Assembly (NCBI GenBank): GCA_963576565.1
Contig: OY755047.1
Coordinates: 28,371,351 to 28,435,350, forward strand
DNA: 64,000 nucleotides
Reading direction: 5' to 3'
Source of the DNA: Aspidapion aeneum
Taxonomy: Eukaryota > Arthropoda > Insecta > Coleoptera > Brentidae
Made by a program: the position numbers and the translations under genes. The notes under the pieces were generated by a model, which ran no database searches, was not told where the DNA came from, and was given only the letters and a program-made list of their open reading frames with translations. This document shows, piece after piece, positions 1 to 64,000 of this stretch. How positions within the stretch are numbered: the first letter of the stretch is position 1; each line of letters starts with the position of its first letter.

Positions 1-738
1 CCTGCTCAACGCATCTCTCAAGTAAAGGCATTTTCACATGTTGCCATAGATTATTGTGGTCCCTTTCCAATTACAATGGGAAAGTACCGAGGTGCAAAGG
101 TATCCAAAGGTTATATTCTTGTCTTAGTCTGCGCCGCAACAAAGGCAGTTCACCTAGAACTTACCTCCGATATTTCCACCCCTACCTTTCTTGCGGCTTT
201 TAAGAGATTTGTGGCAAGAAGAGGAAGAATCTCTGACATTTACTCAGATTGTGGTAGCGCGTTCTTGGGAGCTGATCGTTTACTCAAACAGTACTCCCAG
301 GAAGCATGTCACAGTCTAAAAATTACCTGGCATTTTTCAAGTCCTGGTAGTCCGCACCTAAACGGACTAGCTGAGGCAGGAGTTAAATCCACCAAGGCAA
401 ATTTAAAACGTGTAATAGGTGAGCAACGGTTAACCTATGAAGAGTTTTTTACTTTTTTGTGTCAGGTCGAATCCATACTAAACAGCCGGCCTCTGTATGC
501 CCAAAGTATGGATCCGAATGACTTTCTTCCACTGACCCCTGGTCATTTTCTTACCCTGGAACCGTTGAATTCCGTACCAGAACCCGAATTTTCTGATTCC
601 AAGTTGAACACCCTGTCCCGCTGGCAGCTGGTGCAAAGGCTCCAGTCCGATTTTTGGAAACGCTGGAACTTGGAGTACCTAAACACCTTGCAACAGCGTT
701 CTAAATGGACAGAGGCTTCTAACAATATTAAACTAAAT
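1..738 (+). pseudogene. BEL/Pao integrase fragment, interrupted (left copy)
   Basis: The frame is open from the first base of the window and matches the integrase part of the BEL/Pao polyprotein at 15657-20934 almost residue for residue. Visible are the first catalytic Asp (AIDYCGPF), the second (SDCGSAFLG) and the Glu of GLAEAGVKS (codon 373-375). Reading continues to KLN at 738, where homology stops and unrelated sequence begins; the missing C-terminus resumes at 6076. The element continues off the left edge, so gag, protease and RT are not in view. The Glu codon that is changed in the second copy is intact here. The copy is dead because of the insertion. Confidence 0.93.
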
Positions 739-1843
739 CAAAAACATTCAACTAAAGGTAGACCCCGTATAGAAATCCTAAACTTCATCAGACACAAAAA
801 GTATTATACTGGGGATTTCTTTCAAATTCGCAACAATGTTGCCAGTACTTTTATAACTTGTAGTTTTGATGTAGGTACATAAGTAAAATGGTAACTAATA
901 AAAATCAAAAAAATATTTTGTTTTTGAATTCGGCTTACGTTTTGGATTGCTATACATGTATCTGTAATAGAATATGTTTACCATCCTATGTGAGAAAAGG
1001 ATTGTTTTCATTAATTTTTTTTTTGAGATCTTATCATTAATAACGTTTTTCTATACAATTTAATTCTAGGTTGTAAGTATAACCTCTAGATATGTATGTA
1101 TGCATGTCTGTCTGTGTACCTATATGCACATATGTATACAAATGTTTGAAAAAAAGTTTTTTTTTAAGTTAGAATATGTTATCCAATAATCAATCGGTAA
1201 ATTTTTGTTTAGTTGGCTGTTGTTATAGATCTATGTGGCGGTTTAAATCCTTATCTATTTTGAATTAAAAGGAAAGTATAAATTAGAAATAATCAGCTAA
1301 AGTTGGTTTTTTTCGAAGATTGTTGATTGTCGATTTTTATAGAACGTACAACGATTAGCACAAAATTGCAATTTTTGTGCAGTCAACCAACTTGAGCTTG
1401 TTTTTTGCAGGAACACAAAATAACTAGCGGCGATATCCTGTAATGCAAACCATTTTTTTAAACTGCACATGCGCACCTCTCTTTTTCTGATCACATAAAA
1501 TTATCTTCCTCTTACTAACTTCACACATGCTCGACCACAGCTGAGAGGGAGATATTTTATGTGAGAAGAAAAAGTACGGTAGCGAATGCGCAGTTTAAAA
1601 TATTGATTTGGTTTTCGGTTTTCTGAAAAAAACGGGACTCCATTTAAGTGTGAAAAACGTTCAACTGAAAGTAAGTTTAATTAAATTTCTTTGGTGTGAG
1701 GTTAGAGTTCATAAATAGTTTATTAGTTTTGTCTTCCTAGGTGGTATTTAAAAAGTTATTAAAACCAGATGACTAAACTGCACTTTTAACTATTAATTAT
1801 TGTTCTCACTACAAATGTTTTCGGTATAAAAATAACTCTTGCA

Positions 1844-2028
1844 CAGTCGAACCTCTCTAACTCGAACCTCTATAACTCGAAACTCTCTATAACTCGAACC
1901 TTCTAGGTGGTCCCTGCACTTTGTATATGTATTCTAACCTCTTTAACTTGAATTTCTATAACTCGAACTCTCCATAACTCGAACTGTTTTGGATGTCCCT
2001 TTAAGTTCGTGTTATAGAGGTTCGACTG
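1844..2028. mobile_element. pogo/Tigger-type MITE nested in the insertion
   Basis: The left end reads CAGTCGAACCTCTCTAACTC and the right end is its reverse complement, ending GAGGTTCGACTG followed by TA. The interior repeats the word TATAACTCGAAC on both sides. The CAGT-GAACCTC-ATAACTCGAA terminal motif is the one seen in pogo/Tigger elements of the Tc1/mariner superfamily, and TA at the right edge agrees. There is no coding capacity in 185 bp. Confidence 0.75.
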
Positions 2029-2049
2029 TATATATATATATATAAAAAT

Positions 2050-3240
2050 TAGTCTACAACCCTCTCCTGGGCAACTCTGGAAAACTCAAAAAGTATTTTG
2101 ATTTGATTTTACGCGAAAATGGAACGTCGCAGAGAAAACCTTTGTTGACAAAAAAATTGTGTGTGCTTAAGACCACATGGCAGAAGTGTAAACTTTAACA
2201 AGGCGAAATTAATAATACTGGCCTTCATCTGCATCATCATATTGCTCGCTGAATGTTCCTCTCACAGTTAGTCGACTCGAGCCGACTTCACCCGAATGAG
2301 CGTTACATAGCCGAGTCTGACGGCTCAGTTCAATTCAGTACCCACAAAAACTACTAAACGCGCCTAAAGAAGTTTACACTTCAAAAATTCCTTTACAATT
2401 TTTCTTAAAGGTTATAGTTCTAGACTTACATGTATAGAAGATAGAGAGCACCAAAATTGACAAAAATCAGTTTTTTGCATTTTACACAAAAACGGTAAGT
2501 CGTAGAGAAGAATTTTATTTAAGAGAAATATTACCCATACGAGTCTTCACAATCAATCTCCATAGTCTATAGGTCTACAACGACATGTTTAGAAGGTAGA
2601 TGGCAGCTAAGTTGTCAAAAATTGTGTTTTTTTTAGTCGTAGAAAGAAACTTTATAAACATAAAATGTTAAAGGACACAATTTTCTACATTCTTTCCTTT
2701 TGGGCCACAGGTTTACAACTACGTGTAGAACATATAGGGCGCCAAATTTGCAAAAATTATTATTTTATTTTATGTAAAAACGGTAGGTCCTAGAAAAACA
2801 CATTATAGACAAGAAATCTGCAGGACGCCATTCTCTACAATTCACCTATGTGAGTCACAGCTCTATGACTTATGGTTTTTGCGTAAAACGAAAAAAAGTA
2901 TATAATGGGCATTTTCGGCACCCTCTGTCTTCAACACATATGGTTGTAGAACTGTAAAATGTCATTGTCGCATTGTAGAGAATTGTGTCTTGATCATTTT
3001 ATGTCAATAAAGTTTTTTTTATGACTTGCATAAATTGCAAAAAACATAATTTTTTCAAATTTTCTTCTAAACGTGTGGTTGTAGACCTATAGACTATGGA
3101 GACCGATTGTAGGGAATTCTATGGGTAATATTTCTCATACATTAAATTTTGCCCTACGACGCGTAAAATGCAAAAAACTGATTTTTGTTCGCTATTTTTC
3201 AGAAAAAAAATTAATAGCGGCAACCATGTAGACCAAACGT
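2050..3240. repeat. Imperfect foldback made of degenerate tandem units
   Basis: Words such as GTCTATAGGTCTACAAC, GCAAAAAATT, AAAACGGTAAGTCGTAGA and ATTACCCAT recur in direct order between about 2090 and 2870, and again as reverse complement between about 2900 and 3190. The best-matched arms are 2455-2620 and 3040-3195. The result is a large hairpin-forming block with units of roughly 150-170 bp. No open frame is meaningful. It lies inside the 739-6075 insertion just before the THAP exon. Confidence 0.7.
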
Positions 3241-3359
3241 CACCCTTGCATCATTTATTGTTGCCTTTGAGAGGTTATCCGAATAAATGTGCGTTTTCGT
3301 TGTTTTTTTTGCAATATTGATCACAAAATTAAGATTTTTTTTATTAAATAACTTTAAAA

Positions 3360-3920
3360 ATGCCTAAGAAGTGTGACAAAAGTGAAGAGAAGTGGCTGGA
3401 TTTATCATTTCACCGGTAAGTTTGAATCTCTTCCAGAAACCGTCATATTGTTTACGATTTGGTAAGACAGTGGTGTGGTTTATAACTTTTTTTACAAAAT
3501 ATTAGTGATTTATTTTACAAAGAAGTTTTAAGAAACATTATTTATTGTTGCAAATTCCCTTATTTTCCCACCTCTAGTGTTTGGGTTTTTTTGGAAAAGT
3601 TTTTGAATTTATTCTGGCAATAATATATAAAAAAATATATTTCTTATGTAAACAACCATTTTCACTCTGTAATGTTATGTTATGTCATGCTACTGTACAG
3701 TTATTAAACATTTTAAAAATATTCAAATTTATGAGTTTACTAGATTCCCCACTGATCCAAACAAGAGAGAGCTTTGGAGAGAGATTATTGGCCTTAATAA
3801 GGAGAAAATTCTGTCAAAATGGGCATTCTTTGTTCTGACCACGTTGATCCTCAGTATGTTCGTTTAGCACCTAGTAGGCACTATCTTGTACGAAATGCCT
3901 TGCCCAAGGTCAGGTGTTAA
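3360..3920 (+). pseudogene. Broken THAP-domain gene (transposase N-terminus)
   Basis: Exon 1 (3360-3415) starts at ATG and reads MPKKCDKSEEKWLDLSFHR, ending at a gtaag donor. The acceptor ttactag at 3741-3743 rejoins in phase 2 to give the FHR-FP junction typical of THAP zinc fingers. Exon 2 continues FPTDPNKRELWREIIGLN. A one-base deletion in the T-run near 3829-3831 shifts frame; downstream the second frame reads CSDHVDPQYV and RHYLVRNALPK, matching the C-x2-H and final AxP parts of the fold. The second Cys of the N-terminal pair is not visible. THAP domains bind DNA at the N-terminus of P-element transposases. Start, splice sites and motif order agree; no catalytic domain remains nearby. 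Confidence 0.72.
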
Positions 3921-4261
3921 AGACTAGTTCAAATTAAGAAAACTACTTACTACTAGTGGTTGGTAGTTAAATATTCAACTATCTCTTTTTATTATAAAGT
4001 ATACATAATATATTATCACTGGTTGTTTTTGATGTTCGATCATCATATAATGATGTAAAAAAGTAGTTAGAATTAACAAATATAACTATAAGAAGAAAAA
4101 AGGTAGTACCTACTTTTACACAGAAAAAAAAGAGTTTTAACTTCCTTTTCACTTACTTACTGCATAGTCCCTGGTGATTAATTAAAAGAGAGCCTTGAGT
4201 CAAATGGATTAAAATATTGTTCTTAATTCTTATATTTGCCAAATTTAATAATGTTTGTATA

Positions 4262-4924
4262 TATAGGGTGTCCCATAACTTAGGGGCCATAGGCCAACAA
4301 GTGATAGAGGAGGTCATGTCTGATCAAAAACTCAATTTTTTTAACTTTTGTGATAATAACTTTAAAAAAACGCAGTAAAAATATGAAATTGGGTAGTCTT
4401 GTATTAGAACAAAAGCAGTAAATTGAAATTAATTTTAAAAAATTAATTTGAAAAAAGTTAGTCAGTCAATTTTTTTAGAAAATACTATTTTTTTGGTATG
4501 AACTTTTATGAATGCCATATTAAATGCAATGTTTTTTAAATATTTTTTGTTAATAAAAACAAGTCTCTAGCGAGACATAATAATAAAATATTATTGATAT
4601 TTTTTAAAAGAGAAAGCAAAAATTAATTTAAAAAAAAATATTATTTTTTATACATTTTCGAGGTTATTTTGACAGCCCGTACCTCCTCCACTTGTAATAT
4701 TATTAAAAAAGGAGTACCACATTTTTTAATCACAATTAGCTAAGTATTCAGCTGGCTGTCACAGATTTTTTTTTGTATAACCGGTTTTCACCCACTCCTC
4801 TTTAAAAATCCTATATCTTAAAAACAGATGAATGTTGACCCCATGTTATATAAACTTTTTTCTTGGAAATAACCTCCTCTATCACCTGCTGCACTACGGC
4901 GCCTAAGTTATGGGACACCCTGTA
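4262..4924. mobile_element. Tc1/mariner-like MITE, terminal repeats about 60 bp
   Basis: The left end AGGGTGTCCCATAACTTAGG and the right end, reverse complement CAGGGTGTCCCATAACTTAG, match, and similarity continues inward through GTGATAGAGGAGGT. TA dinucleotides flank both ends. The interior is AT-rich and non-coding. It is nested in the 739-6075 insertion and so is younger than that insertion. Confidence 0.8.
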
Positions 4925-5226
4925 TAATAATCACTTAATTATAAATAATAGTTTTTCATTATTATTTTATTTGGTAAATAAAAATTAAATAGATTTTTTT
5001 ATGGAAGTCAAAAGTATTTTGTTGATAAAACTGAATAAGTCATATTTTTTAACATTTGCAAATGTAAAAAAACACAGACTCATACCAAATATTTTCTAAA
5101 AAAACTAATTGCTAGAGTTTAATAAACTAATGAATGGATTTTGGTAAAATAAACCAATGAGTGCTTTTTATTTCGAGGCAAGAGTTTTGCTGATAAAATA
5201 TAACAAAAAATCTATATTATAAATAT

Positions 5227-5404
5227 AGGCTGTCCCATTTTTATCATTTGGGTGGTTTCGGGAACTTCTAGAGAAGATTGAAGAAAAAACGACTACACCT
5301 TAGTGTGCTTTAATTTGAAGAGAATAATGATGGTAAACATCGCATATCAATATTATAAACATAGAAACCGAAAACACCCAAAAGTGTCGAAAATGCACCC
5401 TGTA
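5227..5404. mobile_element. Short MITE, about 180 bp
   Basis: Near 5227 the sequence reads GCTGTCCCATTTTTATCATT followed by TGGGTGGTTTCGG; the reverse complement of 5360-5404 reads CAGGGTGCATTTTCGACACT followed by TTTGGGTGTTTTCGG. These are diverged terminal inverted repeats. No coding sequence. Boundaries are approximate. Confidence 0.55.
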
Positions 5405-6075
5405 CACTAGGGGATCAAATAGACTCTTTAAATCCTGATGCAAAAATTTTGATAAATATCTCAAGGTCTGAGTATATAATTCGGAGTTTTTGACTTTTTT
5501 TAACAGAACAAATCTACTTACTGTAAAAAATTTACTAAGAGCAATGTATTACCAAGGTGAAAGAGTAAAAAGCTAAAAAAACACCTTTGACAATTTGAAA
5601 TAAAAAGAAACACTTTTACCTGTGTTTTAAATTTTAGGGATTAAAGTAACACTTTTCTATATCCAGAAAAAAATAATATAAAGTAGATTTCTTATCTTTA
5701 GGGAAAAATAATAAAAATCAAAACTACGGATATTACCAGCTGTAAATAAGTTATTGATTTCTAATATTATAAATCGATAAAAAAATTAATTCTGTAAAAA
5801 TAGAATGGCTGTCAAAGCTGTACCGGTAATATTTTACACTTATTTAAATTTTATAATTTTGGGTGCAAAAATTTTATAGGAAAATGTCTATAATATATTT
5901 ATTTTATTTTCAACAAAATCTGCACGCCCATGGTTTTTCATCGATTTCTCTTTTATACCTCTTACAGTGTTGCCTGCGAGGATTCGGCGAAATTTTCTGA
6001 GATTTCATGCATGATGAATGAATTTGCGTATTAAATAATGGGGATGCGTCTTCTAGGGTTCCTTGAATTTCTTTG

Positions 6076-6260
6076 AACTAAATACTTTAGTCGTGGTAAA
6101 GAATGAACAAAAACCGCCATTGCAATGGGCTGTTGGGCGAATTGTCGACGTACACCCTGGCTCAGACGGTCATATTCGTGTTGTGACCGTTAAAACAGCT
6201 ACAGGAACATATCGTCGACCAGTAGTTAAACTATGTCCTTTGCCTATGCCCGACGCATAA
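6076..6260 (+). pseudogene. BEL/Pao polyprotein C-terminus (left copy, downstream part)
   Basis: From the second AACTAAAT the frame reads LNTLVVVKNEQKPPLQ to the stop after PMPDA, identical in content to the end of the polyprotein at 15657. It is the severed tail of the gene at 1-738. The T-rich stretch 6261-6462 corresponds to the untranslated region before the LTR and ends in GGCGGCCGGAAAA, the likely polypurine-type boundary. Confidence 0.92.
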
Positions 6261-6462
6261 GGCAAAATTTTCTTTTCTTTCTTAATTTTTTCTAAGTATT
6301 TTTTCTTTTCTTTTAATTTTAATTTACATGCATTATCTAATGCATATTTGGGTTAATGTTAAATTGTATCGTTTAATTGCTAATAGGCGAATACTATTTA
6401 ATTTTTTTTTCCTTTCCTTTTCTTAACTAAGTAAAAACACACGTGTTTTGGCGGCCGGAAAA

Positions 6463-6875
6463 TGTTGGTGCAAGCAAGAAATTTCCTAATTTTCATTTTC
6501 TTTTCCTTTTCTGCGCGTTTAAAATAGTTTAAATTTTCGCGCTCTAAAATATGCATATGGGATTTCACGGCACCGGACACGTGGAAGACAAGCAGCGCCG
6601 CGATGAGTGCGCAAAGAACCACCGTCACAACAAGACACTAGCAAAATCACGTTCCCGAAAAAAGTGAATTTGAGGTGAAAAAACTGGACGTTTAAACGTC
6701 GACTGGAGCTGCAAGAGAGTCCGAGGTAGGTGCCTTTTCATATAAAATTCCATATGTATCGTAACTTTCCATTATCAATCGTCAATATCGACAATTAATT
6801 TTAAATGTGCTTGTGAAGCCAATACCGGCGACCTATCGAAGGAAATTCCGTTATTTTTCAGCCCTTGCACGCACA
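6463..6875 (+). repeat. BEL/Pao 3' LTR (left copy), 413 bp
   Basis: Starts TGTTGGTGCAAGC and ends GCACGCACA (TG...CA), the same length and sequence, in opposite orientation, as the LTRs at 15042-15454 and 21694-22106. It directly follows the untranslated tail of the left BEL copy. The 5' LTR of this copy is beyond the window, so its target duplication cannot be tested. Confidence 0.93.
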
Positions 6876-7081
6876 TATATTATTTAGACCACGTTACTCC
6901 ATTTACTCCTATGCTTTTTAAAAACTTTATATTGATTTTTCTCGGTTTTGATAAATCTGCAGTTACTTTGTTTTAATTTTTTAATATAAAATGGGCCACG
7001 AAACAGGTGCCTTGGTGTCAAGTCATTAAACATGCGTCGAATCTAGGGAAAATTTTGCACTATTATTAGCGAATCCGAGTG

Positions 7082-7684
7082 TACAGGGTGTCTCATTTTT
7101 TATGGTATTGAATGGGAAACTCACTTATTGTAAAAGATAGGATTGGGAATTTCACATTACTGTCCTTGAATTTCGAGACCTACAAAAATATGCAATTTTT
7201 TTTTTCCAGTCGTTGAAGTTTTAAAGCTAAGAGGGAAAATTAAAAAATTCGGCTTTCTAAAAATCGGTCGTATCTTTCTTATCAGTGCAGATATTTCAAT
7301 TTTGTTAAAACTTCTCTAATAAAATGATGTCAAATTTTGGTCCCCCTGGTCTCCAATTAACCCGCAGCTATCTAAGTCCGTATTTTTTTCCTTAATTTTT
7401 TTCTAAATTCTCGGATCTGACTCGACGGACCAAAACCTTGACAACGTTATTTTATTAAGAGAATCAACTTTCTGTCAAGAAGTTTTAATACAATTGAAAT
7501 ATCTGCCCTAATAATGAATTTCTGGGATTCCGAATTTTTGAATTTTTCCTAGTAGCTTCAAAACTACAAGGGCTAGCAAAAAACGTGTGACACATTTTTT
7601 CTTGTCTCAAAATTTGACGACAGTAGTGTGAAATCCCTAATCCTCTATCTTTCATAATACCATCAAAAATAGGGCACACTGTAC
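7082..7684. mobile_element. Long-TIR MITE, about 600 bp
   Basis: The left end reads TACAGGGTGTCTCATTTTTT; the right end, reverse-complemented, reads TACAGTGTGCCCTATTTTTG. Similarity continues inward for over 200 bp on each side (TATGGTATT, AAAGATAGGATT, TTTCACA-TACTGTC, AGATATTTCAATT), so most of the element is one imperfect hairpin. No coding sequence. Confidence 0.75.
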
Positions 7685-8036
7685 ACGGTATACTCGGCCA
7701 AAATAAAAAAAGTTTCCATAACACTCTCCTGTATTTAAGAAATGTGACTTTCAAAATTAGAGAACTGTAGAGAAAAGAGATTTATAAAAAAGAAAAATTG
7801 CCAGTTTTTAAAAAAATTATAAACAAAAAAGTTTTGAGGATCGACTTCTTTTGACCCATATTATATATGAACTTTTCTCTTATGTTGTCCTCTACACCCT
7901 GTATAAAAATTAGGTACTTAACACCCTAGAATACTGGATATTTTTTTGAAAAAAAAACAGCCAAAAACAAAAAAATGATTGAAAGAGATATGGCGAGGAC
8001 AAGGACAAGGGGAGGAATCAAAAGACCAAAAAAAAA

Positions 8037-8965
8037 GCTTGTGGGCGAGTCCTCAATAGGGGGATATTATGTCCTCGCAATATCCCTTCCAATTTTTTTT
8101 ATAACTCTGGGCTGAAGATATTTGCTGTGATCATATCTGGCCTCGTGGTGACGTGAAATTTTGCCTCAAACCTGAGGCTACCTTGACTGATGCTGCAAAT
8201 GAGCAGTTGGTCTGTTTTCAGTAAATGTTCAAGTTTCATATTTCCTCTTCAGACATCATCATCACCACTTATCGTCCCTTAATACTGGATACGCTCGTAC
8301 CGAAGTTCCCAACAAGGCCGAAACTCTTGGGGTAGCTATGCCGGATCTTGAACGATGTGATAGTTCCCATCACATGCTTTGGTGAATGACATGCTATGCT
8401 AAAAGACCTTCATTTCGCAAGCTTTTCCTACGATCCGACCGAGAAACGTTCACTCGGTACGGGGCAGGAGAGCAGATTTCACTTCAAACGCGTAAAATTC
8501 ACTAACTCTGAAGAGCGGGCGACTATGGTATTGGTCGAGATATGTGATTCCGCACAACACGCGACCGCTCAGAGTTTGCTATTGGTCAAAGCGTGTGATG
8601 TGCTAGCTACCCGGGCTAGCTATTTTAGGTCTTGAACGATGTGACCACATTACACGCTTTGACCAATAGCAAACTCTGAGCGGTCGCGCGTTGTTTAAAA
8701 TGACTTGTCTCGACCAATGGCATAGTCGCCCGCTCTTCAGAGTTAGCAAATTTTACGCGTTTGGAGTAAAATCTGTTCTCCTGCCCCGTTACGACTGAAT
8801 GTTTCTCAGTCGGATCGTAGAAGAAGCTTGCGCAATGGAGGTCTTTTCACATAGCACGTGACGGCTCGGAGCTTGCCATTGGCCAAAGCATGTTCAAGAC
8901 CCAAAATAGCTAAGCGGGTAGTATACGAGCTACTAATATCCCCTTATTGAGACCTTGCCCACAAA
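8037..8965. mobile_element. Inverted-repeat (foldback) element, copy 1
   Basis: The outer end GTGGGCGAGTCCTCAATAGG matches the reverse complement of 8935-8965 (GTGGGCAAGGTCTCAATAAG). Inside, 8397-8630 (AGACCTTCATTTCGCAAGCT, ATTGGTCAAAGCGTGTGATG) is repeated as reverse complement at 8640-8880. The element can fold into a stem of over 400 bp. Copies lie at 10187-10706 (partial) and 11984-12886. No protein-coding gene; short frames in it are by-products of the repeat. Confidence 0.78.
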
Positions 8966-9437
8966 AAAAATATTTTCAAAACAGATTTTAATAATGACTA
9001 AATAAATAAACACCGAGTTAAATACATATAATAAAAAACAACGGCGGCGAAGCCAGGAGGGGGCCCTCTCAAAAAAAATTGGTAGAAAAGCCATACAAGT
9101 CGTATTTTAAAATTTGGGTAGAAAAGGCGCGAACCTAATGTGATTTTGACGTTGATAAAAATCTACTTAGAATTCACTTGAAAATAACGTACAAACATTG
9201 CTATTTTGATTTGATAATCGCGTTATTATAATGCCGTTTTTAGCAACGTTGTTTTTTATAACGTTAATGAATGACCTATTAAGTTTGTTTTCATATATGA
9301 AATAAACGTTTTTTTCTAGCAGCTTTTAAAATCAACGTTTATTTTTCTCATGCGTTTTTTACGTGTTAAACACGTGATTGTGCTATATAAGCCCTTATGA
9401 AAAAAACTGGCGTCGCCACTATAAATAACATTAAAAT

Positions 9438-9553
9438 TTAGAAGCTAAACACTTTTCCAGCAAAAATAATTACGTCATTTGCCCTTATGGTATACAAAAA
9501 TGGATGGTTGGCAACAAAAATGGCTGCCACTTCATCGTCCATTAATAAGAATT
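9438..9553 (-). CDS. Serpin alternative last exon 11 (most distal)
   Basis: Minus-strand exon after acceptor tttttag (9554-9560). It begins with the two bases that complete the phase-1 codon left by exon 38336-38474 and reads EFLLMDDEVAAIF, then VANHPFLYTIR, VIIFAGKVFSF and stop. HPFLY and FAGK are the C-terminal serpin strands s4B/s5B. The loop before AIF has 13 residues, two fewer than the exons at 10938 and 14012, while the downstream part is nearly identical to them. A putative polyadenylation signal (AATAAA, minus strand) lies near 9333-9338. Counting from hinge Glu as P17 puts Asp near P1; this is inference. Splicing would bridge almost 29 kb, so use is unproven. Confidence 0.78.
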
Positions 9554-10186
9554 CTAAAAAATCTAAAAGATTATAAATTACTTCATTCATAGATTCACAA
9601 GACTGTATCCAGGGGGGATTAAGGGGGATCAATCCCCCCTCCGAAATAGTCGATAAAGTGTCTTAAAATTTTCCAGCAACACAAATAAGACAAACAAATT
9701 GCATAATACCCAAATTTTTTATAAAATTTTTTAATTCCCCCCGCTGAAATTTTTTCCTGGTTCAAAATATGTAACTTTATTACAAATAAAACCAATTTTT
9801 TTAAAAACACAAACCAGAGTAATGTAACGCTGTTGCCGTATTTGATCATTTTGGGAGACACCATTTGACGTGCGCTGAGGGACAAGGAGGAATTATATAA
9901 TTATCCTACTTGGGTCGAATGAGCGGATGTCTCTTTCATTATATTTTGATACACGATTTTACAAAATTTTATATTTTTAGTCCGTTTTTAACGAAATTAT
10001 AACCAAAAAGTTAACAAAATTGTCAGTTTTTATGCTCTCGACAACAAAAAAGTTTTGACTCATATGTTATATGAACTTTTTTCTTATGTAGGCTCCCTAC
10101 AGCCAGTATAAAAATAAGGTACTTAACACCCTAGAATTTTAAGTCTAAAAATATTTTCAATTTAATGATACTGGATATTTTTGATG

Positions 10187-10706
10187 GGCAGGAGCACAGA
10201 TTTCACTTCAAACGAGTAAAGTTCACTTACTGTGAAGAGCGGGCGACTAAGTCATTTCGCACAATACATGACTCAGAATTTGCTATAGGTCAAAGCGTGT
10301 GATGTGCTAGCTACTTGGGGTAGCTATTCTGGGTCTTGATCGATGTGACCATCCACATCACACGTTTTGACCAATAGCAGACTCTGAGCGGCCGCGTGTT
10401 TTTCAAAATGACTTGTCTCGACCAATGACATAGTCGCTCGCTCTTCAGAGTTAGTGAATTTTACGCGTTTGAAGTGAAATCTGTTATTCTGCCCTGTACC
10501 GACTGAACGTTTCTCGGTCGGATCGTAGGAGAAGCTTGCACAATGGAGGTCTTTTCGCATAGCACGTGAAGGCTCGGAGCTAATTTAAACCTTGCCATTG
10601 GCCAAAGTATGTGATGGGAGCTATCACATCGGTTAAGACCCAGGATAGCTATACCCGGGTAGTATACGAGCTACAAATATCTCCCTATTGAGGACTCGCC
10701 CACAAG
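10187..10706. mobile_element. Inverted-repeat element, copy 2 (truncated)
   Basis: Shares GGGCAGGAGCACAGATTTCA, the Lys/Arg-rich shadow frame and the GAGCGGGCGACTA words with the element at 8037-8965. Both arms are shorter; the outer left arm with GTGGGCGAGTCC is missing. The right end still carries TATCTCCCTATTGAGGACTC. Confidence 0.7.
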
Positions 10707-10937
10707 AAAATGATTTTCAAAACAGATTTTAATAACGACTTAATAATTAAACACCGAGTTAAATATATATAATAAAAAACAAATGGCGGCGACGCCAGGG
10801 GGGTCCTAAAATTTGGATAGTCCCCCTTAAATCAAGCCGAATTGTCCTACTTTTTAAAAAGTGTCAAAACAACCCCTTCCCGTTTTTTTCTTGTCTTGGA
10901 AAAACCCTGGCGTCGCCACTATAAATAAGACTAAAAT

Positions 10938-11059
10938 TTATAAGCTAAACACTTTTCCAGCAAAAATAATTACGTCATTTGCCCTTATGGTATACAAAAA
11001 GGGATGGTTGGCAACAAAAATGGCTGTCACCTTATGTAACATCATCAGTGTTATCCTAG
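10938..11059 (-). CDS. Serpin alternative last exon 10
   Basis: Acceptor ttttttag lies just above 11059. Two bases complete the split codon, then the exon reads ARITLMMLHKVTAIF, VANHPFLYTIR, VIIFAGKVFSL and stop: 40 codons including stop. The C-terminal part differs from the exon at 14012 by only two or three bases, but the first 27 bases (bait loop) share nothing recognisable with it. With hinge Glu as P17, Met falls near P1, which would suit a chymotrypsin-like target (inference). Phase, acceptor and open frame are intact; it sits inside tandem unit 2. Confidence 0.82.
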
Positions 11060-11181
11060 CTAAAAAATTAAAAATTACTTACATATACATTCATAGGTTC
11101 ACAAGGCCGTACCCAGGGGGGGGATAACGGGGATCTTCAGCCCCCCCTACTACCGAAATAGTCAATAAAGTGTATTAAAAT

Positions 11182-11350
11182 CAGTGGCGCACCCAGGAAT
11201 GTCTTGGGGGGGGGCCTTTGGGGGGGGACGAAGCCTCATGATGTCGAATTTTAAGCTATTTTTTCTGTTTTTTTCATAAAATATGTGGAAAATGTGTAAA
11301 CAAATCTAAGGCTTTGGGGGGGCCCGGGCTCCCCCGTCGGTGCGCCCATG
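11182..11350. mobile_element. G-rich MITE, 169 bp, with TTAAAAT duplication
   Basis: Ends CAGTGGCGCACC and (reverse complement of right end) CATGGGCGCACC; flanked by TTAAAAT at 11175-11181 and 11351-11357. The interior is G-rich at one end and C-rich at the other. A second copy is at 49013-49182. The 7-8 bp duplication and CA-G-G termini suggest a hAT-type non-autonomous element. Confidence 0.75.
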
Positions 11351-11983
11351 TTAAAATAGATGTTTCAGCAACACAAATAACACAGCCAAATTGCATAATA
11401 CTCAAATTTTTATTAAAATTTTTTAACTCCCTTCCGCTAAAATTTTTTCCTGGGTACGGCCGTGGTTCAAATTCTGTAACTTTTTTACAAATAAAACCAA
11501 ATTTTTTAAAAAGACAAGCCGGGGTAATGTAACGCTGTTGCTGTATTTGATCATTTTGGGAGACACCATTTGAAGTGCGCTGAGGGACAAGGAGAAATTA
11601 TATAATTATCCTATTTGGGTCGAAAGAACGGATGTCTCTTTCATTTTATTTTGATACACCATTTTACAAAATTTTATATTTTTAGTCCGTTTTTAAATAA
11701 ATTATAACCAAAAAGTTTAAAAAATTGTCAGTTTTTATACTCTCCACAACAAAAGAGTTTTGACCCATATGTTATATGAACTTTTTTCTTATGTGGGCTT
11801 CCTCTACACCCTGTATAAAAATTAGGTACTAAACACCCTAGAATTTTAAGTCAACTGGACACGAGATACGAAACGATACTGGATATTTTTGATGTTTGAA
11901 TAAAAAGCCAAAAATAAAAAAATGATTGAAGGATATTGCGAGGACAAGGACAAGGGGAGGAGTCAAAAGACCAAAAAAAAAAG

Positions 11984-12886
11984 TTTGTGGGCGAGTCCTC
12001 AATAGGGGGATATTATGTCCTCGCAATATCCCTTTCAATTTTTTTTATAACTCTGGGCTGGAGATATTTGCTGAGTGATTATATCTGGCCTCTTAGTGAC
12101 GTTAAATTTTGCCTCAAACCCAAGGCTACCTTGATGACTGATGGCAGTTGGTCTGTTTTCAGTAAATGTTCACGTTTCATATATCCTTTTCAGACACCAT
12201 CATCACCATTCATCGTCCCTTAATACTGGTTACGCTCGTACGGAATAGTGCCAACAAGGCCGAAACTCCAGGGGTAGATATTCTGAGTCTTGAACGATGT
12301 GATATGGTTCCCATCACATGCAAGCTTTAAATTAGCTCCGAGTCGTCACGTGTTATGCGAAAAGAACTCCATTGCGCAAGCTTCTCCTATGATCCGAACG
12401 AGAAACGTTCAGTCGGTACGGGGCAGGAGAACAGATTTCACTTCAAACGAGTAAAATTCACTAGTCGAGACAAGTCATTTCGCACAACAAACGACCGCTC
12501 AGAGTTTGCTATTGGTCAAAGCGTGTGATGTACCTAGCTATACTACTAGCTACCCGGGCTAGCTATTCTGAGTCTTGAACGATGTGACCATCTACATCAC
12601 ACGCTTTGATCAATAGCAAACTGAGAGCGGTCGCGTGTTGTGCGAAATGACTCTCGACCAATGGCATAGTCGCCCGTTCTTCAGAGTTAGTGAATTTTAC
12701 GCGTTTCAATCTGTTCTCCTGCCCCGTGCAATGGAGGTCTTTTCGCATAGCACGTGACGACTCGGAGCTTGCCATTGGTCAAAGCATGTGATGGGAACTA
12801 TCACATCGTTCAAGACCCAGAATAGCTAACCGGCGTAGTATACGAGCTACTAATATCCCCCTATTGAGGACTTGTCCACAAAAAAA
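11984..12886. mobile_element. Inverted-repeat element, copy 3
   Basis: Left end GTGGGCGAGTCCTCAATAGG; the right end near 12858-12885 is its near-exact inverse (CCTATTGAGGACTTGTCCAC). Both arms carry the TTGGTCAAAGC and GAGCGGTCG words seen at 8037-8965. Small internal deletions distinguish it from copy 1. Confidence 0.77.
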
Positions 12887-12942
12887 AAATGATTTGCGAA
12901 ACAGATTTTAATAATGACTAAATAATTAAACACCGGCCACGC

Positions 12943-13850
12943 CAGTGGCAGTATTCTTGAAATCTCCCCGAGTGAGTACTCCCCGGGGAGTGACAACGAG
13001 TGAGAACTCCCTCGCTTTGGGGAATACATGAAAAGTGATATGAAATGAGCGCACTGTTGCCAATTTTCAGATGACAGCACGTGACAATTTTGACCAATAA
13101 AAAACAAAAAATTTTGACAGACAATTAACCAAATACAGTTATGTGTTGAAGGGATGTAACCCCAATTTTTATTTCCTTGATTTTTTGTTTGTGGACATGG
13201 ATGGACAAAAAATGAGTTATATTAAATTTGCCCCAAGATTTTTTATTTAGTTTTTATTTAAATATGACTTATTTTTTCTTAAATAATAGCTCTGTCCTTA
13301 TGTTATGAGATCAAAATTTGTGTTAAATCTAACCGCGTTCAATTGAGCAAACATATCCTAACCGATGTGTCCACCACCAGCATTTTGCAAAAAAAATGTC
13401 CCCACAAAAAAAGTTGTTCTTCAAAAAAAAATGCTTTTTCAAAAAACTAATTTATAAAAAAAAAAACTAAAAATTTGTTTTAATAATAATTTTTCAAAAA
13501 GCAGTTTTTAAAAAATATATTTAGCCCAAAAAGATTTAATGGTGGAGTTTATCAAGGAAAAGCCTATAATGGAGGCCAAAAAATATACTTCAACATTTAC
13601 AAAACAAACAGGGAAGAAACTTAAAAAAAAAACCCACACGTAACCAAAACAACATTTTCTAGGTTATCTCAGAGTTTTTGACAAAAGTCACCACGTCGGC
13701 ACATATCGAGATCTCCCCGGTGAAAAGTCTCCAAAATGTCACACGTTTTTCGGGTGAGAATTTCAAGAATACGATTGGGGGAGAAACGCCCACTTTCGCT
13801 CGAATTTCGAGGAGTACTCGCTCGGGGAGATTTCAAGAATAACAACACTG
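12943..13850. mobile_element. 908-bp element with 40-bp terminal inverted repeats
   Basis: Left end CAGTGGCAGTATTCTTGAAA then TCTCCCCGAGTGAGTACTCC; right end reverse-complemented reads CAGTGTTGTTATTCTTGAAA then TCTCCCCGAGCGAGTACTCC. The insertion splits tandem unit 3, whose uninterrupted counterpart is seen near 9050 and 10790. No clear target duplication and no coding region recognised. Confidence 0.8.
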
Positions 13851-14011
13851 AAGGGGGCTTTCCCCAAAAATTTGAGTAGTCCTCCTTAAATCAAGCCGAA
13901 TTGTCATACTTTTTAAGGGGTGTCAAAAGTACCCCCTCCAATTTTTTTCTTGCCCTATGTAGCCCCCTTATGGAAAAACCCTGGCGTCGCCACTATAAAT
14001 AAGATTAAAAT

Positions 14012-14133
14012 TTAGAAGCTAAACACTTTTCCAGTAAAAATAATTACGTCATTTGCCCTTATGGTATACAAAAAGGGATGGTTGGCAACAAAAATGGCTG
14101 TCACCTCCTCGTACATGCATTTTTCCATAATAA
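14012..14133 (-). CDS. Serpin alternative last exon 9
   Basis: Follows acceptor tttttag at 14134-14140. After the split codon it reads VIMEKCMYEEVTAIF, VANHPFLYTIR, VIIFTGKVFSF and stop, 40 codons in all. The only change in the conserved tail is Ala to Thr in FAGK. Its loop is unrelated to that of the exons at 10938 and 9438 although intron flanks and tail match closely. By the P17 count Cys would be near P1 (CM), recalling the naming of Anopheles SRPN10 loops, but this is inference. The intact BEL element (15042-22106) lies between it and the preceding last exon at 27706. Confidence 0.82.
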
Positions 14134-14280
14134 CTAAAAAATTAGAAATTACTTACATACACATTCATGTTTGAAAGACCGTATCTAGAGGAGATTAGGA
14201 GGGAGCACCCCCCCCCCAGAAAGTCGATAAAGTGTATTAAAATAGACGTTTCAGCAACACAAATAAGACAAACAAGTCCC

Positions 14281-14890
14281 TAATAGGGCGACAGCGTTCT
14301 AATAGACAAGGCACATATCTTGACGTAACGTACGTTTCGGTCAAGTGCGCATGTGCAGTGCCTTTGGGACGTACGATACGCATTACACGCAGTGTATCAA
14401 CCTCTATAAACTTAATATTTATATAATATAAATATTTCTTGAGAAGTTCACTTTTTTTCGTAATTTCTAAAACAACGCAAAATCCTGGCGATCAATGAAT
14501 ATTTATATTAACATCACAAAATATTGAAAAGTAAAAGCGGGACGCAATATAAAATTTTATTTTTTTATGCTCACCTATATCTTCGCAAGTTTTGTAAAAG
14601 AACTTAAAGATCACTGAGATATGACTGACAGGCTCAAAATTGTTCACTGCCCGTTTCCGGGAAAACGGATGATGCGACAATTTTTTCTTCTTTCACGACA
14701 ATTAATGCATTTATTAGTTTTTAAAAATTTGAATTTTTTCTGGGGTGGTAGTGCTAAGTTGAGACTCAACTTAGCATTACTACTCCTTTCTAGGAAAACG
14801 GGTGGCGCGACAATTTTTTTCTTTTACGACAAATTTACGTCAATGAATGCATATATTCCTAATATTCAATTCTTAAGTTTATAGAGGTAT
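14281..14890. other. Non-coding; local inverted and direct repeats
   Basis: CCTCTATAAACTTAA near 14400 recurs as reverse complement at 14873-14888, so the block is bounded by an inverted pair. Inside, a stretch with GGGAAAACGGATGATGCGAC and a run AATTTTTTCTT-TTTC-ACGACAA (14650-14710) is repeated, diverged, at 14790-14850. I recognise no gene or named element. Confidence 0.5.
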
Positions 14891-15041
14891 AAAGAGAATT
14901 ATTGGAATAAAACCTGACTTTATTTTAGAGTCGACTTTATTCTGACACATTTGCACAGAAAACTAACAGCTGACCTCTCAAAACTGACATACCAAACCCA
15001 AATTTAATAATACAGACCCTAACTTTCATTTAATAAGTACC

Positions 15042-15454
15042 TGTGCGTGCAATGGCTGAAAATTAACGGAATTTCCTTCGATACGTCGCCGGTATTGGCT
15101 TCACAAGCACATTTAAAAATAATTGTCGGTATTGACGATTGAAAATGGAAAGTTACGATACATATGGAATTTTATATGAAAAGGAACCTACCTCGGACTC
15201 TCTTGCAGCTCCAGTCGACGTTTAAACGTCCAGTTTTTTCACCTCAAATTCACTTTTTTCGGGAACGTGATTTTGCTAGTGTCTTGTTGTGACGGTGGTT
15301 CTTTGCGCACTCATCGCGGCGCTGCTTGTCTTCCACGTGTCCGGTGCCGTGAAACCCCATATGCATATTTTAGAGCGCGAAAATTTAAACTATTTTAAAC
15401 GCGCAGAAAAGGAAAAGAAAATGAAAATTAGGAAATTTCTTGCTTGCACCAACA
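15042..15454 (-). repeat. BEL/Pao 3' LTR
   Basis: 413 bp, identical in length to 21694-22106 and 6463-6875. It follows the C-rich/G-rich boundary GGCCGGAAAA (minus strand) near 15455. Visible differences from the 5' LTR include the bases at the AATGG/AAGGG, ATACG/ATAGG, AAGGAACC/AAGGCACC and TCTTTG/TCTGTG sites. Confidence 0.93.
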
Positions 15455-15656
15455 TTTTCCGGCCGCCAAAACACGTGTGTTTTTACTTAGTTAAGAAAAG
15501 GAAAGGAAAAAAAATTAAATAGTATTCGCCTATTAGCTATTAAACGATACAATTTAACATTAACCCAAATATGCATTAAATTATGCATGTAAATTAAAAT
15601 TAAAAGAAAAGAAAAAATACTTAGAAAAAATTAAGAAAGAAAAAGAAAATTTTGCC

Positions 15657-18600
15657 TTATGCGTCGGGCATAGGCAAAGGACATAGTTTCACTACTGGTC
15701 GACGATATGTTCCTGTAGCTGTTTTAACGGTCACAACACGAATATGACCGTCTGAGCCAGGGTGTACGTCGACAATTCGCCCAACAGCCCATTGCAATGG
15801 CGGTTTTTGTTCATTCTTTACCACGACTAAAGTATTTAGTTTAATATTGTTAGAAGCCTCTGTCCATTTAGAACGCTGTTGCAAGGTGTTTAGGTACTCC
15901 AAGTTCCAGCGTTTCCAAAAATCGGACTGGAGCCTTTGCACCAGCTGCCAGCGGGACAGGGTGTTCAACTTGGAATCAGAAAAATCGGGCTCTGGTACGG
16001 AATTCAACGGTTCCAGGGTAAGAAAATGACCAGGGGTCAGTGGAAGAAAGTCATTCGGATCCATACTTTGGGCATACAGAGGCCGGCTGTTTAGTATGGA
16101 TTCGACCTGACACAAAAAAGTAAAAAACTCTTCATAGGTTAACCGTTGCTCACCTATTACACGTTTTAAATTTGCCTTGGTGGATTTAACTCCTGCCTTA
16201 GCTAGTCCGTTTAGGTGCGGACTACCAGGACTTGAAAAATGCCAGGTAATTTTTAGACTGTGACATGCTTCCTGGGAGTACTGTTTGAGTAAACGATCAG
16301 CTCCCAAGAACGCGCTACCACAATCTGAGTAAATGTCAGAGATTCTTCCTCTTCTTGCCACAAATCTCTTAAAAGCCGCAAGAAAGGTAGGGGTGGAAAT
16401 ATCGGAGGTAAGTTCTAGGTGAACTGCCTTTGTTGCGGAGCAGACTAAGACAAGAATATAACCTTTGGATACCTTTGCACCTCGGTACTTTCCCCTTGTA
16501 ATTGGAAAGGGACCACAATAATCTATGGCAACATGTGAAAATGCCTTTACTTGAGAGATGCGTTGAGCAGGCAAGTTGCCCATGATTTGTACGGAAGGTT
16601 TAGGATTTAATCGATAGCATAAAATGCAATGAGAAGTTATACTCTCGATTGCATAGCGAGGGGAAAGGATCCAAAATTGTTGTCTCAAGAGGTAATGCAA
16701 CGTTTTTTGACCAGGATGACAGTACCTTTTGTGAGTGTACTCAATGACAAGTTGAGTAAGACGGTGAGAACGTGGTAAAAGTAAAGGGTGTTTTGCTGAA
16801 TAAGAGAGTTCGGAAGAATGTGGTAATCGACCCCCCACTCTTAAGCAGCCTTGTGTATCTAGAAACAGTGAAAGTTTACGAAATTGTTTAGGAAGTAGCT
16901 TTGCGTCATTCAAACGTGAAATGAGATCAGCAAAGATGGAACGTTGAACATGCCGAACGAGAACAATAAGAGAATGTTGAAGTTCTACTTCGGTAATATT
17001 TTCGTTAGGATATTTAGATTTCTTTTCGGTAAGGCGAAAAATATAGGAAATTATGCGTTGAATTTTCTCTAGGGAAGAGTAACGAGAAAGAAAAGTATCA
17101 AGCATGTGTGGTTCAACTGTGCATGTTTGAAATACTGATTTTCGTTCTTCCAGAATAACCTCGTTTTCCGGAGGGTCTGGACAGCGAAAATCATCAGGCC
17201 AGCACTCTTTTGGTAGCCTAAGAAAACAAGGACCTTCCCAATACAAGTCATGTTTGACAAGTTGATTAGGCATAAGACCGCGCGAAGCACAGTCGGCTGG
17301 ATTTAGCGCTGATGGAATATATTTCCAGGCCGTAGGAGAAATGGTTTCTTCAATGTGACAGATACGGTTTGCCACAAACGTTTTAAACCTGTGAGGTGAA
17401 GCCGCCAACCAGCATAGAACCACTTGGGAATCACACCATGCACAGATTTGGTTGAAGTTAAGAATATCTGAATAAGTGTTTCGAATAAAGGAAATTAGGT
17501 CGCAAAGTAAAGTGGCACCAAGAAGCTCCAGTCGCGGAAGACTGACTGTTTTCACTGGTGCGACCTTAGATTTGGCCATTACAAGAAAGGTATGGATTTC
17601 TCCGGATACTGACTCCATTCTGAAATAGACCGTAGCCGCGTAACCTATCATAGAGGCGTCTGAAAAGCCGTGAAGTTCAATGCTACGTGGTTGATCAATG
17701 GAAAGGCGTCTAGGTAAATGAATATTTGAAAGATTTGGAAGTTCGGTTCGAAATTGATTCCAAACATTTACGATATGCGGAGGAGGCTGAGAATCCCAGT
17801 CCAGCTTCTCCTTCCACAGATCTTGCATGAGATGCTTAGCAAGTAAAGAAACGGGAGAACAGAAACCTAAGGGATCAAAAATTTTCATGATTTGAGATAA
17901 GATACCTCGCTTGGTGCATGGTTTATCTTCTGGTACGACCAAGTAGGTAAACGAATCTGAGATAGGATTCCATTGGAGACCTAATATTTTTACAAAATTA
18001 GGTTCGGATTTGTCGAAACGAATGGACATTTGTGTTTCTGATTCTGAGAATGAGGAGAGAAGTTCCGGACTGTTGCTTGCCCATTTTTTAAGTTCAAACC
18101 CTCCTAGGCGCAACAGGGAGATTAACTCCGACTGAAGTTCTTTGGCAGAGGCCACAGAATCCTGCCCAGTGAGCACGTCGTCGACGTAAATGTCTTTAAG
18201 AAGCACCTTGGAAGCATTAGGATACCTTTCAGACTCAAGTTTAGCTAGTTCTTGTATAGTACGAATAGCTAAGTAAGGTGATGACTTAAGTCCATAAACA
18301 ACTGTTCTTAAGGAGTAGGTTTGGACAGGATCATCCTCAGAAAATCTCCATAGAATATTTTGATAACGCGTGTGCTCAGGAATAATTAAAATCTGTCGGA
18401 ACATTTTTACTATGTCAGTAACAAAGGCTACAGCATGAATTCGAAAATTAAGTAAAATTTCACGGACATCATTTTGCAGTTTAGGACCTGCGCACAACGT
18501 CTCGTTGAGTGAGACACCTCTGGGACTACGTTGAGACCCATCAAAGACCACTCTTATCTTCCCAGTGTTCCAGACACTGTGATGAGGGATAAAGTAGGAA

Positions 18601-20934
18601 TTATCCAAGACATCTTTAGATATAGGCGTAGGAATAGGTATCATGTGACCAGTGTCTAAATAATCTTGCATAAAATCTTTGTAAGCTTGATAATTAGCTG
18701 AGTCTTTGAGAAGTCTAGCTTCCTGAAGCTTGAAACGTTTTAAAGCGATTGGATAGGTGTCACCCAACTGGGGTTCTAAGTTTATGAAAGGTAATGGAAC
18801 GACGAATCTACCTGATTCGTTGCGTGAAACTGATTGTGAAAATAATTTTTCGCACATAATATCCTCAGGACTGTGATGAACCTTATGTGGAACCTGCTCT
18901 ATCTCCCAGAAGCGCTCTAGGCAGATATCCAGAGATGGTTCGATGGAAGTGTAACAGCTTATGAGTGATTGTGGATTTTGTTGCTTTGAAGTTTCAACTT
19001 TACCAATCAGCACATAGCCAAAGATGCTATTAAAAGCACTAGGTTGTCCACGCTCTCCGTGGATAACTCCCTCTTGTAAGAGATGCGGAAAAAGTTCACA
19101 ACCTACTAGGACATCAATGGAACTTGGTATGTGGAAGTTTTGATCAGAAAGTTTGATATTGCGAATGTGATTCCACTTGCTCGAGTCGACAGCGCAAGAA
19201 GGAATCTCTGTACAAAGTTTTGGAAGTACTAAAGCCTCAAAATCAAAGGTAGGTCCCGCTTGACCTTGAGGTTTGATAAGACATTTCGTCTTACCTTTGG
19301 TATTGGAAGATGTCATTTGATTTAAGCCTTGAATAGAAGTAGAAAAGAAGCTTTTCGAAAGACCTAAACGATTTAGACATTTTTCTGAAATAAAGTTTGC
19401 CTCTGAGGCAGAATCGAGTAAGATACGAACTGGTTGGTAATGTCCCCTTGAGTCTAACATGTCAGCTACAACGGTAGAAAGTAGAAAAGTGGAATTTTTG
19501 GAAATCATTGTCGCATGACAGTTTGTGGAATGGCTTCCTGACATAGGGGTGCTATTGGAATTGGAAAGTGGAATATTAACGTTCTCTGGAGGATAAGAAT
19601 TAACACTCACAGAGGGCGCTACTGGTTGTGGAACGTGAAGAAGACTGTGGTGCCTAGCTCCACACGTAAAGCAGTTGTAGGAGGAGGGGCAATTCACGGT
19701 CTGGTGAGCAAAATGTAAGCAATTTTGACATAGATTCACCTGCCGAACATAACCCGTCCTTTCCTGTGGACTTTTGTTTTGAAATTCGATACATTTCGAT
19801 AATGCGTGATTCGAAGAACATAGGTAACATTTTATTTTTGGATTAAAAGTTCTGTTCTGATTATTTTGTATTTGAGGGTTGCTGCGTTGATTGCTATTTT
19901 GTAAAGTATTTTGTTGATTTCTTGAATTTGAACTTTGATTTGAAATAGTTGTATTGAAAGCAGAAGGTGAATTAGAATTATTAAAACTGTTTCTCTGAAA
20001 ACTGTTCTGTTGAGAATTACGCGTAGTTTGAGGTTGTCTAGGGTTTTGATTTTGCCTACTAAAACTGGGCATTTGCACTACAGATTCGAGCGCAACGCAA
20101 TGATTTTCTATAAACGTGTAAAGATCAGTGTAGGACGGAATTTCTGAATTGTTTTTCTCTCTACTATAGTAAAGTTCGAAATCAGTCCTCATCTTGACTT
20201 CAAGTTTTGAGAGCATCATGTTAAAAGTAAGAAAGTCCCATTCTTTTGTAGGAAAACCAAGCTCATTTAAGATGGCTAGATTCTCAGAAAATGTATCCAA
20301 CATGGAACGTAATTCTTTCCCAGAACTGGATTTAGTTGAAAGAAAGTTAATAGCATTCAAAGCGGTAGTAGCAATAATTCGTTTATTTTGATACCTCTTT
20401 ACTAAGGTTTCATACGCAATGTGATAATTGCTATCTGCGAGGGGAATGGTTTTTACTAGAGAAAGGGCTTCATTCAGAACAGAACTCCGCAATTGTTGAA
20501 ATTTCTCTATATCACTTAAATCAGAATTTTGATGTACCATGACTTTAAATAAGTCAAACCAGTGTTGCCAGCTTTTATAATTACCATCGAATATTGGCAA
20601 CCTTGGTTGTAGAAATGATCTTGTAATTGACAGGGTTGGCCCTAAAAAGGTCGTAGTAAATACCCTTACACTCATAATAAAGGTTGTCAAAGTCTTTTCT
20701 AGTTTTATCCTGCTCGTCAAATGAAAGTTTAAACTCTTCGAGAGAGCCAATAATTTGGTTATGAAAATTATAGAATTGAGCATGACATTCTTCGACGTCT
20801 TCATATCTGGATTTAAACAAAAAGTGAAACGCTGTATCCGACTTCGCTTTCAAAGCTACCTCGTGAGCTTCCGCCATTTGGTTGAAGCTCAAAAGCCTTT
20901 TGTCGCAAAGTTTTTTCTGTTTTTGCGTAGACAT
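15657..20934 (-). CDS. BEL/Pao gag-pol polyprotein, frameshifted, integrase Glu changed
   Basis: The natural start is probably ATG at 20934 (MSTQKQKKLCDKRLL). That frame runs to about 20600, where the matching gag text moves to the frame that is open from 20804 to 15657 (1715 codons), so one single-base indel lies near 20600-20660. In the long frame come a gag domain (LPIFDGNYKSWQHWFDLF), an Asn/Gln-rich stretch, CxxC zinc knuckles (CYLCSS, CQNCLHFAH, CFTCGARHH), an aspartic protease motif (LLDSASEANFIS), RT with YVDDVL (residue about 871), RNase H, and integrase with an HHCC finger, AIDYCGPF, SDCGSAF and GLAKAGVKS. In BEL integrases the last motif has Glu; here codon 16197-16199 is Lys (residue 1536), while the left copy keeps Glu. 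Gag forms particles; pol copies RNA to DNA and integrates it. Confidence 0.92.
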
Positions 20935-21125
20935 TTTTGTTTTTGAAAGTTAATTTGTTTTTAAAATTACCCAAAAAAATGCTTAAAATATAGCTTAAAA
21001 TATAACCCGAATTTTAGCAAAAATTAAACAATTTTATTATTTTAATTTTATTAACTTTTTTCGAAAATTTTGAAATGAAATGTTTGTAAGTTTGTCTGTA
21101 TGTTATTATTTGAACATATCCCTTA

Positions 21126-21215
21126 AAAAAAAAACTTTTATGTCTCACCAAGGATTGAACCCCGCACCTTTCGATTCCAAGTCGCACACTCTGTGCATAC
21201 GACTAGCGTTCCCGT
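21126..21215 (-). ncRNA. tRNA-like (SINE-like) segment in BEL leader
   Basis: On the minus strand the sequence reads GTGTGCGACTTGGAATCGAA then AGGTGCGGGGTTCAATCCTT, with a good B box (GGTTCAATCC), a plausible anticodon stem-loop, and a T-run of ten at the 3' side (21129-21138), as a Pol III terminator would be. The acceptor stem does not close, so it is not a functional tRNA. It lies in the untranslated leader between the 5' LTR and gag. Confidence 0.4.
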
Positions 21216-21670
21216 CTGAAAGTTTCTAAAAACCGACGGTATTCGAAGAAACAACGCGCGCAACGTGAGACCTTGGTGACGGCGACACTTGCACCTGCGC
21301 GTTAACGCGACACCTGTACAATCGACAATTAAAGGAATTTAGATGGAAGAACCGCCTTAAATTTTCACATTCGGCGTATTGACGCCACTTTTACTGAAAA
21401 TGTAATGAACAAAGCGATCAACTTTCTTTGATGAACTAGTAAACTATACGAAATATGTGCATTGGCTCTAGCTATTTTTGAACGGTAATAAACACTTCGA
21501 TCAACTTTGAAGGAACATATCCCCAAAAGGTCGTAAAACAATATGGTCTGTTTCAAATTGAAATTGAAATAAATTTGGAAATTTGAAATTTTGAAATAGA
21601 AAATAGAAATTTGGAATTTTTGTAGGAAATTGCTGAACCACAGGAGTCTAGGTAGTTTGGAAAACTATTA

Positions 21671-21688
21671 ATTTGGGTCGAAGGGCCA
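21671..21688 (-). other. Candidate primer binding site of BEL element
   Basis: On the minus strand, five bases after the 5' LTR end, the sequence TGGCCCTTCGACCC begins with the TGG expected to pair with a tRNA CCA end. The tRNA species was not identified. Confidence 0.45.
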
Positions 21689-21693
21689 TTAAA

Positions 21694-22106
21694 TGTGCGT
21701 GCAAGGGCTGAAAATTAACGGAATTTCCTTCGATAGGTCGCCGGTATTGGCTTCACAAGCACATTTAAAAATAATTGTCGGTATTGACGATTGAAAATGG
21801 AAAGTTACGATACATATGGAATTTTATATGAAAAGGCACCTACCTCGGACTCTCTTGCAGCTCCAGTCGACGTTTAAACGTCCAGTTTTTTCACCTCAAA
21901 TTCACTTTTTTCGGGAACGTGATTTTGCTAGTGTCTTGTTGTGACGGTGGTTCTGTGCGCACTCATCGCGGCGCTGCTTGTCTTCCACGTGTCCGGTGCC
22001 GTGAAACCCCATATGCATATTTTAGAGCGCGAAAATTTAAACTATTTTAAACGCGCAGAAAAGGAAAAGAAAATGAAAATTAGGAAATTTCTTGCTTGCA
22101 CCAACA
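21694..22106 (-). repeat. BEL/Pao 5' LTR
   Basis: 413 bp, TG...CA in element orientation, flanked on its outer side by GTACC (22107-22111), which pairs with GTACC at 15037-15041. It would carry the element promoter; no TATA box was assigned. Confidence 0.93.
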
Positions 22107-22478
22107 GTACCGACACTAGTAAATCCGGTTTTTAAATACACAAAGGCCGAATTTTGAAAGAGAGCAGCTGCTTTTTATATGTAAATCTGTCATCGTAGGG
22201 TCGATTTTAAAATAGGGTCAGGTTTTATTCCAATAAGTCCCTCGTTACACCAGCTAGAGACGGAAGGAGCAGATCAAAAAAAAGGTATGCAAATTAGTTA
22301 GGATTTTAAGCCAATTTTATTCTAAGGGTGTGTTTCGGTCAGTATATCTGTGATTTTTAAATGTTTTGGTGTATTTAATTTTAATATTTTAAAGTGGGGA
22401 TTCTTCTTTGGTGTCCTGTAGTGAAAAAGAGTTACATTAAAATAGCGAAAATCCGAGCCAAAAGAGTTTACTTTTTAG

Positions 22479-22818
22479 CAGCGGCGTAGCGTGCCCGAAA
22501 GGGCGGGGGGGGGGGGGCGACAGCAAAAAAGGGCGCCTTTGAAAACTGAAAAAAAAATTTGCGACCAAAAAAAAAAACAAAAAAAAAAGGTCATCATCTG
22601 TGAGGGGGCGGCCGACAGGTCAAAAGGGCGCCTCTCAAACATCTTGCAATAAAAAAAAAAAGGTCCTCAAGTCGTTAATTTCCTTTGGCGCCCACTCAAT
22701 TGGCCGTTGCCGGCCCGACTTACTAAAGCTGAGGGCGCTTCGGCCATCAGTGGGGCGCCACTACCCTCGGGGCGGGGGGGGCGACGAACCCCCCGCGCCC
22801 CCCCACGCAACGCCGCTG
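22479..22818. mobile_element. hAT-type MITE, 340 bp, perfect 8-bp duplication
   Basis: Termini CAGCGGCGTAGCGTG and (reverse complement of right end) CAGCGGCGTTGCGTG match at 14 of 15. CTTTTTAG flanks both sides (22471-22478 and 22819-22826). The interior contains long G and C runs and A-runs with no real gene; the short frames here are artefacts of base composition. Confidence 0.88.
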
Positions 22819-23224
22819 CTTTTTAGCAATGGTAGACCAATTACAAATGCTTTGCTAAATATTGACTCAAAGAATTTTATATTAGTATATAGGTACTTAA
22901 TAAGATGTGCATAAAAAACTGTCAATAATCCAAAGTGCAAAAAAGGTGCAAAGCCCATCATTTTCAAAAGTGAAATAAAGCCAGAAGCAAACAAATATTT
23001 GAGCTTAAAACATAGTCATACTCACCTGCTAAATTTTAAATAATTTGGTTCGAAGATTCAAATCAGCATAATAGTATGGGAGGCCGTAAAATTTTTTAGA
23101 ACTTATTTTGTTAGTCAGCAAACATTAATAGAATAGTTCAGTGAGCAATTATAAGAAAAAATGTCTATATAAACCCTTTCTATTTTCCGATGGGTTTAGT
23201 TGCATAATGCAAAAGAAGATTCGA

Positions 23225-23490
23225 GAAACTTTTTTTCTTAGTAATGCATATATGTTTATTGGTGAAAGCTGTATTTAAGCTAAGTATAAAAAATTGTATG
23301 ACTTGTCTCTAAATATGGGAAATATCTCTGGCAAAATTGTCAAAAATTGAATATTTAATTTTTTGACAATTTTGCCAGAGATATTTCCTATAGTTAAAGA
23401 TTAGTCATACTATTTTTTATACTTAGTTTAAATATAGCTTTTAATAATAAACATAATATACATAACTAAGAAAAAAGTTCTTCGGATTTA
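23225..23490. repeat. Palindrome with arms of about 125 bp
   Basis: AAATATCTCTGGCAAAATTG at 23319 returns inverted at 23370-23392, and outward the arms continue through AGCTGTATTTAAGCTAAGTA/TACTTAGTTTAAATATAGCT to CTTTTTTTCTTAGTAATG/TAACTAAGAAAAAAG. A foldback element or palindromic duplication; no coding sequence. Confidence 0.75.
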
Positions 23491-23701
23491 TAAAGAAAAT
23501 ACGTTCCCAAAATCTTCACGGGCTCCCCTACTATAAGAAGAAGTCGAAAAATGCTGTGTGCATTTAGATTTTGCTCGCTTTCGGAGCTTTTTAGGTTCAA
23601 AAATTTTATTTAGCACACTGAGATCAATTTTGGAATTATCTCAATCTGAACCACAGTTCACAAACTATTTATTCGTCTATGATCTGAACTCTCTCTTAAT
23701 A

Positions 23702-24632
23702 TACAGGGTGACGACTTTAAATGGAACGCTGCTTCCAGCGGATTAATAATTGTTTTTTTGGCAAAAAGTAAAGTTTTATATGAACCAGCTACTCTCCGAC
23801 CAAAAATTTTCGGGTCCCCAGAAAGGGGTCTTACTCAATTATAACTTTTTTTCAGATGACATAACCACACTTGCGGTACCTGGTTGGAAAGCTTGTGTGA
23901 AATTTTGGGAAAGGTTTGCGACATTTTTAATAAACCCAAGTGTACGTCAAAATGTCAAAGCATAATTTATTTTACTTTTTACTTGGAGCTCTTTGGGGAG
24001 CTTATGAAAAAAGAAAAATTACTGTGTAATTTTGATTTGACATACGTCAATCAAATTTAATTAAAATGTCAATTTTTTACCTCAATTTTGACTCGCTTTT
24101 CGGGAAAAAAAATACAAATATAAAAAATATTCTTTAGATATTTTTCGAATGATGTGGCACAAGTAAAAATGTTTTAAAAAATTGAAATTTTAATTCACGT
24201 AGGTACGTACCTATGTCAAAAAAAACCATTCCGTTGTTTTTTCTTAATAAGCTATCGAATAGGGTTTTGTTTTTAGGAAAAAAGAAAAAACTCCAAATAT
24301 AAAAAATATTGTTTCGATGTTTTCCTTTTAAATGCATATGCATAAGTAAAATTTAAAAAAAAAATGACATTTTAATTGACGTACTTTTGTCAAAAAACAT
24401 TATGTTGTTTGTGATAAAGTTTCGAATAGGGTACCACAAGCAAAGAAAATATATCAACCCACAAGAAGGGTTATCCTATCTGAAAAAAAATGCCCCTTTT
24501 CGGGAGTACGAACCACAATTTTTTGCCTTCAGAAAAAAGCTTGTCAAAAAGTTCAGTTGACGTGTTTGCAAAAACAAATATTAACCAAGAGACAGCTTTC
24601 CATTTAAAGCTGCCACTTTATATGATATATAA
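23702..24632. mobile_element. TIR element, about 930 bp
   Basis: Left end ATACAGGGTGACGACTTTAA then ATGGAACGCTG; the right end reverse-complemented reads ATATAAAGTGGCAGCTTTAA then ATGGAAAGCTG. Inner segments (TTTTCGGG-CCC, AGTTGACGT) are also mirrored loosely. Frames within are short and unsupported. Boundaries approximate. Confidence 0.6.
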
Positions 24633-24842
24633 ATAACGTGATGTGGGGTCATAAAATCGGAAATTATATCAAGAAAAAAAAAGAAAGAAGAAAAGGAAGA
24701 AGAGGAAAGAAGATTAGAAAAAATTAAAAAAGGATCAGACAAAGAATAAAATACAATTATTTTGTAGCGTTTTTTTATTGTTTAATTTCTATTGCAAAAT
24801 CACCAATAAATCGTTATGTATAAAATTTGTAAAATATATTAT

Positions 24843-24895
24843 GTTCTATAATTTTCCCAGAAAATAGCATCATCTCACTCAACTTATAAAATTGC
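24843..24895 (-). pseudogene. Relic of a serpin last exon
   Basis: The minus strand reads FYKLSEMMLFSGKII, aligning with FFAKLNEVMLFAGKIS of the exon at 27706-27851. The loop-coding half and acceptor are gone. Its downstream flank (24663-24830: a purine-rich AAGAAAGAAGAAAAGG tract, then ATTTCTATTGCAAAATCACC) matches the flank of the 27706 exon at 27520-27680, so it is a truncated duplicate of that cassette. Confidence 0.72.
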
Positions 24896-25266
24896 AAAAA
24901 ACTTTTAATCAAAGGATTTTTAATATTTTTAAAAAGTTATTTCACGCCACTGGAGTGTTACACACCATCTGTAAGGGTGCAATCTTTGCAAGGGTAGTAC
25001 TTCAGTATCTCGTTTAATAGGTCTTTTAATGGGCTTTAAATTTTCTTTCAGCATATTTTCTCAGAAAATAAGTACTTTTTGAGTAAAAGGTTAATAAAGA
25101 AAAAATGAGAAAAATCCAAGATGGCGGCGCCATTTTCACAATGTTCTTGAGGAGAAAGGCATTTTGATAAGGCCACACTAGATATTGATTACTCCTAGTC
25201 TTGGTTTTGTGCAATTTTTTTTGGAGGCCAGTTTTAAAAATATTAAAAAACCATGGCTTGTAAGTC

Positions 25267-27000
25267 CGATTTCAGATAGGTATGTTAAAAAGTAGGCAAA
25301 TGTAAATAAAATACTAACAAACGTGGAATTTCGTACCCGTGAATTTAAAAATCAAACAAGTTTCGTGGCTAATCGGGCAAAAAGGAGTTTTTTTGTTTCC
25401 CTTATATTTTTCCGTGGGTAGCCTGAAAGCTTAACCTCACGGGGGTCCAAGATCTAATGGACAACCGATTAGCCACGAAACTTGTTTGATTTTTAAATTC
25501 ACGGGTACGAAATTCCACGTTTGTTAGTATTATTTGTCTTAAAAATTCCGTTGATTGACGCTCACTGTCTTGAAGACGGGTAAAAATGCAATCTGTGTTG
25601 ATCCGGCCTGAAAGACAAAGATCTGTCGTAGGTCACGGACTATAGTTGTTTTCTTTTATTTGCATTCGATCTTTTCATTGATCGATATTGTATAGCAGTG
25701 TTTTCTTTCGCCTGCTTTTGGTTTTTTTGTTTCTCTCGTATCTCGGTAGATGGGCGCCTCTTGCTATAGTTCGCTCACTAATTACATTTAATTAGAGACA
25801 AAACCGTCTGATTAACTTCGCAAGATTTGTCACATTGACCAGCAGTGTTCTGAGGAGTCCCATAAGGACGAAACGGTTAACTGTCAACACTTATTAGGTG
25901 TCCATTAGATCTTGGACCACCGTGAGGTTAAGCTTTCAGGCTACCCACGGAAAAATATAAGGGAAACAAAAAAACTCCTTTTTGCCCGATTAGTCACGAA
26001 ACTTGTTTGATAAATAAAATACCTTTAAAAATGTTTACGTTGCAATTTGTTCAGGGTAAAATCATATACGTAATATTGCAATACTCCCTGTTACCCATTT
26101 ACACAATGACTGGCGTTTGATGCAAACATTCAGATCCGATTTCAGATAGGTATGTTAAAAAGTAGGCAAATGTAAATAAAATACTAACAAACGTGGAATT
26201 TCGTACCCGTGAATTTAAAAATCAAACAAGTTTCGTGGCTAATCGGGCAAAAAGGAGTTTTTTGATTCCCTTATATTTTTCCGTGGGTAGCCTGAAAGCT
26301 TAACCTCACGGGGGTCCAAGATCTAATGGACAACAGATTAGCCACGAAACTTGTTTGATTTTTAAATTCACGGGTACGAAATTCCACGTTTGTTAGTATT
26401 ATTTGGCTTAAAAATTCCGTTGATTGACGCTCACTGTCTTGAAGACGGGTAAAAATGCAATCTGTGTTGATCCGGCCTGAAAGACAAAGAGCTGTCGTAG
26501 GTCACGGACTATAGTTGTTTTCTTTTATTTGCATTCGATCTTTTCATTGATCGATATTGTATAGCAGTGTTTTCTTTCGCCTGCTTTTGGTTTTTTTGTT
26601 TCTCTCGTATCTCGGTAGATGGCGCCTCTTGCTATAGTTCGCTCAGTAATTACATTTAATTAGAGACAAAACCGTCTGATTAACTTTGCAAGATTTGTCA
26701 CATTGACCAGCAGTGTTCTGAGGAGTCCCATAAGGACGAAACGGTTAACTGTCAACACTTATTAGGTGTCCATTAGATCTTGGACCCCCGTGAGGTTAAG
26801 CTTTCAGGCTACCCACGGAAAAATATAAGGGAAACAAAAAAACTCCTTTTTGCCCGATTAGCCACGAAACTTGTTTGATAAATAAAATACCTTTAAAAAT
26901 GTTTACGTTGCAATTTGTGCAGTGTAAAATCATATACGTAATATTGCAATACTCCCTGTTACCCATTTACACAATGACTGGCGTTTGATGCAAACATTCA
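25267..27000. repeat. 867-bp tandem duplication with foldback cores
   Basis: 25267-26133 and 26134-27000 are near-identical direct copies, both starting at TCCGATTTCAGATAGGTATG and ending with TTTGATGCAAACATTCAGA. Each holds a palindromic core: AACAAACGTGGAATTTCGTA and GTTTCGTGGCTAATCGG recur inverted about 200 bp and again about 650 bp later. A shorter relative of the core is inserted in the satellite at 53537-54039, so the core is mobile. The few differences (for example GGGCGCC/GGCGCC) indicate a recent event. No coding region. Confidence 0.85.
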
Positions 27001-27705
27001 GAAATAAATATACGAAAAATTCATAGCTACCTTTACATAGAAGGAAATTGTGCCAACTGTGCGCCGTTGATTTGACGTGACGCATACATGAATAAAATAA
27101 TATGCATGTGTAAAAGTATACAACCAGGACATTTTTCCTTAAGTACCGCAAAAAGATAGACTTATGACTTGATATTGCTATGCTATATGCTAAGGTCTAT
27201 ATCAGTATTTTTGGGATAACTTTTTACGATTTTTTTTCGTTGGCCTATGCTATTTGTTATGATCAACAGCTGATAACTGTCAAAAAGTTATCTCAAAAAT
27301 TATGATATGGAGTGGTATTGGAATAATACGTACTATATGGAAATAATATGCATATGTGATTAAAAGCAACCAATTAGGGCAGTTTTTCTTATAAGGACCG
27401 CGAGGACTTATGCTTGCATCATGCGTTGGCTATTACCGTGGGTATTGGAAAATTATGTATATGGGTAAAATGCTGTTTTTGGTGGACAATAAAAAAAAAC
27501 AGGGAAAAAGTCAATAAAAAATAATATCAAAAAAAGAAAGAAGAAAAGGGAGAAGAGGAAGGAGAAGAAGAAAAATAAAGAATTAAAAAGAAGCATTAGA
27601 CAAATTATAATTATTCTGTAGCATTTATTTATTTTTTAATTTCTATTGCAAAATCACCAAAAACTTGTTCTGTATAAAATTTGTAAAAAGTATTCTGTTG
27701 TATAA

Positions 27706-27851
27706 TTAGTTTCCCGAAATTAAGGCTTCATCATTGGAAATTTTCCCAGCGAACAGCATCACTTCATTCAACTTGGCAAAAAAGAAAAATGGATGATCGG
27801 CTTTGAACGCAAAATCGGCTGGTGGGGGAAGCGAGTCAAACGTTGCGTGAA
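27706..27851 (-). CDS. Serpin alternative last exon 7
   Basis: Acceptor aatag at 27852-27856; the exon completes the split codon and reads VHATFDSLPPPADFAF, KADHPFFFFAKL, VMLFAGKISNDEALISGN, stop: 48 codons. ADHPF and FAGK place it in the serpin C-terminus. SLPPP after the bait matches the exon at 32553. Counting hinge Glu as P17 places Asp at P1 and Ser at P1', unusual for an inhibitor of trypsin-like enzymes and reminiscent of Asp-specific proteases (inference only). AATAAA-type signals lie near 27625 on the minus strand. The C-terminal extension is longer than in sister exons. Confidence 0.87.
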
Positions 27852-28289
27852 CTATTAAAAAAAAACAAAATAAAATGCCATTAAGAAAAGAACAAAAACG
27901 AAGTAATAATGTAAAGTATATAAATATAAAACACAACTTAAAAAGATATATAAAATTTCTACAACTATCTACATAACATACCAAAACCATCCCAATCATA
28001 TTTAAGTTTGAACCTATTAAATAATAATAATTATATACACAACTTACCAAAAACATAGGTATAAACTTTGTACATAATAATTTTAGAGAAATATCTACAA
28101 TAAGAATATTTTCTACAAAACTTTAAACCATAAATAAGCACTTACTAGTTATACACTAATTATTTACAAGATGCATAACAAGATGAAAAAAGGAAGAATT
28201 ATGTCCCAAACTTATTAAAAAATATTTCAAAAGGCTACTTACCTTTGACTCATACAAGAAATATAATTCATTTTGGGTTATTATAATTT

Positions 28290-28893
28290 AAAATACTCTG
28301 CCAATATATGGCCACCTAAGCTCACACTGGGTACTATGGTTATAGTGTACGTGTGAGCTAATATAACTGAAATATATTTTATTCCTCCAGACTAAATTAG
28401 CTTTCGCTTGATACCACACAAGCCATGTTTTAACTTAAATTCTAGTTTTTGAAATCTACCCCCACCCTTTTCTTTTAACTAAAATGTATTTTGTTTAACT
28501 CTAGACTCAATTACCTTTCGTTTGGTATCATACACGCCATATTTTCACATAAACTTTAATATTTGAAATCTACCCCTACCCTTTTATTTGGCTTGCGTTG
28601 GGTGGATTTTGTTCATTTTTAAATGGGACCATCCCAACCCAAGACCCAGCCTAGGTACCAAACTTTATTCAAATCGGGCAAGCGGTTTTTGAGTTATACG
28701 GGTTGGTCGTTACAGACAGACATACAGACAGACAGACAGAGAGACAGACAGACGGTGCGACAAAAAAGTTTCAAAATAATCTGAAACGCAAAGATATATA
28801 AAATTTTTTGAAATCGGAACTTTTTTTTCCTCGAAAAAATTAAGATCACCATAATAGCCCACACTACTATAGTATAGTAGTGGTGTGAGCTAA
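28290..28893. mobile_element. Hairpin-ended (GACA)n element, copy 1
   Basis: Starts AAAATACTCTGCCAATATAT and a hairpin of AGCTCACACTGGGTACTATG type, then repeats of a unit of about 115 bp (TTACCTTTCGTTTGGTATCA, GAAATCTACCCCTACCCTTT), a GACA microsatellite (28725-28752), GTTTCAAAATAATCTGAAAC, and a second hairpin GCCCACACTACTATAGTATA ending GTGTGAGCTA. Four copies occur in this window (28290, 42571, 44493 reversed, 61049). A central minisatellite plus a proto-microsatellite recalls DINE-1/mini-me or Helentron-derived elements; that class is inference. No target duplication seen. Confidence 0.75.
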
Positions 28894-29512
28894 AATCGCA
28901 AGGGCTTAATCTAGGATATCTACAACGTATACGAGATGCCAAATGTCTATGAGGGCTCCTTATCGCTATAGACCTATTAAGGTCATGTGACCCCTCGAAG
29001 GGCACACAGCAGGTTGGATTCTCCTAGAATCGTATCCAAGCCCTGGTCCTTCTCCATAGCCATAAAAGAGAAGGAGATCTAGGCTTAAATTCGACCCAAT
29101 GCAAATAATTATTATAGAATCTTTCTCCAAAGCTGGCATTTTCTTGGCGTGACTGACAATTTAATGTAAATTTGAAAGTGTCTAGCCTGGACGTTTATTC
29201 TTGACGGCCCGTGTATTGAGAGAGCCAAAAGTTTACTTTTCCGGGTGGACTAAATGATTTCACCTTTTTGCACGGCGCTCACCTCTCATCACGTCACGGG
29301 CCTTCAAGAATTAACGTGCTGTTTTGGTTTGTGTGCCCCTCAGTGTGACGTCAATTCTAATAGGTCTTTTGGAGTTGTAGTTGGAGGGTTATTAAGACGG
29401 AGCCCTGCGTATGGCATATAATGAGCGTGTAAGGGTTTTGAAATAACACTTTTATGAGAAAATTATTTTATATTTTTTGATAAAACTTTTGACAATAAGT
29501 AAAGAAAATAAT
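28894..29512. other. Serpin intron, no feature recognised
   Basis: Mixed-composition sequence between the hairpin-ended element and the LINE. It contains short shadow frames only; no exon with a serpin signature, tRNA or repeat was recognised. Confidence 0.4.
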
Positions 29513-31030
29513 TCCACGGCATGGGAATATAACTTAACGACCGATTTACCATATATACACTACAGTAATCATCGAAAAAGAAATGATAAAAAATAGTATT
29601 AAAAAGCTTAAATCCGGAAAAGCTAGCGGACCTGGAGGAATATATGCTGAAATGCTCAAATATGGATCAGAGAAACTAATCGAAAATCTCACATATATTA
29701 TCAATCAATGCATAAACGGACATCCAGTACCTGTATTGTATTCATATCCTCAATACATAAAAAAGGAAACAACCTGGATTGCAACAATAACAGAGGAATT
29801 TCCTTAACCAGTACTCTAAGTAGATTGTACGGTGGGATTCTTAGAGATCTAATAGAGAATGATTTTCATGAACAAGAAGAAGAAGAGCAAAGTGGGTTTC
29901 GTGCAGGCAGATCTTGTAGTGATAATGTTTTTTGTTTTAAACAAGTTATTGAGAAAAGGAGCGCCAGAAATATAGAGACTCATGTTACCTTTGTGGACCT
30001 ACAAAAAGCATTCCAGTAGAAAAACTATGCACAGTATTAGAGCAGACTAATATCAATCATACATACATAAAAGCGATAAAAGAACTATACAAAGGGTCAA
30101 AATCTAAAATTAAAATTGGAAATCAACTTTCAAAAGAATTCCTAGTAACAAAAGGCTTAAGACAGGGATGTTGTATCTCTCCAACTCTTTTTAAAATATA
30201 TATCGCAGTAGCTCTAAAAAACTGGAAACGCAAAGTGCACAGCATGGGAATACAACTTAACGACCGACTTACCATATACACACTACAGTTTGCTGACGAC
30301 CAAGTAAGAATACCAAAAGTGGGGATTAACAGTGAACGTGGACAAGACACAGTACTTATGTATTGGAAACGAATCCAGTGAGTTAGAACTAGACAATGGA
30401 CAAGTATTATCTCCAAGCAATGAGTATGTATACTTGGGTGTCACATTTGATAAGACAGGAACAGACTGTAAGGAACTGGAAAAAAGAATAGTAAAAGCAA
30501 AAAAGGTTATTGGATGTCTTAACAGTATTTTATGGAGCAGAGAGATAAAAAAGAATGTTAAATTTAACATATATGAAACAATAGTGAAAAGCACGCTGTT
30601 CTATGGAATAGAGACTGGTCGCGTAACAGAAAAATACAAAACAAAAATGGAAAGTGTCGAAATGGATGCAATAAGAAGATCAATGAGAATATCTAGAACA
30701 GATCACATAAGAAATGAGATCATAAAAGAAAGAATGGGAATCGAAGGAAGCATAACGGTTGACATCACTAAAAGACAACTGATATGGTACGGCCATATAC
30801 AACGGATGAACGACGAAAGATTACCAATGCAGGTCCTAGAATGGCAACCAATAGGGCGCAGAAAAAGAGGGCGTCCTAAACTAGAATGGCAACAGTCAAT
30901 CCAAAGATCAATGAGTCAAAAAAATCTGACAGAAGATGATTGTCATGATCGAAGGAGATGGAGAATAGGCGTCAAGTTTTTAAATGGATACAATAAGAAG
31001 AGAATCAATAAGAATATCTACAACAGATAA
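29513..31030 (+). pseudogene. Degraded non-LTR retrotransposon (RTE-like) RT
   Basis: Several frames in order read LKSGKASGPGGIYAEMLKYG (RT block 1), EEQSGFRAGRSCSDNVFCFK, FVDLQKAFQ, KGLRQGCCISPTLFKIYI, FADDQ in a shifted frame near 30290, then from 30332 a 232-codon frame with NVDKTQYLCIGNESSELELD, LGVTFDKTG, KSTLFYGIE, WYGHIQRMNDERLPMQVLEW and RRKRGRPKLEWQ. This is the C-terminal half of a LINE reverse transcriptase with stops and frameshifts. The GHIQRM/RRKRGRPK end suggests an RTE-like clade; the clade call is tentative. The 5' flank 29513-29568 repeats 30236-30288, a local rearrangement. It lies antisense to the serpin in an intron. Confidence 0.82.
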
Positions 31031-31032
31031 TA

Positions 31033-31258
31033 TGACATTACTAAAAGACAGCTGATATGGTACGGCCATGTACAACGGATGAACGACAAAAGATTACCCA
31101 AGCAGGTCCTAGAATGGCAACTAGTAGAGCGCAGACTAATAAGGCGTCCTAAACTGGAATTGCAAGAATCAATCCAAAGATCAATAAGTTAAAAAACCTG
31201 AAGATGATTGTCAGGATCGAAGGAGGTGGAGAATAATCGTTGTACAATGTAGTAGTAG
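31033..31258 (+). repeat. Duplicated 3' end of the LINE
   Basis: GACATTACTAAAAGACAGCT followed by GATATGGTACGGCCATGTAC repeats 30762-30808, and the copy continues through AGGCGTCCTAAACTGGAAT with small deletions to a (TAG)n tail at 31248-31262, where a LINE 3' end is expected. A second, shorter 3'-truncated-style copy abutting the first. Confidence 0.75.
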
Positions 31259-32224
31259 TAGTGTTTTGTCTAGAACCGTTTGAATTATCTCAATTTGCAA
31301 AATTCTGCCCAAAAACCTGTTAAGTATTTCAAAACCCTTACAATTCAATTTTTGCGTACAATATTTAATATTTTTATCCCGATATAACTCTGCACCGCCC
31401 GCACAGATTTAACGGCTTCAGGAAATTTTAACTATTTTATAGTAAACCTTTATATTAAATACTTTTCCCATAAAAGAGTTATTTCAAAACCCCTACGCGC
31501 TCATTATTAATACGCTCAGTTTGGGGCTCTTCACAATGATGTCGCTAGAAGTATTACTTCTTCTGCGTTATCACTTTTTATGTAGTTTTTTAGAATATTT
31601 TTCTACGTAACTGATCCAACTCTGGAATAAGAAATAACAAAAAATACCTAAAGGATAAAGCAAAAAATTCCTAATCGATAAAGTTTAACGTCATACACAG
31701 TCGGGATGCGCAGTCGAGTAAGTTATTTTAAAACAATTGGTAGTAAAGATTACAACCATATGATTTAGGCTTAACACTTTGGCTCAAAGATATACCACTA
31801 AGACCTCTGCATTATTAATATCACAGTTAAGTTTGCTTTTCAAATATATATTACATTCGAGAAATTGACATTAAGATGTTAAAATTTGATATTTTTTTAC
31901 CTTATATCTTAGAGACTATAAAAGATAGACCCACGGACCCATAGTATCATCTTAAGGCGCTAATATTTAAAAGGATTTTAATTCATAACTTTTTTAGCAA
32001 AGCCAATCAATAATTTTCTTAGCAATTTTTGTGGGGAAGGTAAAAATACCCAATAATTGCATTTTTGATGGAAAAAGGTAAAAACTACATAAAATAAATC
32101 AATTGTCAAGTTGTAGCTATATATACAAATATGTTTTGTAAATTTTTTAATAATTGGTATTATTTACTAAAAATAAAACATGTTAAATGAAACGACTAGT
32201 TTTATTTTACTCTAAAATACAACT
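31259..32224. other. Serpin intron, no feature recognised
   Basis: AT-rich sequence without recognisable coding segments or repeats. AATAAA-like signals on the minus strand (TTTATT at about 32203 and at 32224-32229, the latter overlapping the stop of the exon at 32225) probably serve that last exon. Confidence 0.45.
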
Positions 32225-32361
32225 TTATTTTGAACTATCAAAATTATCACACCTTCCAATAAAAATTATAAAATTTGTATACTTTAAGAAATATAAAAAT
32301 TGATGATCCGCAGTGAAATTGATGTCGGTTGGAAGGGGGATCCAATCATTTCTCGAAATCG
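32225..32361 (-). CDS. Serpin alternative last exon 6
   Basis: Acceptor ttttttag at 32362-32369. The exon reads AISRNDWIPLPTDINF, TADHQFLYFLKY, FIIFIGRCDNFDSSK, stop, 45 codons. ADHQF replaces the usual ADHPF and IGR replaces AGK, both conservative for the family. By the P17 count Asp (ND-W) is near P1, with Asn as the alternative. AATAAAG overlaps the stop codon, so the 3' UTR may be very short. Its splice phase matches the shared exon. First of a tight cluster of three last exons (32225-32934), each separated by less than 200 bp. Confidence 0.86.
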
Positions 32362-32552
32362 CTAAAAAACAGAAACAATTTTGCTTTAGGAATTTTGAAA
32401 AAATCTGACATTTTTCCATGCAAAATTGTCTACGCCTTCACCCATTAGAAATAAGTCTCATGCCGCGCACCCCCCACCAACCGACTCAATATAAATTCCT
32501 AAATGAGAGGTCAAGCTACACTCACTTCGTCACCAGTTTTTTATTTAAAAGT

Positions 32553-32686
32553 TTAAGAAAATTGGTTACATTTTCCAGCAAACAAAATAATATGTCTATT
32601 ATTGTCTTTGATATAATAGAAAAAAGGATGGTCAGCAACAAAATTAGCCGTTGCCGGTGGGGGAAGGCTCACTGGACGAAAGGTTA
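32553..32686 (-). CDS. Serpin alternative last exon 5
   Basis: Acceptor tttttag at 32687-32693. Reads VTFRPVSLPPPATANF, VADHPFFYYIKD, HIILFAGKCNQFS, stop, 44 codons. ADHPF and FAGK are canonical. By P17 counting Val is P1 and Ser P1', suggesting an elastase-like target (inference). The SLPPP segment after the bait is shared with the exon at 27706, indicating those two cassettes are sisters. An AATAAA-type signal lies about 13 bp after the stop (near 32540). Confidence 0.87.
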
Positions 32687-32806
32687 CTAAAAAAAAAGAT
32701 TTAAAAACATGAATACAAAATTATTCTTACAAAAAAAAGTAACATTTGTGTAATAAATAACTATTGTACGGTGAACTTATTTTAATTATACAAAAAAAAA
32801 TACTAA

Positions 32807-32934
32807 TTAAAAGTTTGAGATTTTTCCAACAAGGCACACAACATTCCTAGTTTTAATAAAATAGATGAAGGGATGGTCCGCCTTAAAGTGGCATTTACGA
32901 GTGAAGATAACGCCAAATTTGTCCGTCCATTGTA
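32807..32934 (-). CDS. Serpin alternative last exon 4
   Basis: Acceptor ttttcag at 32935-32941. Reads VQWTDKFGVIFTRKCHF, KADHPFIYFIKT, VVCLVGKISNF, stop, 42 codons. ADHPF is canonical; VGK replaces AGK. By P17 counting Lys is P1 and Phe P1', suiting a trypsin-like target (inference). The frame was read from DNA, since it lacks a Met start of its own as expected for a last exon. It is the most 5' of the 32.2-32.9 kb cluster. Confidence 0.84.
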
Positions 32935-32941
32935 CTGAAAA

Positions 32942-33540
32942 TGCAAAACAAAAATTATTTAGGTTTTAAATAAAGGTTTTTCTTTAAATTTTGAAGTGTG
33001 TAAATATAATTTAATTTATAAATATAGTATCATAGGTGATACATTTGTGATTTTTTCGTTTCCCGAATTACATGACGATATTTTTCACGAAATCAGACCT
33101 ATCCTAGACCTCATTTTCCGCTCATAATTTAGACATTTTATGTTATAATTTTAGGCATTTTTTTTGGGGAATGATATCTTTATTTTAGACAAATTGAGAT
33201 ACTTTTCATTGACTGTTTGACAAATGTGGCATTAAAAATATCATTGAAACACCAGTCTCTAAAACCGACAGTAAAGGTTGACTCAAATTTTCTAAAATTG
33301 AGTTTATACTGAACCATGTTTCCTAAATATAGTAAACGTGATTAGTAGTTTTAGCTTTTAATGAGTTATTTGAGACCAAACTATTGATTTTTGGTTCAGC
33401 TGGGCCACCTGATTTGCCAATATTTGATATAAGAAGTACCGCTGGACGCAGAATCTTCGAATAGCTGTTCCATGGATTTATTTGCTTATGGATTATTTAT
33501 GGATTAATAATTCATTGAAATTTTCGAAGGCCATTTTATA
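32942..33540. other. Serpin intron, no feature recognised
   Basis: AT-rich; no exon with acceptor plus serpin tail, no inverted repeat and no transposon end was recognised. Confidence 0.4.
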
Positions 33541-34375
33541 TCAGAAGAAAGTTGACAGTTAATTTGGCTATTTTTATTAATTTGTTACTGTCAGTAATTT
33601 ATTTGGAATTTTTCATAAATTAAAATTTTGGTGCTCTGTGATTAAAATGTTACTCAAAATAAAGCAAAACCCAAAGGATATTTTAACTGCTTTTCTAAAA
33701 AGAAAACGGTTTCTGTGAAAACAGGACTTCAAACTTAGTAAAAATTAGATCATGTTTTAATTGAGTAAAATCCATGAAGAAATTCTCAAATTTATTTGAC
33801 GTTTATTTCTGTGTTACATTGCTAAAATCAACCTCAACATTTTTGACTATGAACAACTCCTTGAAACAGGTATAATACCTTGCAAGAGAAACGCTGAAGA
33901 AACACCAGTTTTTAAAACGAGAAATTACAAATTATGTATAACTATCCTTTCAGGTCTAAAGAGGATAAGCCTTTTACATAGCTATAAATTTCAAAATCAG
34001 GGAAAATGCCTATTCAATGTTTTTCTTCCACTCGGTATCTGCCATTTCTAATCTTACAAATTGGGTTATTCGGGGATATTTCTTGGTTTTCTTATCTCTT
34101 CTTATCTCTTATACTGTCAAACCTGACATAGTATTTAAAAAATTTACGTACATTTAGCTTTGTTAACAGAAGCATCTAAAAATAAGTAGCGTTGCAAAAG
34201 CAATTTATACCAAAAAGAAATTTTATAAATAAAAATAATATAGACACCCCTTTTCAAAATGCAGTCTTTTAAACTTAGAGAAGAGTCCTCATAGCAAAAA
34301 ATATTTGCTTAAAAAGTCAGGTGAAGGTATCTTTGTTTCTGAAAATCTTTAGATAAAATCTTACTTTTAAGGCGC

Positions 34376-34503
34376 TTATTTGGCGTGTCTTCCATTGAAG
34401 ATAAGCATATCATTAGATTTGATGAGAAAGATGAACTGATGATCGGCATGAAAAATGATTGGTGATGTGACCTTCGGAACTCCCCTTCGTTTTGTGACTG
34501 TCA
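34376..34503 (-). CDS. Serpin alternative last exon 3 (duplicate of exon 2)
   Basis: Acceptor ttttag just above 34503. Reads VTVTKRRGVPKVTSPIIF, HADHQFIFLIKS, MLIFNGRHAK, stop, 42 codons. It is the tandem copy of 35683-35810, with the same bait loop and one visible change, ADHQF for ADHPF. By P17 counting the P2-P1-P1' are Lys-Arg-Arg, a dibasic bait. NGRHAK replaces the usual AGKV ending. Frame, phase and acceptor intact. Confidence 0.86.
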
Positions 34504-35682
34504 CTAAAACAGAGACCCATGAATATTTTACCTACGTTACAATGATTTCGGGGAAATTTTATTCCTCTCCCTCGAATACACGCTGATTGGCCCACGCTAG
34601 AGATGGACCAACCTGCGATTTTAGTGGAGTAGTGACAAGACGTGACTGCTCCAGTTGCGTGACGGTGACAAATAGCAGTCATTTTTTGGAGCAGCTTAGC
34701 CAATGCATGTAAATGCTACTACACCTATAGCGAAATCGCAATCTAGAAAATTGTTCCTTACGCTGTGCTGCCGCGTCGACGCGACGCGGGGCGGCAAAGA
34801 GTCGAAGTCACTGTAATCGTAACGCGATCGCGACTTATGCTGTGACGCCGAAGGTGAAATGTTTGTCTCAAATGATTACATCAGAAGAAAGTTGACAGTT
34901 AACAGTTACTGTCAGTAATTTATTTGGAATTTTTCATAAATTAAAATTTTGGTGCTCTGTGATTAAAATGTTACTCAAAATAAAGCAAAACCCGAAGGAT
35001 ATTTTAACTGCTTTTCGAAAAAGAAAACGGTTTCTGTGAAAATAAGACTTCAAACTTAGTAAAAATTAGATCATGTTTTAATTGAGTAAAATCCATGAAG
35101 AAATTCTCAAATTTATTTCACGTTTATTTCTGTGTTACATTGCTAAAATCAACCTCAAAATTTTTGACTATGAACAACTCCTTGAAACAGGTATAATACG
35201 TTGCAAGAGAAACGCTAAAGAAACACCAGTTTTTAAAACGAGAAATTACAAATTATGTATAACTATCCTTTCAGGTCTAAAGAGGATAAGCCTTTTACAT
35301 AGCTATAAATTTCAAAATCAGGGAAAATGCCTATTCAATGTTTTTCTTCCACTAAAATTACCCATTGCTAGTCCATCGGCATCTGCCATTTCTAATCTTA
35401 CAAATTAGGTTATTCGGGGATATTTCTTGGTCTTCTTATCTCTTCTTATCTCTTATATGTCAAACCTGACATATTATTTAAAAAATTTACGTACACAGTT
35501 ATATTGATTTTAGCTTTGTTAACAGAAGCATCTAAAAATAAGTAGCGTTGCAAAAGCAATTTATACCAAAAAGAAATTTAAATTTAAAAATTAAATAAAA
35601 ATAATATAGACACCCCTCACCAGCCAGGTGAAGTTATCTTTGTTTCCGAAAATTTTTAGATAAAATCTTACTTTTAAGGCGC

Positions 35683-35810
35683 TTATTTGGCGTGTCTTCC
35701 ATTGAAGATAAGCATATCATTAGATTTGATGAGAAAGATGAACGGATGATCGGCATGAAAAATGATTGGTGATGTGACCTTCGGAACTCCCCTTCGTTTT
35801 GTGACGGTCA
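35683..35810 (-). CDS. Serpin alternative last exon 2 (dibasic bait)
   Basis: Acceptor ctgttttag at 35811-35819 then VTVTKRRGVPKVTSPIIF, HADHPFIFLIKS, MLIFNGRHAK and stop. With hinge Glu as P17 the reactive bond falls at KR-R. A dibasic bait suits trypsin-like or proprotein-convertase-like enzymes; Drosophila Spn42Da (Spn4A) is a known furin inhibitor made by the same exon-switching design, but its RRKR motif and ER-retention tail are not seen here. Intact frame and phase. Confidence 0.88.
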
Positions 35811-35891
35811 CTAAAACAGAGACCCATGAATATTTTACCTACATTACAATGATTTCGGGGAAATTTTATTCCTCTCCCTCGAATACACGCT

Positions 35892-36278
35892 AGAGCTTGG
35901 GTGCGATTTTAGTGGAGCAGTGACAAGACGTGACTGCTCCAGTTGCGTGATGGTGACAAATAGCAGTGATTTTTTGAAGCAATTTTACCAATACATATAA
36001 ATGCTGTTCCCTACGCTGTGCTGCCATGTCGACGCGACGCGCCAGCCGGAGGAGACCGGCAAACAGTCACTGTCGCGGTCACAGAGTCGAGGTCACTGTA
36101 ATCGTAACGCGACCACGACTTGCTGTGACGCCGAAGGTGACGCCGGAATTCGGTCGGGGTGCTCACACTGTGACAAAATGTCACTGCTATTTCATTCAGA
36201 TTGGAGCAGACCATGACTGCGACAGACGAGTCACAGTGACAAAATCACAGTTCGTGAAATCGCAACCCACCTCTGGCA
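35892..36278. mobile_element. GC-rich TIR element in the duplicated cassette
   Basis: Left end TAGAGCTTGGGTGCGATTTT; right end reverse-complemented reads CCAGAGGTGGGTTGCGATTT; ACACGC flanks both sides. Interior rich in GTGAC/GTCAC words, which create overlapping short frames on both strands that I do not count as genes. A shorter copy lies at about 34601-34850 in the first cassette copy. Confidence 0.7.
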
Positions 36279-36509
36279 CACGCATGTAATTACTCCAACT
36301 TTTGACACTAATAATATAATTTTTAATCGAATTGTTTTAATTACTCTTAGAAACGACCAATAGAACAAATTCCACCGAAAATAATGTCATCCGCGTGAAA
36401 ACCGAAATAAATTAGCTACGTGGACCAATCAGATGCGTTGTTGGAGGGAGCGGAATATAATCACCCCGGAATTCAAGAATAGCGCTAAGTGAAATGTTTG
36501 TCTCAAATG

Positions 36510-37048
36510 AAACATGTCATATCGTTTTTTAAGTAAGTATTAAAGTGTCAGGTTAATATTTTTGCCCGGCGATGCTTTCAGGGGAAGATCCGCCACTGCC
36601 TTTAAACAAGTTGTTAAAAATCATATAAAAAGTGCTTAATTCGTGCAAATAGTGCGTTCTTGCATGCATTATTAACATCCCCCACTTCTCTCTAATCACA
36701 AAAGCACTCTTACTGGGAAAAGTCGGAAAAACTTCAGCAACTTAGCCTGAGCTCATCGTGCAATGTTTTACAGATGTGTTTTTTATTTCATATTTTTTCT
36801 GCAGATCAGAATAACATTTTTTAAAAGACCCTCAAATTAGATTTTTCCCACATGATTTTTTTTTCGGTAACCACATTTTTTACTTCTCTCAATAACCGTA
36901 TTTATTCGCAATGTTTTGTCGACAAATTAAAAGCAGTATTTTCCTAATTTTATCTTTCATTTTGGTTATGCTAATGATTGATGAATTTTTTTTTAACTCA
37001 CCAAAATATGTCTTTTCTTGCCAAATTTTCTAACTGTATTGAGACCAA
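36510..37048. other. 3' flank of last exon 1
   Basis: No coding segment. A minus-strand AATAAA near 36899-36904 lies about 145 bp after the stop at 37049 and may serve as that exon's polyadenylation signal. Confidence 0.4.
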
Positions 37049-37182
37049 TCACTGGTAAACTCGGCCTGCGAAAAGCACGTTATTCGAAGTTCTTTCTTTT
37101 ATGATGTACATAAAGGGGTGGTCTGCCCTGAACTGTTTTGATGGTTCCAAGAACACGGGAGCGCTTAGGAACACTAGGCTAA
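37049..37182 (-). CDS. Serpin alternative last exon 1 (most proximal)
   Basis: Acceptor aatgtag at 37183-37189. After the split codon it reads VSLVFLSAPVFLEPSKQF, RADHPFMYIIKE, VLFAGRVYQ, stop, 44 codons. ADHPF and FAGR are canonical. By P17 counting Leu is P1 and Ser P1' (VFL-SAP), typical for a chymotrypsin- or elastase-directed serpin (inference). Being only 1.15 kb from the shared exon at 38336, it is the default candidate for splicing; use of the distal cassettes needs skipping of this one. Confidence 0.9.
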
Positions 37183-37189
37183 CTACATT

Positions 37190-38335
37190 TAAATAACCAT
37201 AGAAATTAGTTTTACATATAAAATAGTTATTGTATTAGGGCACATTTTAGCTTTCCCTTATTAAGAAAAATCGACATTTCACATGTGAGCATGCGCCTTT
37301 TAGCCAGTTCACCCACCCGGTCTAAACCAGTAGTAAAATTAAAAAACCTTTGATAAGTTTCTGTAAGCATAGCAACAAATCAAGAATTCTGATTATTGGT
37401 CCTTCAAGCCGGATCAATAATAATTCCTGTCACTTGTTCGTAAAGAATATCTTTAAATTAACACTTTCAATAGACACAACTAGCTACAATTTTCTTTAGC
37501 AACAATAACTAGATTTCTTATATTGTCAGAATACCTACAGACCAAGACTGAAAAATAAAGTGAGTAATTTTATATAAAGTTTTACTTACCTTAGAGTTAA
37601 AAACAATATTATATTTTAGTAGCCATCACATTCTGTTAGCACTGAAACATTATTCAATACCTAAACATTATTTTCGTTTCCGAACTTTTGTTGTAACTAT
37701 TAAAGTTTAGTTTAAAATCTATTGAAGGTTAGAGGTTGCAACACAAAATTACCAAAAAATTAATATAATAATCACTCAAATTTCTTTCCAGAGAATCATT
37801 TTAATATATTTTCAACTTATAAATTTTAGTCAGAATCTGGTATTGGCTAATTTAAATCCGTTAGCACTTATTTTATCATCGTTATATTTTGTCTAAATAT
37901 TTGGCTAAAACTTATGGAAAGATCCATAACGCCACTCGGGGTAAACACCAACCTTCACCACCTTACACCTGAAATGTATGTGTTAAAAATGAACGAAACC
38001 TGTTCCAGGGGCTGTATTAGAGCTAATAAATAGCAAGCGAAAAAGCATAATTCACTGGTGCAATGCTTGGTGCTATTAATGTACAGAAACCTACACCGAA
38101 AACCAACCAGCGAATGGAAAAGCATTAACAATCCACCAATAACTGGAAACTTATTTATAAGACAAGAAAAGTTTTATACTATACTTGAGCAAACAACAGT
38201 CAATTATTTTTGGCTTAAGCTTACGACCAATGTATTTTAGTATAAAACTAATCTTCATTTATATTCAAAAGCTTTTTTATACAGCAAAACCCGACCTCCG
38301 AAATGTCAAATATCTCCAAATAAAAAAAAACTTAC
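37190..38335. other. Serpin intron between last shared exon and last exon 1
   Basis: AT-rich, 1.15 kb. No further exon, repeat or transposon end recognised. Any docking or regulatory element for cassette choice would be expected here, but I cannot identify one by eye. Confidence 0.4.
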
Positions 38336-38474
38336 CACCAGTGGCAGCAGCAGCTTCAGTTCCGTGTTCGGTAACGTTAATAAAAGCTTTCTGAATGACG
38401 TTATCGACGTAGAGGGGAGTGTCAGAAATTCCTTTGAAATTGGCATCAGAGCTAAACGCTTTTTGTAAACCAAG
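38336..38474 (-). CDS. Serpin shared exon 8: hinge of reactive loop
   Basis: Between acceptor ctttatag and donor gtaag. Reads [43 protein letters not shown] plus one base. This covers helix I, strand s5A and the hinge, with Gly-Thr-Glu-Ala-Ala at P15-P11 as in inhibitory serpins, where small residues let the cleaved loop insert into sheet A. The exon stops at P7, so everything specifying the protease target comes from the chosen last exon. Ending in phase 1, it is compatible with all ten last exons. The intact hinge says the protein is an inhibitor, not a storage-type relative. Confidence 0.95.
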
Positions 38475-38848
38475 CTATAAAGTAAAAAACATTATGTAAT
38501 GTTATGTTAAACTATGTGAAGCACCTGCAGAAAATAATTTAGCAATTTAGTCTAAATGGCAACCGTGAAAATCGACATGTACCAAAAATTGTACTAAAAG
38601 AACAAATTTTTCTTGTTTCGACGTCAAGTATTAAATATTACAATTTACTTCTAAGGTTAGAACAACCCTTTTTTTATTGCCAAACAAAAAAACTAAGTTT
38701 GAAACGATACATTAAACTGATTTAGATATTTGAGATCAATCCATAGCCTAAAAGCGCCATATGAATTTTCAACTGCTATTATGTTTTGAACATATTTATC
38801 AAGTTCAAAGTTTTTTAAAATGCTACCGTGGTTAAATCTTGGACTTAC

Positions 38849-39021
38849 CCTTTGCAAAATAGGCTTCAATTTTATATCGCTCTCAACTACGAATTTAGGT
38901 AGGGTCACAGCTACCCTTTCATATTGCAAAGGTTGGTCCTGTAAAAGACCTTCGATATCCTGCTCTATAGCTGCTAAGCCATTCATTTCCTTGGGCAAAA
39001 CGATGGTCATTGAGATGTTTC
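38849..39021 (-). CDS. Serpin shared exon 7
   Basis: Acceptor atattttag, donor gtaagt. Reads GNISMTIVLPKEMNGLAAIE then QYERVAVTLPKFVVESDIKL and KPILQR, 57 codons plus a shared Gly. SMTIVLPKE and VTLPKF are the serpin s3C/s1B-s2B and s6A consensus positions. It begins in phase 1 and ends in phase 0, joining LGLQKAF of the next exon without a split codon. Confidence 0.93.
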
Positions 39022-39417
39022 CTAAAATATAAAATGGAATAGAATAGAACAGGTTATTATTTGCAATAAAAGAGAGTAAAAATAGTATATCTTTTCCAGA
39101 TATCAAGGTAGTTCTTGTCAAAGGACTAAAGAGGTACCAATTTGTTCACAATGAATGAGGTCACTATATTGGGATAGTAGAGGGAACAAACAGTTTGACG
39201 TTTTTCTTTACACTATCAATTTCAAACGTTATTGTGCCAATTCAATAACAACATTAACTTTAAACACTATTGTGCCATTTTAATTATGCCTTATTTCAAC
39301 CCCTACATTGAAGTGTTCGAATAAGGAACTTGAACTTGGAATAAAATTGCTGGCGTTGAAGTTAAACGGCATCCACGGGGTCTGTGCAAATGGGTGTGAA
39401 GAAATGAAAATTCTTAC

Positions 39418-39582
39418 CTCCCAAATAGGGCAACTCCAAATACTGAACGTTACGCTTGTTGCACTCATAGTATTTGAAGTTTTCTTCCAAGTGCATCATG
39501 TCAACTTCTTTCTTGTTTGATTCGCTGGTATGGAACAGTTCCTTGCGGGTCGCCCAGTTTTCGAATTCGTGCACCCATTTAC
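39418..39582 (-). CDS. Serpin shared exon 6
   Basis: Acceptor tatttag, donor gtaag. Reads GKWVHEFENWATRKELFHTS, KEVDMMHLEENFKYYE, NVQYLELPYLG plus one base. KW...F, VDMMH and VQYLELPY are the conserved s4C/s3A/s2B positions around the breach and shutter. Both ends are phase 1. Length of 165 bp gives 54 full codons. Confidence 0.94.
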
Positions 39583-40009
39583 CTAAATAAAAGTTACGCC
39601 AAGTTACAGTTGGTTTTGCTATGAAGATTTAAATCTACAGTCCTTTAAACAAGGAAGAAACACTAGATGACGTCTATAAATAAGGGAAACTGTGGAGAAA
39701 AGAATGAAGCTTGGCATTTTTAGAGTTACTTTGGAAAAGAATTATCCTAAAGTGTTAGAAACAAGAAAGAAACTCTCTTTGACGTCTACAAGAAAATATG
39801 TGAAGACAAGAAGACAATAAATAGAGATTGACGACATAGATAAGATAGAGAATACAATTTTTATTTTCAAGGCGTTCAGGGAAATACTTATCATTCTGAA
39901 CATTTTTGTAGTTCCTACATACAAAGTTTTACCTGAGATCTTACAGTTCAGTCTCTTCTTGGACTTCGTATTTTAAAATAGTATAACAAGACTATTTTAA
40001 TTGACTTAC

Positions 40010-40153
40010 CACTGAAGTATAGAGCATTGACCAAGACTAATTTGGTGTTGGAATCCAGTGAGGATGAATCGATTAAGTTGCGAATTTTGTTGTTGGTATG
40101 ACTCTCGACCCATTTGTTAATGATATCAGCGGCTTGTTGAGTTTGGGAGAAGT
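40010..40153 (-). CDS. Serpin shared exon 5
   Basis: Acceptor tttttag, donor gtaagt. Reads [48 protein letters not shown] plus one base. INKWVE, KI-NLI and VNALYF match helix F, the strand after it and s3A (NAIYF in most serpins). The split codon with the next exon restores SGKW. Confidence 0.95.
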
Positions 40154-40278
40154 CTAAAAAATACCAATGAGTTTCTTAAGGCAATATCCTTACAATACAA
40201 TAATGGAAGAAATTTTTTTGTGTTACGTTTTTCTCATTCTTAGAGCAAAAAAGTAAAAAGAATGTCTTTACTACTTAC

Positions 40279-40435
40279 TAATATTTTCAGCATCCGCATC
40301 ATAAACTTGAGTTGCAATTTTTTTAAAGTCCTCCAAAATTGTAAAATTTTCACCCAGGAATAATTTGTTGGCTGACAAGAGTTTTAAATCGTCAGTGGTG
40401 TGCTTTAGCGTTGGCAGGAACTTTCTAATGGCTTC
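40279..40435 (-). CDS. Serpin shared exon 4
   Basis: Acceptor attgtag, donor gtaagt. Reads EAIRKFLPTLKHTTDDLKLL then SANKLFLGENFTILEDFKKI, ATQVYDADAENI plus one base. SANKLFLGENF is the helix D to s2A consensus (ANALFV), followed by helix E/s1A. Phase 0 at the start, phase 1 at the end. Confidence 0.94.
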
Positions 40436-40734
40436 CTACAATAAAATAAAATATATATTCACCTTCATTCGTTATTTTCGTCGAAAAGGTTAGTGTACTT
40501 TTTAAGATATGACATTTCAGTAATTTACCGTTTTAGTCTGAATCTCCTATTGATCGTTGATGATGATGATTCATGTGTGAGTGGGCCTTGCAGCCCTTCC
40601 ACTGCGACCACCAGTGGGTCTATTGTGGCTCACTTTTGAGTGGTTTCTCACCACTGTATGCCTAATCCTCCAAAAAGGCCGACTATCAGTTTGGGTGAGA
40701 CACTGTTCAGATCCTATTGATCGTTACTTTCTTA

Positions 40735-41690
40735 TTACTAATTAATGCGCCCGGTAGGCTTAGGTATGTACCTAAACTGGGGAAATTTGCAGAAGTTATT
40801 ATGATTGCAAAACCAGGAAAGTCAATCCATGACGTGTCATCTTACAGGCTAATTTTTTTGCTGCCAATTATATCAAAGTTCTATGAAAAACTATTGCTTA
40901 AAAGAATAAAACCAATAGAAAGACAATAAATTATTCCATCTTATCAATTTGGGTTTTGATACCGACATTCCACGACAGATCAAGTACACAGAATTACTAA
41001 TATAATAGAAAAAGCATTAGAAGAGGAAAAAGTTTGTTCTGCAGTCTTCTAGATGTAGCACAAGCATTTGACAAGGTGTGGCATCAAGGCCTTAATTTTA
41101 AACAAAAAAGTTTTCTGCCAAATCGATATTCTTATATTTTGGAATCATACATATCTGATAGACATTTCAGAGTAAAACAGGAAGATTCATAATCAAATTT
41201 AAGAAAAATTCAAGCAGGCCCCTTATTTATACTTATAGCGACAAAGCCAGAAAATTGTCACTTAGCAACATTTGCCGATGATACTGGTTCATTGACGGTA
41301 GAAAAATCTATTAAAGAATGCATAGAAAAACTTTAGGATACAGTAACCAAAGTTTGCATTTGGATCACAAAGTGGAGAATAAAATTAAATGAAACTAAAT
41401 CAATTCGGTTGATTTTAAACAAAAATAACAACTTTATAGACCAGAACTAAAACCAGTATGGACATATTGTATTTAACTATGGGGCTCTACTAAAGAGAGT
41501 AATATTTTAGTTTTCAAAATTAATTATTTTAATTTTAAAATAAAGTATTAAGAAACATTGTGAATACACTTTGGTACGTTCGAAGTGACCTACATCAGGC
41601 CCTAAAAATCGAAATTGTAGCAGAGACTAAGAAAAAGTACGCAAAAAGCCATGAAGTCAGATTCTATCGACAATGTAAAAGCATGGTGTG
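40735..41690 (+). pseudogene. Degraded Jockey-like LINE in a serpin intron
   Basis: Successive frames read GKFAEVIMIAKPGKSIHDVS, SYRLIFLLPIISKFYEKLLL, IIPSYQFGF, TTDQVHRITNIIEKALEEEK, AQAFDKVWHQGL, ATFADDTGSL, LNETKSIRL and, at the end, a WTYCIQLWGST-like piece plus VLRNIVNTLWYV in pieces. These are RT blocks of Jockey-clade elements in order, broken by stops and frameshifts. Orientation is opposite to the serpin. It lies between shared exons 3 and 4. Edges are uncertain. Confidence 0.85.
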
Positions 41691-41924
41691 CTACTTCAAA
41701 GACTAAAAAGAATGAAACCGTTTGCGCTAGTGAACTAAGTGAATTATATAAAACAAAATAATGCTATAAACACAACACAATTGTAAGTTACAGACGAAAC
41801 AAAGCGGGAAGAACTATTGAGTGAACCCTAAGTTTAAATATAAGTTTTCTAATAAATTAAATTAAAACAAAATTGATAATTGGTCTTATGGACTAGATTG
41901 TAATAAAATAAGCACAGTGTTTGA

Positions 41925-42265
41925 CAAATAAAAAAAACTTTCTTATTTCTTAACGGATTTTAATGAAACAAAAACCTTTTTTTGCCTTCAAAAAAATTGA
42001 GTTTTTAGATTTAAGTTATAAGATAACGATCACGACTGAAATTTTATGTTTTAAACGTTAAATTTGATTTACATTTGAAAGTAGTGGTTTCGAAACATAA
42101 AATTTCAAACGTGATCGTTATTATGAATTTTAAATTGGACGACGATTTTGGTTAAATTCAAAAAGTCAAATTTACGGAGACAAGAACAGTTTTTGTTTCA
42201 TCACCATCGGTTAAGAACTAAGAAAGTAATTATCGAAATAAATTTTCTTGTTTCAGCAAAAAAAA
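41925..42265. repeat. Palindromic segment, arms of about 150 bp
   Basis: GATAACGATCACG and AAATTTTATGTTT on the left return inverted at 42090-42122, and TTAACGGATTTTAATGAAAC returns loosely as GTTTCATCACCATCGGTTAA. Foldback element inserted about 130 bp downstream of shared exon 3. Non-coding. Confidence 0.65.
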
Positions 42266-42392
42266 AAGACGACAATGGTTAAAACATCATATTTTAAAAA
42301 GTACATAACCGATTTCGATGAAAAATACCTTTTTCTGATAAGTTTAGTTTGGTGGTATTTTCGCTTTTATTTTTAACGTTTTCTCTCCTCAC

Positions 42393-42542
42393 CTGAGTCT
42401 TTTGCTGGTCAGCAGGAAGGCTTAAAGCGGTGGAAAACTCTTGAGCTGTCGGTCCTTTGGCGCCTGCTTGTGTCAAGGCTAAGATGATCTCGATGGACAA
42501 AGGACTGACGATAAAATTGCCGGGAAAATCTTTCAAAATTTC
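42393..42542 (-). CDS. Serpin shared exon 3
   Basis: Acceptor ttttttcag at 42543-42551, donor gtgagg below 42393. Reads EILKDFPGNFIVSPLSIEII, LALTQAGAKGPTAQEFSTAL, SLPADQQKTQ, exactly 50 codons with phase 0 at both ends. GNFIVSPLSI is the near-universal serpin s6B/helix B motif and GAKGPTAQE the helix C motif. A transposable element ends about 28 bp upstream of the acceptor, which constrains where the branch point can be. Confidence 0.95.
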
Positions 42543-42570
42543 CTGAAAAAAAAAACAATTTTAAACAACT

Positions 42571-43291
42571 AAAATACTCTGCCAATATATGGGCCCCTAA
42601 GCTCACACTAGGTACTATATTTATAGTGTACGTGTGAGCTAATATAACTAAAAACTGAAATATATTTTATTTAACTCCAGACTAAATTACCTTTTGTTTG
42701 ATACCACACAAGTCATGTTTTGACTTAAACTCAAATTTTTGAAATCTACCCCCACCCTTAAAAAAAACAAAAAATTAAAATGTATTTTGTTAAACTCCGG
42801 ACTCAATTACCTTTCGTTTGATATCACCACGCCATATTTTCACTTAAACTCTAATTTTTAGAATATACCCCCACCCTTTTTTTTTAAATAAATTAAAATG
42901 TATTTTGTTTAACTGCAGACTCAATTACCTTTCGTTTGATATCACACACGCCATATTTTCACATAAACTCTAATTTTTGAAATCTACCTCCACCCTTTTA
43001 TTTGGTTTCTGTTCGGTGGATTTTGTTCATTTTTAAATGGGACCATCTCGACCCAAGACCCAGCCTAGGTACGAAATTTCATTAAAATCGGCCAAGCGGT
43101 TTTTGAGTTATGCGCGTTGGTCGTTACAGACAGACAGACAGACAGACAGACGGCGCAACAAAAAAGTTTCAAAATCATCTGAAACGCAAAGATATATAAA
43201 AATTTTTGAAATCGGAGCAACTTTTTTCTTCTCGAAAAAATTAGGATGACCATAGCTCACACTATAATAGTATAGTATATGTGTGAGCTAA
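42571..43291. mobile_element. Hairpin-ended (GACA)n element, copy 2
   Basis: The longest copy: left hairpin AGCTCACACTAGGTACTATA, three units of about 115 bp (TTACCTTTCGTTTGATATCA, ACTCTAATTTTTGAAATCTA), GACA tract 43131-43151, GTTTCAAAATCATCTGAAAC, right hairpin ending GTGTGAGCTA. Frames over the GACA tract are artefacts. Its left edge abuts serpin shared exon 3. Confidence 0.78.
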
Positions 43292-44492
43292 AAATAAGAA
43301 ATAGTTATTTTAACTGGTCAGATATTAGAAGTAAAAATTAAGACTAAATTTTCTGAAGGAGTCTTGAAGGCAGTCCAAGATGTTCATTTATTTATTCGGA
43401 GTTATTTATTTTATTTAGTTAAACAAATGTCTCATGTATCCACTTTCTGTGCCCATTGTTGCCCCGGAGCCGGGGATACAATGGACTGTCCAGAAAATTC
43501 TTGTTTGACTGTGTAAAGAAATTATGTTACCAAAGTATCCAAAACATATCAAACAAACGGTAAGAGCACTTATAAAAAATATTAGCAAAAAATCAAAAAT
43601 TCTCCGTATCCCCGGTGTCACCTAGTTTTATCTGAGGGCACGGCAATCCCGGCCAAGTTCACGGCGTAAACTACTGTACCATCTTTTCTTGAAACATTTC
43701 AGCCCATATTTGACCTATCTAAAACTATACTTCGGAATGAGCTACAAAACTCAGACTCCGCACAGTCGCATGGTGGTCAGCTTGTCGGTTCTGAACGATC
43801 GAAATAATTTTATGGTTTTAATTTTGACAAATTGATGCTGATAGTTAGGAAATGTCAACTAGCGTTTAAAAAATGTGATTTTAATATACTGTGCATTCTG
43901 GAGATTGTACAGTCGCCTCCAAAAATGATGTTGCATATCGTTTTTTTCCTCTTCAGCAAAAAACTTGAAAAATTGATACTTTGAGAGTGTATGTACGTAA
44001 CTAGCTTATAGCTTTTTTTATTTAACAGAGCTTTTTTATAAAAATTTAACTAAATTTATTAATCTTGCTATACTATATATCAATTTTTTACCATGCACTG
44101 GTATTATTTATCGTAGTCTTTATATTCACTATTTTCACATACATAGTTCAAAACAGATTGATGTTTATCCTGTGAAACCGGTGTTTTGTGCCACATTTTA
44201 AATAAATTACGTCGGCCAATCCCATGCGCCAACGCTGAAACAATAATTCATAGCTAATACAGCGGCAAGAAGCGGCAGCTGAATGTAGCACCTATACAAC
44301 CCTTGATACATGATTGAAATAATAAAGTCACAAACGCAATTGATACGTAACGATCCAGACTTTTTCAGTCTCAATATATGTAATACATATTTGAAAAATT
44401 ATAATAAATCAATACACAACTAGCTAATTTTTTTAACAAGCAAATTGAAACTTTGCAAATGGTTTAATAGTAAAAATTAAAGATACTAACCC
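43292..44492. other. Serpin intron, no gene recognised
   Basis: Contains GGGCACGGCAATCCCGGCCAAGTTC (as two pieces of a repeat also seen at 47962-48060, with CTTGAAACATTTCAGCCCAT) and otherwise unique AT-rich DNA. No exon found. Confidence 0.4.
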
Positions 44493-44622
44493 ATATTAGC
44501 TCACACATATACTATACTATAGTAGTGTGAGCTATGATTCGAGAAAAAAAAAGTTGCTCCGATTTCAAAAAATTCTATGTATCTTTGCGTTTCAGATGAT
44601 TTTGAAACTTTTTTGTTGCGCC

Positions 44623-44664
<42 letters not shown>

Positions 44665-45128
44665 ATGTCTGTCTGTCTGTCTGTGTGTATGTATGTCTGT
44701 CTGTAACGGCCAACGCGCATAACTCGAAAACCGCTGAAAATATGGCGTGTGTGATATCAAACGAAAGGTAATTGAGTCTGGAGTTAAAGAAAATACATTT
44801 TAATTTATTTTAAAAAAAGGGTGGGGGTATATTTCAAAAATTAGGAGTTTAAGTGAAAATATGGCGTGTGTGATATCAAACGACAGGTAATTGAGTCCGG
44901 AGTTTAACAAATAACATTGTAGTTTTTGCTTTTTTTAAGGGTGGGGGTAGATTTTAAAAATTTGAGTTTAAGTCAAAACATGGCTTGAGTGGTATCAAAC
45001 AAAAGGTAATTTAGTCTGGAGTTGAATAAAATATATTTCAGTTTTTAGTTATATTAGCTCACACGTAAACTATAACTATAGTACCTAGTGTGAGCTTAGG
45101 GGCCCATATATTGGCAGAGTATTTTAAA
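44493..45128. mobile_element. Hairpin-ended (GACA)n element, copy 3 (reversed)
   Basis: Reverse orientation relative to copies 1 and 2: starts TTAGCTCACACATATACTAT, GTCT tract 44622-44701 (the longest, with TATG/TGTG interruptions), two to three 115-bp units, and ends CCCATATATTGGCAGAGTAT. The apparent Cys/Leu/Ser/Val-rich frames here are translated microsatellite. Confidence 0.78.
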
Positions 45129-45389
45129 TATACTCGAAGAAAACACCATGTAATCTCTTGTTTTCCAACTTGGAGCGCTTTTGAAAATCGCCTTTCCGCG
45201 CGGAATAAGTGCGGATCATTATGCAGGCTATCAAACGGCCTATGATTTGTCGTAACAAGTGACAACGAGTTAATTGATCGATTTTCTGCATTGGCGTCTA
45301 CTAATAAGGTAATTGGGCACTTTTTTAAGACTTAGTGGTTATGGTAGAAAATAGTTCGATATTGAGGTTTCGATCGTCTAAATTAGACA

Positions 45390-46375
45390 AGCTGACCTCC
45401 GTGAGTCATAGATCTACATAGAGTTAACCACTCCTCCAAGTTTCATGGACTAATAATAAAGTACTAAAGAAGTTACGAAATTTCAAAAAACGTCGAAATT
45501 GCCACTCACTCATGTATAGATAATCAAAATTGTACTGTCTACTGTACTGCAGACATGCTACAAAGCTAAAATTTGGCAGACTGATAGAAATTATGAACAA
45601 ACCCTTGGAAACAATCAAAAAACCCCAAAAGTCTAATTTAATGCCCTCCCCTATACATATAAAGTTATATAAAACTAACACTGCGCACTTCCAGGAGTGC
45701 TAGAGAACTGAGCTTTGGCAGACTGTAAGGAACTATGATAAAACTATAGGAAAACATTTAAAAACCCCAAAATTTTAATTTGATTTCCTCCCCTATAAAT
45801 GTAAAGTTATGTAAAAGTTACATTGCCCACTTCCAGAAACGCTAGAGAGCTGAGCTTTGGAAGGCTGATGGAACTATGATAAAACCATGGGAAAAAATAA
45901 AAAAAACCTCAAAATTTTAAATAAGGCATTGCAAAAGTTTTGAACAATATTCCGCATATTTTACTATTTTAAAACTTAAATATTATCCAAATCCTTTAAA
46001 AAAGGAGTAAAATCATAACAAAAACATTTTATGTAAAAAAAGCCAAGTACGCGAAAATGAAATTCCGTAAAATGAATTGAGATAAAAGTAAACCCAAGTT
46101 CTCCAATATAAATTTTAAAATGAAACCTTCTTACTAGTTTGGAAATATTTTTCTAAACTTGGCTATTACGGCTGCAAATGACTCTTAGGCACAGTGCTAA
46201 ATTGAACAAAGAAGTTTGGCTGTAATAGGAAAGTTTAAAAAACATTTCCAAACACGTAAGAATCTTTTTGAAACTTGTATAAGAGAACTTGGCTTTACGT
46301 TTATCTCAATTCTTTTTACGGAATATCATTTTATTATAATATTCATTTACATGAAATGTTTTTGTTATGATATTA
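45390..46375. repeat. Dispersed repeat A with embedded TIR element
   Basis: 45390-46000 (AAGTTTCATGGACTAATAAT, CTCACTCATGTATAGATAAT and tandem units of about 125 bp with GTAAAGTTATGTAAAAGTTA) matches 48075-48450. From 46010 to 46375 a TIR element begins ATCATAACAAAAACATTTTA and ends with its inverse; the partner at 48535-48755 is truncated. The mariner lies between the two copies. No gene. Confidence 0.65.
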
Positions 46376-46840
46376 TTTATTGACAGAGCGGTTTCAGAAA
46401 TAACAAACTTTTGTTGGAAGACCCTATAATTTAAAAAGAAAATCACATTTGGTCATAGTAACAAACCCACGTATTTTATTATAAGAGATTGGTTTCCCAA
46501 ATGACCCTAATGTTGCACTTAATCTTAATTGCTCGCTGAGCCTGCAACCGTCGCCAAACAAAATTCCTAAGCCACTTTTCCGCCTAGAAAAAATTGTTTC
46601 AAGGTTTAAAACTGCAGTAACAGGCTTAGATTTGACCATTTCTTGTATTAGTTAAATGCTTCAAAGTTAATTAAAAGGAAATAAAAATTTCAAGTTATAA
46701 TTTGATTTAATTAGCTAGGAGTTTTTACGGTCGGATGACGTCGAAAAAGTTAGATACTCCTATCTTGGTAATGTGATTTAAGCGAAGGCAGATAAGCAAA
46801 CGACGAGATCAAATGCAGAATACGCAAAGATCAGCGAATA

Positions 46841-47743
46841 CGAGGGTGGATCAAATATAAACAAGCCTTTATTTATAAACAACACAAAATATAAATTTTT
46901 TCTACTTTTGTACACATCCCCCTTTCCTGTTAATACACTTTTCCCAACGGCTTGACAGTTTCTTAATCCAGTTTTCATAAAAGGAAGCTGTGCGGGTATC
47001 TAACTAGTTGCGCACGAATGCCTCCACCTCTTTATTGGTCTGAAATTGCTCGCCTCCCAGTGAATCTTTGAGTGGGCCAAACATATGAAAATCGCAAGGT
47101 GACAAACCTGGACTGTATGGAGGTTATTCCAGCACAGTCCAGTGCATTTTATTGATTTTGGCCTGTGTTAAAGTTGCCGTATGAGGTCTAGCGTTGTCAT
47201 GCAGGAGCAACACGTCTTGGATGGGGTGTGCTCTCCTCTTTTGGCGATAATCAAGCTTTACCTGGTCGAGTAAGTTGCGCGTTTATTGTTATTCGCTCGT
47301 GCAAAAAATCGACAAACAAAACTCTTCTCCAGTCTCAGAAAACGGTCGCTAAAACTTTGCCTGCAGAAATGATGATACGCGGACGATGTGGTTGACTCAC
47401 GTTGTCGACATGCTCACGGCCGTCGTTAATTTCTTTACATCAAGCTTTTACAGGTACCCACGAAAGCGTTTTATTTCCGAACTGTGCTCGCAATCTGCGT
47501 CGAATTTCAGCAGGTTTCACGTTTTCGCGTGTAAGAAATTTAATGATTATTCTTTGCGCAACACTGCTGTGTACCTTCGTCTCGCTCATTGCGACTTCTT
47601 CTGGCCAAATGAGCATCGCGGCACTACCAGCCGCCTACATGCTGCTGAACATCCCTACTCCAAAATTATAACGGCCACGTTCATTTTGAATTACTTTTCT
47701 GTTAGTAAGATTAAAAGGCTTGTTTATATTTGATCCACCCTCG
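46841..47743 (-). mobile_element. Dead mariner (DD34D) element, 903 bp
   Basis: Terminal repeats CGAGGGTGGATCAAATATAA with ACAAGCCTT at the left and the exact inverse at the right; TA on both sides (46839-46840 and 47744-47745). The minus strand encodes transposase pieces: VLATVFWDWRRVLFVDFL (first Asp region), LLLHDNARPHTATLTQAKIN, PPYSPGLSPCDFHMFGPLKD, ENWIKKLSSRWEKCI. The distance from HDN to PCD is 34 residues, the mariner spacing. Two or more in-frame stops and frameshifts, and a length below the usual 1.3 kb with the N-terminal region largely missing, show it is inactive. Inserted in a serpin intron, same strand. Confidence 0.92.
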
Positions 47744-47796
47744 TATTTAAACAAGTCAACCCCTGAGGCAAACACCCTTAAGTCCTAATACGTAGA

Positions 47797-47965
47797 TATC
47801 TTGGGTTATAGGGATAGAATAAAGTAAACACTTTGTTTTCTTGCAACGTTTCGTGGGCAAATTTCCACTTTTTCAAGCCTTAATTTGAAAAAGTGGGAAT
47901 TTGCCCACGAAAAGTTGCCAGAAAACAACATTATCCTATCCCTATAATTCAAGATATCTGGGGGC
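47797..47965. repeat. Palindrome, arms of about 80 bp
   Basis: TTTCGTGGGCAAATTTCCAC then TTTTTCAAG, spacer, and the inverse AAAAAGTGGGAATTTGCCCA with CGAAAAGTTG; outward GGGATAGAATAAAGTAAACA pairs loosely with ACAACATTATCCTATCCCTA. A compact hairpin; no coding. Confidence 0.75.
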
Positions 47966-48074
47966 ACGGCAGTATCCCGCCAAGTTCGCGGAATCTGCTT
48001 TTCTTGAAACATTTAAGCCCATATTTGACCTGTCTAAAATTCTACTTCGGAATTAGTTACGTAATTCAAACTTT

Positions 48075-48755
48075 GCACAGTCGTAGATCTTCATAGAGTA
48101 AACAACTTCTACAAGTTTCATAGACTTACATAAAGTAGTAAAGTGGTTACCAAATTGTAAAAAACGTCAAAATTGCCAATCGCTCACTCACTCATGTATA
48201 GATCATCAAAATTCTACTGTACTTCCAAACCCTATAAATGTAAAGTTATGTAAAGGTAACATTGCCTACTTCCAGGAACGCTAGAAAGCTGAGCTTTAGA
48301 AGGTAAATAGGAACTATGATAAAACTATAAAAAAATTAAAAAACCCCAAAATTTTAATTTGATTCCCTCCCCAATAAATGTAAAGTTATGTTAAAGTAAC
48401 ATTGCCCCACAATCATAGGAAAAAACCTCAAAATTTTTAATAAGGGATTGCTAAAGTTTTAATCAATATTTCACTATTTTACTACTTTAAAACTTAAATA
48501 TTATCCAAATCCTTTAAAGAAGGAGTGAAATCATAACAAAAACATTTCATGTAAAAAAAGCCAAGTACGCGAAAATGGTATTCCTTAAAAAGAATTGAGA
48601 TAAAATTAAAGCCAAGTTCTCTAATACAAATTTCAAAATGAAACGTTCGTACTAGTTTGGAAATGTTTTTCTAAACTTGGCTATTACGGCTGCAAATGAA
48701 TCTTAGGCACAGTGCTAAATTGAACATAAAGAAGTTTGGCTGTAAAAAATTTCCA
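48075..48755. repeat. Dispersed repeat A, second copy
   Basis: Shares AAGTTTCATAGACTTACATA, CTCACTCATGTATAGATCAT, GTAAAGTTATGTAAAGGTAA and GCCAAGTACGCGAAAATGGT with 45390-46230, with indels. It ends abruptly after AAGAAGTTTGGCTGTAAAA, truncating the embedded TIR element. Confidence 0.65.
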
Positions 48756-49012
48756 TTCCATAACATATATACATATCTAAAAAATGACCCTGTGGCTGTG
48801 CATTAGGTGTACACCTAAATTAACATTTTCATAGCAGGTACGAGCTACAATTATCTAAGTCAATCACTCGTAAATTTTTCGGATTTACAGCCGGTTGCTC
48901 CACTTTTAAAAAATTAAGTAATCTCATATAATACGCATAATAATGTAAGAAATTATTTAAAATTACCGCTTGTTATCTTGCGCGTTGGCAGTTGATATAT
49001 CAATTGCAATAT

Positions 49013-49182
49013 GGGCGCACCCAGGAAGGGGACTTAGGTTCCCCCAATCCTGAGATTTTTTTAGATATTTTCAACATATTTCATGGATAAAAAGACAAAA
49101 TAGCATAAAATACAACAACATGAGGTCTCCCCCCCCAGAGCCCTCAGGTTCCCCTCAAGACATATTTCTGGGTGCGCTACTG
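49013..49182. mobile_element. G/C-run MITE, second copy (170 bp)
   Basis: Same family as 11182-11350: GGGCGCACCCAGGAA at the left, CTGGGTGCGCTACTG at the right, with TTTCATGGATAAAAAGACAA inside. ATTGCAATAT flanks both sides (49003-49012 and 49183-49192), a target duplication of 8-10 bp. Confidence 0.78.
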
Positions 49183-49554
49183 ATTGCAATATAAGTTTGT
49201 TTGTTTTGATTTGTTATTAGGCATATTTACTAATAAGAATTCTAGGCTTTCCTTTCGTTCGTAGCTCCATATTAATTCAATTCAATTCAAATAATAAATT
49301 AATATCAAGAAAAAAAATTCTGTTGATAATCCAGGCTTAATCTAGTATTAAAACTACATAATGCTAAGAAATAACTTAGCTAATAGCCCTTTTAGTCCAG
49401 TCATTATAGAATTTTAGCTTTCAAAAGGTGGTGTAGTCGCGATTTTGACATATGTTGTTGACATTGGAGTCCTAAAAATAAATTTGAGTTTTCGACCTTA
49501 GGGGGGAACCGAACCCCCCGCCATCTTGGATTTAGTTTGCAAAAAAAGCGGTTT

Positions 49555-50555
49555 TTTAAAATTACTTGGTTACTGTACGTTTTAGAATAAACTGTTTTAA
49601 AGAAAAGTTCAAGACAATAAGATTTCCTACAAAAAAACGTTGCACGTTTTTTTGTCAGACGAATGGTTTTTGAGTTATGACGCTAAACATTTTGACAATT
49701 TTTTTTTAGTGGCCTTTAACTTTGAAACTGATTATTTTTGAGAAAATCTGTAATAACATGAAATAAAGAAGAACTAGCAGTCTATAAAATGAGACATTAC
49801 TGAGTTCTCTGGTTGGTGCCCTTGCTGAGATACGAACCCTGAAGTGTTAGCAGTACACCCGCTTCCTATACATATATTTCTATAGTATATGCAAAATAAG
49901 CCGAAACTATTCAGTTTTATGTCGATTTCTCAAAAGGTAAGCATTTTACAGAAAGTGTGTAATTAACTTTATTGTAGAAAATTAAATTTTCTTTTAAACG
50001 ATGTATTACCTAAGTGGGCCAAGTCCACGGTTAGCACTTAATTGGCATCCATAAATTGGGGTTACTTTTTAGGATCACGAAAAAGAATCATGTTTTTTAA
50101 GGTTTTATTCAGTTTTCAAAAACACTGAGCATTTTGGGGAAAAATGTTGAAATAACTTTTTCAGAGAAAATAAAATGTTGTGTTAAAGCTATTATTGACA
50201 CTCCAGGGGCGTGCGAATATTAAGGTTACTTTTTTCTAATAAATTTTTTGAAAATTTTTTATTTGTTTTATTTAATTTTCTTAAAAACTAAGCTTTCTGA
50301 AAATAAAATTATCTTTAAAATGATATGTATGTAGTGAATTTTTGTTAAGGGGGAACATTTAAAGAATAGATGCAGATTTTCTCAAAAATAAGCAATTTCG
50401 AAGTTAATGGCCACTAAATTGGTCAAAATCCGAAACAATTTATCTGATAAAAAAAACGTACAATAGCGTTTTTGTCGAAAATTTTATTGTTTTCAACTTT
50501 CGTCTAAAACTTTTTTACTTATAGTAAATTCGGAGATTCGTAGGCAAAAAGCTGG
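49555..50555. mobile_element. Foldback element, about 1 kb
   Basis: GTTTTAGAATAAACTGTTTT ... ACAATAAG, GTGGCCTTTAACTTTGAAAC and TTATTTTTGAGAAAATCTGT on the left recur inverted at 50360-50530. The centre holds a tRNA-like patch (49805-49872) and AT-rich DNA. No coding capacity recognised. Confidence 0.65.
49805..49872 (-). ncRNA. tRNA-like remnant
   Basis: The minus strand reads GCGGGTGTACTGCTAACACT then TCAGGGTTCGTATCTCAGCA and AGGGCACCA, resembling the 3' two thirds of a tRNA with B box GGTTCGTATCTC and a CCA-like end. The 5' half is not recognisable. Probably a SINE head or decayed tRNA pseudogene. Confidence 0.35.
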
Positions 50556-50559
50556 TTTT

Positions 50560-51394
50560 TAGCTAAGATTCCATGTTGGGTACTCACGGCCGTAATGCAT
50601 TGAAAAACGCATATAAGGAATGCTTTTTTGATTCTCACAAAGTAAATTTTTTTATGATACGTACTGTTTTATCTAAAGTAAACAATGCGGCGAAAATTTG
50701 TTGCAAATACAAGAGACCCCAGTGTGGGGTCTTACGGCCTCAACTGAAAATATTGGTGTGTCCCCACGCTGGGTACACATGGCAGTTAACGTGTTAATGA
50801 CTGGCCTATTTATAATCTTCTATGCACTTAGTTTAGTTTTATTATTTTTAATGGAATCGCGTCAATCAAATCAGATTTATTTGCTAAAAAAAATACTTAA
50901 AACCTTTTTGCTCCTTATAGTGGTGTGTAGGTATTATAAATTGCGACTAATTGAAACAATAAAATGAAGGAAATAAAAAACAAAAAGTATTAAACCTCAA
51001 AAAAAAATATTTTAAAAATATGATAAGTAAACGATGAGTCTATGGCTTCTAAGACAATCAAATCAAAAAGTATAAAACCTCAAAGAAAAAAAATATCTTA
51101 GAAATATAATAAGTAAACGATGAGTCTATGTCTTCTAAGACAATCACAATAAATATAAATATTTTAAAATTAGAAATAAAAAAAGTACGGCCTTTTAGTT
51201 GCTACGTGATTACGTGGTTTTAATACCACATCAATGGACGAAACTTGTCATAGATGGCGCTTCGGCGTCTCAGACAAGACGATGCCAGTGTGCTTAAACT
51301 TTCGAGTGCTCGAGCCAGTCCGCTAGATGGCGTTTACTCGCATTGCACCGACGCGAGTATTTCATATGTAGGAGTTGGTTTTGGTTAAAATTGG
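50560..51394. other. Serpin intron, local direct repeat
   Basis: GATGAGTCTATGGCTTCTAA preceded by AAACCTCAAA occurs twice (50993-51057 and 51075-51140), a tandem duplication of about 82 bp. The GC-richer stretch 51230-51360 (TAGATGGCGCTTCGGCGTCT, TCGCATTGCACCGACGCGAG) looks different from its surroundings but I could not assign it. Confidence 0.4.
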
Positions 51395-51399
51395 CTTAC

Positions 51400-51449
51400 C
51401 TGGGTTTGCTGTTCTCTACTGATGACGTGAAACACACAGAAACGTACGT
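51400..51449 (-). CDS. Candidate serpin shared exon 2
   Basis: Between acceptor ctctag (51450-51455) and a consensus donor CAG-gtaag (51395-51399). With the split codon from exon 1 it reads DVRFCVFHVISREQQTQ and ends in phase 0, as shared exon 3 (EILKDF) requires. This is the only good CAG-gtaag donor I noticed between the start exon and 42542, and adding it gives a protein of about 376 residues, normal for a serpin. Against it, the helix A consensus (Phe...Leu-Tyr) is not clearly present. It could instead be a non-coding alternative first exon. Confidence 0.45.
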
Positions 51450-51455
51450 CTAGAG

Positions 51456-52315
51456 ATGCAACCTTGTGTAAGTAGGAAAACAACCAAAATAAACTTTTCC
51501 CTCTCCTTCTGACACTCGCAAGTTAGGCACACATACCTTTGTGTGAAGTATAAAATTCGTTTTGATATAAAAAAAGAACATATTATAACAAACAAACAAA
51601 AAAAGAAAATATAATAAAACATAAAACAAATTTTCTAAAATGAATCAAAAATAAGTACTTAAGTTAGCCGTTTAAATAAACAATTAAATAAATATGACGG
51701 TAAAAATTCGGTTTGATATTAAATTACTATTAAAAAATCACCATGCTATTAAAAAATCACATAATTTAAGCTAAAGCTAAACAAATCAACAAAATAAAAT
51801 AAAAATAACAGTAACCAACCGATTTGAAGAAACCGGGCGGACGATTTGAAGAAACATGCGGACACTTGATGGATGAACACGGCGACAGACAGAAAAGAGT
51901 TAAAGATATTGGGGGATATCGAAGAAGGCTAAATAGATAAATTGATAGACAGCTTTGAAACCCTGAACAGAAGCGTTGATAAGTTTGATCTATTTTGAGG
52001 GGATTCTTAGCTAACTTCTGCATCATTCTCTCCTGATTTACGCTATCAACAGCCTGCTTAAACTCTACATGCAGTATTCCTATAAGCTCCTTTAAAAAGG
52101 ACGAAACAGTTGACTATAAATTGATACCTATTTCAAAGTCACTGATCTACTTTACCATTTAAAATTGAACGTTGCATTTAAAGTCAAGTGAAATAAAAGC
52201 AAATAAAGAAGTATTCGAGGAAAACTTTTATATAAGAGATAGGTAATCTAAAAAAACCACATTCTCCGAATGTGGCAAATTTACATAGTTGAAAACAAAT
52301 TGACTTAGATTATCG
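51456..52315. other. Serpin intron, no feature recognised
   Basis: AT-rich; contains ATTAAAAAATCACCATGCTATTAAAAAATCAC, a short direct repeat near 51727 (given here only as location), and a stretch near 51830-52090 resembling LINE-type codons in no stable frame. No exon found. Confidence 0.35.
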
Positions 52316-54680
52316 TGCGTGCATAAAATTTTATTGATTCTGTTAAAAATAGGTCTAGCTACTAACATTTTTTATCCTTGACAACCTTTTTCAAAAGACA
52401 CTCCTAACTGTACAGGGTATATTTTTGCAATACCTGCATTTTGGAAAAGTTTTTGATTTTGATGCATGCAAATTTTATTGATTCTGTTAAAAGAGGTCTA
52501 GCTACTAACATTTTTTATCCTTGACAACCTTTTTCAAAAGACACACCTAACTGTACAGGGTATATTTTTGCAATATCTGCATTTTGGAAAAGTTTTTGAT
52601 TTTGATGCATGCAAATTTCATTGATTCTATTAAAAAGAGGTCTAGCTACTAACATCTTTTTATCCTTGACAACCTTTTTAAAAGATACTCCTAACTGTAC
52701 AGGGTAGATTTTGATTTTGATGCATGCACTTAACATTGCTTTGGATTATCGTGCGTACATAAAACCGAACCGAACCGAACTACTTAGATTTTTTAACCTT
52801 GACAACCTTTTTCAAAAGACACTCCTAGCTGTATAGGCTATTTTTTTGAAAATCCTGCATTTTGGAAAAGTTTTGATTTTGATGCATACAAATTTTATTG
52901 ATTCTGTTAAAAAGAGGTCTAGCTACTAAAATTTTTTATATTTGACAACCTTTTTCAAAATCCTGTATTTTGGAAAAGATTTTGATTTTGATGCATGCAT
53001 TTAAAATTGCTTTGGATTATCGTGCGTACATAAAATTTTATTGATTCTGTTAAAAAGAGGTCTAACTTCTTAGATTTTTTAACCTTGACAACCTCTTTCA
53101 AAAGACACTCCTAGCTGTATCGGGTATTTTTTTGAAAATCCTGCATTTTGGAAAAGTTTTTGATTTTGATGCATGCAAATTTCATTGATTCTGTTAAAAA
53201 GAGGTCTAGCTACTAATATGTTTTATCTTTGACAACCTTTTACAAAAGACACTCCTAACTGTACAGGATATGTTTTTGAAAATCCTGTATTTTGGAAAAG
53301 ATTGTGATTTTGATGCATGCACTTAAAATTGCTTTGGATTATCGTGCGTGCATACAATTTTATTGATTCTGTTAAAAAGAGGTCTAACTACTTAGATTTT
53401 CTAACCTTGACAACCTTTTTCAAAAGACACTCCTAGCGGTATAGGGTATTTTTTTGAAAATCCTGCATTTTGGAAAAGTTTTTGATTTTGATGCATGCAA
53501 ATTTTATTGATTCTGATAAAAAGAGGTCTAACTACTAACAAACGTGGAATTTCGTACCCGTGAATTTAAAAATCAAACAAGTTTCGTGGCTAATCGGGCA
53601 AAAAGAAGTTTTTGTTTCCCTCATATTTTTCTGTTGATCCGGCCTGAAAGACAAAGAGCTGTCATAGGTCACGGACTATAGTTGTTTTCTTTAATTTGCA
53701 TTCGATCTTTTCATTGATCGATATTGTATAGCAGTGTTTCGCCTGCTTTTGTTTTTTGTTTCTCTCGTATCTCAGTAGATGGCGTTTCTTGCGATAGTTT
53801 TCTCACTATTTACATTTGATTAGAGACAAAACCGTCTAATTAACTTCGCAAGATTTGTCACATTGACCAGCAGTGTTCTGAGGAGTCCCATAAGGACGAA
53901 ACAGTTAACTGTCAACACTTATTAGGTGTCCATTAGATCTTGGACCCCCGTGAGGTTAAGCTTTCAGGCTACCCACGGAAAAATATGAGGGAAACAAAAA
54001 CTTCTTTTTGCCCGATTAGCCACGAAACTTGTTTGATTTCTAGCTACTAACATTTTTTATCTTTGACAACCTTTTTTAAAAGACACTCCTAACTGTACAG
54101 GGCATTCTTTTGAAAATCCTGCATTTTGGAAAAGTTTTTGATTTTGATGCATGCAAATTTTATTGATTCTGTTAAAAGAGGTCTAGCTACTCACATTTTT
54201 TATCCTTGACAACCTTTTTCAAAAGACACTCCTAACTATACAGGACATGCTTTTGAAAATCCTGCATTTTGGAAAAGTTTTTGATTTTGATGCCTGAAAA
54301 TTTTATTGATTCTGTTAAAAAGAGGTCTAGCTACTAACATTTTTTATCTTTGACAACCTTTTTCAAAAGACACTCCTAACTGTACAGGGTATGTTTTTGA
54401 AAATCCTGTATTTTGGAAAACATTTTGATTTTGATGCATGCATTTAAAATTGCTTTGGATTATCGTGCATACATAAAATTTTATTGATTCTGTTGAAAAG
54501 AGGTCTAACTACTTAGATTTTTTAACCTTGAAAACCTTTTTCAAAAGACTCCTGCCTGTACAGGGTACTGTTTTTGAAAATCCTGCATTTTTGAAAAATG
54601 TTTGATTTGGATGCATGCGATTAAAAATGCTTTGGATTATCGTGCGTGCATAAAATGTCATTGATTCTGTTGTGAAAAAT
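52316..54680. repeat. Satellite array, unit about 145 bp (some about 185)
   Basis: About a dozen units built from TTTATTGATTCTGTTAAAAA, GAGGTCTAGCTACTAACA, TATCCTTGACAACCTTTTTC, AAAAGACACTCCTAACTGTA and CATTTTGGAAAAGTTTTTGA. Longer units add GCTTTGGATTATCGTGCGTG. Interrupted by a foldback element at 53537-54039. The array lies in serpin intron 1 and ends about 220 bp from the start exon. Frames across it are artefacts. Confidence 0.9.
53537..54039. mobile_element. Foldback element inserted in the satellite
   Basis: AACAAACGTGGAATTTCGTA, GTTTCGTGGCTAATCGGGCA at the left and the inverse TGCCCGATTAGCCACGAAAC at the right, with the same interior (GATCTTTTCATTGATCGATA, GACAAAACCGTCTAATTAAC) as the 25267-27000 duplication but lacking about 200 bp. 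It interrupts a satellite unit at the word CTAACTAC/CTAGCTAC. Confidence 0.82.
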
Positions 54681-54902
54681 GAAATTTTTTCATAGTGTTC
54701 TAACAATGTACAGCTGATTAAAAAAAAACTTGAAAAACTCTTTAAATTAATTTTTTCTTTTAATTTTGTATATTTTATCTTGTTTAAATAAATCCTGTAT
54801 TATTTTCAGAATTTTTTAAAACGTGGAGATGATTATAAATTTGACATATTGTTCGTTACTACACTATCATAACCAATATCAATTAGGCTAATTGCATCTT
54901 AC

Positions 54903-54921
54903 CTTGGTTAGTGTCGGACAT
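54903..54921 (-). CDS. Serpin start exon (MSDTNQ)
   Basis: ATG at 54921-54919 on the minus strand followed by TCC GAC ACT AAC CAA G and donor gtaag (54898-54902), giving MSDTNQ and phase 1. No hydrophobic signal peptide follows in any continuation, so this form is predicted to be intracellular, as in insect SRPN10-like serpins beginning MS(D/E)T. The call rests on the start, donor, phase and position; the exon is only 19 bp. The sequence just upstream of the ATG is duplicated at 55886-55990. Confidence 0.62.
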
Positions 54922-55885
54922 TTATAAATCTGAGGTTACTGTATTCTTAATAGGTTTTTAGAATATTGGTAAACAAACTAATAAAACTAAAACAACGCAA
55001 TATAGAGGGTGTCCCAAAAGTATTCGTTTTTTATTAGTTTTTTATATTTATTAAACATACTGTGTGAACTATTGTGCAGGGTATTCAGTAAGACTAATTA
55101 AAAAAATTAATAATAATTTAAAGATCTACAAAACTTAAGGTTTAATATAGACATCTCAGAGTTAACTTTAACTATAAGTCTTAATTTTGTTTTATTTAAG
55201 CATTCTTTGATTTATTTATCATAGTCTTTTAAATAGTCTAGGAGCTTAATCACTTCCACGCACTCATGTTCTGACTGGGCCCCCATAATTTATCATAAAG
55301 GACAAATAAAAAATTCATCAATCAAATCATAAAGGAAAATGGTATAACAGTTCTATGTTGAAAACGGAATTATTTATAACCGGACATTCTCAAAACAAGA
55401 CAAGAGCAAAATTAAAGTTATGTATAATGTCTTTTATCAAAACCGGACAAAACCAAAAAGGAAAGAATCACACCAAGGGGTCGGGCCTAGCTTGTGACGT
55501 TCACCTAAAGAAGAGCGGTTCTTATATTGCTATGCAATTGAAGCGTCCTTTACTGCAATTTATTGACTGCCATGCCTAATGAAAACGCCGTATCTACATA
55601 GGGATTGCTATACCACATACGGCACTTTCTTACGCAAGGCCCTTCCTTAAAAAAGGTCAGGTGTTGGACCCTAGGTTAAGATTCATTTGCAATTAATTGA
55701 CCAAGGGGTTCGGTTCGGTTCGGTTCCGTTAACACCGATTTCGGCCTCTCAAAAGAAGGACAGGGGAGCTAATTAAAGGAAAAACAGACTTTTTTTTTGG
55801 GTTTAAAAACAACAATATTATTTGTTCCCGATTTAAATTTGCCGCTAAACTTTCATGAGACAGATTTATATGAGACTAGGACATT
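54917..55885. repeat. Duplicated unit containing the serpin 5' flank, copy 1
   Basis: GGACATTTATAAATCTGAGG, then TTAGAATATTGGTAAACAAA, ACGCAATATA, a GGGTGTCCCAAAAGT motif, and the downstream block CCGGACATTCTCAAAACAAG to GGACAGGGGAGCTAATTAAA are all repeated from 55886 to about 59130. Near 55705 it holds a GGTTC pentamer run. The duplication starts right at the serpin ATG. Confidence 0.75.
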
Positions 55886-56350
55886 TATAAATCTGAGGTT
55901 ACTGTATTCTTAATAGGTTTTTAGAATATTGGTAAACAAAATAATAAAACTAAAACAACGCAATATACAGGGTGTCCCAAAAGTCTTAGTTTTCATATTT
56001 ATCAAACACACTGTGTGAACTACTCCCAAGTAACATTTCTTTATTTATAGCAGAAGCTAAAAGGTTGCCAGCGCCTTTCCTTAAAACCATTAGTTTCAAT
56101 GTTTGGTCGCTAGCACGTTCCCATTACCCTTATATACCCGTTAGACCTCCTAAATGGGACTCCCCAATTGGTGGTGGCAACCTATGTATGAAACTCACTA
56201 TAAAACCATAAGAAATAAATTCCAGCTTCGCCCTCTAGCGGTTCCACCAGTATAGAACCTTTTAGAGCCTAAAGCTATTATGCCAGGTTCTAAAAGCAAC
56301 TCAGAAACGTCCTCTATCCTTTGTGTGCATTTTGTGTCCTATTATAGAAT

Positions 56351-56732
56351 CAGGTAGGTATTCGTGGGTAGAGGACAGACCAAAAAGAAACTAAGGTACC
56401 ATTGGCAACGTTTCGGATTTAATTAATCCTTTTTCAAGCCTCAGATAGAAATGTTTCTTGGGTCCATAAGCACAGCGAACAGGGGTGAGTGTTGATCGAA
56501 GAACATTTTACTTTAAAATTTTATAAACAAATGAATAATAATAACAATTCATTTGTTTATAAAATTTTAAAGTAAAATGTTCTTCGATCAACACTCACCC
56601 CTGTTCGCTGTACTTATGGACCCAAGAAACATTTCTATCTGAGGCTTGAAAAAGGATTAATTAAATCCGAAACGTTGCCAAAGGTACCTTAGTTTCTTTT
56701 TGGTCTGTCCTCTACCCACGAATACCTACCTG
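56351..56732. mobile_element. Near-perfect hairpin element, arms of about 184 bp
   Basis: CAGGTAGGTATTCGTGGGTA at the left and its inverse at the right; the arms match with only a few differences through GATCGAAGAACATTTTACTT and meet at a 12-bp A/T spacer near 56536-56547. Such high arm identity means a recent origin or ongoing arm conversion. Confidence 0.88.
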
Positions 56733-57659
56733 GTCCTCTATCCTATTATAAAACTAGATTTGGTAATTTGGTATCCTGGCGATTCTGTTGAATACCATAA
56801 TACCTTTAGAGTAAAGAAGTTTTCCTATAAAAGCTATGGCGATATTTTAGATTCCCAATGGCTATATAAAATAATTTAGGTCACAAAATTGCAAAAAATG
56901 TCAGAGTCCCAAAATTATTTTATCACATAAAAATATACCGAGTTTGTCGTTTTGTTGATGATCAAATTGCCTGCCAGATTTATTTTTCTGATAAAATCGT
57001 ATCTGAAAAGCTCTCAAAACAAGCGCGCCAGCTCAAGAATGCTTTTTAATAGTTTTTTGATAACAAAATAACAAATATTTAAAATTAAAAAAAAATCATT
57101 TACACTATTCACCATTAAAAAAGTCTGTTTGGTTTACATAAATCAAAATTAAAGTAAGATTATTGTTAAAAAACACTGCTAAAACGACTAGATAAATATT
57201 TTCTCTTTACAATATTTTTTAAATAAATTTATATACGCCATTATGGTTTTATAGTGGTCACTTGGTTTTATTTGTTACTGTATCGCAACAAGGATTTTTG
57301 AGTGCCCTTATGAAACCAACAAAAAAGAACAATGTAAACATAGTCAACATAACCTCACTTAAATTTTTTGTATTTATTTATAAAGTGATTAAAAGCGTAT
57401 AATTCAACACTTTTAAATGATTTTTATCGTGCAATTTCGACACAATCGAGAGGGCCAGTGCAATAATATTCGTTGTGCCTGCAGATTGGAGGGCAACCTC
57501 TTATATTGGCCGTCTAAACAGGCCTTATCTAGGCCTGGGTGTCCTACCCAGGAGGACGGAAACTCAACAATTATTAATTATTGGGCTTTAAATAATCAAT
57601 CTTGCAATAGGTAGGTACCAATCTGTACCTAGGTATATCTATTATTTTTACAAGAAATA

Positions 57660-58235
57660 CCTAAAAAAATAAAACACGAAAGTATTTACTTACTTCTGTT
57701 AGAAGGAAACAAGGTTTTATATGGCCGTCTATTTAAATAATATTTAATATACAGCTATGGGTAACTATATAAATACAAAAGAATTAAGTTTACCTTTAAG
57801 CCTTCCTATTAAACCTTTTTAAAATGCCTAAAAGTAATGGCAAAAACCAAAAGTCTAAAGCTTATATTTACCTCTCTTAAAAACCTTAAGGAAAATAGGT
57901 TCTATATGGCCGCCTATCTAATCATATTTACTTTTAAACTACTGGTAACTATAAAAACAAAAGGATATAAGATAACCTTTTAGCTCTATTATAAAACACT
58001 TTTGTGATGACCTAAAGTAATGAAAAAACTAAATGACCAAAGTTTATATTTATTTCTTTTTAAAAACTTTAGGTAAAATGGTTTTACAAGACCATCTTTA
58101 TAAATCAGAAATCAATAAAACCAAAAGTATCTAAAAGGAACAGAAGGAATATCAGTTTTATTATACTCCCTTTATAAATCACTTTTTGGTTTTATAACAC
58201 CCCTTTAGGTAATTGGCAATATAAATTACTTTTAT
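57660..58235. repeat. Degenerate tandem repeat, three units of about 190 bp
   Basis: TTTTATATGGCCGTCTATTT, TTCTATATGGCCGCCTATCT and TTTTACAAGACCATCTTTAT mark equivalent points; each is followed by an ACTATA-AAA-AAAAG block and CCTTTTTAAAATGCCTAAAG-like text. No coding sense. Confidence 0.5.
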
Positions 58236-59130
58236 GTAGCTAAATTGATCCTAAAACCCATAACAGCACCCTCTAAATAACCTAGGAACCAAATTGATAA
58301 AACCTTGAGTGGTAATAATGTTACTTGGGCTGTGCAATGTAGTCAGTAAGACTAATGAAATTAATTTAATGTAAAGATCAAAACTTAGGGTTTAATATAC
58401 ACATCTCAGACCTAACTATAACCTATAAATCTCAATTTTGTTTTATTTAAGCATTGTTTGATTTATTTATTATAGTCGTATAAATAGTATTGTCTAGGAG
58501 GTTAACCACTATCACGCTTTTATGTCTATGACGGTGCATCCATACTTTATCATAAAGGACAAACAAAGATCAAAAAGGAAAATGACATAACAGTCCTAGG
58601 TTAAAAACGGAATTATTTATAACCGGACATTCTTAAAAACGTCATTCTTCAAAACAAGACAAGAGCAAAATTGAAGTTATGTATAACGTCTTTTATCAAA
58701 ACCGGACAAAACCAAAAAGGAAAAAATCACACCAAGGGGTCGGGCCTAGCTTGTGACGTTCACCTAAAGAAGAGCGGTTCTTATATTGCTATGCAATTGA
58801 AGCGTCCTTTACTGCAATTTCTTGACTGCCATGCCTAATGAAAACGCCGTATCTACATAGGGATTGATGTAACACATTTTCATAAAGGAAGGCCCATCCT
58901 TAAAAAAGGTCAGGTGTTGGACCCTAGGTTAGGATTCATTTGCAATTAATTGACCAAGGGGTTCGGTTCGGTTCCGTTAACACCGATTTCGACCTCTCAA
59001 AAGAAGGACAGGGGAGCTAATTAAAGAAAAAAGTTTTATTTTTGTTATGTATTTTTGGGTCCGAAAACAACAATATTAATTGTTCCCGATTTAAATTTGC
59101 CGCGAAACTTCTACAATACCGATTTTTATG

Positions 59131-61048
59131 AGAGGAAGAGAGAGGGACCAGTATACATGAAAAGAAAGAAGAGAGTTGCCCATGCTAGGCCCGGCCCCTT
59201 TTTATGATGTCCTTTTTGGTTTTATCTGGTTTTGATAAAAGACTTTATACTAAACTTTGATTTTGCTTTTGTATAGTTTTGATGAATGACGTTTTTGTAT
59301 AATCTCCGGTTATTAAGAAATCCATTTTTGCCATTGGACTGTTTTACCATTTTTATTTATGATTTTGGACGATTTTGTTTTTGTCATTTACGACGATGGA
59401 TAGCCATTCTCATGACGAGCCTTTTCCGTATTTCTTTTTAGAGCCTCTGTTACAGTTTCTATTTTTATGTCCCAATAAACTACTTCCTTTAATTAGACTG
59501 CAGTACAACCCGAAAATTAAATACCATATGTCTTACACTGGTTTTAGTTATTGTCTATAAAAAATAACTTGTTATAAATTATTAAATTGGCGTCCATTTC
59601 AATTTGCCACTAAATTTTTGGTTAAAAATTCAACAATATTTGATTTGGTTTAATGTAATTTTATTCGTAATTTTTTGGCATAATTATAAACTTTTCGGCA
59701 TGGCATTACGGATCACCAAACAGATAGGGAACTTAGGTGGTGGGGGTTGCAATGCGGATCTTTCACGCAGCCTGTCATTTTGGGGTCAAATAGTCCAGAG
59801 GCGCATTCTGTATTTTATTTATTTTTTTTTGGTATGTGTTGAGCAATAGTGTTGTATGATAAAGAAGAATTTTATGTGATTTATATGAGTGATTTTATAT
59901 TTGAAAAAAAGTATACAGTGGGAACTGTTTTTGTCTGTAAATAACACGTTTTTTATTCTTAAAACATCTCTATTGGTTTTTATTATATTTTATGCATTTC
60001 TTTTTCATTAATATGTGCAATGCAGTGGCTCACACTCCAACTCGATGCGACGGCTACGCGATAAACTGAAGCCCAAAACACGCTGCCCTTTTTACCTTGG
60101 CTCCTTCGAATAGAGATAGATTTGGGCATTTTAGCGTTGTTTAAATAGAAAAAATCAAATAAATTTTTTGCCCGGCACAGGTCATCAGTTAGTCGTATTA
60201 CTCGCATTGTTTTTGTGCATGCAGCATGGGTGTTTTAATTTACGCCCTGCACAATACTTTTCAATTTTTTTGATAAATTTTGAGTAACTTTATGACTGAA
60301 TTCGGGTGGGCATGGGTAAGTTTCTTCTTTTCATCTTTTCTTCTTTTCTTCTCCCCCCCCCCCGTAACGCATTTTCAAGAATAAACACATTAAAAAAACA
60401 TTAAGTGTAACGCAAAGCCGAACCCCCCTCCCCCTAGGGCGGTAATTAATTTAAGGATAGGCCCTTGCCAGCCTATATAAACATTCTCAAGGAGGAAAAT
60501 TCCTTTATGTATTTAAATATTTTATAAAAACTTACAGATTTTATTGAACCCTGGGTTGTTACGTATCAAAAGTGGCGATGCAGCAGTATTACAATTTCAA
60601 TGACTTACCTACGCCTGTATGCGTAAAATGGTAGAATTGCTGTATCGGCGGATTTACCCAAATCGATGTTCCGAAGCAACTCAGGGGAGGCATTTAAGTT
60701 CGTGATTACTAGAGTCAAGTGAAACCGAACCAAACAAATTTAGAATGTAAGTACCTGTAGGTTTATATTTATACATTTTTAACGATATTTCATATTTAAC
60801 ACAAATAAATCTCTGTGTAAATAATTATAGTTTGTAGAAACCATCATACCAACTTATTCATTCTATTCTTAAGTTCCTTGTTTATCCCCCACAGAATACT
60901 AGTATGATAATAAGTTTTTAATCAGAAGTTAAGAATTAATACTAACAATTTCCCAAATAAGTAAAGCTTACTTTAAAAATATCTAGTCACCCTTCTGCAA
61001 AGACAATATGATATTTCGATCTTAAAAACAAGCACAGGTTCACCGATT
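59131..61048. other. Upstream of serpin; inverted repeat remnants, no gene
   Basis: 59150-59345 is an inverted, diverged copy of 58560-58745 (CCTTTTTGGTTTTATCTGGT, GATAAAAGACTTTATAC). 59510-59700 (CAACCCGAAAATTAAATACC, GTTTTAGTTATTGTCTATAA) is related to 63480-63690 and 63910-64000. A C-run and (TTTTC)n tract occur near 60330-60361. Short frames here have no recognisable domain. Confidence 0.45.
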
Positions 61049-61505
61049 AAAAATACTCTGCCAATATATGGGCACCTAAGCTCACACTAGGTACTTTAGT
61101 TATAGTGAACGTGTGAGCTGATATAACTAAAAACTGAAATACATTTTATTCAACCCCAGACTCAATAGGGTGTTTGACAGAAGTAAAAAATAAATATATA
61201 TTTATTTTTAGATATCTCTTTAGGTCTTGGCAATGCTAAAAACAAACTTTTTTGTTTAATTTCTTCTCAAATTCATAGTTCTTTTAATTAAATAAATTCG
61301 TCGAATTAAAACAATTAGCCACGTGATTCAAAACAGGCGATCTACCAATCAGCTGCGAGTGACGTCACAAAACAGTAAACGCCTCGAACGAACCTATTTT
61401 CTGTGTTATTTTCTTATGGATGGTAATGTTTGCTTTGGTTTAAACTGCGAATTATCGTCCTAAATTAGATTTTATTTTGTGTTTTGCTTATAAAAAACAT
61501 TTTCA

Positions 61506-61633
61506 ATGGAAAACGGATTCTCCAAAGCCGCTAGCTCCAACTTGCCAATGCTGAATTCCTTTATGGTGGCAGGCTTCTTTGCCAACAACAGTGATTTTTG
61601 TTCTGCGGAATTTAGAAACGTTAAAATGTTGAT
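61506..61633 (+). CDS. Exon of a transposon-borne gene (SAEFRNVK motif)
   Basis: ATG at 61506, reading MENGFSKAASSNLPMLNSFM then VAGFFANNSDFCSAEFRNVK and ML, to a consensus gtaagt donor at 61634-61639 (phase 2). From memory, FFxxNxDFxSAExRNVK precedes the nuclease domain in arthropod repeat proteins annotated with YqaJ-like recombinase domains; I could not verify this. The rest of the gene is absent from the window. It is 139 bp from a TGACGTCA site in the mirrored terminal region that may be its promoter. Confidence 0.55.
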
Positions 61634-61859
61634 GTAAGTATTCGATGAGTTGTTTTGTATATATAAGTTTTTTACAATATTCTTGGCCTACTTTTACTCA
61701 TTTAGATTTTGAGGTTAGGTTTATGTTTTGCTTTTTTGTTTAATATCCCACTTACAATAGATTCAATTAAATACCCCATCATTATTATTTTAAGCATTAA
61801 GAAACAATCAAAAATTGCTTTTTTAAAACAACATTTTCTAAATACATTTTGCATTGGTT

Positions 61860-62035
61860 ACACTGCATAGTCCTGCGTAGGTACTGCCTAGTCCTGCGTA
61901 TGCACTGCCTAGTCTTGCAAATGCACTGCTCAGTCCTACATTTAGCCTGCTTGTGCACTGCCTAATCCTGCATTTAGAGGTACTCCCTAGTCCTGCCTAA
62001 TAACTGCCTAGCACCGCCTAAAAATTTGTACACCT
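61860..62035. repeat. Minisatellite, unit about 20 bp
   Basis: CACTGCCTAGTCCTGCGTAT and variants (GCCTAGTCTTGCAAATGCAC, CTGCCTAATCCTGCATTTAG, CTCCCTAGTCCTGCCTAATA) recur about eight times. It lies in the centre of the 61167-62609 element, where its internal deletion may have occurred. Confidence 0.75.
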
Positions 62036-62163
62036 TTCTGCCTATTATAGTTGTTCACCCCACAAACATAACCTCAAAAATTTCATCGTCATTTACGAAG
62101 TAGTTATATATATATTATAGACAACGTGAGAAAAATTAATAGAAACAATTTAGTTATACTCAC

Positions 62164-62316
62164 ATCAAAGTGATCTTCACAAATGTAAAGTGAAGATGTA
62201 TTAGATAAGGCCCTTGGGTCTCTTCGAGCAAGTTCTAGCCACTTTTTCCGTTCTTTTACTGCTGTAGGCACATGAATAAATAGTTTTTCAGGTGTTTTTA
62301 TGTTAGTATTCGAACA
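62164..62316 (-). CDS. THAP-domain exon of a transposon-borne gene
   Basis: Acceptor gtgtcttag just above 62316, donor gtgagt at 62158-62163, 51 full codons in between without a stop. Reads CSNTNIKTPEKLFIHVPTAV, KERKKWLELARRDPRALSNT, SSLYICEDHFD. This is the central THAP zinc finger: second Cys of the first pair (CSN), LF-H-P, KKW, and C-x2-H (CEDH), with 44 residues between the two Cys. The N-terminal Cys must lie on an upstream exon, not identified. THAP fingers bind DNA and sit at the N-terminus of several transposases. The intact frame and splice sites suggest recent decay or host use. Confidence 0.72.
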
Positions 62317-62895
62317 CTAAGACACTACACACCACTTATAGGATATTGTTTTTTCATAAAAAATAGTAAAAACACAGACCAAAAACAAATAAACACTTGA
62401 ATGCCGGGTATCTGTCCGCGAGTTTACTGCGCTGTGACGTCATTGCAACGCCATGCTAGAAATGTTATAGCGGCAAATTCAAATCGGAAATTAGAAAACT
62501 TGATTTTAAAGGTAGTTATAATAAAATATACTATTTTAATAATTTTGCGTAGCAAATTTGGGATCTATGTATCATTCTAAACTCTTTTCTAAAATTTGTC
62601 AAATACCCTATTACCTTTGGTTTGATACCACAGAAGCCATGTTTTGACTTAAACTCCAATTTTTAAAATTTTCCCCACGCTTTTTTTAAAAACTAAAATG
62701 TATTTTGTTTACCTCTAGACTCAATTACCTTTCGTTTGATATCACACACGCCATATATTCACTTAAACTCTAATTTTTGAAATCTACCCCACCCTTTTTT
62801 TAAAATAAACTAAAAATGCATTTTGTTTAACTCCACACTCAATTACCTTTCGTTTGATATCACACACGCCATATTTTCACATAAACTCTAATTTT

Positions 62896-64000
62896 CATAA
62901 TAAATATTGCATATATTTTACATAGTGGCCAGAAGGTGTATTCTGTGTGTAAAAACTAAATATAGATTCAGATTATATTATTCAGATTTGAGGGGAAAAT
63001 TTCCCCTTTTTCCCCTCCCGTCGATCCGCGCCTGCATTTTGAAGAATCAAGTATCATAATCTATATGAGAAAAAGCAATCAATTGTCACCAGGATGTTTT
63101 TTATTTCATTAAAATCGGTTTAGTAGTAATGAATTTATAAGGAAATTAATGCAGACATGATTGGCAAGGCAACCGTATAATATTCAAAACAATCTTTAAA
63201 ACAAATATATTTTTTTTTAGAACCACCGAACCGATTTTGTTGATTCGTACCTTGTTATGCGTGGCAAGAATGCAGCTTTTTTACTGATTTAAAAAAATAA
63301 TTGAAGCATGTTCGCAACACAAGAATAAACGAGCATCTTTGAAGGGTACAATTTAATTTCGTTGGATTTTGAGACGGCGGACAAAAAATATATTTAGTCA
63401 AAAGTCTGATTAATTCTCTGCTAAGTGCAGTTTGTCCCATTAAAATCGATGATATAGTTCAAGAGTTAACATAAAATAAAAATTTCGGCCCACCCGGTAT
63501 GTCCATACTGGTTTCAGTATTTGTCTATAAAAACTTGAACTTCATTTTAATTCTTCTTCAGAAGAACTCGATTTTAATTAACCAGTGCATTTTTATTTTG
63601 AAAAATCATAATGAATTTATTTGATTTCGTTTAATTTTATTCGTCATTTTTTGGACTAATTCCGACCTTTTATGGCGGTATCCTTTAGTTTTTCTATTGA
63701 TCCTTTAATACTTTTTTCTACTGAAAATAAACCATTATTATCTTCGGCAATTGCTGCTAAATGAAAACTTTTCTTGTTTTTGTGATATCGAACGTGAATT
63801 GACTAATTGATTCCTACAGCAAGGTTAGATTTTGGAGGACCTGACACAGCAGCTTAGTTAATTGTGTGACGTATAAAAAGTACAAGTCACATTTTGTTTA
63901 GTATTCAGACCGATGATTATCTACAACCCGAAAATTAAATATGTTCATACTGGTTTCAGTATTTCTCCATAAAAAAGTAACTTTTTATTAATGGTTAAAT
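62896..64000. other. No gene recognised; dispersed repeat fragments
   Basis: A short fragment GGGGAAAATTTCCCCTTTTTCCCC (positions 62992-63015) with GTCGATCCGCGCC looks like a MITE end. 63480-63690 and 63910-64000 are related to 59510-59700 (TTCATACTGGTTTCAGTATT, TTTAATTTTATTCGTCATTT). No serpin-like exon, RNA gene or transposase found. Confidence 0.4.

Follow-up and report, generated by a model that had tools for sequence, protein, structure and literature searches.

Alternative exons of insect serpin genes are reportedly covered by Kruger (2002) and by two papers from Jiang, and a hypervariable reactive site in duplicates is said to have been found for murine Spi-2 and for alpha1-proteinase inhibitor. 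Passages of two reports on insect serpins (PMC10513286, PMC2375007) describe alternative terminal exons that swap the loop together with the C-terminus, a splice point directly past the hinge, exon duplication, and raised dN in the alternative exons. In the comparison of Pteromalus with Nasonia, as given in part of PMC10513286, dN is higher and dS lower in the alternative serpin exons than in the constitutive ones. Duplicates with a fast reactive site are reportedly a feature of the Spi-2 and alpha1-proteinase inhibitor families and of the SERPINA tandem arrays, and a section of PMC12646145 identifies the RCL of vertebrate SERPINA as a hotspot of positive selection. A related system is accelerated segment switch in exons, ASSET, in snake venom families, where, according to portions of PMC2711939, short exon segments change to unrelated sequence and introns stay similar; in those portions the authors deem the accumulation of point mutations unlikely and leave open the choice between stepwise selection and one-step replacement.

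The locus considered here lies in a window of 64,000 nucleotides, the whole stretch of Aspidapion aeneum DNA that was analysed. It differs from the insect serpin cassettes described above in being a three-copy array in which base-level divergence confined to the loop can be set against its own intron, with a younger exon pair as a control. Whereas the Spi-2 and SERPINA families consist of whole-gene duplicates, the copies here are exon cassettes. Unlike the switched segments described in those portions of PMC2711939, two of the three loops still align; for the third, that of U10, no donor was found when up to 3 mismatches were allowed. We regard the locus as a further, clear case of a mode of evolution already known, and not as a new mechanism.

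A serpin gene with ten terminal cassettes

The gene is on the minus strand and comprises six recognised constitutive exons and ten terminal cassette exons. The constitutive exons are at 42393..42542 (EILKDFPGN...QQKTQ, with splice sites placed by eye and a Serpin profile match at contig positions 28413683-28413895), 40279..40435, 40010..40153, 39418..39582, 38849..39021 and 38336..38474. Joined together they form an open reading frame, and all match the Serpin profile except the exon at 40279..40435, which was aligned with Serpin48. The core matches Pfam PF00079, is 63% identical to a Cylas formicarius serpin and aligns with Serpin48 (PDB 3ozq) at an E value of 3.8e-82. The final constitutive exon closes with the hinge ...GTEAAAATG and a phase 1 donor (gtaagt, at 38336), so that an inhibitory-type hinge motif (GTEAAAAT) directly precedes the splice point.

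Downstream on the same strand are the cassettes c37 (37049..37182, VSLVFLSAP..., with a second possible acceptor at 37173), c35 (35683..35810) and its twin c34 (34376..34503), c32a (32807..32934), c32b (32553..32686), c32c (32225..32361), c28 (27706..27851), U14 (14012..14133), U10 (10938..11059) and U9 (9438..9562). Each of the ten has a loop, a C-terminus, a stop and at least one acceptor AG in a phase fitting the donor, the listing of acceptors having covered only AGs in that phase; eight of the ten had been part of the profile that detected them. Two cassettes have a loop similar to that of another protein: c37 to one from Rhynchophorus and c28, in its FDSLPPP part, to one from Cylas formicarius. 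A search of 20 kb to the left of the window (best E 0.32) and 10 kb to the right gave no further cassettes above background. Within 600 bp past the stop, only U9 is followed by AATAAA; U10 and U14 have the variant ATTAAA there. Repeat content is heavy.

The initial annotation had recognised U14, U10 and U9 as in-frame cassette exons, and these are real, on the minus strand at 14133-14012, 11059-10938 and 9562-9438. Their loops are at 14105-14133 (VIMEKCMYEE), 11031-11059 (ARITLMMLHK) and 9531-9562 (DFLEFLLMDDE), followed by tails at 14104-14012, 11030-10938 and 9530-9438, respectively. The U9 loop had previously been read as EFLLMDDEV, which follows from the alternative acceptor at 9553; the acceptor that aligns with those of the other two exons is at 9562 and gives DFLEFLLMDDEV. 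Self comparison places U10 and U9 in two adjoining units (9399..11894) that have the exon and about 0.8-1 kb in common (9399-10186 and 10899-11894).

Divergence of loop, tail and flank

The three exons are homologous and their tails, as had been claimed, are nearly identical: counted from the Val codon through to the stop, U14 and U10 differ at 2/93 sites, U14 and U9 at 3/93, and U10 and U9 at 3/93. The 36 bases past the stop hold 1, 3 and 4 differences in the three pairs. The introns are another matter. Flanks with only a few base changes had been reported, along with fresh duplication of the exons; the final 45 bases of intron hold 9/45, 12/40 and 3/38 differences (partly a result of gap placement) and the distal flanks, which we took as neutral, have diverged by 10-15%, so the copies are not fresh.

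Loop differences amount to 17/29 for U14-U10, 11/29 plus one 3-bp indel for U14-U9, and 17/29 plus the indel for U10-U9, or 19/29 for the last pair under another gap placement. In the alignment, divergence starts at the acceptor and stops at the Val codon. That the loop exceeds distal intron holds for all pairs. The excess is strong for U10-U9 (against 50/490 in distal intron; Fisher 1.5e-11, computed with 19/29) and moderate for U14-U9 (against 13/88; P 0.0099) and U14-U10 (against 22/65, these 65 sites being a patch of G/C runs; P 0.022). By windows, the loop is the single worst stretch in U10-U9 (17 differences, the next 10); in both U14 comparisons, however, the G/C-run intron patch (about 14161-14214) surpasses it (19/29 and 13/29 vs 17 and 11). 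U10 is the most changed copy: it has ten private loop changes, where about 1.5 would be expected if neutral, against four each in U14 and U9.

The loops had been described as bearing no resemblance to one another. This is close to the case for U10, which is near chance level against both U14 (shuffle P 0.08-0.11, window-null 0.05) and U9 (P 0.46-0.73). It is not so for U14 and U9, which have 18/29 bases in common, beyond chance (shuffle P 0.0015-0.04 across gap costs, window-null P 0.0019). Judged on sequence these two loops are homologous, which indicates gradual change.

Counts of substitutions support diversifying selection on the loop, as had been proposed. In the three pairs nonsynonymous change runs above the flank level in the loop (P 3e-8, 0.01 and 2e-7) and below that level in the tail (P 0.001, 0.001 and 0.02), and the corrected distance in the loop exceeds that of the flank by a factor of 3 to 10. 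The suggested dN/dS for loop and tail was also counted; the classical loop ratio is unreliable and therefore not decisive, because the loop has only about 5 synonymous sites. Similar behaviour is found among public homologues. In 21 pairs with tails at least 75% identical, drawn from 106 parsed proteins among 120 listed of 4100 matches, loop identity falls short of tail identity in 19 and of core identity in 17, with means of 0.89 (tail), 0.52 (loop) and 0.76 (core); the public protein clusters used (90% identity) can merge isoforms. A homologue search with residues 300-349 of the U14 isoform gave nothing at E <=1 (1 candidate), and one with the terminal part of a Euwallacea similis protein recovered that protein alone (27 candidates).

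Explanations for the divergent loops

The reading we favour, at a probability of roughly 70%, is that the exon was duplicated in tandem, that its tail stayed constrained and that diversifying selection acted in episodes on the reactive-centre loop, most strongly in U10, a pattern familiar from insect serpin cassettes. Mutually exclusive 3'-terminal cassettes would supply the reactive-centre loop and C-terminal strands of an insect-type serpin gene, U14, U10 and U9 probably being spliced and expressed among them. A stretch of about 2 kb with one cassette may have been copied in tandem to give the three units. The tail of each must fit the serpin fold and would be kept by purifying selection, the intron would drift, and the 10-11 codons of the loop, which form the contact with the target protease, would be altered repeatedly by diversifying selection, most of all in U10. 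The mutational route was presumably point substitution plus one 3-bp indel. The isoforms may be inhibitory, and each loop could direct its isoform at another protease.

Some observations sit less easily with this reading. The synonymous excess in the U10-U9 loop (at least 2-3 changes in about 5 sites, with about 0.5 expected) is not predicted by amino-acid selection on its own, so that a mutational contribution is conceivable. The ten private changes in U10 are a large jump, the loop of the younger pair c35/c34 has not accelerated, and the intron patch outdoes the loop in the U14 pairs.

An unlikely alternative is that the loops are old and distinct, and that gene conversion homogenised the tails and near flanks, the loop being spared by selection for distinctness. 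Conversion between tandem copies is ordinary. It would account for the tails, which in every pair are less diverged than distal intron (P 4e-8, 0.006 and 0.018) and have just 0-1 synonymous changes in about 21 sites, and for the low divergence of the exon surroundings in U14-U10 (12/174 vs 22/65, the latter being the G/C-run patch sites; P 7e-7). However, in neither U10-U9 (10/167, P 0.066) nor U14-U9 (18/169, P 0.22) are the surroundings significantly less diverged than distal intron, so conversion is not needed as the main cause in these pairs. Conversion tracts would also have to stop near both edges of a 29-bp loop, and the scarcity of nonsynonymous tail changes is accounted for by purifying selection.

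Equally doubtful is a one-step replacement of the segment, or a local burst of mutation, in at least the U10 loop, by switching of the snake-venom type or a short template switch. In favour of it, the U10 loop is near chance level and hard to separate from unrelated sequence, it has ten private changes, and synonymous change in U10-U9 is high; against it, the U14 and U9 loops still align. About 130 bp from the U14 loop lies an inverted match of 11 bases to it (P 0.034 against 2000 random places), and this candidate template is not significant once corrected for three loops. The longest exact matches of the loops elsewhere in the window (11, 9 and 14 bases) are ordinary in comparison with 300 random 29-mers (median 12). 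The targeted replacement raised in the initial annotation is not supported: the U14 and U9 loops remain homologous, the younger pair c35/c34 has only 1/53 loop sites changed, a search of the 1.29 Gb genome allowing up to 3 mismatches gave no further match to the U10 loop, and a genome search whose counts are lower bounds gave no exon copy beyond the three, so replacement from a donor is without support. In addition, the reading frame is intact and the loops differ in length by no more than three bases. There is a small chance that one or a few local mutational events, either a burst affecting several nucleotides or a repair by template switching over about 29 bp, produced the present U10 loop, which selection then retained.

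Hypermutation specific to the loop and acting on all cassette exons is very improbable. It would suit a divergence that runs from acceptor to Val codon, but c34 is a recent duplicate of c35, younger than the U units, and the pair has kept its loop: 1/53 loop sites have changed (the tail has HQF for HPF in c34) against 20/735 (2.7%) in the downstream flank, where by our own arithmetic a ten-fold acceleration would give about 14 loop changes and a three-fold one about 4. The resemblance of the c37 and c28 loops to the Rhynchophorus and Cylas proteins also speaks against it. That the three are dead or unspliced copies, their loops differing by drift and misalignment, is scarcely credible despite the repeats and the single AATAAA, since all three frames are open, acceptors are present and nonsynonymous tail changes are fewer than neutral.

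Significance for serpin cassettes

The array is a natural experiment at the level of single bases, in which three cassettes have their own intron as a neutral yardstick and a younger pair as the control. The same array in relatives could separate stepwise selection from one-step loop replacement. If the U10 loop was indeed rewritten in one step, serpin cassettes would be able to acquire a new target specificity abruptly. What the comparison of these cassettes suggests is that change in the loop is strong and episodic, and not automatic.

Terminal cassettes of the serpin gene

The minus strand of the window carries a serpin gene whose six recognised constitutive exons (42542 to 38336) join in an open frame and end with the hinge GTEAAAATG and a phase 1 donor; five of the six have their own Serpin profile match in a genome search. 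U14 (14133-14012), U10 (11059-10938) and U9 (9562-9438) are minus-strand cassette exons, each within a repeated unit. When joined to U14, the core gives a protein whose identity is 63% with an antichymotrypsin-2-like isoform from Cylas formicarius, a weevil, and 60% with one from Sitophilus oryzae, which makes a weevil-like beetle the likely host. From the hinge and this homology we infer target residues and inhibition.

Searching with a profile of eight cassette ends plus homologue C-termini recovered those eight cassettes and two more. All ten terminal cassettes share the strand of the core and follow it downstream; outside the window, the profile gave nothing above background in the adjoining 20 kb on the left and 10 kb on the right. 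Among the seven cassettes besides U14, U10 and U9, two, c28 and c37, have loops like those of a Cylas (FDSLP) and a Rhynchophorus protein (VSLVFLSAP), respectively, and therefore some loops of this gene are conserved. A DNA search of the 1.29 Gb genome with the U10 unit gave three candidates, all scored, namely U10, U14 and U9; a fourth copy was not seen, these counts being lower bounds. In the 600 bp after the stop, U9 alone of the three has AATAAA, and ATTAAA is present behind U10 and U14. Other serpin matches outside this gene lie at C4:85.94-85.97 Mb, C4:103.43-103.44 Mb and C2:80.69-80.74 Mb, and in some of these matches the frame is interrupted by a stop.

Divergence of loop, tail and flanks

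Pairwise values are given in the order U14-U10, U14-U9, U10-U9. The initial annotation regarded the copies as freshly duplicated, which is contradicted by flank divergence of 10-15%. Changes number 22/65 (all in a G/C-run stretch), 13/88 and 50/490 in the distal upstream intron, 9/45, 12/40 and 3/38 in the last 45 intron bases (partly gap placement), and 1, 3 and 4 in the first 36 bases past the stop; the downstream flank of U14-U10 differs at 14/93. The tail, from the Val codon to the stop, has 2/93, 3/93 and 3/93 substitutions, and the bait loop 17/29, 11/29 plus one 3-bp indel, and 17/29 plus the same indel (19/29 under an automatic alignment). In 29-column windows the loop is the most diverged stretch of U10-U9 (17; next 10). 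In U14-U10 and U14-U9 it is exceeded by a patch of G/C runs in the intron, at about 14161-14214 (19 and 13). The corresponding site in U10 falls at the border of an inverted-repeat element, and our guess is that slippage or misalignment occurred there.

Nonsynonymous changes lie above the neutral flank in the loop (16/25, 9/26 and 13/25 sites; P 3e-8, 0.01 and 2e-7) and below it in the tail (2/69 per pair; P 0.001, 0.001 and 0.02), and, after correction, the loops are 6.8, 3.2 and 10.4 times as distant as the flanks. For the dN/dS comparison proposed earlier, the loop ratio is no fair single number because there are just five or so synonymous sites, with 0-1, at least 1 and at least 2-3 changes.

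The loops had also been described as unrelated. This fails for U14 and U9, which are homologous, with identical bases at 18 of 29 aligned positions (shuffle P 0.0015-0.04 by gap costs; window-null P 0.0019). The U10 loop is near chance level against U14 (shuffle P 0.08-0.11; window-null 0.05) and U9 (shuffle 0.46-0.73). The U9 loop, previously read as EFLLMDDEV, is DFLEFLLMDDEV, because its acceptor at 9562 is the one that aligns with the U14 and U10 acceptors. Two candidate U9 acceptors lie nine bases apart within 9553-9562, with identical frame; if both are used, one exon would provide loops of differing length.

Eight of the 29 loop columns are alike in all copies and 3 differ in all; U10 alone is changed in 10, U9 alone in 4 and U14 alone in 4. 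The three flank distances, about 10% for one pair and about 15% for the other two, taken from different stretches, give by arithmetic a neutral U10 branch of about 5% (with three sequences no root is needed). About 1.5 private U10 changes are then expected against the 10 observed (Poisson P 3.6e-6, or 0.001 when the entire U10-U9 distance is assigned to U10). Across the exon with its near flanks, and counting gaps, the identity of the U10 unit is 90% with U14 and 83% with U9; the U9 and U10 units have about 0.8-1 kb in common, and the U14 unit less.

Repeats around the cassettes

An LTR retrotransposon, presumably of Bel/Pao type, lies between U14 and c28 (15042-22106), with LTRs 99.0% identical across 413 bp, GTACC flanks either side and a single long open frame (15660-20849); fragments of a second, oppositely oriented copy occupy 1-738 and 6073-6884. 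The inverted-repeat element at 11102-11464, with 16-nt ends that are 94% complementary, begins 43 bp upstream of the acceptor of U10; U9 and U14 have similar sequence at the matching place, and the G/C-run edges are fast-changing. Long, mutually similar, imperfect palindromic repeats between or beside the units (8389-8859, 10186-10494, 12272-12831) may have helped unequal exchange. Block 7849-9015 resembles 11758-12935 (77.7%) with no recognisable adjoining cassette, and may be a fourth unit whose exon has been lost.

Origin of the loop differences

Most likely, tandem exon duplication would have produced the cassette copies, after which the tail stayed constrained, the intron drifted and the loop was altered by repeated adaptive substitution. 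The synonymous changes in the U10-U9 loop argue mildly against amino-acid selection alone, and a mutation burst in the U10 loop is possible. Targeted replacement of the loop segment, also proposed initially, is unsupported, since a genome search for the U10 loop that allowed up to 3 mismatches gave no further match, a donor search of the window gave nothing unusual for the loops, and a nearby inverted template for the U14 loop was an 11-base match, not significant across three loops.

The twin cassettes c35 and c34 stem from a more recent duplication (changes at 20/735 in the downstream flank and at 30/278 in the upstream one, poorly aligned indel stretches included in the latter). Their loops differ at 1/53, synonymously, and their tails at 1/75, and therefore duplication is not automatically followed by loop change. 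The tail difference places HQF in c34 (34376-34503) at the otherwise conserved HPF, perhaps an early step of decay.

Among the best 120 of 4100 public homologues, 106 were split into core, loop and tail and 14 dropped. For the 21 pairs whose tails share at least 75% identity, the loop is less similar than the tail in 19 pairs and less similar than the core in 17 (mean identity: loop 0.52, tail 0.89, core 0.76); these pairs, a mix of orthologues and paralogues, show the trend rather than exon duplication itself. One study describes the RCL as a hotspot for positive selection (PMC12646145), and another describes segment switching in venom exons by a mechanism not understood (PMC2711939). The U14, U10 and U9 locus is thus a further case of an already known kind of evolution.
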